From Candidatus Omnitrophota bacterium (lineage in GTDB: Bacteria > Omnitrophota > Gorgyraeia > Zapsychrales > Zapsychraceae): a stretch of 33,021 nt of DNA. How positions within the stretch are numbered: the first letter of the stretch is position 1; every line of letters starts with the position of its first letter. Of this stretch, positions 1 through 33,021 are shown piece after piece. Where the stretch lies: the NCBI GenBank assembly GCA_029567025.1, contig JAKQLT010000217.1:1-33021 (forward strand), in the 5' to 3' direction. The translations under genes and the position numbers were made by a program. The notes under the pieces are model-generated. The model worked only from the letters and a program-made list of their open reading frames with translations, had not been told where the DNA came from and did not search any database.

Positions 1-189
1 GATAGAAAAGCTCAAATTGGCACGGGAGATAGAAGTGAGAAAATCCGCACTTATAATTTTCCTGATAGAAGAGTCACCGATCATCGTATTGGTTTTACAA
101 CGCATCAATTGATGAATGTCATCGAAGGCGAATTAGATGAAATTACCGAAGCGCTTTTAAAGGCAGAATATGAGGCGTCTTTAAAATGA
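1..189 (+). CDS. prfA: Peptide chain release factor 1, C-terminal end (partial)
   Basis: The open frame enters at base 1 and ends at TGA 187-189, giving the last 62 residues. The stretch '[20 protein letters not shown]' followed by 'RVTDHRIG' is the conserved region just after the GGQ loop of class I release factors, and the tail 'LDEITEALL' is typical of RF1. RF1 recognises UAA and UAG in the ribosomal A site and triggers peptide release. The stop overlaps the start of prmC (ATGA, start at 186), so the release factor and the methylase that modifies its GGQ glutamine are translationally coupled. The N-terminal part lies outside the window. RF2 is less likely because of the prmC linkage and the tail. 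Confidence 0.93.
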
Positions 190-980
190 AAATAGAGGAG
201 CAATTATTAACTCATCTTTTTAATTGTCGTCGTGTTGATCTTTATGCTGGAAAACGGACGTTAACGGATGAACAGATGCAAGTTTTTTCTCATATGAAAT
301 CACGGCTTTCTCAAGGAGAGCCGTTACAATACATTTTGGGCGCTGTTGATTTTATGGGCATTTCTTTATGTGTGGATGAAAGAGTCCTTATTCCTCGTCC
401 CGAGACAGAAGAATTAGTCGTATGCGCGATTGATTTATTGAAACAGGGAAACGGGTCACAGATAAGATATGTTTTGGATTTGGGGACAGGTTCTGGCAAT
501 ATCGCGATCGCGATTGCGAAAAATGTTTTAAATAGTTTTGTGACGACGGTTGACATTTCCCCAGCCGCGATAGATTTAGCTACATTAAACGCCCATGAAA
601 ATAAACTTAACGATAAAATACGTTTTATTTGCCAAGATATGAAGATTTTTTTAAAAGAAGAGATATTTCGCAATAAGTACGATCTTGTCATTTCTAATCC
701 TCCGTATATTCCTACCGCCCAGATCGAACAGCTTCCCTGTGATGTGAAGAAGGAGCCGTTTATCGCTTTAGACGGCGGAGAAGATGGTCTTAATTTTTAT
801 CGCGAAATTATTTCCGCGGCGCATTTATTGTTAGAAGATAATGGATGCCTTCTTCTGGAAATTGGCGAGTATCAGGCCGAGGATATTAAAAAAATAGTTG
901 AGGCATCAGGAAAATATCAAGAATGTTCTTTTCGAAAAGATAATGCAGGAAAACAACGGATAACCATTATAAAAAGGTAG
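186..980 (+). CDS. prmC: Release factor glutamine methyltransferase PrmC
   Basis: Transfers a methyl group from S-adenosylmethionine to the glutamine of the GGQ motif of RF1 and RF2 in the cytosol. The 264-residue protein has the family's usual length. An N-terminal helical substrate-binding part (about 1-75, with 'RPETEELV' at 71-78) precedes a Rossmann methyltransferase domain with SAM motif DLGTGSG (98-104) and the N-methylase signature NPPY (171-174), which holds the target amide. The ATG overlaps the prfA stop, the classical prfA-prmC arrangement. Five bases separate it from murA, so prfA, prmC and murA are probably one transcript. Confidence 0.96.
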
Positions 981-985
981 ATTGT

Positions 986-2257
986 ATGGATAAATTGATC
1001 ATCGAAGGTGGAAAATTTTTAAAAGGCGAGATTATGGTCAGCGGGTCCAAGAATGCCGCATTGCCTATTATTGCGGCCACATTATTAACGGATGAACCGT
1101 GTGTGATTCGCAATGTCCCACGGTTAATGGATACATCGACGATGATACGGCTTTTGAAATCGTTAGGTAAAGATGTGGAGTGGGGCAAAGATAATAAAAT
1201 TTTAATTTCTTCCAACGGTAAACCGAGTGATTTTGCGGATTATAAACTTGTCTCGACGATGCGCGGGTCTTTTTGTGTCTTAGGGCCTCTTTTAGGGAAA
1301 TTGGGTCATGCGAAAGTTTCTTTACCTGGCGGATGCGTTATTGGGGTTCGTCCGGTCGACCTTCACTTAAAAGGGTTGCGCGCTTTAGGGGCAAAAATTG
1401 AGGTTGAAGCCGGCTATGTTCTGGCCAAAGCGAATCGTTTAAAAGGAACGCATATGTATTTAGGCGGAGGGTTTGGTTCTTCTGTTTTGGCGACGGCTAA
1501 TGTGATGATGGCCGCTGTTTTAGCTGAAGGGGAAACCATTATTGAGTCTGCGGCGTGTGAGCCCGAAGTAGAAGATTTAGCGGATTTTTTAACGGCGATG
1601 GGCGCGCGCATTAAAGGAAAGGGAAGTCCGCGTCTTATTATCACAGGGGTAAAGAAATTAAAAGGTGTTAATTATCAGATTATTCCAGATCGTATTGAGG
1701 CCGGAACGTTTATTTTACTGGCGGCTGCCCTTCGTAATAATAATATCGTTATTAAAGGAGCGAACCTATCTCATTTAATGGCGCTTGTTGATAAAATGAA
1801 AGAAGCGGGCGTGAAGATAACGGAAAATAATGAAGGAGATATTTTTGTAAAAACTTCGAAAAATTTAAAACCTGTAACGGTTACAACTTATCCTTATCCG
1901 GGATTTCCGACGGATCTTCAAGCACAAATGATGGCTCTTATGACAACTATTGATGGGATTAGCGTGGTCACAGACAGGGTTTATCCGGATCGCTTTATGC
2001 ATGTCGCGGAATTAAATCGTATGGGCGCGAATATAAAAAAAGAAGGCAGCAACGCGGTTGTCCATGGTGTTAAACATTTATCGGGCGCGCCTGTTGTCGC
2101 GTCTGATTTACGCGCATCAGCCGCTCTTGTTATGGCCGGATTAACCGCTAAAGGAAAAACAGAAATACGGCGACTTTATCATTTAGACCGCGGCTATGAA
2201 AATCTTGATAAGAAATTAACACAGCTCGGCGCAAAAATTTATCGCGAAAAAGAATAA
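986..2257 (+). CDS. murA: UDP-N-acetylglucosamine 1-carboxyvinyltransferase
   Basis: Catalyses the first committed step of peptidoglycan synthesis, transfer of enolpyruvate from PEP to UDP-GlcNAc. At 423 residues it has the normal length. The N-terminus shows the conserved 'SGSKNAALP' (20-27), and the catalytic loop '[16 protein letters not shown]' carries Cys117, equivalent to E. coli Cys115 and the target of fosfomycin. Because this residue is Cys and not Asp, the enzyme should be of the fosfomycin-sensitive type (inference). It follows prmC by five bases. The gene ends eight bases before a perfect C/G-rich palindrome that separates it from trpG. Confidence 0.97.
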
Positions 2258-2264
2258 ATGGCGC

Positions 2265-2297
2265 AACCTTTCCCCACCCCCGGGGTGGGGAAAGGTT
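2265..2297. repeat. C/G-rich palindrome, copy 1 (perfect)
   Basis: Two 16-base arms, 2265-2280 (AACCTTTCCCCACCCC) and 2282-2297, are exact reverse complements around one central C. Related palindromes occur at 13582-13606, 26023-26056, 30611-30650 and 31207-31243, always at a gene end. No T-run follows, so it is not a standard intrinsic terminator. It sits just before the GGGAGA ribosome-binding site of trpG (2301-2306) and may shape mRNA stability or translation. Confidence 0.85.
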
Positions 2298-2310
2298 AAA
2301 GGGAGATGGT

Positions 2311-2889
2311 ATGATTTTGATGATCGATAATTATGATTCGTTTACGTATAATCTCGTCCAGTATTTCGGCGAGTTGGGCGCTGATTTACAAGTGTATCGG
2401 AATGACGCATTATCTCTCAACGATATTCAAAAAATGAATTCGAAGAAAATTGTTATTTCTCCTGGTCCTGGACGTCCAGAAGATGCGGGGATTTCTGTTG
2501 ATATTATTAAGTGTTTTTCTGGAAAAATTCCGATTTTAGGCGTGTGCTTGGGGCATCAGGCCGTTGGTTATGCTTTTGGAGGAAAAATCATTCGCGCTAA
2601 AAATATTATGCACGGAAAAACATCTCGTATAAAACATAACAATAAAGATATTTTTAAAAATTTAAAGAATCCTTTTGAGGCGACGCGATATCATTCTTTA
2701 GTCATTGAAGAAAAGACGTTACCTGATTGTTTAGAGGTTATGGCTTATACGCAAGAAGATAAAGAAATTATGGGCGTTCGACATAAACAATTTCCTTTGT
2801 GGGGTGTGCAGTTTCATCCGGAATCGATTTTGACAAAAGAAGGGAAAAATTTGTTAAAAAATTTTCTTCATATTAATGGAGGGCATTAA
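2311..2889 (+). CDS. trpG: Anthranilate synthase glutamine amidotransferase component
   Basis: Class I glutamine amidotransferase that supplies ammonia to the chorismate-binding partner TrpE (or PabB). The start '[19 protein letters not shown]' is the TrpG/PabA signature. The nucleophile is Cys79 in 'GVCLGHQ', with His169 and Glu171 in 'FHPES' completing the triad. At 192 residues the length is normal. The following gene is trpD, so a role in tryptophan synthesis is most likely; dual use in p-aminobenzoate synthesis is possible. Unusually, no trpE precedes it; murA lies upstream. GGGAGA at 2301-2306 is a good ribosome-binding site. Confidence 0.94.
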
Positions 2890-2905
2890 TTGTGAAGGTG
2901 TTTTT

Positions 2906-3919
2906 ATGAGAACATTTATTGAAAAAATTAAAGATGGCGAAAATTTAACGCAACAAGAGGTTGAAATTGCGATGCACGCCATTATGGAAGGTAAAACTCC
3001 TAAAAATGATATTGCGGATTTTTTATTGGCCTTGCGTCATAAAGGCCCAACTATCGATGAGATTACTGGCGCGGCAAAGATTATGAGGCGATTTGTTGTC
3101 CCCATAAAAAGTTGTCATAAAAATATTTTAGATACCTGCGGAACCGGTGGAGATAGAAAAAATACGTTTAATATTTCAACATTGTCGGCCTTAGTCGTGG
3201 CTGGCGCAGGAGTTCCTGTCGCCAAACACGGAAATCGTTCTGTTTCGAGTAAATGCGGAAGCGCAGATATTTTAGAAGAGCTGGGTGTTAATCTTGATAT
3301 TGCACAAGAACGTGTAACGGAATGTTTAAATGAAGTGGGGATTGCTTTTTTATTTGCGCAAAAACTTCATCCGGCGATGAAGAATGTCGCACCTATCCGT
3401 AAAGAATTAGGAGTTGAAACGATTTTTAATGTGTTAGGTCCTTTGACAAATCCGGCGAATGCGACACATCAGATTATAGGTGTCTATAATCGTGATTATG
3501 TGGAACCGTTAGCGCATGTTTTGAAAAATTTAGGTCTTAAGAAAGCGCTTGTTGTTCATGGCGGCGATGGGCTGGATGAAATTACGACAACCACCAATAC
3601 GTTTATCAGTGAATTTAATGGAAAAGACGTTGTGAGCTATGATATTTCCCCTGAAGAATTAGGCTTTCCATTAGCCGAGTTAGCCGATTTAGTCGGCGGA
3701 GACCTTTGCACGAACCTTGACATTGCTCAAAGAATTTTAGACGGCGAACACTGGCCTAAGAGGGATATTGTTGTTTTAAATGCTGCTTACGCTTTATATG
3801 TTTTCGGAAAAGTTGACACTATTTCCGATGGCATTGAAATGGCTCAAGGCTCTTTAGACACCGGCAAGGCCTTTGAAAAATTACAACAATTAAAGGAATT
3901 TACCAATCGTGGAAGCTGA
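2906..3919 (+). CDS. trpD: Anthranilate phosphoribosyltransferase
   Basis: Joins anthranilate to PRPP, the second step of the tryptophan branch. Conserved PRPP/anthranilate motifs are visible: 'DTCGTGGDRKNTFNIST', 'KHGNRSVSSKCGSADILE' and 'NVLGPLTNPA'. I choose ATG 2906 (337 residues, 'MRTFIEKIKDGENLTQQEV') because GAAGGTG at 2894-2900 is well placed and the start then matches the family. An in-frame ATG at 2876 inside the end of trpG would add ten residues that do not look like TrpD. The 3' end overlaps trpC by 11 bases. Confidence 0.95.
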   Translation: MRTFIEKIKDGENLTQQEVEIAMHAIMEGKTPKNDIADFLLALRHKGPTIDEITGAAKIMRRFVVPIKSCHKNILDTCGTGGDRKNTFNISTLSALVVAGAGVPVAKHGNRSVSSKCGSADILEELGVNLDIAQERVTECLNEVGIAFLFAQKLHPAMKNVAPIRKELGVETIFNVLGPLTNPANATHQIIGVYNRDYVEPLAHVLKNLGLKKALVVHGGDGLDEITTTTNTFISEFNGKDVVSYDISPEELGFPLAELADLVGGDLCTNLDIAQRILDGEHWPKRDIVVLNAAYALYVFGKVDTISDGIEMAQGSLDTGKAFEKLQQLKEFTNRGS

Positions 3920-4700
3920 TTTTCTTCAACAGATCATCTCTCATAAACGCCATATCATCGAAACTAAAAAGGAATATTTTTTAAAGTTAAAGGATCATGC
4001 CAGCTGTTTGCAGACACAAAAGTATCATGTTTTTAAAAAAAGCATTTCAGCGCCTGATAAAATAAGTCTTATCGCAGAAATTAAGAAAGCCTCGCCTTCT
4101 AAAGGTCTTATTCGTGAAAATTTTGATGTTCTGTCTATTGCAAAAACTTATGAAGAACAAGGCGCGGCCGGGATTTCTGTCTTGACGGAAGATAGATTTT
4201 TTTTAGGAAGCATATCTTATTTGAAAAAAGTTGCGGATTGTGTTCATGTTCCGGTTTTAGCAAAAGATTTTTTTATCGATGAAGGACAGATTTATGAAGC
4301 CCATGCGCACGGGGCGAGCGCGGTTCTTTTAATTATGGCGATTCTAAAAGATCATGAAGTAAAACAATTAATGAATGTCGCGCGGTCTTTAGACGTGGAT
4401 TGTTTAGTTGAGGTTCACAATCGAGAAGAATTTTTGCGTGCTTTAGATTGTGGCGCTGAAATCATAGGCATTAATAATCGCGATTTAAAAACGTTTCATG
4501 TGGATCTTCGCGTTGCCGAAGAATTAATTCCGCAAATTCCTAAAGATAAAGTGATTGTCGTTGAAAGCGGCATTCATTTTTATGGTGAAGTAAAACGTTT
4601 TAAAGAATTGGGCGCGCAGGCGGTTTTAATCGGAGAAACTTTTATGAGAGAACAAGATATAGCACAAAAAATAAAGGAAGTGATGTATGGTCAAAGTTAA
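3909..4700 (+). CDS. trpC: Indole-3-glycerol phosphate synthase
   Basis: Closes the indole ring of carboxyphenylamino-deoxyribulose phosphate to form indole-3-glycerol phosphate. The 263-residue (beta/alpha)8 barrel shows 'IAEIKKASPSKGLI' with the catalytic lysine region, 'VLAKDFFID', 'LVEVHN', 'IGINNRDLKTF' and 'VVESGI', all diagnostic of TrpC. Translation starts at GTG 3909, overlapping the trpD stop by 11 bases; the end overlaps trpF by 14 bases. These overlaps indicate tight translational coupling of trpD-C-F. It is a stand-alone enzyme, not fused to TrpF as in enterobacteria. Confidence 0.96.
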   Translation: MEADFLQQIISHKRHIIETKKEYFLKLKDHASCLQTQKYHVFKKSISAPDKISLIAEIKKASPSKGLIRENFDVLSIAKTYEEQGAAGISVLTEDRFFLGSISYLKKVADCVHVPVLAKDFFIDEGQIYEAHAHGASAVLLIMAILKDHEVKQLMNVARSLDVDCLVEVHNREEFLRALDCGAEIIGINNRDLKTFHVDLRVAEELIPQIPKDKVIVVESGIHFYGEVKRFKELGAQAVLIGETFMREQDIAQKIKEVMYGQS

Positions 4701-5298
4701 GGTGTGCGGGATAACGAATTTTGAAGACGCGTCGAAATCCGCGTTTTATGACGCGGCGGCTGTTGGTTTTGTTTTTTGCAAAAAAAGTCCTCGCTATATT
4801 TCGCCGAGTAAGGCCAGAACGATTATTGAAAAGTTACCGCCGTTTGTGACTCCTGTCGGAGTTTTTGTAGATTTAAATGAGCGTGCGGTACGCGATATTT
4901 GCCGTTTTACGCGTATTTCAACGGTGCAGTTTCACGGAGAAGAAGATCAGATGTATTGCAAGCGCTTTAAAGATTATAAAATCATTAAAGCGTTTCGTGT
5001 CGGAGAGTATTTTGATATTGAAAAAGTGAAAAAATACAAAGTAGACGCGTTTCTTTTTGATACATATCAAGAAAATGTTGCCGGAGGCACAGGAAAGACA
5101 TTTAATTGGTATCTTTTAAAAGATATAAAATTTGATAAACCGGTTATTTTGTCCGGCGGCTTAAATCCTCTTAACGTAAAAGAGGCGATAGGGATTCTTA
5201 ATCCTTTTATGGTCGATGTCTCAAGTGGCGTTGAACAATCACCCGGCATTAAAAGTCCAAAATTAATCCGAGATTTCTTTGAGGCGGTAAAAGCGTAG
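4687..5298 (+). CDS. trpF: Phosphoribosylanthranilate isomerase
   Basis: Performs the Amadori rearrangement between the TrpD and TrpC reactions. The 203-residue barrel begins 'VKVKVCGITNFEDA', where the Cys of KVCGI is the usual general base, and continues with 'GFVF', 'VQFHGEE', 'LFDTYQENVAGGTGKTFNW' (catalytic Asp and phosphate loop), 'ILSGGLNP' and 'VDVSSGVEQSPG'. It overlaps trpC by 14 bases and is the last gene of the first trp block. The next trp gene, trpB, lies about 5 kb downstream. Confidence 0.96.
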   Translation: MVKVKVCGITNFEDASKSAFYDAAAVGFVFCKKSPRYISPSKARTIIEKLPPFVTPVGVFVDLNERAVRDICRFTRISTVQFHGEEDQMYCKRFKDYKIIKAFRVGEYFDIEKVKKYKVDAFLFDTYQENVAGGTGKTFNWYLLKDIKFDKPVILSGGLNPLNVKEAIGILNPFMVDVSSGVEQSPGIKSPKLIRDFFEAVKA

Positions 5299-5338
5299 GA
5301 AGTTTTTTACAGCTTATAATTATGAGAAAGACAATTTC

Positions 5339-5989
5339 ATGAATTTTTTTATTAAGATGGTAGTCCCGTTTTTGCCTGTTTTCGTTTTCTGCTTTGTTTA
5401 TTTATTTTTTTTAACGATTTCTAGGCCCCAATTATTAGGATGGAAAGATTCTTTTTTAAAGAGTGCTGTCGTTTGGGCAGGATTAGTGGTTCTTAGCACT
5501 GAAATATTAAGTATTTGGCACGCGTTAAATTTTGAAAATTTAGTCTTTTTTTGGTGTTTTTTATTCTTTGGGCTTCTTTTTTTATTTTTTATAAATCGTA
5601 AAAAAGTATTTTCTATAGAAATAGAATTTTTAAAAAAAAGATTCCTTTCTTTTTTTTCTTTTTCCTTCGCAGTAATATTAAGTTTTTCCTTAGGGCTTCT
5701 TTTTTTGGCGGTAGTGGCCCCGCCGAATAATTATGATTCAATGACTTATCATATGTCGCGGGTAGAGCATTGGATCCAAAATCAAAGTGTTTTTCATTAC
5801 CCTACTAATATTACTCGTCAATTATTTTCTGCTCCATGGGCAGAGTTTGCGATTCTTCATTTTCAGATATTATCTCGATCAGATTTTTTTGCAAATTTAG
5901 TTCAGTGGACATCTTTTCTCGGAGTTGTGATTGGCGTTATGGCGATAGTTGAGAAAATAGGTGGGGGGGGGTATATGTTCAAACTTTAG
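5339..5989 (+). CDS. GT39/PMT_2-like membrane glycosyltransferase, N-terminal part (frameshifted)
   Basis: First 216 residues of a polytopic GT-C glycosyltransferase. Strongly hydrophobic segments span roughly 7-30, 42-60, 64-85 and 104-128. They are followed by the loop 'PPNNYDSMTYHMSRVEHWIQ', whose Asp is in the position of the catalytic Asp of GT-C enzymes, and 'QLFSAPWAEFAILHFQ'. Such enzymes move a sugar from a polyprenyl-phosphate carrier onto lipids or proteins at the outer face of the inner membrane. The frame leaves the homology after nine G (5963-5971) and stops at 5989. One added G would join it to the frame ending at 7293. TATAAT at 5315-5320 is a possible -10 box. Phe/Leu-rich codons are unlike the neighbouring trp genes. 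Confidence 0.8.
   Translation: MNFFIKMVVPFLPVFVFCFVYLFFLTISRPQLLGWKDSFLKSAVVWAGLVVLSTEILSIWHALNFENLVFFWCFLFFGLLFLFFINRKKVFSIEIEFLKKRFLSFFSFSFAVILSFSLGLLFLAVVAPPNNYDSMTYHMSRVEHWIQNQSVFHYPTNITRQLFSAPWAEFAILHFQILSRSDFFANLVQWTSFLGVVIGVMAIVEKIGGGGYMFKL
5963..5971 (+). repeat. Homopolymer run of nine G at the frameshift point
   Basis: The run lies inside the glycosyltransferase coding region, exactly where the conserved reading frame changes. With 10 or 7 G the two halves join through '...VYVQTLAALLTASLP'. It could be a phase-variation tract or a sequencing deletion. Confidence 0.85.
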
Positions 5990-5997
5990 CGGCATTA

Positions 5998-7293
5998 TTG
6001 ACAGCTTCTCTTCCCATGGGTATTTTGCAAGCCACAACGACACAAAATGATTTAGTCTTAAGTTTTTGGGTCGTTTCTTTTGTTTATTTTTTGTTCCAAA
6101 CTATTAAAAATAATAATCGCAGTATCCTTCCATATGTTTTTTTAGGGTTATCGGTGGGGATTGGGTTCCTCACAAAAGCTACAATGATTTTTTTTATTGT
6201 TTCTTTTTGTAGTCTGGGAGTGCTTCATTTGTTATGCAAAAGAGAATTCAAAAAATATCTGAAAGGATTTGTTATTGTTTTTTCTATCGCGCTTTTGTTT
6301 AATGTAGGGCATTTTTATAGGAATTATGATTTGGGACAGCACATTCTTATGCCGATTCCAGAGGTGTCAAAAAATGTTGTTAATGAGCGTTTTTCTTTTA
6401 AGGGAGGATTGTCTAATACGATGAGAAATATTCTCCTGCATCTGAATTCGCCTTTTGAAGAAATAAATAATTTGATTTTTTCTTTTTCAAAAAAGATTCA
6501 TCAGTGGATGGATGTCGATTTTGATGATGCTCGGTATACTTATGGAAAAATTAAAGATTTTACTGTGAAAAATCATATTCATGAAGATGTTAGTGGGAAT
6601 TTTTATCATTTTTTGTTTTTGTTTATTTCTTTCATGGCGATTTTTTTATCGAGAAAAAAATATTTTAATAATTTTTATTTTTCTTTCTTGTTTTTTGGGA
6701 ATTTATTGGCTTTTTTTATTTTTTCTTTTTATTTAAAATGGCAACCATGGGGAAGCCGTTTGCAATTGCCTTTTTTTATGCTTGCGATTGCTTCAGTTGT
6801 ATTATTGTTTCAAGATATTAAAACTCGTTGGAGGTTTATTGTAAATGGGATTATTTTTTTCATTGTTTTTTCTTCTAGTCCATATCTTTTAAAAAATCCT
6901 GCTAAACGGTTAATTTCTGCGAAAAAGGCTACTGTTTGGAATACTTCGCGAGAGGATATGTATTTTGTTTATCATGAGAGATTGAGGAAAAAAGAATATA
7001 GAAAAATAGTGAATTATATAAAAGACTCCAACTGCCATGAGATTGGCTTATTTGTTGGGGAAGATGATTGGGAGTATCCCTTTTTTGCTTTGTTTCGAAA
7101 AGAGCAGTATCCTGTTCACATAGAACATGTTTTTGTTAAAAATGCGTCTTATAAATATTCTGACTTTTTATTCTCTCCTTGCGCTGTTATTCTTAAGCGC
7201 GAAATATCTGAAATAGATAGAAAGAAGAACGAAGATTTTTTTAAGTTGAAAAAATATTATTCGGATTATTTTGAATTATATTTAAAGGAGTAA
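5998..7293 (+). CDS. GT39/PMT_2-like membrane glycosyltransferase, C-terminal part (frameshifted)
   Basis: Continuation of the gene at 5339. The correct frame is open from the G run at 5971 ('VYVQTLAALLTASLPMGILQ'); 5998 is only the first start-like codon (TTG) in it. The 'MGILQATTTQNDLVLSFWVV' motif, conserved in this glycosyltransferase family, is followed by about seven further membrane segments and a soluble C-terminal domain of about 130 residues. There is no ribosome-binding site at 5998, so independent translation is unlikely. Together the two parts would make a protein of about 660 residues, a normal size for the family. As written, the gene is off. Confidence 0.78.
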   Translation: MTASLPMGILQATTTQNDLVLSFWVVSFVYFLFQTIKNNNRSILPYVFLGLSVGIGFLTKATMIFFIVSFCSLGVLHLLCKREFKKYLKGFVIVFSIALLFNVGHFYRNYDLGQHILMPIPEVSKNVVNERFSFKGGLSNTMRNILLHLNSPFEEINNLIFSFSKKIHQWMDVDFDDARYTYGKIKDFTVKNHIHEDVSGNFYHFLFLFISFMAIFLSRKKYFNNFYFSFLFFGNLLAFFIFSFYLKWQPWGSRLQLPFFMLAIASVVLLFQDIKTRWRFIVNGIIFFIVFSSSPYLLKNPAKRLISAKKATVWNTSREDMYFVYHERLRKKEYRKIVNYIKDSNCHEIGLFVGEDDWEYPFFALFRKEQYPVHIEHVFVKNASYKYSDFLFSPCAVILKREISEIDRKKNEDFFKLKKYYSDYFELYLKE

Positions 7294-7349
7294 AGAATTG
7301 TTATTTTATATGAATCTTGTAAGTCTTTTATTTTCTAAGCGATAAAAAT

Positions 7350-7378
7350 TTGTTATTTTTTAAAATGCATGTTATCTT
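7350..7378 (+). promoter_or_regulatory. Promoter of the riboswitch RNA
   Basis: TTGTTA at 7350-7355 and TATCTT at 7373-7378 are 17 bases apart. Transcription would start at about 7384-7386, immediately before the first strand of the riboswitch closing stem. Each box matches the consensus at four of six positions. Confidence 0.5.
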
Positions 7379-7386
7379 TTGTTTAG

Positions 7387-7577
7387 GCCGATAAAGGTAA
7401 ACCCGGGGAAACTCGGGGACACAAAGCCGACAGACCTAAATAGCGTAAGACCTAAAAGGCCCGACGGTTCCTTAAGTGGACGGGGCATACCACGAGATGT
7501 GGCGAGGCGGTTGATGAGCTAAATGGTGGCTGGGTTGCCGAAGAGCGAGGGCGGGAGATATCCGCATCTTTATCGGC
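7387..7577 (+). promoter_or_regulatory. Cyclic di-GMP-I (GEMM-I) riboswitch with enlarged arm
   Basis: The 5' half reads AGGTAAACC, a hairpin closed by a GAAA tetraloop (7409-7412), GGGACACAAAGCC (7417-7429) and GACCTAAA (7433-7440). The 3' half has AATGG (7522-7526) and GGTGGCTGGGTTGCCG (7525-7540). These match the GEMM-I core, including the GNRA loop and its CCTAA/AATGG receptor. The guanine equivalent to Vc2 G20 (7397) is kept, which favours c-di-GMP over cGAMP. TAGC 7441-7444 pairs with GCTA 7518-7521 beside the receptor; beyond it sits an unusual insert of about 70 bases (7445-7517). GCCGATAAAG (7387-7396) is an exact complement of CTTTATCGGC (7568-7577), forming a closing stem. A terminator follows directly. 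Confidence 0.82.
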
Positions 7578-7595
7578 TCTCTTCTTTAAAACGAT

Positions 7596-7622
7596 AATCC
7601 CTTACATGATAAGGGATTTTTT
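7596..7622 (+). terminator. Intrinsic terminator of the riboswitch
   Basis: AATCCCTTA (7596-7604) and TAAGGGATT (7610-7618) form a 9-bp stem with a five-base loop, followed by a run of T (7617-7622). CGATAA at 7592-7597 overlaps the first stem bases and can alternatively pair with TTATCG at 7570-7575 in the 3' strand of the closing stem. Ligand binding would therefore release the terminator, making this an OFF switch (inference). Confidence 0.82.
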
Positions 7623-7681
7623 ATTTGAAAGACATCTTTTCAAAAATCCTTTTAAAAAAAATAAGCAAAAAAAATGAATTA

Positions 7682-7690
7682 TGCTACAAT
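7682..7690 (+). promoter_or_regulatory. Extended -10 promoter of the zinc-ribbon gene
   Basis: TGCTACAAT at 7682-7690 is an extended -10 box. Its expected start site is at about 7697, two bases from the ATG at 7699, and no ribosome-binding site is present. This predicts a leaderless mRNA and argues against the in-frame ATG at 7681, which lies inside the box. Confidence 0.5.
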
Positions 7691-7698
7691 ACGAATTT

Positions 7699-8004
7699 AT
7701 GAGTGAAAAATTAATGCGTGTGTATAAGAAATATGATGTGAGTCAGATCAAGCCGCATTTGATGATTTATGGCGATTTAAACGGCAGTTGCGCTAATTGT
7801 AATAATCTTAATGTGAAATTTACCGATATACAATGCCCCGAATGTAAATCTATTTTTAAATATATCGCTTTTCGCAATCCCAAGAATCATATCCCCAAAA
7901 TTTATAAATTAATGGAAGAAAAGCCCGATATGCTGATTATTGATTATGATGATTATCATAAAGCCTTAGGGGATCAGAAAGCCAAGAGCATTTTTAATGA
8001 TTAA
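7699..8004 (+). CDS. Small zinc-ribbon protein of unknown function
   Basis: A 101-residue cytosolic protein. Two CxxC pairs, 'CANC' near residues 32-35 and 'CPEC' near 48-51, are spaced as in a zinc ribbon. No transmembrane segment or signal peptide is seen. The C-terminal half ends in an acidic 'LIIDYDDYHKALG' region. I do not recognise the family. ATG 7699 is chosen over ATG 7681 because the latter overlaps the promoter. The gene follows the riboswitch terminator and overlaps the M20 peptidase start by eight bases, so the two are co-translated. Confidence 0.75.
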   Translation: MSEKLMRVYKKYDVSQIKPHLMIYGDLNGSCANCNNLNVKFTDIQCPECKSIFKYIAFRNPKNHIPKIYKLMEEKPDMLIIDYDDYHKALGDQKAKSIFND

Positions 8005-9139
8005 TCGGCCGCGTCTCATTCAAACACTGCAAAAAGTTGTTTCCTATAATTCTGAAAATCCGCCGGGAAATGAATTAGTCTTATCTCGTTTTATCGCCCA
8101 AGATATGAGATCGCTTGGGCTTGATGTGAAATTATATTCTTTTGCCAAAAATCGGCCGAATGTTATCGTCACATTAAAAGGAACATTTGAACGAGAAAAA
8201 GCGCAAAAACAAGCTCTTTTAATTACGCCGCATATTGACACTGTGCCGGCCGGAAAGGGATGGAAATATCATCCGTTAAGCGGTACTATTTCTGGCGGAA
8301 AAATTTACGGTCGAGGCACAAGTGATGATAAAGGAAATTTAGCCTCTTGTATGGAAGTCATGCGCGGTTTAGTTGAGGATAAAATAAAATTGCGTAAAGA
8401 TGTGATTTTAGCCGCGACGGTTGATGAAGAAACAGGAAGCCATTATGGCATAAAACCGCTTTTGGATAAAAAAATATTACGTCCGAAAATTGCGCTTGTC
8501 TTAGATTCTGATGAAGGCGACGCGATTGTCGCTCAAAAAGGATTGATGCATATTCGGATTCAGATTTTTGGAAAAAAAGCGCATGGCGCGTATAATTGGA
8601 AAGGTGTTAATGCGATTGAAATCGCGACGAAAATTATTACGCAATTAAAACAGATGGCTTTTAAATATAAAAAACATCCTTTATTGCGGCCTCCGACGGT
8701 AAATATCGGGACGATTAAAGGCGGTGACAAGGTCAATATCGTTGCGGATTTTTGTGAGTTTTCGGTTGATATTCGTTATTTGCCTGGCATGAATCCGCGC
8801 AATATTTTAAAAGAAGTAAAACATATTATTCGGAAATATATTTCAAAATTTAAAATTCTCGTTGATGATTTACAGTTTCCGTATGAAATAAGTGCGGAAA
8901 ACTCAGCTGTAAAATTGTATGTGGAAACAATCAGAAAATATGGGCTTAAAGGAAAATTAAAGGGAAGCGAAGGCGCGACCGTGATTACATTTTTTCAGGA
9001 ACATAAAATTCCAGCATTTGCATCAGGCTTTAGCGCCAGCGGCACCGCGCACGCAACCGATGAATTTATTCGCATGAACACATTATATAAAGGAACAAAA
9101 GCGCTTGAGGCGTTTATTAAAGAATATGATAAGAAATAA
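7997..9139 (+). CDS. M20 family metallopeptidase (ArgE/DapE/CPG2-like)
   Basis: A 380-residue dinuclear zinc hydrolase of the deacetylase/desuccinylase family. Zinc and catalytic motifs are in order: 'THIDTVPAG' (HxD), 'YGRGTSDDKGNLAS' (bridging Asp), 'DEETGSHYG' (catalytic Glu-Glu), 'LVLDSDEGD' and, near the C-terminus, 'SGTAHATDE' with the last His ligand. A dimerisation domain interrupts the catalytic domain at roughly 190-290 ('IQIFGKKAHGAYNWKGVNAI'). Substrate cannot be told from sequence; acetylornithine, succinyl-diaminopimelate or dipeptides are all possible. No lysine or arginine genes adjoin it. It overlaps both neighbours, forming a three-gene unit. Confidence 0.88.
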   Translation: MINRPRLIQTLQKVVSYNSENPPGNELVLSRFIAQDMRSLGLDVKLYSFAKNRPNVIVTLKGTFEREKAQKQALLITPHIDTVPAGKGWKYHPLSGTISGGKIYGRGTSDDKGNLASCMEVMRGLVEDKIKLRKDVILAATVDEETGSHYGIKPLLDKKILRPKIALVLDSDEGDAIVAQKGLMHIRIQIFGKKAHGAYNWKGVNAIEIATKIITQLKQMAFKYKKHPLLRPPTVNIGTIKGGDKVNIVADFCEFSVDIRYLPGMNPRNILKEVKHIIRKYISKFKILVDDLQFPYEISAENSAVKLYVETIRKYGLKGKLKGSEGATVITFFQEHKIPAFASGFSASGTAHATDEFIRMNTLYKGTKALEAFIKEYDKK

Positions 9140-9848
9140 GAACATTTTTTTATCTGCAATAATTGTTTTTATGTGCTTTTGGGTTTCGCCGACGCAAGGA
9201 GAAGAAAGAAATTTTTTTGGTGAAACGATTTCCTATCGCATAAAACAATTAGGCATGTCAGGAACCGCGACTTTAACGATTGACGGGCTCACAACGATTG
9301 AAGGCAAAGAAGCGCTGCTCATTACTTTTGTCGCTAAAGGATTTACGTTTTTTGATGAGGAAAAAATATATTTGGATCCAAAAACCTATTATCCGATTAT
9401 CGTAAAACGAGATTTAGATATTTTTGGCAATAAAGAAAAAATTGTGGAATATTATGATAATGAAAAAGGTTCTGTAAAAATTATTAATTCTCAAGATCCT
9501 CATAAGCCGCGCATTATTGAAAAAGGTAAGCCTATTGAAAATATTTACGGATTTATTTATCGTCAGCGTATTAAAGGGACATTTCATATAGGAGATGAGT
9601 TTTCTGTTCAGTTTCCGACACAAGAAGTGACGATTAAAGCGGTTGATATACAAAAAATGAATGTGGCTAAGGAAGATTATGAAGTTGTTTTTATGCAAGG
9701 CAAACCACGTAATCTTAAAATTTATTTTGATATAAGCGAAAATAAAATTCCTGTTCGTCTGGAAGGCACGTTTGGTTTTGGCGGCGCGGTAATGATTATG
9801 ACCGATTATAAAGAGACCAAAGACCAAAGACCAAAGACTAAAGACTAA
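9126..9848 (+). CDS. Secreted DUF3108-like protein
   Basis: A 240-residue protein with a cleavable signal peptide 'MIRNKNIFLSAIIVFMCFWV' (Lys/Arg then hydrophobic core) ending near residue 25. The mature part is beta-rich with 'GETISYRIKQLGMSGTATLTI', 'YLDPKTYYPIIVKRDLDIFG' and 'LEGTFGFGGAVMIMTDY', which resembles DUF3108 periplasmic proteins of unknown function. ATG 9126 gives the clean signal peptide; TTG 9105 would add seven residues. The start overlaps the M20 gene. The last residues 'KETKDQRPKTKD' are encoded by the heptamer repeats at 9815-9849, so the original C-terminus was replaced or extended. Confidence 0.8.
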   Translation: MIRNKNIFLSAIIVFMCFWVSPTQGEERNFFGETISYRIKQLGMSGTATLTIDGLTTIEGKEALLITFVAKGFTFFDEEKIYLDPKTYYPIIVKRDLDIFGNKEKIVEYYDNEKGSVKIINSQDPHKPRIIEKGKPIENIYGFIYRQRIKGTFHIGDEFSVQFPTQEVTIKAVDIQKMNVAKEDYEVVFMQGKPRNLKIYFDISENKIPVRLEGTFGFGGAVMIMTDYKETKDQRPKTKD

Positions 9849-9849
9849 A
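9815..9849 (+). repeat. Left heptamer array (5 x GACCAAA/GACTAAA)
   Basis: Five perfect-register 7-base units: three GACCAAA, then two GACTAAA. The array runs over the stop codon of the DUF3108-like gene. A matching array in inverted orientation lies at 10213-10247, on the other side of the broken four-helix-bundle gene. Confidence 0.85.
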
Positions 9850-9853
9850 AAAC

Positions 9854-10213
9854 ATGAGAGATTATAGAAATATTAATGCGTATAAGCATGCTGATGAATT
9901 GGCAATTGAAGTTTATAAAACAACAAAGAATTTCCCGAAGGGAGAATCTTTCGGTCTTATATCTTAATTAAGAAGGGCGGCAGTTTCAGTTGCAGCTAAT
10001 ATTGTAGGAGGCTCCAGTCGTCAACATAAAAAAGATTATTTAAATTTTCTTTTTGTATCAAGAGGATCTTTATGTGAAACAGATTATTTGTTAAATTTGT
10101 CTTTTAAATTGGGTTATCTAAAAGCAAATGAGTTTGACCTATTAGATGAGAAAAGAAAGGAAGTGGCAAAAACGCTATTTGGCCTTATTGAATCTGTCAA
10201 AAAAGAAGTTTAG
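9854..10213 (+). pseudogene. Four-helix-bundle (23S rRNA intervening-sequence type) protein, nonsense-interrupted
   Basis: The frame from ATG 9854 gives 'MRDYRNINAYKHADELAIEV...FGLIS', hits TAA at 9965-9967, and then continues in the same frame as 'LRRAAVSVAANIVGGSSRQH...' to TAG 10211-10213. Both halves match the small four-helix-bundle family (about 120 residues) often called S23/IVP proteins, where a Gln (CAA) normally stands at the TAA. A single C-to-T change explains the stop, so this looks like a recent pseudogene. The family's cellular role is not established. It sits between inverted heptamer arrays, separating the DUF3108-like gene from trpB. Confidence 0.82.
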
Positions 10214-10247
10214 GTCATTGGTCGTTGGTCTTTTGTCATTAGTCTAA
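10213..10247 (-). repeat. Right heptamer array (inverted)
   Basis: Five 7-base units reading GGTCATT, GGTCGTT, GGTCTTT, TGTCATT and AGTCTAA on the plus strand, the inverted and diverged counterpart of the array at 9815-9849. It begins at the last base of the pseudogene stop and ends four bases before the trpB start, leaving trpB without a visible ribosome-binding site. Confidence 0.8.
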
Positions 10248-10251
10248 AAAT

Positions 10252-11427
10252 ATGTTATCTAACAAAAATGGGCGATTTGGGCAATTCGGCGGAAGATTTG
10301 TTCCCGAGACACTCATGTCTTTATTAGAAGACCTTGAGAAAGTTTATTTTTCTTTGAAGAAAGATAAAAAATTTCATGCGGAACTTGATTTCTATTTAAA
10401 AGAATTTGCCGGCCGTCCCACTAATCTTTATCATGCCAAACGCTTAAGCGCGTATTATAAAACGCTTAAAATTTATCTTAAACGCGAAGATTTGCTGCAT
10501 ACCGGCGCGCATAAAATCAATAATACATTAGGCCAGATTCTTGTTGCTAAACGGATGGGAAAAGCGCGTATTATCGCCGAGACTGGCGCCGGACAGCATG
10601 GTGTCGCGACCGCGGCTGTGGCCGCGCTTTTTGGCTTAAAATGCGAAGTTTATATGGGTGAAGAAGATATGAAACGTCAGGCGCTTAATGTTTATCGTAT
10701 GCAATTATTCGGCGCAAAAGTTATTCCGGTTACCAGCGGATCAAAAACGCTTAAAGATGCGATGAACGAAGCGATTCGTGATTGGGTCACAAATGTTCAC
10801 AATACATTTTATTTAATTGGCTCCGTCGCCGGGCCTCATCCTTATCCGACGATGGTTCGCGATTTTCAATCGGTTATTGGCCAAGAAGCGCGCGCGCAAT
10901 TTTTAAAGAAAGAAAAATCCTTGCCGGATTATGTTTTAGCTTGTGTCGGAGGTGGAAGTAATGCCATGGGAATTTTTCATGCTTTTTATAATGATAAGAA
11001 AGTTAAATTTATCGGCGTTGAGGCTGCCGGACACGGATTAAATACACAACAACATTCAGCTTCTTTGCATAAAGGACATTTAGGCGTTTTGCATGGAAGT
11101 AAAAGTCAAGTATTGCAAACCTCCAACGGTCAGATAAAACTTGCGTATTCAATTGCCGCGGGGCTTGATTATCCTGGCGTTGGACCGGAACATTCTTTTT
11201 ATAAGGAAAGCGGCCGCGCCCAATATGTGGCTGTAACGGATAAAGAAGCGGTTTCGGCACTTAAGCTTTTATCTAAAGTGGAAGGAATTATTCCAGCGAT
11301 GGAATCCGCGCATGCGCTTAGTTATTTAGAGAAATTAGCGAAGAAGGTAAAAGATAAGGCTTCTGTGATTGTTTGTTTGTCCGGTCGTGGCGATAAAGAT
11401 ATGGAAACGATCAAGAATTTTATTTAG
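10252..11427 (+). CDS. trpB: Tryptophan synthase beta chain
   Basis: PLP enzyme that condenses indole with serine in the alpha2-beta2 complex. The 391-residue protein starts '[21 protein letters not shown]', typical of TrpB1. Lys88 in '[12 protein letters not shown]' forms the Schiff base; '[12 protein letters not shown]' and the phosphate-binding '[10 protein letters not shown]' are intact, as is the C-terminal '[11 protein letters not shown]'. It is a true TrpB1 pairing with the trpA downstream, not a TrpB2. The heptamer array lies directly upstream, so expression may depend on read-through from 9126 or on a weak promoter in the repeat. Confidence 0.97.
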
Positions 11428-11434
11428 TTTTTTT

Positions 11435-11513
11435 GTCATCCTTGTGGATGCAGGGAACTCAGATTTGAAAAGGTTGTGGCAATAAAAGAGATTCCTGCCT
11501 GTGCAGGAATGAC
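11435..11513. repeat. GTCAT...ATGAC inverted-repeat element between trpB and trpA
   Basis: The element begins GTCATCC (11435), ends GGAATGAC (11513), and has imperfect inverted arms ('GCAGGGAACTC' against 'GAGATTCCTGC'). It fills nearly the whole trpB-trpA gap. A similar GTCATTCCCGC...ATGAC element is at 32378-32450. It resembles the small non-coding interspersed repeats common in bacterial genomes. Confidence 0.65.
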
Positions 11514-11526
11514 AGATAGGAAAATG

Positions 11527-12321
11527 ATGAATCGCATTGATGAAAAATTTAAAGAATTAAAAGCGAAAAAAAAGAAGGCGTTTATTGCTTTTATAACAGC
11601 CGGTTATCCGGATTTAAAAACAACAAAAGAATTAGTTTTATCATTTGCTCGCGTTGGCGTTGATATTATTGAACTCGGTGTTCCGTTTTCTGATCCTTTA
11701 GCTGATGGCCCAACTATTCAAACAGCGTCTTATAAAGCGCTGCAAAAAGGCATAACATTAGAGAAAATTTTAAAATTAGTCGCTGAAATTAGGGAAATTT
11801 CTCAAATCCCGATTGTCCTTATGAGTTATTATAATCCAATTTTTTATTATGGTGAAAAACGTTTTGTTGAATGTGCGAAAAAATGCGGTGTAGATGGCGT
11901 AATTATTCCGGATTTGCCGCCGGAAGAAGCAAAAAATTTAATCGTTACAGCTAAAAAGAATGATTTTTCAACTGTGTTTTTTCTTTCGCCGACAACAAAA
12001 AAACCGCGCATAAAAAATATTGTGAATGCCTCAAGTGGTTTTATTTATTTTGTTTCAGTTTCAGGCGTGACAGGCGTACGTAATCAGTTTTCATCATCGA
12101 TTAAAGGAAAAATTATCGCGGTAAAGAAAATAACAAAAAAACCGATTTGTATTGGTTTTGGTATTTCAACGCCTCAACAAGTTAAAACAATGTCGCAAAT
12201 TTCTGACGGCGTTATTGTCGGAAGCGCGATTGTCAGTGAAATTTTAAAGCATGAAGGAAGAAAAGATCTTGTTCGAAAAGTTTCTTTTTTTGTCTCTCAA
12301 TTAACCAGCGAATTATCCTAA
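11527..12321 (+). CDS. trpA: Tryptophan synthase alpha chain
   Basis: Cleaves indole-3-glycerol phosphate to indole and glyceraldehyde 3-phosphate and channels indole to TrpB. With ATG 11527 ('MNRIDEKFKELK') the catalytic residues fall at Glu49 ('IIELGVPFSDPLADGPTIQ') and Asp60, the same numbers as in E. coli, which supports this start; length is 264. A possible extension from 11476 would be encoded by the GTCAT repeat ('MAIKEIPACAGMTD') and is rejected. 'SGVTGVR' and 'GFGIS' are the phosphate-binding loops. AGGA at 11518-11521 is a fair ribosome-binding site. Confidence 0.95.
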   Translation: MNRIDEKFKELKAKKKKAFIAFITAGYPDLKTTKELVLSFARVGVDIIELGVPFSDPLADGPTIQTASYKALQKGITLEKILKLVAEIREISQIPIVLMSYYNPIFYYGEKRFVECAKKCGVDGVIIPDLPPEEAKNLIVTAKKNDFSTVFFLSPTTKKPRIKNIVNASSGFIYFVSVSGVTGVRNQFSSSIKGKIIAVKKITKKPICIGFGISTPQQVKTMSQISDGVIVGSAIVSEILKHEGRKDLVRKVSFFVSQLTSELS

Positions 12322-12326
12322 TCAGT

Positions 12327-13613
12327 ATGTATCAAAAAGAAATCTTACAAAATGGTTTTCGTCTTGTAACCCATCAGATGCCTAAACGCGATAGCGTTTC
12401 TTTGGGTTTTTGGTTTGGCGTCGGAGGGCGGCATGAAACATTGTCTCAAAAAGGGCTGGCCCATGTCATAGAGCATATGGCCTTTAAGGGAAGCCGAAAA
12501 TATTCATCGCGAGAAATTAAAGAGCGCGTTGAAGGCGTCGGCGGTATGCTTAATGCCTTTACGTCAGAAGAACAAACGTGTTTTTTTGCAAAAGTCCCAT
12601 CAAAATTTTTAAAAGAGGCCTTTGATGTTTTGTCTGATATTTCGTTTTTTCCGCAATGGAGACAGAAGGATTTTATAAAAGAAAAATCCGTTATTATGGA
12701 AGAAATAAAAATGTATCACGATCAGCCGCAATATTTGGTTATGGAATTATTGCATAAACTTTTGTGGCCGAATAATTCTTTAGGCGCGCCTCTTGCCGGA
12801 ACCGTTGATTCTGTCGCCGGGCTAACGTTAGAGGATCTTAAAAGTTTTCATCATAATTATTATCATTCCGGAAATGCTGTTTTGGTGGTGTGCGGAGATG
12901 TTTGCCATAGGGAAGTTAAAAAAATAGTAAAAAAGAAATTAGCGTCTTTAAAAAAACAAGAAGTATTGTTTTTTGATAAAGTGAATGAAGCTTTTTCCTC
13001 CCCGCGTATTCATTGTTATAAAAAAGATATCGAACAAACGCATTTGGCCATAGGGTTTCCTTCTTATGCCTATAGGGATGAGAGAAAATACGCGTTAGAA
13101 CTTTTGTCTATTATTTTAGGAGAAAATATGTCGAGCCGTTTGTTTGCGCAAGTGCGCGAGAAAAAAGGGCTGGCGTATGCTATTCAATCTAAGGAAAAAA
13201 CTTTTGAGGACACAGGATTTTTTGTGATACGTGCAGGGGTGGATAATAAAAAAGTTGTTGAAGCCACCGATGTTATTTTAAAAGAACTTATTAAAATAAA
13301 AGAAAAAAGCATTTCTTCCGATGAGCTTATTCGCGCGCGTGAGTATAAAATAGGACATCTCTTATTAGAAATAGAAGATACGTTAGAGCATATGTTATGG
13401 TTAGGAGAACATCTAATCTTTCGAAATAAAATAGAGTCTGTCAAAAATCTTGTAGAGAAATTTAAGAAAATAGGAAAGAAAGATATTGGCTACGTGGCGC
13501 AAGATATTTTTAAGCATAATAAACTAACTTTAGCGATTATCGGTCCTGTGGAAGAAAAAGATGAAAAGAAATTAAATGACTTTGCCTCACCCCGGGGATG
13601 GGGCAAGGGTTAG
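12327..13613 (+). CDS. M16 family zinc peptidase (processing-peptidase-like)
   Basis: A 428-residue protein of the pitrilysin/mitochondrial-processing-peptidase family. The inverted zinc motif HVIEH (46-50) lies in the N-terminal domain, with a downstream Glu in 'SVIMEEIKMYHDQPQ' as third ligand. The second domain shows 'RKYALELLSIILGENMSSRL' and 'VREKKGLAYAIQS', the substrate-clamping region. It follows trpA by five bases. The last ten residues ('FASPRGWGKG') and the stop are encoded by a copy of the C/G-rich palindrome, and the stop overlaps that of the convergent secretin gene. It has no signal peptide, so it should be cytosolic. Confidence 0.92.
   Translation: MYQKEILQNGFRLVTHQMPKRDSVSLGFWFGVGGRHETLSQKGLAHVIEHMAFKGSRKYSSREIKERVEGVGGMLNAFTSEEQTCFFAKVPSKFLKEAFDVLSDISFFPQWRQKDFIKEKSVIMEEIKMYHDQPQYLVMELLHKLLWPNNSLGAPLAGTVDSVAGLTLEDLKSFHHNYYHSGNAVLVVCGDVCHREVKKIVKKKLASLKKQEVLFFDKVNEAFSSPRIHCYKKDIEQTHLAIGFPSYAYRDERKYALELLSIILGENMSSRLFAQVREKKGLAYAIQSKEKTFEDTGFFVIRAGVDNKKVVEATDVILKELIKIKEKSISSDELIRAREYKIGHLLLEIEDTLEHMLWLGEHLIFRNKIESVKNLVEKFKKIGKKDIGYVAQDIFKHNKLTLAIIGPVEEKDEKKLNDFASPRGWGKG
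13582..13606. repeat. C/G-rich palindrome, copy 2
   Basis: TTGCCTCACCCC (13582-13593) and GGGGATGGGGCAA (13594-13606) form an imperfect palindrome of the same family as 2265-2297. It lies inside the 3' end of the M16 peptidase gene and just past the 3' end of the convergent secretin gene. Confidence 0.7.
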
Positions 13614-14959
13614 TCGATTTTTATAATTTTCGGTGTGATGAAAATAAGAAGGTCTCGGTTGGTTTTTTCTTTAGATTTATGTTTAAATAAATTCCCCACA
13701 ACAGGAATGCTTCCTAAGACAGGAACTTTAGAAACAGTTTCCACCGTTTTTTCTTTTATTAGCCCGCCGATAACCAGCGTGTCATTATTTCTCACGGTTA
13801 CTTTTGTAGAAGCGGATTGTGTATAAAATATGGGAATCGTCGCATCCATGCCAGAGGCGGAAGAGAAATTACGCTCGCCGACTTTTTCGCTGATTTCTGG
13901 AGTGGCTTCAAGGGTTACAAATTCATTATTATTGATTTTGGGCGTTACGTTTAAAACCACGCCATATTCCATCCAGTCAAACCCTGTAATTTCCCATTGC
14001 CCGATTTCTCCGCTGTAAGAATATTTAGGAACCGGGTCCTGGCTGACGACCTCAATTTTTGCTGGATTATTATCTAATGTCGTAATTCTTGGAGCTGAAA
14101 GCATTTTTGTGTCTTTGTCTTCAAAAAGAGCTTGCATCACAATAGAAAAATCTGAAGCATCCAAAGTCCCGAAGCTAAAAATATTGCTGATTTTTGGATC
14201 ATAAGGGCCTCCGGGATAGGCTTCTATAGCTGACGGGAAATCATCCGAGAAATAACGGGTATTTTTAGATTTTTTGTTAAAAGGAAATGTTGTAGCTTTT
14301 TTAGCGCCTATGGCTGTCCCAGAGATATTCCATTTAATACCGAGATTTTTTGATGCGTCTGCGTTGGTTTCAACGACTTTGACTTCAATAAGCACTTGCG
14401 GAATTTGCTCGTCTAAAAATTCTAAGCTATTTTCAAGGATTTTTAAATTAGCCACCGTGTCTGTTGCAATAACAATATTTGTCCTTTCGTCAACGACTAA
14501 TCGTCCGCGTTCTCCCAATAATTGGGTTAAAATATCTTTAACTGCTGTTACTTTCGCGAAATTAAGTTTAAAACGACGCGTTGTGATTGTTTCCTGGTCT
14601 TGTAAAAGAGGAGACGAGAGTGGATTTGGGTTCGCTTCTTTGGCCAATTCTTCTAAAGAATTGATAGTACGTTCAATCCCCATAATAGCGAGTAATGAAT
14701 CATTGACCGTTACAGTATTATTTTTTTCATCAATGAGGATTTCGCCGTTTTCTGTTAAAAGTTTTGATAAGGAGTCTTTAAAATCAGCGATTTTGATATG
14801 TTTGGGTTGAAAAGAGCGCGTGACCCAGCGGCTCGAGGATGGCGTTTTTATAACATTGTCGTTATCGGACAAAGAAGACGTTCCTTGCGCCCGTCCTAAA
14901 GAAGAAAAGCAAAAGATAAAGATAATAAAAAATATTAGAAATAATTTTAAATTTTTAAT
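13610..14959 (-). CDS. Secretin (GspD/PilQ family outer-membrane channel)
   Basis: Reading leftward, 449 residues from a proposed ATT start at 14959. The N-terminus 'IKNLKLFLIFFIIFIFCFSS' then 'LGRAQ' is a signal peptide absent from the shorter TTG start at 14872. AAAAGGAC lies six bases before ATT. Two small secretin N-domains follow ('VTRSFQPKHIKIADFKDSL' and 'TTRRFKLNFAKVTAVKDIL'), then 'VLIEVKVVETN' and the beta-barrel secretin domain ending 'VPVLGSIPVVGNLFKHKS...DLLIFITPKI', the family signature. It should form the outer-membrane gate of a type II secretion or type IV pilus machine; no other parts of such a machine are in the window, and it is shorter than classical GspD. Confidence 0.88.
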   Translation of the reverse strand: MKNLKLFLIFFIIFIFCFSSLGRAQGTSSLSDNDNVIKTPSSSRWVTRSFQPKHIKIADFKDSLSKLLTENGEILIDEKNNTVTVNDSLLAIMGIERTINSLEELAKEANPNPLSSPLLQDQETITTRRFKLNFAKVTAVKDILTQLLGERGRLVVDERTNIVIATDTVANLKILENSLEFLDEQIPQVLIEVKVVETNADASKNLGIKWNISGTAIGAKKATTFPFNKKSKNTRYFSDDFPSAIEAYPGGPYDPKISNIFSFGTLDASDFSIVMQALFEDKDTKMLSAPRITTLDNNPAKIEVVSQDPVPKYSYSGEIGQWEITGFDWMEYGVVLNVTPKINNNEFVTLEATPEISEKVGERNFSSASGMDATIPIFYTQSASTKVTVRNNDTLVIGGLIKEKTVETVSKVPVLGSIPVVGNLFKHKSKEKTNRDLLIFITPKIIKID

Positions 14960-14989
14960 AGCGCGTCCTTTTTTTAAAAAATCATTTTC

Positions 14990-15018
14990 ATTATAGGCAG
15001 ATAAAATAATGAATGCAA
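14990..15018 (-). promoter_or_regulatory. Promoter of the secretin gene
   Basis: On the minus strand TTGCAT (15018-15013) and TATAAT (14995-14990) are 17 bases apart. The start site at about 14983 leaves a short leader carrying AAAAGGAC before the proposed ATT start. Confidence 0.55.
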
Positions 15019-15035
15019 TTATATTTCAATAAATT

Positions 15036-15064
15036 TTGCTAAAGGACAAAAAGTGTGGTATCTT
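15036..15064 (+). promoter_or_regulatory. Promoter of the 29-residue peptide gene
   Basis: TTGCTA (15036-15041) and TATCTT (15059-15064) are 17 bases apart. With the terminator at 15255-15292 they define a transcript of about 220 bases. Confidence 0.45.
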
Positions 15065-15128
15065 TTTAGTGAGAGTAAAAATTGGCGTGATTATTTTTAA
15101 GAAAAATTTTGATATAAAAGGAGTTAAA

Positions 15129-15218
15129 ATGACAAAGATAAAAGATATGGCAAAAAAAGTGAAAACGTGTGTGAAAAAGATTGGAAAAGAAGAGGATCGC
15201 GAAAGGCAAGAAGAGTAG
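15129..15218 (+). CDS. 29-residue highly charged peptide of unknown function
   Basis: ATG 15129 follows a strong ribosome-binding site (AAGGAG, 15118-15123) by five bases. The product 'MTKIKDMAKKVKTCVKKI' then 'GKEEDRERQEE' is a basic amphipathic segment with one Cys followed by an acidic tail. It has its own promoter (15036-15064) and a strong intrinsic terminator (15255-15292), so the unit encodes only this peptide. An upstream in-frame start at 15036 lies in the promoter and is rejected. Function is unknown; the transcript could also act as an RNA. Confidence 0.5.
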   Translation: MTKIKDMAKKVKTCVKKIGKEEDRERQEE

Positions 15219-15254
15219 GCTTTTTAAAATATTTGTTATTATTTTTTTATTAAT

Positions 15255-15292
15255 TCCGGGCCGTTTTTATTTCTTACGGCTCGGATTTTTTT
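15255..15292 (+). terminator. Intrinsic terminator after the small peptide gene
   Basis: TCCGGGCCGT (15255-15264) pairs with ACGGCTCGGA (15276-15285), a 10-bp stem with one G-U pair, followed by seven T (15286-15292). The bases from here to about 15500 hold no gene I can support. Confidence 0.85.
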
Positions 15293-15501
15293 GCCTGTTT
15301 CTTAACTGTTGGTAGAATAAACTCTTGATCGATTATTTCATTGGAATAAACGAGTATATGTCAACGGCCGGACCTTTTAAGAAATATTTCGTCTGCTTTA
15401 CCTTTGTTGCCCGTAGGAATTATTAAGGAATTCCTGCTTGAGGACAGGGAGGCAATGTAAAAATTTTAGTTTTTGATTGTTCGTAAAAATTAAAAAATAG
15501 T

Positions 15502-15530
15502 TTGATTTGTATACTTAAAAGAAGTATACT
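15502..15530 (+). promoter_or_regulatory. Promoter with overlapping palindromic operator
   Basis: TTGATT (15502-15507) and TATACT (15525-15530) are 17 bases apart. GTATACTT (15509-15516) and AAGTATAC (15522-15529) form a perfect 8-bp inverted repeat covering the spacer and -10 box, the expected position of a repressor site. It drives the ATPase gene at 15567. Confidence 0.6.
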
Positions 15531-15566
15531 CCATTTTAGTAATACTAATTCGGAGGACAATGCGTA

Positions 15567-16730
15567 ATGAAAAATCTAAAAAGAATTCTTAATATCAAAC
15601 TTCCGCAAAAACAATCCGCGTTTTTATGGGGAGCTAGAAAAACAGGGAAGACAACTTATCTTAAAGAGAGATTTCCTAAAAGCATTGTATATGATTTTTT
15701 GAAAACGGATTTATTTTTTGAGATCTCAAAGAATCCTTCGCTTTTACGTGAACGATTGCTGGCACAAGATGAAACGGCCCTTAAAGAACCTATCATTCTT
15801 GATGAAGCACAGAAGGTTCCTCAAGTTCTGGATGAAGTGCATTGGTTAATAGAAAATAAAGGTTTAAGATTTGTCCTCTGTGGATCAAGCGCCAGAAAGC
15901 TTAAGAAAGGGCATGCTAATCTTTTGGGTGGCAGGGCTTGGCGATATGAATTGTTTCCTCTTGTTAGTGCGGAAATTGGAAAAATTGATTTGCTGCGTGC
16001 TTTAAATCAGGGGCTCATTGCCAGTCATTATTTAGAAGAGGAACAATCGTCTAAGAAATCTTTAGAGGCTTATTTGCAGGATTATCTACGAGAAGAGGTT
16101 TTTGCTGAAGGGTTGACACGCAACATTCCAGCTTTTTCGAGATTTTTTGATGCTTTCGGATATTCCCATGGGGAGTTAACAAACTATACTAACATTGCGC
16201 GGGAATGCGGCGTTGATTCAAAAACGGTTAAAGAATATTATCAAATTTTGGTAGACACTTTGTTGGCGGTCAGGGTGGAACCTTTTAAAAAAAGACAATC
16301 GCGGCAAGTTATTTCTAAAGCTTCAAAATATTATTTGTTTGATGTGGGCGTTGCAGGATATTTGACAAAAAGACATTTAACAGAATGTAGGGGTTCAGAG
16401 TTTGGAAAGGCGTTCGAACATTTTATTTTGATGGAAATCGTTGCGTATAAATCCTATTCAAGTAAGGGTTTTACAATAAATTTTTGGAGAACGAAATTGG
16501 GCGTTGAGGTTGATTTTGTATTGGCACAAGGCGAAGTGGCCATTGAGGTTAAAGGTTCTAACCAAATTGAAAGAAGAAATATGAACGGAGTAGAAGTTTT
16601 TGCCCAAGCCTTTAATCCTAAAAGAAGCATTATTGTCTGCAATGAAAAAGAAAAGAGATTGTGTGGAAAAATAGAAATATTACCCTGGCGGATTTTTTTA
16701 GAGCAACTCTGGGCAGGCAAAATATTGTAA
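15567..16730 (+). CDS. AAA_14/DUF4143 family ATPase
   Basis: A 387-residue member of a widespread accessory-genome ATPase family. Walker A is GARKTGKTT (22-30), Walker B is 'IILDEAQ' (76-82), and sensor-like 'FVLCGSSARKLKK' follows. A helical region ('ECGVDSKTVKEYYQILVDTL') precedes the DUF4143 C-terminal domain with 'EFGKAFEHFILMEI' and 'EVDFVLAQGEVAIEVKGSN', a PD-(D/E)xK nuclease-like core. The biochemical function of the family is not settled; these genes are scattered and often transferred. The start at 15567 lies ten bases after GGAGG (15552-15556). Confidence 0.9.
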   Translation: MKNLKRILNIKLPQKQSAFLWGARKTGKTTYLKERFPKSIVYDFLKTDLFFEISKNPSLLRERLLAQDETALKEPIILDEAQKVPQVLDEVHWLIENKGLRFVLCGSSARKLKKGHANLLGGRAWRYELFPLVSAEIGKIDLLRALNQGLIASHYLEEEQSSKKSLEAYLQDYLREEVFAEGLTRNIPAFSRFFDAFGYSHGELTNYTNIARECGVDSKTVKEYYQILVDTLLAVRVEPFKKRQSRQVISKASKYYLFDVGVAGYLTKRHLTECRGSEFGKAFEHFILMEIVAYKSYSSKGFTINFWRTKLGVEVDFVLAQGEVAIEVKGSNQIERRNMNGVEVFAQAFNPKRSIIVCNEKEKRLCGKIEILPWRIFLEQLWAGKIL

Positions 16731-16758
16731 ATGGACCGGCCGATTAAATTTTCAGAAA

Positions 16759-16920
16759 TTATGCTGACGCATTTCCGTTATATTTGCGCCAAGGGCGTTT
16801 TGAGGCAGCACTCTCTTTGTTAAAAGTGTCAAAATACTGTTTGGACGTCATATAGTTCAAGGATTGATGCGGATAGTCGGTATTGTAGTCGACAATACAA
16901 AAGATGTGGAAATCGAGAAA
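16759..16920 (-). pseudogene. Transposase/integrase C-terminal remnant
   Basis: On the minus strand a short frame reads 'VDYNTDYPHQSLNYMTSKQY' and then 'FDTFNKESAASKRPWRKYNG' to a stop at 16761-16759. The 'YNTxxPHQSLxYxTP'-like block is the C-terminal signature of rve-type (IS3/IS481) transposases. An in-frame TAA lies at 16923-16921, and there is no start or catalytic DDE region nearby, so only the tail remains. I see no terminal inverted repeats. It marks past insertion activity between the ATPase and the AbiE pair. Confidence 0.65.
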
Positions 16921-16950
16921 TTAAATGAAGGCATTTTTTAGCGTTGGCTA

Positions 16951-16979
16951 TTGACAAATGTGCTATTTTGAAGTATTCT
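16951..16979 (+). promoter_or_regulatory. Promoter of the abiE-type operon
   Basis: Consensus TTGACA (16951-16956) and TATTCT (16974-16979) are 17 bases apart. The start site would be near 16986, 32 bases before the antitoxin ATG. Confidence 0.7.
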
Positions 16980-17017
16980 TCGTTTCAGATAATGGACAAT
17001 AAAAGGATTTATCTGAA

Positions 17018-17629
17018 ATGAACAAAGAAGAGGTTATTAAACAGTTTTTAGATCAAAAAATGCTGGTTTTTTCTTTTGAGGATTTTTGCGCGTTTTATCC
17101 TCAAGAAAATCCGGAAACGATTAAGAAGTGCCTTTTTCGTCTAAAAAAAAGAGGCTGGTTGTCTTCTTTGCGTAAAGGCCTTTATGAAATAACATTTCCG
17201 CAGGATTCTAATCTTCCTGATTTATATTTAGCCAATAAAATTTACGCGCCGTCTTATGTGTCGCTTCAAACCGCATTGTCGCATTATGGCATTATTCCTG
17301 AAGTCGCTATGGCGGTAACCTCCATTACGAGTAAAACAACACGGCAATTTAAAAATAAATACGGTTTGTTTATTTACCGCGCGGTTCAGCCTAAAATGTT
17401 TTGTGGTTATCAGATTGAAAAATATAATGGTTATAATGTGTTAATTGCAGAGCCAGAAAAAGCCTTGATGGATTATATTTATTTTCAAACATTTCGAGGC
17501 CAGAAATTTGATAGAGAAGCGCATCGTATCGATATGAAAAGAGTGAAGAAGATGAATAAAAAGAAAATTCAAAATTATGCGCAGTTATTCGGGCTAAAAT
17601 TAAAGGAGTCGCTTTATGCTCACATTTGA
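17018..17629 (+). CDS. AbiEi-type antitoxin
   Basis: A 203-residue protein with an N-terminal winged helix ('FCAFYPQENPETIKKCLFRL' then 'KKRGWLSSLRKGLYEI') and the AbiEi-type body 'IYAPSYVSLQTALSHYGIIP' and 'LIAEPEKALMDYIYF'. In the type IV AbiE systems the antitoxin represses its own operon and blocks toxicity without a stable complex. The downstream toxin gene overlaps it by 14 bases, the standard layout. A near-consensus promoter lies upstream. Such pairs act in phage defence by abortive infection or in plasmid or island maintenance. Confidence 0.88.
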   Translation: MNKEEVIKQFLDQKMLVFSFEDFCAFYPQENPETIKKCLFRLKKRGWLSSLRKGLYEITFPQDSNLPDLYLANKIYAPSYVSLQTALSHYGIIPEVAMAVTSITSKTTRQFKNKYGLFIYRAVQPKMFCGYQIEKYNGYNVLIAEPEKALMDYIYFQTFRGQKFDREAHRIDMKRVKKMNKKKIQNYAQLFGLKLKESLYAHI

Positions 17630-18410
17630 GGCTTTAAGCGAAGATGCAAAATTAAGAGGCATGCCAACGGCTAATACTCGCGGTATTTTACGGGAATATC
17701 TTCAGATTTTGATTTTAAAAGAGATGTATCAATTGCCGGCGGGCAGAAAGCTTTTCTTTACTGGTGAAACCTATTTAAGGCTGGCGCATCAAACGAAAAG
17801 ATTCTCAGAAAATTTAGATTTTAATGTCAGCGCTATGAGTAAGATTGAATTTGAAAGTGTTTTACAAAAAATCCAGGCCACGCTTAAGAAAACGGGTGTT
17901 AATACAAATTTGGAATTTGAGCATTGGGGAAATCTTTTTGTGGCTGAGCTCATTTTCCCAGATATCGAGAAATTTTATGGGATCGTTTTACCTCATTCTA
18001 AAAAAGAGGGAATTGTCATTAAGGTTGAAGCAAACAATCCAAAGTGGAACATTAAAACACAAACGCTCGCCATTACAGGTTTCGGACAAATGTATCCAGT
18101 TATTTGCACGGATAAAGGCGCTTTGTTTGCTGATAAAATTGACGCTTTGTTAAAGAAAAATCGAGCAAGGCATCTTTTTGATATTATTTTTATGTTATCT
18201 AAGAAATATCCGGTTGATAGCTACGTATTAAAATCGTTGGGAATTACAGAAAATCCTTTTGATGTTATTGTTAAATGTGTCAACAGTTTTTCTATTGAAG
18301 AATTAAAGAAGCAAGCGGAATCTTTAAGGCCTTTTCTTTTTGATGAAAGAGAGGCTGATTTAATTATTAACGCTCCTGCTATTGTAAAACAGTTGCTTGA
18401 GATGGATTAA
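17616..18410 (+). CDS. AbiEii-type nucleotidyltransferase toxin, active site altered
   Basis: A 264-residue member of the AbiEii/AbiGii family, whose DNA polymerase beta-like fold transfers nucleotides to RNA targets. The core is recognisable as 'LFFTGETYLRLAHQTKRFSE' then 'NLDFN', and the C-terminal 'RARHLFDIIFMLSKKY' matches the family's 'RDLYDLY' region. However, the usual 'GGT' reads GET (50-52), and the usual 'EDLDF' reads ENLDF, replacing the first Asp of the DxD pair with Asn66. Both changes affect positions expected for nucleotide and metal binding, so activity may be lost. It overlaps the antitoxin by 14 bases. Confidence 0.85.
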   Translation: MLTFEALSEDAKLRGMPTANTRGILREYLQILILKEMYQLPAGRKLFFTGETYLRLAHQTKRFSENLDFNVSAMSKIEFESVLQKIQATLKKTGVNTNLEFEHWGNLFVAELIFPDIEKFYGIVLPHSKKEGIVIKVEANNPKWNIKTQTLAITGFGQMYPVICTDKGALFADKIDALLKKNRARHLFDIIFMLSKKYPVDSYVLKSLGITENPFDVIVKCVNSFSIEELKKQAESLRPFLFDEREADLIINAPAIVKQLLEMD

Positions 18411-18430
18411 CTGTATAAATAGTTTTTTTG

Positions 18431-18492
18431 CTTGCTTTCCGTTTAACCTTTCGACATTATATCTTTTGATGAAAACCCCGCAATTATTTTAG
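18431..18492 (+). repeat. Decayed copy of the ABC-exporter promoter and first codons
   Basis: CTTGCTTTCC, TTAACCTTTCGA, a TATA-rich box and ATGAAAA followed by a TTATTTT-like stretch repeat, in the same order and spacing, the sequence at 20889-20951, which includes the start of the exporter gene. Here the frame from ATG 18469 reads MKTPQLF and stops at TAG 18490-18492, against MKKTNLFF at 20927. From 18411 to 18881 I see no other gene. Confidence 0.65.
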
Positions 18493-18691
18493 ATTTTGTA
18501 TTAGACTGTCCGTTTGAGCGCCTTTTTTAAATGATTATTTTAAAAAACAGCAGATTATAAAAAGGCCACTGTTTATCCGCATTAAAAATTCTGTTTTAAT
18601 TTCTAAATTTTACTTTTTTACAATTTCCGTTTTAACTCGCAAAATATTGGAAAGATTTTATGATTTAGGGAAATTTATTTTGACGCTTGCT

Positions 18692-18699
18692 GGGGGGGG
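18692..18699 (+). repeat. Intergenic run of eight G within a small inverted repeat
   Basis: CTTGC (18686-18690), T, eight G, then CAAG: the last G pairs as GCAAG (18699-18703). It is a non-coding homopolymer about 80 bases upstream of the putative precursor promoter. Confidence 0.6.
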
Positions 18700-18778
18700 C
18701 AAGTGGCGCGATTTTATTCTCCGTCGGTAGAATTTAAAAAATGGCAAAGAAAACGGTTTTAAAAAAATGAATAAGGGC

Positions 18779-18808
18779 TTGCTTTTCTTCTATGGTATGG
18801 CATACTTA
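18779..18808 (+). promoter_or_regulatory. Probable promoter of the precursor peptide/radical SAM unit
   Basis: TTGCTT (18779-18784) is followed by CATACT (18801-18806, 16-base spacer) or TACTTA (18803-18808, 18-base spacer). The -35 TTGCTT recurs in the two copies of the exporter promoter. Confidence 0.4.
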
Positions 18809-18881
18809 TCGTAGAACAAAAATTTGGGAGTTAGAAAAAATTAATTTTAACCGTAATTTTTTTTTAAAAAAGGAGGAAAAT

Positions 18882-19030
18882 ATGGCGAAAAACGTATCGA
18901 TTAAAAAAATGCTACAGGTAAGGACAATACAGTTCGGGGAGAGGTAGCAAATCCTGGTCCAGATAAAGGTTGTCATTATCTTCCGAAGATCTCTAACCCG
19001 TGTGAAACAGACGACCCAATGTATCAATAA
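18882..19030 (+). CDS. Candidate RiPP precursor peptide, two frames joined at a run of seven A
   Basis: ATG 18882 follows a perfect AAGGAGG (18870-18876). The zero frame stops after 21 codons at TAG 18945-18947. At the seven A (18903-18909), a -1 shift, or one extra A, continues into a frame ending at TAA 19028-19030. The joined product is 49 residues: 'MAKNVSIKKNATGKDNTVRG' then 'EVANPGPDKGCHYLPKISNP' and 'CETDDPMYQ'. A basic, Cys-free leader and a short Gly/Pro/Asn-rich core with Cys31 and Cys41 are typical of RiPP precursors, and a SPASM radical SAM gene follows. 'CETDD' fits the C-x3-D spacing seen in some thioether-forming peptides (speculative). Programmed slippage, phase variation or a sequencing error are all possible. 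Confidence 0.6.
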
Positions 19031-19044
19031 AAAGTATATCTTAA

Positions 19045-19098
19045 TTTTTTTAAGAAGATTATTAATTTATGCGTTTTTTAATAATCTTCTTAAAAAAA
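19045..19098. other. Perfect 21-bp hairpin between precursor and radical SAM gene
   Basis: Bases 19045-19065 and 19078-19098 are exact reverse complements (centre AAGAAGATTATTAA / TTAATAATCTTCTT, flanked by T7 and A7) around a 12-base loop. The hairpin starts 15 bases after the precursor stop. It is followed by A, not T, so it is not a standard terminator in either direction. A role in mRNA processing, stability or partial read-through would let the precursor outnumber the enzyme. Confidence 0.8.
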
Positions 19099-19223
19099 AT
19101 ATAATTTTAGTCGTAAAATTTGAACGATTTTGTTTCTATAAAATCATTAGTAATATCCCCACCCTTTTTTTAAAGAAATTATTAAATAAAAAAAGATATG
19201 AATTTGAATGTAAGGAGTCCTGA

Positions 19224-20864
19224 TTGAAAATGAAATGTTCGAAAATAATTAAGCCAATGCTTTTATTCCCATTTATTGCTAATGAGAAATATTATGTTTA
19301 TTTGCCTGTTTTGGGGGAAGTGTGGAATATTGATAGAAATGTTTTATATGAGGCTTTAAAACTTTTAAGTTCTTTACGTGTTGAAATGAGCGTTAGTGTT
19401 TTTAAAAAAAAATTAGTGGATAAGACAGCTGTTTCTGAACAGGATTGGAAGGGTGTTGAAGAATTGATTTTAACACTACAGACTCCTCAAAACACGAGAT
19501 TTTTAAAAAGGTCTGAAATTAATAAACGATTTTATCGAGAAAAAGAAATCATTGAAAAACGATATAATGAAACGTTAAAAATATATCGTTTGGGAAAAAA
19601 CAACGATGCAATTTCTGGTAAGCTTATATTAAATTTAACAGATCGTTGTAATTTTAAATGCAAATATTGTGTAGAGAGGGGAGATTTGTATTATGAACCA
19701 TCTGATCGTTGCTTGGGGAAAATGACTAGGGAAATAGGTTTTAATGCTATTCAAGACTTCTTATTTCAGCGAAAAAGAAGTGTTGTTAAGGAAGTTGAGA
19801 TTGTTTTTTTTGGCGGAGAACCTCTGATAGAGATGAATCTTTTAGTGGATCTTATTGAATTTGCAAAGAAAACACATAAAGGGTTATCCATGCGGCCTTG
19901 TTTAGTCCTAAAAGTTGCGACGAATGGGACATTACTAAACAAAACAAATGTTAGATATTTTGTTAAGGAAAACATTTGTTTACAAATCAGCCTTGATGGC
20001 CCTAAGGAAATACATGATAAATTTAGGCATAATATCGCGGGATTAGGCACGTTTAAGGCGGTAAGTAAAGCTGTAAGGATGCTTAAAAGAGAAGCCTTTG
20101 AAATGAGAAAGTTTGATTACTTTAGTAAATGTGTGTTTTTTATCGGGACATTTACAGATAATGCCGATAAGGAAAAAATAAAGAATTTTTTCTTACGGAC
20201 ACCTCTTCTTGTTTCTCTTCATGGAAAAAGGGCAATGTTTTTTTTGAACGCGATTTCTCCCTGTGGCCTGAAGGATTGTTATAGCTTTATAGAAAGAAAA
20301 ACAACAGCGCTTGAGAACTATGATTCAATAAAAAAGGATATTAACTCATTGAAAGATTCAAATGTCCCAAGAGATTATAAAATAAGCATACAAAGGCGAT
20401 TGAATTATTTTTGTGAAAAGAATGCTCAAAAGTTTTTGACCCCATCCCCCAGGAAAGAGCCTTGCGTATTAAGTGATAAATTGTGCAATATAGTTCAAGA
20501 AACAAAAACATTTGTAGAGTCTGATGGAACTATATATTTCTGTTCTCTTTGTAAAATTAAAGAGTTGGCCATAGGGAGTTATGCGGATAAAGGAATTGAT
20601 TTTGAGAGAATTAAAATTATTATGCAAGAATATTTGCAGTTCGGTAAAAAATGTTATAGTTGTCCCATACAGCCAGTATGTTCTCTTTGTTATCGAGATG
20701 GGAATGTTAATGGTCAGAAATATTTTTTTCCGCATAAAAATTCAAAGAATTGTGTGGATAATTTTAGACGGGTTCGCGAAAATTTTTCCTTTTTTTATGG
20801 ATTGATTGATGTTGTCCCCGAATTTAAGGTTTTTTATGAGAGATGGTTGAATAGGAGAAGATAG
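19224..20864 (+). CDS. Radical SAM/SPASM peptide-maturase-like enzyme
   Basis: A 546-residue protein. The radical SAM cluster motif CNFKCKYC (Cys142, 146, 149) sits in 'LILNLTDRCNFKCKYCVERG', followed by 'VFFGGEPLIEMNLL' (SAM-binding GGE) and 'VATNGTLL'. The C-terminal SPASM region has many Cys ('IYFCSLC', then 'CYSCPIQPVCSLC' and a last 'CVDNF') for extra iron-sulfur clusters. About 130 residues precede the motif and may hold a peptide-recognition region; I cannot confirm one. SPASM enzymes modify peptides (thioether or C-C bonds) or act as sulfatase maturases; no sulfatase is nearby, and a short two-Cys peptide gene is upstream. TTG 19224 is six bases from AAGGAG (19212-19217); ATG 19230 is the alternative. 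Confidence 0.85.
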   Translation: MKMKCSKIIKPMLLFPFIANEKYYVYLPVLGEVWNIDRNVLYEALKLLSSLRVEMSVSVFKKKLVDKTAVSEQDWKGVEELILTLQTPQNTRFLKRSEINKRFYREKEIIEKRYNETLKIYRLGKNNDAISGKLILNLTDRCNFKCKYCVERGDLYYEPSDRCLGKMTREIGFNAIQDFLFQRKRSVVKEVEIVFFGGEPLIEMNLLVDLIEFAKKTHKGLSMRPCLVLKVATNGTLLNKTNVRYFVKENICLQISLDGPKEIHDKFRHNIAGLGTFKAVSKAVRMLKREAFEMRKFDYFSKCVFFIGTFTDNADKEKIKNFFLRTPLLVSLHGKRAMFFLNAISPCGLKDCYSFIERKTTALENYDSIKKDINSLKDSNVPRDYKISIQRRLNYFCEKNAQKFLTPSPRKEPCVLSDKLCNIVQETKTFVESDGTIYFCSLCKIKELAIGSYADKGIDFERIKIIMQEYLQFGKKCYSCPIQPVCSLCYRDGNVNGQKYFFPHKNSKNCVDNFRRVRENFSFFYGLIDVVPEFKVFYERWLNRRR

Positions 20865-20888
20865 TCAGAAGCTAAAAATATTTTTCCT

Positions 20889-20951
20889 CTTGCTTTCCCG
20901 CTAACCTTTCGATACTATAATTCTCAATGAAAAAAACAAATTTATTTTTTA
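20889..20951 (+). promoter_or_regulatory. Promoter and start region of the ABC exporter gene (intact copy)
   Basis: TATAAT (20916-20921) ends five bases before ATG 20927, and no ribosome-binding site is present, so the mRNA is probably leaderless. TTGCTT (20890-20895) is a -35 candidate with a long 20-base spacer. The segment is repeated in decayed form at 18431-18492. Confidence 0.55.
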
Positions 20952-23089
20952 CCTACCAAAAATACATTCTCCCTTATTTAGGCAAAAGCGTTCTATCTCT
21001 TGTGATTGGCACAACGGCTATGATTTTTGGTATGATAACGCCGCTGATCACGAAGGTCTCCATTGATTACGCGTATCCTAATCGAGATATTTTTCTTTTA
21101 ACATTATTAATTCTTGCCGGAATTGTCCTTTTTCTTATTCGACGATTTTTTGATAGCATCGCCGGATATTTGGATATGTTTACGGATACGGACCTTGGCA
21201 TAAAGTTAAAAACAAAATTTTATGATAAGCTCCAAGAGCTTTCTTTAAAATTCCACAGTGAACAGCAAGCCGGCGATTTGGTCTATCGCATGGATGATGA
21301 TATTTCAACCGTTACATCCATGATCACGCAATTTATCGCGACTTCTTTGCAAACCTTAGCCCAGCTTTTCTTTTTATTATTTATCTGTTTTAAATTCGAT
21401 TGGCGTTTTACGGCGCTGGCTTTAACGGGCATTCCTATTTATTTTCTGGAAACCATGGTTTTTTCGAAAAAGCGTAAAGATGTTAGAGAAAAATCTTTAA
21501 AAATTCATTCCAGCCTTCAAAGTTATCTGCAGGAACGTGTGCCTGCTATAAAAATGATTAAATCTTTAGGCCGCGAGAAATTTGAATCCACGCTTTTTAA
21601 GAATAAAATAAAAGAAGTTTTTTTTGTGACTCGTCAAAGTCATGTGGTTTCATTTTTGAATTCTTTCGCGGATTCCTTTATTAGCACTATTTGGCTCGCG
21701 ATTCTTGGCTGGTATGGCGGCTATCGTGTGATTACCGGGAATTTAAGTATCGGCGAGCTTTTGGCTATTACCGCGTACGTTTCTCAAATTTACGGGCCGG
21801 TTATGCAAATCGGCGATATTTATAAATTTATGATCGAGGGCATGGTTTCGGTCAAACGTATTGATGAGGTTATTTCAGGAAAACCTGGAGTTGAAGACGC
21901 TCCCGACGCAAAAGAGCTCAAAGATGTCAAAGGCGATATTCTTTTTAAATCGGTTGATTTTAGTTATGTGCCGGAAAAACCTCTTATGAAGGATATTAAT
22001 TTAGCAATTAAAGCCGGGACATCCGTAGCCCTTGTGGGCCCAAGCGGCGCGGGAAAAACAACATTTACAGATTTGATTATGCGGTTTTATGATCCGGATA
22101 AAGGCGATATTTTTATTGATGGCCATAATTTAAAAAGCATCACACAAGAATCGTTGCGTAAGGCGGTGACTATTGTTAATCAGGAAATTACAATTTTTAC
22201 CGGGACAATTAAAGAAAATATTAAATATGGAAAAGAAAATGTGAGTTTTGAGGATATTGTCTCCGCGGCAAAAATGGCTAATGCCCATGAATTTATTGAA
22301 AAGCTTCCCGATGGATATGACACGATGCTCACTGAACGCGGGCGTAATTTATCCGGCGGACAAAGGCAAAGACTTACTATTGCGCGCGCGCTTATTCGTA
22401 ATCCTAAAGTTTTGATTTTGGATGAGGCGACTTCCGCGCTTGATCCTGAAAGCGAAGCGCGTATTCATGATGCGATGATTAAATTTAAAGAAGGCCGCAC
22501 GGTTGTTACGATTGCGCATAAACTTTCTACTATTGTTGATGCGGATGAAATAATGTTTTTTGAAAAAGGTCAGATTTCTGAACGCGGGATTTTTAATGAA
22601 CTTATGGCCATGAAAGGCCGTTTCGCTCGGTTTTTTGAAGTGGAGTTTGGAAATTTCCGTCATTTTTCAGATCGTTTGTCCCAGGAAGCCTTGCGTACCA
22701 AGCGTTATAAACGGCCATGTTCTTTTATGATGGTTCAGTTGCGAGATTTGGGGTTGTTAGCTCAAAAAATAGGCGAGGAAAATTTACGCGAAGTGTCTTT
22801 ACAAATAGAAGATGTGATACGTCTTTCTATTCGTGAAGTGGATTTTACGGCGAAATATCATGAAAATCGTTTTGTTGTGGGTTTGCCTGAAACTCCATCA
22901 GATGGCGCGCGTGTTGCCGCTGAGAGATTAGAAAAAAGAATCAGAGAATATTCTTTTGTAAAAAAAGATGAAGAAATAAAGGTTTCGCCTGTTATAGGCA
23001 TCGCGACGATAGGAGAAGACGCTCATACCACCACAGATCTTTATGTGCGCGCGGAAAAAATGATCGAAGATAAGTTGGCAGGAGTTTAA
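20927..23089 (+). CDS. ABC exporter with C-terminal degenerate GGDEF domain
   Basis: A 720-residue half-transporter. Six membrane helices (about 15-305) form a type I exporter fold; there is no N-terminal C39 peptidase. The ATPase domain has Walker A GPSGAGKTT (371-379), signature LSGGQ (475-479), Walker B VLILDE (495-500) and His531. Residues about 575-720 align end to end with a GGDEF domain ('RPCSFMMVQL', 'IGEENLREVSL', 'FVVGLPETPSDGARVAAERL', 'VIGIATIGED'), but the catalytic motif is HENRF (645-649) and the metal-binding Asp residues are absent, so no cyclase activity is expected. R636-E-V-D639 lies five residues before it, the exact place of the c-di-GMP inhibitory site. It probably exports a peptide or lipid under c-di-GMP control, with the next gene as partner. 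Confidence 0.88.
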   Translation: MKKTNLFFTYQKYILPYLGKSVLSLVIGTTAMIFGMITPLITKVSIDYAYPNRDIFLLTLLILAGIVLFLIRRFFDSIAGYLDMFTDTDLGIKLKTKFYDKLQELSLKFHSEQQAGDLVYRMDDDISTVTSMITQFIATSLQTLAQLFFLLFICFKFDWRFTALALTGIPIYFLETMVFSKKRKDVREKSLKIHSSLQSYLQERVPAIKMIKSLGREKFESTLFKNKIKEVFFVTRQSHVVSFLNSFADSFISTIWLAILGWYGGYRVITGNLSIGELLAITAYVSQIYGPVMQIGDIYKFMIEGMVSVKRIDEVISGKPGVEDAPDAKELKDVKGDILFKSVDFSYVPEKPLMKDINLAIKAGTSVALVGPSGAGKTTFTDLIMRFYDPDKGDIFIDGHNLKSITQESLRKAVTIVNQEITIFTGTIKENIKYGKENVSFEDIVSAAKMANAHEFIEKLPDGYDTMLTERGRNLSGGQRQRLTIARALIRNPKVLILDEATSALDPESEARIHDAMIKFKEGRTVVTIAHKLSTIVDADEIMFFEKGQISERGIFNELMAMKGRFARFFEVEFGNFRHFSDRLSQEALRTKRYKRPCSFMMVQLRDLGLLAQKIGEENLREVSLQIEDVIRLSIREVDFTAKYHENRFVVGLPETPSDGARVAAERLEKRIREYSFVKKDEEIKVSPVIGIATIGEDAHTTTDLYVRAEKMIEDKLAGV

Positions 23090-23091
23090 AA

Positions 23092-23607
23092 ATGTTCGGG
23101 AAAAAAGAATTAAAAGAAAAGAAATTATCGCTTAAGCAAAAAGGTTTTTTGGATAAAATCTTTGAAGAAGACATTCAAAAGCAAGCGAATTGCGTTGAAG
23201 TTTTAGGATGGGTAGGGCTTGTTGTCTTTGTGTTTCTTTTAGCCGTGCTCTGGACAGCCAAATTTGATGTTACTGTCCCGGCTGATCATGTTAAATTGGT
23301 TTCTTTACCGTCGGATAATAGTTTTATTCTTGAAGGTGAGATTGCAGAACTTTATGCGGCCTCGATTAAGAAAGGTCAAAAGGTTCACGTTCAAATTACT
23401 ACTCATCAAAATGAAGTTTTAAAGGTCACAAGCGCTATTTCTGAAGCGTATCCTAAAACGGGAACATTAAGTTTAATTATTAAAGTCGCGCCCATGCTTG
23501 ACGCTGGCAAACTTCAAGCTATTTCCAAAGAGATAAAGAATATATCTTTACGCGTCATTGTTGAACAAAAACGTCTTGTGACTCTTTTTCTCGAAAAACA
23601 AGAGTAG
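23092..23607 (+). CDS. Membrane-anchored adaptor-like protein, partner of the ABC exporter
   Basis: A 171-residue protein with a basic cytosolic N-terminus, one membrane helix (about 36-55) and a beta-rich periplasmic part. 'DHVKLVSLPSDNSFILEGEI' and 'LYAASIKKGQKVHVQIT' resemble the barrel-sandwich region of HlyD-type membrane fusion proteins, but the long coiled-coil hairpin that reaches an outer-membrane channel is missing. It starts two bases after the exporter stop with GGAG at 23081-23084, so the two are coupled. I call it adaptor-like from context and weak resemblance; a regulator of the exporter is also possible. Confidence 0.6.
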   Translation: MFGKKELKEKKLSLKQKGFLDKIFEEDIQKQANCVEVLGWVGLVVFVFLLAVLWTAKFDVTVPADHVKLVSLPSDNSFILEGEIAELYAASIKKGQKVHVQITTHQNEVLKVTSAISEAYPKTGTLSLIIKVAPMLDAGKLQAISKEIKNISLRVIVEQKRLVTLFLEKQE

Positions 23608-23660
23608 GTTGTTTTTTATCCTTCGCGGTTTGTAAAAGAGGAAATTTCATTTTTTCACCA

Positions 23661-23689
23661 TTGACAAGCGAAAAAATATTCGTTACACT
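23661..23689 (+). promoter_or_regulatory. Strong promoter of the 56-residue protein gene
   Basis: TTGACA (23661-23666) and TACACT (23684-23689) are 17 bases apart, the most canonical -35 in the window together with 16951. The start site near 23696 leaves a leader of about 35 bases with AAGGAAGGA before ATG 23731. Confidence 0.7.
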
Positions 23690-23730
23690 CATTTCAATAT
23701 TTAACTTATTATAAGAAAGGAAGGACGCAG

Positions 23731-23901
23731 ATGGAGAAATTATCATTTTATGATGTCAAGACTAAAGGAAAATTTGAAACCGATCAATATCAAGTCAAAG
23801 AAAAAGGCGGCAGATTTTTCGCCGTGGCCAAATCCCCTAAAGGCCCACATGAATGCTGGAGAGTTTTAAGCAAAGATCAAGCACAAAAGATGAAGAAGTA
23901 A
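23731..23901 (+). CDS. Small 56-residue conserved-looking protein
   Basis: The product 'MEKLSFYDVKTKGKFETDQY' continues 'QVKEKGGRFFAVAKSPKG' and 'PHECWRVLSKDQAQKMKK'. It is basic, lacks a signal peptide, and resembles a small protein I associate with candidate-phylum genomes in which 'FYDVK..K.F.T..Y.V..' is conserved (recall, not searched). GGAAGGA (23719-23725) is a strong ribosome-binding site and a consensus promoter lies upstream, suggesting high expression. A nucleic-acid-binding or ribosome-associated role would fit its size and charge, but nothing shows it. The rsfS gene follows. Confidence 0.75.
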   Translation: MEKLSFYDVKTKGKFETDQYQVKEKGGRFFAVAKSPKGPHECWRVLSKDQAQKMKK

Positions 23902-23951
23902 TTCTTTCGAGGAATTCCAGCACAAAAAATAATTATTTATTGGAAAGAGTT

Positions 23952-24329
23952 TTGAAGATTACCAAGTCCTCTTTAACATCAAAAAAACTTGCTGTTGTCA
24001 TAGCCCAACTGGCTTTTGATAAAAAGGCGGAAGATATTGTTGTCTTGGACATGCGCAAGGTCGTGAATTTTTGCGATTATTTTGTAATTTGTTCTGGGAC
24101 AAGCGACCGTCATGTCAAATCTATTGCCGATGGCATTGATCTTGGGCTTGAAGCATTAGGGGAAGCCATTCCGAAATTTAGCCGTAAAGCGCAGGAAACC
24201 GATTGGATCGTCTTAGATGTTGGAAATGTCGTGGCACACATTTTTCAAAAAGATCTAAGAGCGTTTTATAATTTGGAATATTTGTGGCAGGAAGCCAAAG
24301 TGGTTAATTTAGATAAAGACCTTTTATAA
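23952..24329 (+). CDS. rsfS: Ribosomal silencing factor RsfS
   Basis: Binds ribosomal protein uL14 and keeps the subunits apart during starvation. The core 'AFDKKAEDIVVLDMRKVVNF' then 'CDYFVICSGTSDRHVKSIAD' and 'DWIVLDVGNVVAHIF' is diagnostic. The start is uncertain: the frame is open from 23853, but the family normally begins about 15 residues before 'KKLAVVIAQLAFDKKAED'. TTG 23952 (125 residues) with GGA at 23942-23944 is my choice; TTG 23940 is an alternative, and an ATG at 23853 would overlap the previous gene. argS follows by nine bases. Confidence 0.9.
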   Translation: MKITKSSLTSKKLAVVIAQLAFDKKAEDIVVLDMRKVVNFCDYFVICSGTSDRHVKSIADGIDLGLEALGEAIPKFSRKAQETDWIVLDVGNVVAHIFQKDLRAFYNLEYLWQEAKVVNLDKDLL

Positions 24330-24338
24330 AAATGTCCC

Positions 24339-26012
24339 ATGTTAGATGCATTAAAAACGCAATTACAAAATGTTTTAGCAGATTCTCTTAAAGATATTTT
24401 TGCGTCTGAAAATAACGTGCCAGAGGTTATATTAGAAATCCCCGCGGATAAAAACCACGGGGATTTTTCTTGTAATATCGCGCTTAAATCCGCAAAATTG
24501 CTAAAAAAATCTCCTATAGCAGTGGCAGAAAGAATCATCGCGGCTTTTCAAAAAGAGTTATCTTTAAATTTTTTAAAAAATAAAATTCAAAAAGTAGAAG
24601 TTAAGGCGCCGGGGTTTATCAATATTTTTCTCTCATCAGAAAGTTTTTATGATGTCTTAACCGCTATTGGGAAACAGAAAGATTTGTATGGCCAAACCAG
24701 TATCGGACAAGGCGAAAAAGTTCAGATAGAATTCGTGAGCGCTAATCCGACGGGGCCGTTAAGTGTCGCGCACGCGCGTCAGGCGGCTGTGGGAGACGCG
24801 CTGGGGAATATTTTAAAATTTTTAGGATTTAACGTTGATAAAGAATATTACGTCAATGACGGCGGCAATCAGATAAATATTTTAGGGCTTTCGGTGCGCG
24901 CGCGCGCTTTTCAAATTTTAGGAAAAGAAGTTGAATTTTTAGAAGATTATTATCAGGGCGAATATATTAAAGATATGGCGCGGCTTTTTATGGAGGAAAA
25001 TAAAATAAAAACGCTGGCCGATCTCGAGAAAAAAACGTCGAAAGAGTTTTCCCAATGGGCGTGTGCGTATTTATTAGGCGTTATTAAAAAAGAATTGAGT
25101 GATTTTGGCGTTCATTTTGATGCCTGGAGTTATGAGTCGAAAATTTCAACGCCGGAGAAAATTGAAAAAACATTGCGAGCATTGAAATCGAAAGATTTGG
25201 TTTATGAAAAAGAAGGGGCTTGGTGGTTTCGTTCGACGAGTTTTGGCGATGATAAAGACCGCGTGGTGAAAAAAAGTGACGGGGCGTATACATATTTAGC
25301 GCCGGATATTGTGTATCATGAGAATAAATTTAACCGAGGATATTCGTGGCTCATTAATATTTGGGGGCCGGATCATCACGGCTATATTCCGCGTATTAAG
25401 GCGGCGGCGCAGGCCTTGGGAAAAAATAAGGAAGATTTGGATGTCTTAATTGTTCAGCTTGCCACTATTTATCGAAATGGCGAATTATTATCTATGTCAA
25501 CCCGTCGGGGTCAATATATCAGTTTGCGCGAAGTGATGGATGAGGTCGGAGTGGATGCGGCGCGATTTTTCTTTTTGATGCGCCATATTGAAGCGCATTT
25601 GGAGTTTGATTTAGAAGTGGCTAAAAAACAAACAGCGGAAAATCCTGTTTATTATATTCAATACGCCCACGCGCGCATCCATAGCATTAATAAAAAAGCC
25701 CAAGAACAAAATATTTCTGTCGCAGAAAAAGGATTTTCGTTGCTTAAAGAAGAGGAAGAAATAACGCTGATTCGTCAATTGGGAGAATTCTCTCAGGCTC
25801 TTTCTTTTTGTTATGACCAGCTTGATCCGTATCCTTTGGTCAGCTATTTAATGGAATTAGCGATTATTTTTCATCGATTTTATGATAAACATAAAGTCAT
25901 TTCTGATAATATTGCTCTATCTCAAGAGCGGTTAACTCTTGTGAATTGCGCCAGGATTGTTTTCGCCAATGGCCTGCGACTTTTGGGTCTTCAAACTCCC
26001 GAACAAATGTGA
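24339..26012 (+). CDS. argS: Arginyl-tRNA synthetase
   Basis: Class I synthetase that charges tRNA-Arg; 557 residues is usual. The N-terminal additional domain (about 1-110) contains 'PADKNHGDFSCNIALKSAK', typical of ArgRS. The HIGH-equivalent lies in 'SANPTGPLSVAHARQAAVGD' (VAHAR, 143-147) and the KMSKS-equivalent is SMSTRRG (385-391). The C-terminal anticodon-binding DALR domain is marked by 'YIQYAHARIHSI' and 'RLTLVNCARIVFANGLRLLG'. The gene ends just before a C/G-rich palindrome. Its order, rsfS-argS-recJ, suggests a housekeeping unit. Confidence 0.97.
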   Translation: MLDALKTQLQNVLADSLKDIFASENNVPEVILEIPADKNHGDFSCNIALKSAKLLKKSPIAVAERIIAAFQKELSLNFLKNKIQKVEVKAPGFINIFLSSESFYDVLTAIGKQKDLYGQTSIGQGEKVQIEFVSANPTGPLSVAHARQAAVGDALGNILKFLGFNVDKEYYVNDGGNQINILGLSVRARAFQILGKEVEFLEDYYQGEYIKDMARLFMEENKIKTLADLEKKTSKEFSQWACAYLLGVIKKELSDFGVHFDAWSYESKISTPEKIEKTLRALKSKDLVYEKEGAWWFRSTSFGDDKDRVVKKSDGAYTYLAPDIVYHENKFNRGYSWLINIWGPDHHGYIPRIKAAAQALGKNKEDLDVLIVQLATIYRNGELLSMSTRRGQYISLREVMDEVGVDAARFFFLMRHIEAHLEFDLEVAKKQTAENPVYYIQYAHARIHSINKKAQEQNISVAEKGFSLLKEEEEITLIRQLGEFSQALSFCYDQLDPYPLVSYLMELAIIFHRFYDKHKVISDNIALSQERLTLVNCARIVFANGLRLLGLQTPEQM

Positions 26013-26022
26013 TTTCCACTCT

Positions 26023-26056
26023 TTTCCTCACCCACCCCAGGGGTGGGGAACGGTTA
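26023..26056. repeat. C/G-rich palindrome, copy 3
   Basis: CCTCACCCACCCC, then AG, then GGGTGGGGAACGGTT: the same family as 2265-2297, located ten bases after the argS stop. The 3' half again ends in GGTTAAAA. Confidence 0.7.
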
Positions 26057-26096
26057 AAATTTTTTAAAAAATTCTATTTTAAAAATAATACTCTTG

Positions 26097-26102
26097 TAGA
26101 AT
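26097..26102 (+). promoter_or_regulatory. -10 box of recJ
   Basis: TAGAAT preceded by TTG ends six bases before the recJ ATG (26109), with no ribosome-binding site. It fits the leaderless pattern seen at 7682-7690 and 20916-20921. The -35 is weak. Confidence 0.4.
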
Positions 26103-26108
26103 AACTCC

Positions 26109-27806
26109 ATGCAAAAGATTTGGAATATGGCGCCATGTGATTTTAAAAAGGCGGCTGATTTAAGCCGTCTTTTAAATGTCCCGTCTATTATCGCGCAAAT
26201 ACTTATCAATCGCGGCATGGAAGATGCTGAAATCGCGAAACATTTTTTAAACGCGGACCGTAAAAATCTATTTGATCCTTTTCTCTTAAAAGATATGGAT
26301 AAGGCGGTTTATCGTATTCAGGAGGCACAAAAAAATAAAGAAAAAATACTTATTTACGGCGATTATGATGTGGACGGGGTTACCTCCGCCGCCGTTTTGA
26401 TAAAAACATTGCGTGCGTTAGGATTAGACGTGATTAACTATATTCCGCATCGCGTGGAAGAAGGTTATGGGCTTAATTTAGAAATTGCTTCTTTTGCAAA
26501 ATCACAAGGCATTCATTTGTTGATAACCGTCGATTGTGGAATTACCGCGAATAAGGAAATCGACGCTTTAAACGCGCAAGGGATTGATGTTGTGGTCATT
26601 GATCATCATGAGCCGTCGGAGATTCTACCCAAGGCCTATGCGATTATCAATTCTAAAAGAAAAGATTGTGATTATCCGTGCAAGGATTTAGCGGCTGTAG
26701 GAACCGTCGCGAAAATGGTTCAGGCCTTGACAGGAGAAATCCCTCAAGATGTGATGAATTTTGTGGCGATGGGCACCATCGCCGATGTCGTGTCTTTAAC
26801 ATCGGAAAATCGTATTTTTGTCAAAGAAGGATTAAAAGGTATTGCGCAAACACAAAACTTAGGATTAAAGGCGCTTCTTCAAATTGGAAAAATTCAAGAG
26901 AAAGAGCTTTCCCCGTTTCATATCGGATTTGTTTTAGGCCCGCGGATTAATGCCGCCGGGAGAATGGATTCGGCGCAGACCGCGTTAGATCTTTTTCTGA
27001 CGGATGACCCGCATAAGGCCCTTCAATTAGCCAAGCAATTAGATGGTTTCAACGCGGATCGTCAAAAAATGCAGAAAGATATTTTAGAAGAGGCCTTAAA
27101 TAAAATAGAACAAGAGATGAATTTTAATCAAGAGAAGATTATTGTGATCGCGCAAGAGTCTTGGCATCGAGGAGTTTTAGGCATTGTGGCGTCAAAGATC
27201 GTTGAAAAATATTACCGTCCGGCAATTGTTATTTCTTTGGAAGATAATATCGGCACAGGTTCGGCGCGTTCTATCGACGGATTTCATTTGTTTGATGCCT
27301 TAGCCGCGTGTTCGTCTTTTTTAGAAGAATACGGCGGGCATAAAGGCGCGGCAGGTTTAACGATTAAAAAAGATAATATTGAACCGTTTAAAAAGAAAAT
27401 TAATCAAATGGCGGAGGATTTTTTAGAGATCAAAAAATTATTGCCGACGGTTTTTATTGACGCGGAAATTTCATTGCGAGATATTGACATTCATTTGGCG
27501 CGTTTGATAAAGTCCCTTGAGCCGTATGGGGAAGGAAATCCCTCTCCGGTTTTTTGTTCGAGGAATTTATCGGTGATTAGCGAGCCTCAGATTTTAGGGA
27601 AGGAGACATTAAAATTTTGGGTAACCGATGGGCGTCAAACGCTTTCTGCGGTCGGCTTTGGCATGGCAAAATATAAAGAAATGTTAACGCCGGAGAATTA
27701 TATTGATTTGGCGTATGAAATTATTATTGATGATTGGAATAAAACGCCAACACCCCAATTAAAATTGAAAGATATTAAATTGTCTGAAGTAGAAGAGGCG
27801 TTTTAG
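26109..27806 (+). CDS. recJ: Single-stranded-DNA-specific exonuclease RecJ
   Basis: 5'-to-3' exonuclease for recombination and mismatch repair. The 565-residue length matches the family. DHH-phosphoesterase metal motifs are intact: DYDVDG (85-90), 'LITVDCGIT' (139-147) and DHH (165-167); the DHHA1 domain follows with 'WHRGVLGIVASKIVEKYYRP' and 'GGHKGAAGLTI', then an OB domain with 'LEPYGEGNPSPVF'. The gene ends five bases before the convergent rpmB stop. Confidence 0.96.
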   Translation: MQKIWNMAPCDFKKAADLSRLLNVPSIIAQILINRGMEDAEIAKHFLNADRKNLFDPFLLKDMDKAVYRIQEAQKNKEKILIYGDYDVDGVTSAAVLIKTLRALGLDVINYIPHRVEEGYGLNLEIASFAKSQGIHLLITVDCGITANKEIDALNAQGIDVVVIDHHEPSEILPKAYAIINSKRKDCDYPCKDLAAVGTVAKMVQALTGEIPQDVMNFVAMGTIADVVSLTSENRIFVKEGLKGIAQTQNLGLKALLQIGKIQEKELSPFHIGFVLGPRINAAGRMDSAQTALDLFLTDDPHKALQLAKQLDGFNADRQKMQKDILEEALNKIEQEMNFNQEKIIVIAQESWHRGVLGIVASKIVEKYYRPAIVISLEDNIGTGSARSIDGFHLFDALAACSSFLEEYGGHKGAAGLTIKKDNIEPFKKKINQMAEDFLEIKKLLPTVFIDAEISLRDIDIHLARLIKSLEPYGEGNPSPVFCSRNLSVISEPQILGKETLKFWVTDGRQTLSAVGFGMAKYKEMLTPENYIDLAYEIIIDDWNKTPTPQLKLKDIKLSEVEEAF

Positions 27807-27811
27807 TATTT

Positions 27812-28039
27812 TTAGGCCTTTTTGATTTTTCCGGCCTGGATACAGCTGGTGCAGACATACGCTCTTTTAACCGTTCCATCGAGATTGATTTTAATCCGTT
27901 GAAGATTCGGAAGGAAACGGCGCAATGTTTTTCCTGTAATTTTTGAACCTGCACCGCCTTTTTTCTTTTCCATACCGCGTCGTTTATATTTATTGCCTGG
28001 AATAGCGCCTTTATTGCAGATAATACATGATTTAGCCAT
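27812..28039 (-). CDS. rpmB: Large ribosomal subunit protein bL28
   Basis: The 75-residue product reads 'MAKSCIICNKGAIPGNKYKR' and later 'LPNLQRIKINLDGTVKRAYV' then 'CTSCIQAGKI'. This is bL28 with both zinc-binding CxxC pairs (CIIC and CTSC), i.e. the C+ form. It is transcribed alone against recJ, with a consensus promoter at 28117-28090 and AAAGGA upstream of ATG 28039. Confidence 0.96.
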   Translation of the reverse strand: MAKSCIICNKGAIPGNKYKRRGMEKKKGGAGSKITGKTLRRFLPNLQRIKINLDGTVKRAYVCTSCIQAGKIKKA

Positions 28040-28089
28040 GGTTAAAATCCTTTATCAAAAAGTTAATGAAATTTTTATTTGAGATTAAA

Positions 28090-28117
28090 AGTATACTGAA
28101 AAAGATTTCTTTGTCAA
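28090..28117 (-). promoter_or_regulatory. Promoter of rpmB
   Basis: On the minus strand TTGACA (28117-28112) and TATACT (28095-28090) are 16 bases apart, near-consensus as expected for a ribosomal protein gene. Confidence 0.75.
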
Positions 28118-28169
28118 GCCCATACTCATTGGCTTTAACCGAATCGTTGAGGGCCTTTTAAGGAGAAAT

Positions 28170-29891
28170 ATGGAAACAAATCTTTTCGAAGGTTTAAAGG
28201 TTTATCAAAAACGTGTTTTTGTGCCGGAAAACGCGGATTTAATGGACGAGCAAGTTATTAAAGAAATGTTTAACACGTTATTGCATAAACGCATAAATTT
28301 TTTCCAGGAATTTGAAGAATGGATTTTAAATCGTTCGGAATTAGAATCAGTTTTGGATCAGCACGGCGCTATTTTATATATTCGTATGACGTGCCAGACG
28401 GACGACGTGGTGCGCGCGCAGGCGTATACGCGATTTATAGAAACGATAGCCCCGGTGATAAAACCGCTTGAAGACGCGTTGAATAAAAAATATTTAGAAC
28501 TTCTACAGTCGTTTCCTTTGCCTGAGCGTTATGATATTTATAGCCGAGAGATAAAAGTTGATGTGTCTTTGTTTCGAGAAGAAAATATTTCTTTGGAAAA
28601 AGAATTAGAACTTTTATCACAGGAATATCAGAAGATTTCAGGAGCTATGACCGTTTTTTTTCAAGGCGAAGAAAAAACGATGCCGCAAATGGCGACATAT
28701 TTGCTTAATCCTCAGAGAAATTTACGAGAATCTGCGTGGAGGGTGACGGCTTCTCGTCGGTTACAAGATAAAGATGCATTAGAGGGGATTTTTAATAAAA
28801 TGGTTTTACTCCGTCATAAAATTGCCCAGAATGCGGGATTTAAAAATTACGCGGAATATAAATTTCAGGCCCTGCATCGTTTTGATTATAACCTTGCGGA
28901 TTGCAAGCAATTTCATCAAACGGTTGAAAAGAGTATCGTCCCTGTTTTAAGGAAAATGTTAGAAAAAAGAAAAGAAATCATGGGGCTTGAGGCGCTTCGT
29001 CCGTGGGATGTAGCGGTTGACGCGTTATCGCGGCCTGCTTTAAGGCCTTTTGAAAAAACCGAAGATCTGATAATCGGTTGCCAGAAGATTTTTCATCAAC
29101 TCGATGAAGCGCTGGGCGCAACGTTTGAGGGCATGAGACAAGATAACCTTTTGGATCTGCAAAGCCGTAAAGGCAAGGCTCCCGGCGGATATCAGTCAAC
29201 GCTACAGGAATTTCGCAAGCCGTTTATTTTTATGAATGCCGTCGGTACAGACCAAGACGTGCGCACGCTTCTTCATGAGTCGGGACACGCGTTTCACGCG
29301 CTTTTGTGCGCTGATGAGCCGTTATTGGATTATCGTCACGCTCCTATGGAGTTTTGTGAAGTAGCATCAATGAGTATGGAATTGTTGGCCGGAAATTTTT
29401 TAGGCGTTTTTTATAAAAACGCAGAAGATGTCAAAAGATCTCAAGTTGATCATTTAGAAGATTGTTTGTCTGTCTTAGCGTGGGTGGCGACGATTGACGC
29501 GTTTCAGTTTTGGATTTATGAGAATCCGGACCATTCTTTAGAAGATAGAAAAAAGGCCTGGTGTGAAATTTATCGACGGTTTAGTTCCCAAGTGGTTGAT
29601 TGGTCAGACTTATCTCAAGAGGAAAATTATTTATGGCATCGGCAGTTGCATATTTTCGAAGTTCCGTTTTATTATATCGAATACGCTATCGCGCAATTAG
29701 GCGCCTTACAGATTTGGCTTAATGCTAAAAAAGATTTCAAAAAAACGATGCGTCAATATAAAGAGGCGTTGTCTTTAGGTGGTTCGCAAAAATTACCCGA
29801 ACTGTTTGAAAAGGCAGGTATTGTTTTTGATTTTTCAGAAAGAACGATTAAGCCGCTTGCCACTCTTTTAGAAAAAGAAATCGGCTTATAA
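28170..29891 (+). CDS. M3 family oligoendopeptidase (PepF-like)
   Basis: A 573-residue zinc metallopeptidase that cleaves short peptides in the cytosol. The zinc motif HESGH (369-373) sits in 'TLLHESGHAFHALLCA', and the third ligand is likely the Glu in 'PMEFCEVASMSMELL' (about 397). The C-terminal 'FYYIEYAIAQLGALQIW' is the conserved substrate-pocket region of M3 oligoendopeptidases, and length is near the usual 560-610. No signal peptide is present. AAGGAGA at 28160-28166 is a good ribosome-binding site. The gene diverges from rpmB across a short shared region. Confidence 0.93.
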   Translation: METNLFEGLKVYQKRVFVPENADLMDEQVIKEMFNTLLHKRINFFQEFEEWILNRSELESVLDQHGAILYIRMTCQTDDVVRAQAYTRFIETIAPVIKPLEDALNKKYLELLQSFPLPERYDIYSREIKVDVSLFREENISLEKELELLSQEYQKISGAMTVFFQGEEKTMPQMATYLLNPQRNLRESAWRVTASRRLQDKDALEGIFNKMVLLRHKIAQNAGFKNYAEYKFQALHRFDYNLADCKQFHQTVEKSIVPVLRKMLEKRKEIMGLEALRPWDVAVDALSRPALRPFEKTEDLIIGCQKIFHQLDEALGATFEGMRQDNLLDLQSRKGKAPGGYQSTLQEFRKPFIFMNAVGTDQDVRTLLHESGHAFHALLCADEPLLDYRHAPMEFCEVASMSMELLAGNFLGVFYKNAEDVKRSQVDHLEDCLSVLAWVATIDAFQFWIYENPDHSLEDRKKAWCEIYRRFSSQVVDWSDLSQEENYLWHRQLHIFEVPFYYIEYAIAQLGALQIWLNAKKDFKKTMRQYKEALSLGGSQKLPELFEKAGIVFDFSERTIKPLATLLEKEIGL

Positions 29892-29940
29892 AAATTTTTA
29901 TAAAAAAAATAAGGATTTTTTTAGCCAAGCCAATCTTCTG

Positions 29941-29949
29941 TGTTATAAT
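29941..29949 (+). promoter_or_regulatory. Extended -10 promoter of the secreted repeat protein gene
   Basis: TGTTATAAT (29941-29949) is an extended consensus -10 box. The leader of about 45 bases contains GAAAGGCGGG before ATG 30001. Confidence 0.6.
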
Positions 29950-30000
29950 GACAAAAAATAAATATAAAAGATAAAAATCTTTTTAAGAAAGGCGGGAATT

Positions 30001-30594
30001 ATGAAATCTGTTAAATATCTATTAATAGTATTATTTTTATTGTGCGTCATTCCAGCTTTTGCCCTTAAAGGTGTTTTAGCGACAGAGGAAGATATGACGG
30101 CCCTTAAAAAAGATATTTTGGCGGGTAATATCCAGGCCGGGAAAACTCGTTTAAGCGAGATTCAGGAAAAATACGGAGAAGCCGCGAGTATTAAAGAAAC
30201 AGATAAAACGATTATTTATGATTATAACGGCAATTTGAAAATAGAATTTGAGAAAAAATGTTATATGCGCAAATGGGAATATGATTATTCCCAACCGCAG
30301 CAATATCGTAACACCACTGAAATTAAACAGCTTCGAAAAGATTTGGCGGCTGAAAGAGTCGCCGGAGAGTATGTTGAGTTTAATGAAAAAATTGTTAAGG
30401 ATTATAAAAAGCCAACAGCCGCTTTTGAAAAATTCGGTGATGGAGAGCTTTCGATTTATTATTATGGGGAGCTTAAGTTGACTTTTGAGAATGTGTACGC
30501 GGTAAAAAAGTGGGAAGGCAAAGAATTGGATAAATTGGAAACGGGTGTTTTGACATCTTCCTCAGCGGTTTTATCCACAGCAGAGAAAAAATGA
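30001..30594 (+). CDS. Secreted protein with two tandem repeats
   Basis: A 197-residue protein with signal peptide 'MKSVKYLLIVLFLLCVIPAF' followed by 'ALKG'. Two repeats of about 60 residues follow: 'LKKDILAGNIQAGKTRLSEI'...'IIYDYNGNLKIEFEKKCYMR' then 'KWEYD', and 'LRKDLAAERVAGEYVEFNEK'...'LSIYYYGELKLTFENVYAVK' then 'KWEGKE'. Each has a helix then a short beta unit, resembling the 'G...Y..P......G..WVY' fold of SmpA/BamE-like periplasmic proteins; this is a loose resemblance. There is no lipobox Cys. A Ser/Thr-rich tail ends the protein. Function unknown. Confidence 0.8.
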   Translation: MKSVKYLLIVLFLLCVIPAFALKGVLATEEDMTALKKDILAGNIQAGKTRLSEIQEKYGEAASIKETDKTIIYDYNGNLKIEFEKKCYMRKWEYDYSQPQQYRNTTEIKQLRKDLAAERVAGEYVEFNEKIVKDYKKPTAAFEKFGDGELSIYYYGELKLTFENVYAVKKWEGKELDKLETGVLTSSSAVLSTAEKK

Positions 30595-30610
30595 TTTATT
30601 CATATTCTCT

Positions 30611-30650
30611 TTTAACCTTTTCCCCACCCCGGGGGTGAGGGAAGGTTAAA
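30611..30650. repeat. C/G-rich palindrome, copy 4
   Basis: TTTAACCTTTTCCCCACCCC (30611-30630) and GGGGGTGAGGGAAGGTTAAA (30631-30650) are near-complete reverse complements meeting at CCCCGGGG. It fills most of the gap before the NUDIX gene. Confidence 0.8.
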
Positions 30651-30661
30651 AGAAAGCCAGC

Positions 30662-31210
30662 ATGATATTTCATAAAGATAGATATAAGAAAAAAGTCGTT
30701 ATTGCCGAAGGCCAATTTATTCGTTTTGTTAAAAGAGGCCATTGGGAATATTTTGAGCGTAATAATTGCGGCGGCATGGTGATTATTTTGGCCATGACCA
30801 AGAAGCAAGAAGTTTTATTTGTCGAGCAATACCGTCCGCCGGTGGATAATGTGGTCATTGAATTTCCTGCCGGGTTAGTTAAAGATAAAAAGAAAAAAGA
30901 ATCTTTTGTTCAAGCGGCGCGTCGTGAATTATTAGAAGAAACAGGTTATCACGCTAAAAAGATAAAGAAAATCCTTTATGGCCCGGCCTCAAGCGGCATG
31001 ATGTCAGATATGTTGACGGTTATGATGGCGTTTGATTTGAAAAAAGTAAACGGCGGTGGCGGAGATGAAAGCGAAGATATCAAAGTGCATCAAATTCCTT
31101 TTTTTAAAGTTGAGAAATGGCTTGAAGCTATGCGAAAGAAAGGTAAGCTCGTGAGCCCGCGTATTTACGCTGGACTTTATCTTTTGGCAAAATATAATAA
31201 ACTTAAATAA
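30662..31210 (+). CDS. NUDIX hydrolase (ADP-ribose pyrophosphatase-like)
   Basis: A 182-residue protein. The Nudix box is 'GLVKDKKKKESFVQAARREL' then 'LEETG': E-x7-RE-x2-EE-x-G is intact, but eight residues instead of five separate the leading Gly from the Glu, an insertion of three lysine-rich residues. 'VLFVEQYRPPVDNVVIEFPA' before the box and 'GPASSGMMSDMLTVMMAFDL' after it are typical of ADP-sugar pyrophosphatases, which recycle ADP-ribose and similar compounds. The gene lies between two palindrome copies. Confidence 0.9.
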   Translation: MIFHKDRYKKKVVIAEGQFIRFVKRGHWEYFERNNCGGMVIILAMTKKQEVLFVEQYRPPVDNVVIEFPAGLVKDKKKKESFVQAARRELLEETGYHAKKIKKILYGPASSGMMSDMLTVMMAFDLKKVNGGGGDESEDIKVHQIPFFKVEKWLEAMRKKGKLVSPRIYAGLYLLAKYNKLK

Positions 31211-31243
31211 CCTTTCCTCACCCCGGGGGTGGGGGAAGGGTAA
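31207..31243. repeat. C/G-rich palindrome, copy 5
   Basis: AACCTTTCCTCACCCC followed by GGGGGTGGGGGAAGGGTAA, overlapping the NUDIX stop codon (31208-31210). Same family as 2265-2297. Confidence 0.75.
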
Positions 31244-31270
31244 GGTAAATTAAAAACGAAGGAGACAACA

Positions 31271-32278
31271 ATGGTTTCATACAAACAATTAGGTTTTGTT
31301 AACACCAAAGAAATGTTCGCTAAAGCATTTAAAGGCCAATACGCTATTCCCGCCTATAATTTTAATAATATGGAACAAATTCAGGCGATTATTACGGCCT
31401 GTGTGGAAACGCAATCGCCGGTTATTTTGCAGGTTTCCAGCGGCGCGCGTAAATACGCGAATCAAGTCCTTTTGCAATATATGGGGCAAGGCGCGATAGA
31501 GATGATGAAGGCTTACGCTAAAGAAAAAGGATTGAAAGAAATTCCTATCGCGCTTCATTTGGATCACGGCGACACCTTTGAATTATGCAAATCCTGTATT
31601 GAAACAGGTTTTTCATCCGTTATGATTGACGGCTCGCATCATTCTTTTAATGATAATATTGCCTTAACCAAAAAAGTGGTTGAATACGCGCATCAACATG
31701 ATGTCACGGTTGAAGGCGAGCTTGGCGTTTTAGCCGGGATTGAAGATGAGGTTTCTTCCGCCGTTTCTCATTATACAAAGCCCGAAGAAGTCATTGAATT
31801 TGTCAGTAAAACCGGCGTTGATTCTTTGGCGATTTCAATTGGAACATCCCACGGCGCAAATAAATTTAAACCAGAACAATGCACGAAAAATGCGGATGGT
31901 GTTTTAGTTCCGCCGCCTTTACGTTTTGATATTTTAGAAGAAATTGAAAAGAAAATTCCGGGATTTCCTATTGTCCTTCATGGATCTTCTTCTGTTCCGG
32001 TTGACGCTGTTAAAATGATTAATTCAAATGGCGGAGCGCTTAAAGATTCTATCGGTATTCCTGAAGAACAACTTCGACGCGCGGCAAAATCTGCAGTGTG
32101 TAAAGTAAATATTGACTCCGACGGACGGCTTTGGATGACAGCCGCGATACGAAAAGTATTTGTTGAGAAACCAGCGGAATTTGACCCGAGAAAATATTTA
32201 GGCCCGGCAAGGGATGCATTGGTCATGATGTATAAACATAAAAATCAAAATGTTTTGGGTTCAGCAGGCAAAGCGTAA
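31271..32278 (+). CDS. fba: Class II fructose-bisphosphate aldolase
   Basis: Zinc aldolase that interconverts fructose 1,6-bisphosphate and two triose phosphates in glycolysis/gluconeogenesis. Both family signatures are visible: 'IPIALHLDHGDTFELCKSCI' (zinc His and catalytic Asp) and 'VEGELGVLAGIEDEV'. 'SIGTSHGANKFKPE' and 'IVLHGSSSVP' hold further zinc and phosphate ligands. At 335 residues it is of usual length. AAGGAGA at 31259-31265 precedes the ATG by five bases. Specificity for tagatose bisphosphate cannot be excluded, but no such pathway gene is nearby. Confidence 0.95.
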   Translation: MVSYKQLGFVNTKEMFAKAFKGQYAIPAYNFNNMEQIQAIITACVETQSPVILQVSSGARKYANQVLLQYMGQGAIEMMKAYAKEKGLKEIPIALHLDHGDTFELCKSCIETGFSSVMIDGSHHSFNDNIALTKKVVEYAHQHDVTVEGELGVLAGIEDEVSSAVSHYTKPEEVIEFVSKTGVDSLAISIGTSHGANKFKPEQCTKNADGVLVPPPLRFDILEEIEKKIPGFPIVLHGSSSVPVDAVKMINSNGGALKDSIGIPEEQLRRAAKSAVCKVNIDSDGRLWMTAAIRKVFVEKPAEFDPRKYLGPARDALVMMYKHKNQNVLGSAGKA

Positions 32279-32298
32279 AGTTTTTTGGATTATTGGGC

Positions 32299-32319
32299 GG
32301 ACCGTTTTGGAAACGGTCC
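32299..32319 (+). repeat. 9-bp hairpin (GGACCGTTT/AAACGGTCC)
   Basis: GGACCGTTT (32299-32307) and AAACGGTCC (32311-32319) are exact complements with a three-base loop, 20 bases after the fba stop. Surrounding GGGCGGACC and TGTAGGGCG motifs look like part of a larger interspersed repeat. No T-run follows, so terminator function is doubtful. Confidence 0.6.
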
Positions 32320-32377
32320 CTACGAGAAAAAGAAGGGAAAACTTTTTGTTTTTTGTAGGGCGCGATTCTCCGGGTTT

Positions 32378-32450
32378 GTCATTCCCGCATGCTTTAGGCG
32401 GGAATCCAGGTGGGAGTCATGGATCCCCGACAAAAGATTTCGGGGATGAC
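32378..32450. repeat. GTCATTCCCGC...GGGGATGAC interspersed element
   Basis: Two hairpins: ATTCCCGC/GCGGGAAT (32381-32405) and ATCCCCG/CGGGGAT (32423-32447), bounded by GTCAT and ATGAC. A further GGAATGAC ends at 32474. It is the same general type as the element at 11435-11513. The 228 bases between fba and the next gene hold only repeats. Confidence 0.7.
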
Positions 32451-32506
32451 AGTTTTATGGAAGCCAGGAATGACATTTAAAAAAATATAAAAAAAGGATA
32501 AAAAAA

Positions 32507-33021
32507 ATGAAAAAAAATATAAATTTGCTTTTGTTCTTCTTTTTTATTTTTTTCGCAACATTATCTTTTGCTGGTTCGGTTTCTTTAACCACGTATTATC
32601 CTGCGCCGTTTGGTAATTATGACACGCTCCGCCTTGTGCCGCGAAGTGCTCCAGCGTGTCATGGGGATGGGGCTAATAGAGGGATTATGTATTTTGATAC
32701 AACGACGGATAGTTTTAATATTTGTGGAGCTGTTTATAATTTTGATACAGGAGCTAAATCGATTGTTTGGACGCCTGTTGAACAGTTTTGGCAACGAAAC
32801 CTCTCCTATCCTTATGCGATTATTGCATCTGGACATGAGGGTATTCCTGTTAAAAAGCTTATGGTTGGAATAAGGACAAAAGAACCTCGAGGGATTCTTG
32901 ATGTGAATGGCGGGAGTGCAGTCGATACTGATGGAGATGTAGAATCTATTTATCTTGAGGCTGAAAGCACATCTGCGGCCGTTGAAGGAGGAAGGATTTA
33001 TTTTATACCAGGGAGTGCCCC
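32507..33021 (+). CDS. Secreted protein with N-terminal TTYYPAPFG motif (partial)
   Basis: ATG 32507 starts an open frame to the window end (171 codons). The signal peptide 'MKKNINLLLFFFFIFFATLS' ends near 'FAGS', and the mature protein begins 'VSLTTYYPAPFGNYDTLRLV', then 'RGIMYFDTTTDSFNICG' and 'PRGILDVNGGSAVDTDGDVE'. The YYPAPxGxY motif right after the signal peptide is one I associate with large secreted protein families of Omnitrophota (recall). 'LDVNG' and the following beta-rich part recall tail-fibre or adhesin stalk proteins. The start has a weak AAGGA (32494-32498). The C-terminus is beyond the window. Confidence 0.72.
   Translation, partial: MKKNINLLLFFFFIFFATLSFAGSVSLTTYYPAPFGNYDTLRLVPRSAPACHGDGANRGIMYFDTTTDSFNICGAVYNFDTGAKSIVWTPVEQFWQRNLSYPYAIIASGHEGIPVKKLMVGIRTKEPRGILDVNGGSAVDTDGDVESIYLEAESTSAAVEGGRIYFIPGSA

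Follow-up and report, generated by a model that had tools for sequence, protein, structure and literature searches.

The window, a stretch of 33,021 nucleotides from a member of the Omnitrophota (genome of 1.6 Mb in 241 contigs, 93% complete), carries on its forward strand a gene for an ABC exporter with a degenerate C-terminal GGDEF domain. This gene (20927–23089) was delineated from the list of open reading frames, Pfam matches and the translation, and encodes 720 amino acids in a single open reading frame without a break. An ABC_membrane transmembrane region covers residues 22–292 (20990–21802; Pfam PF00664, 1.9e-38) and an ABC_tran ATPase domain match covers residues 355–503 (21989–22435; Pfam PF00005, 2.1e-34). 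Walker A, signature (LSGGQ) and Walker B motifs are present in the translation, and the H-loop is present beyond the end of the ABC_tran match. Key residues of the ATPase showed no variation across an alignment of 19 exporters. By its domains and motifs the protein is a type I ABC exporter (half transporter). In a full-length predicted model, the exporter part resembles TM287/288 and the peptide exporter PCAT1 upon comparison with the PDB, and ABC exporters alone were found among the 50 matches listed. Pfam matches with E values of up to 1 include no C39 peptidase, and the transmembrane match begins as early as residue 22; the protein is not a peptidase-containing ABC exporter (PCAT). Its scores lie below all curated subfamily cut-offs among the 25 matches listed and, therefore, the substrate is not told by the family. 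The GGDEF match starts at residue 576 and most exporter profiles end at about residues 566–577, so that the ATPase domain passes almost directly into GGDEF. All three domains (ABC_membrane, ABC_tran and GGDEF) score above the Pfam curated cut-off.

A fused orthologue of 723 amino acids is encoded in a separate assembly, that of Candidatus Aceula lacicola (Omnitrophota; positions 5924–8095 of the Aceula locus). It shares 72% identity with the window exporter over residues 1–719. An assembly or frameshift chimera was ruled out, since the identical fused architecture occurs in this independent assembly. The uninterrupted reading frame, the Pfam domains and the second assembly together confirm the type I ABC exporter with a continuous C-terminal GGDEF domain that an earlier note had read from the window. 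Beyond Aceula lacicola, no further fused orthologues were found in the genomes sampled. Three apparent extra orthologue entries turned out to be the one Aceula locus and three other locus entries the window itself; each was counted once.

The frequency of the fusion was surveyed in several genome samples. A match spanning the ATPase and GGDEF domains was found, among the matches listed, in 2 of 384 Omnitrophota genomes. Another sample of 384, drawn from the class, yielded the same two fused proteins; the draws share genomes and their counts are not additive. In both surveys at most five candidates per genome, of about 11 to 59, were scored and the best matches listed. When 80 exporter loci were examined, one was fused (Aceula), this check being confined to listed matches having a locus. 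Among the matches listed for 149 genomes sampled from the phylum of a Planctomycetota locus and for 149 from that of a Clostridium locus, spanning matches were absent (13 candidates per genome scored, best matches listed), as they were in six single genomes. In a tblastn search of plasmids, 8 of 5000 retained records spanned 80% or more of the query; in the best of these (Paenibacillus) the exporter and the gene that follows it are separate, with no fusion. These surveys are samples with partial scoring, Pseudomonadota lie outside them, and uniqueness cannot be claimed. The literature on c-di-GMP receptors and transporters yielded no report of an ABC exporter fused to GGDEF, and in the main text of a 2025 review of c-di-GMP effectors the words "transporter", "ABC" and "exporter" do not occur. 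The earlier note had found the architecture unfamiliar and had proposed a survey across genomes. Its impression agrees with the genome samples and the literature, neither of which is exhaustive, and the survey added one other fusion, that of Aceula lacicola, in the genomes sampled.

The degenerate GGDEF domain comprises residues 576–714 (22652–23068) and matches PF00990 at 8.8e-14, scoring 52 bits where the curated cut-off is 23.8; the tail of the Aceula orthologue also exceeds this cut-off (49.6 bits). Comparison of the last 158 residues with solved structures gave 17 distinct sequences at E ≤0.01 (best 3.3e-7), all named GGDEF, diguanylate cyclase or response-regulator proteins. In the alignment to 3ign, which is described as a c-di-GMP complex, R636-x-x-D639 falls on R-Q-S-D. 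A predicted model of residues 553–720 reached a pLDDT of 79.2 and a pTM of 0.75 (alignment of 9 rows). This model matched GGDEF structures with a best Foldseek E of 3.3e-11 and superposed on PleD 9g86_B with a VIA-align Z of 21.5 over 153 aligned residues at 2.2 Å. The underlying alignment took in seven active GGDEF rows from viral-collection loci, and these helped the fold prediction. In the full-length model, where a single orthologue covered the GGDEF part in the alignment, a similar, GGDEF-like order of strands and helices was seen at lower confidence (block means 37 to 78, residues 571–720). A combined alignment with misplaced GGDEF fragments was left out of folding. Chance similarity of the tail to GGDEF was ruled out by profile, sequence-to-PDB and fold evidence, and as modelled the tail has a GGDEF fold. 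The assignment of residues of about 575–720 to a GGDEF domain, for which the earlier note had suggested structure prediction and an HMM search, was upheld by both.

At the active site, GG(D/E)EF is replaced by HENRF (residues 645–649; 22859–22873) in the window protein and by HENYF in Aceula, HEN being common to both, as read from translation and alignment. Thirteen positions which we take to be catalytic or signature positions, and which are conserved in active relatives, are replaced in both orthologues (D604, D606, F608, K609, N612, D613, H617, G620, D621, G645, G646, E647 and E648). An active diguanylate cyclase was ruled out on account of these 13 of 13 replacements. The I-site residues of PleD are, in the numbering that we assume, R359, D362 and R390. 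In the translation and tail alignment of the exporter, the primary I-site is R636-E-V-D639 (22832–22843), followed after five residues by HENRF, and a third I-site residue is R667 (22925–22927), located by the tail alignment and the numbering of SgmT (PMC3509222). R667 lies 31 residues and the start of the A-site 9 residues after R636. All three residues are kept in the window and Aceula proteins, and they account for three of the 10 columns without variation in an alignment of 14 sequences. Both orthologues thus carry the I-site receptor pattern, RxxD five residues before the A-site plus a further Arg, and the surrounding block REVDFxAKYHENxFVVGLPET is nearly unchanged between them. The loss of the active motif and of the metal-binding Asp residues, as well as the position of RxxD, had been described in the earlier note and proved correct in both proteins; R667 and the gene neighbourhood are additions to it.

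Identity between the orthologues amounts to 243/330 over residues 1–330, 188/240 over residues 331–570 and 85/150 (57%) over the tail, residues 571–720. The corresponding dN/dS values are ∼0.07, ∼0.06 and ∼0.12, with dS saturated. Identity and dN/dS together indicate a tail under purifying selection, maintained but freer than the rest of the protein. The tail was compared with 31 GGDEF domains that were aligned with it and had been picked, for their similarity to it, from Omnitrophota belonging to the same order (two rows represent one gene). The I-site Arg is found in 30 and the Asp in 29 of these 31 domains. The I-site Asp is common in GGDEF domains generally. Among columns conserved in at least 90% of these active relatives, both orthologues kept 3 of 3 I-site columns versus 10 of 32 others (hypergeometric p = 0.044; 0.044–0.111 over five thresholds, uncorrected). 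Retention of the I-site thus seems to be weakly beyond chance, the excess being weak because close active GGDEF domains carry the same motif. With one orthologue found, conservation of the I-site rests on two sequences.

The exporter gene is preceded by a gene for a radical SAM/SPASM peptide maturase of 546 amino acids on the same strand (19224–20864; PF04055, 2.1e-10). Among NCBIfam models it matches best that of CcpM, a maturase of Cys-rich peptides (TIGR04068, 6.5e-44). By score, neither this protein (150.6 bits) nor the two Aceula maturases (209.9 and 205.3 bits) are CcpM equivalogs, for which the cut-off is 500; by its domain and similarity to maturases, the 546-residue protein classifies as a RiPP radical SAM/SPASM maturase. 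Two bases past the exporter stop codon, a gene for a small HlyD-like membrane protein of 171 amino acids begins (23092–23607, forward strand; PF13437, 8.5e-5, 23.7 bits against a cut-off of 22.2). The protein is 44% identical to that of Aceula 8107–8595, which is HlyD-like by this identity and has no family match itself. A candidate precursor peptide region, read from the sequence by a strong ribosome-binding site and an ATG, is located at 18882–19030 of the forward strand. Its start and its Cys-containing C-terminal part are in different frames, interrupted at an A-run; candidate causes of this frame break are sequencing error, decay or frameshifting. In the Aceula locus, an open reading frame of 48 amino acids with Cys and Arg (1053–1199) lies before the maturases, and its strong ribosome-binding site is near-identical to that at 18882. 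In Aceula, two radical SAM proteins are followed by a PF12640 protein, and this in turn by the fused exporter and the HlyD-like protein. The PF12640 protein (4691–5848) is peptide-arginase-like with a long C-terminal part (47.6 bits against a cut-off of 27; NF052474, 1.4e-30, 106.7 bits against a cut-off of 350). Peptide arginases, classified as pfam12640, are described as converting Arg to ornithine in RiPPs (PMC12703449). It is probable that the exporter gene is part of a RiPP cluster. The substrate is quite likely a peptide, and a substrate other than the cluster peptide is conceivable.

The maturase profile matched 2 of 384 Omnitrophota genomes at E 1e-40 and 2 of 81 genomes of the order at 1e-30. 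Maturase and fused exporter (the latter among the matches listed) each occur in the same two of the 384 genomes, and their genes lie together in both. These two genomes belong to different families, and the maturase was found neither in one genome of the window's genus nor in two of the genus of the Aceula genome. The joint occurrence in the same two genomes of different families suggests that the cluster is probably mobile, and horizontal transfer appears likely in view of the two families and the congeneric genomes without maturase. Sequence comparison revealed an imperfect direct repeat (72%) of 18423–18490 at 20881–20948 of the forward strand, where it extends over the start of the exporter gene and the sequence upstream of it. 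The two 68-base copies bracket the peptide and maturase genes, and the copy at 18423–18490 looks like a remnant of the exporter start. Genome-wide, exact matches to the core motif of the repeat were confined to these two sites; directly before the exporter in the Aceula locus the motif was not seen. The repeat may record an insertion or duplication of the cassette. An AbiEi/AbiEii-like toxin-antitoxin pair adjoins the cluster (17018–18410; PF08843, 1.1e-11), the first gene of which has a weak DUF6088 match only, and an AAA_14/DUF4143 ATPase is encoded at 15567–16730. AAA_14/DUF4143 ATPases are often located near mobile or horizontally acquired regions.

With matches to 8 GGDEF (five above 145 bits), 1 EAL and 11 PilZ domains in the window genome, c-di-GMP is very probably present in the host cell. 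Two further partial GGDEF domains in this genome (52.7 and 25.4 bits) are possibly other degenerate receptors. We consider it somewhat probable that the protein is a RiPP-like peptide exporter whose dead GGDEF domain, placed on the ATPase domain, acts as a c-di-GMP receptor controlling export. By analogy with SgmT and PelD, binding of c-di-GMP by the tail and gating of transport are reasonable to expect; binding is fairly likely, and control of transport, not of location alone, has an even chance. The cargo would be the peptide that the adjacent radical SAM maturase produces. The exporter would work as a homodimer, and the two GGDEF tails would therefore lie next to each other beneath the ATPase domains. 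c-di-GMP would be bound at the I-site (R636, D639 and R667), probably as an intercalated dimer bridging both GGDEF domains, and would alter their spacing and hence the ATPase cycle. In known structures, GGDEF domains are bridged by ligand dimers at the I-site; if the two tails paired in this way upon ligand binding, the ATPase domains could be held or released. Peptide export would in this way be tied to the cellular c-di-GMP level.

Inheritance is a real alternative explanation for the I-site, as the nearest active GGDEF domains of the same order share the motif almost throughout and the statistical excess of its retention is marginal. The tail might then serve as a ligand-free dimerisation or docking module with I-site residues left over from an active ancestor. 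We judge this rather unlikely: all 13 catalytic and signature positions were lost, whereas all three I-site residues were kept in sequences that are only 57% identical in this region. Degenerate GGDEF domains can be repurposed, and some of those in GGDEF-EAL proteins bind GTP. The HEN residues kept in both orthologues would fit a tail that binds another nucleotide or ligand, such as GTP or another cyclic dinucleotide, but the residues aligned with the GTP site, both glycines included, are replaced, and we regard such a ligand as very improbable. Known receptors also point to a tail that would bind c-di-GMP but serve location or partner recruitment instead of the transport cycle. In SgmT and PopA, binding at the I-site serves sequestration (PMC3509222), and the degenerate GGDEF domain of BcsE binds c-di-GMP as well as a partner protein (PMC7439463). 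Against a function of this kind, which we think unlikely for the exporter, the GGDEF domain almost abuts the ATPase domain, and mechanical coupling would therefore be easy.

If the tail does act as a c-di-GMP receptor controlling export, a wider and more tentative proposal follows, which we hold to be possible but somewhat doubtful. A peptide natural-product exporter would be gated directly by c-di-GMP via a built-in dead diguanylate cyclase, release would be switched post-translationally by the signal for motile or attached life, and the whole device would move between lineages as a cluster. The many targets of c-di-GMP include kinases, synthases, secretion ATPases and transcription factors; an ABC exporter that carries a c-di-GMP receptor domain of its own was not found in the literature searched. 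The system would, if the proposal is true, couple lifestyle signalling directly, at the post-translational level, to the export of a peptide natural product in a little-cultured phylum. It would also be a compact system in which to probe whether ligand-induced pairing of two C-terminal domains controls an exporter ATPase cycle. Each of the two modules is familiar; the fusion of ABC exporter and GGDEF and its RiPP setting seem not to have been described within the literature searched.

Among the closest known systems, SgmT of Myxococcus xanthus likewise has a C-terminal GGDEF domain with a dead active site and an intact I-site (PMC3509222). It binds c-di-GMP dependent on the I-site R763/D766/R794, with the A-site starting at G772, and the spacing is identical to that in the exporter (R-3-D, R-9-A-site, R-31-R; PMC3509222). 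Unlike the exporter, the effector in SgmT is a histidine kinase and GGDEF governs its location; an M. xanthus mutant with GGDEF-less SgmT had no evident difference in phenotype or gene expression (PMC3509222). PelD of P. aeruginosa and B. cereus, part of a polysaccharide secretion system, also binds c-di-GMP through a degenerate GGDEF domain by RxxD and a further Arg (PMC7112168). The B. cereus protein has a Kd of 103 nM, and binding was undetected after Ala changes of R363, D366 and R395 (PMC7112168). PelD differs in that it stands alone as a protein of the Pel system, has a GAF domain and is not joined to an ABC exporter. In enterobacterial cellulose secretion, BcsE resembles the tail in its degenerate GGDEF domain, I-site c-di-GMP binding and link to secretion (PMC7439463), but it has REC and N-terminal domains and recruits BcsRQ, without an ABC exporter. 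ABC exporters of the PCAT1/HlyB/MsbA type, of which PCAT1 exports peptides, share fold and motifs with the window exporter, which differs by the additional C-terminal GGDEF domain and the missing C39 peptidase match. Radical SAM/SPASM RiPP clusters (CcpM, PapB-like) have the same combination of maturase, small peptide and exporter, and the Aceula cluster also has a protein of the PF12640 family, to which peptide arginases (OspR/FlmR) belong. In contrast to CcpM and PapB-like clusters, the maturase scores listed here are below the equivalog cut-offs, and the exporter carries a GGDEF domain.
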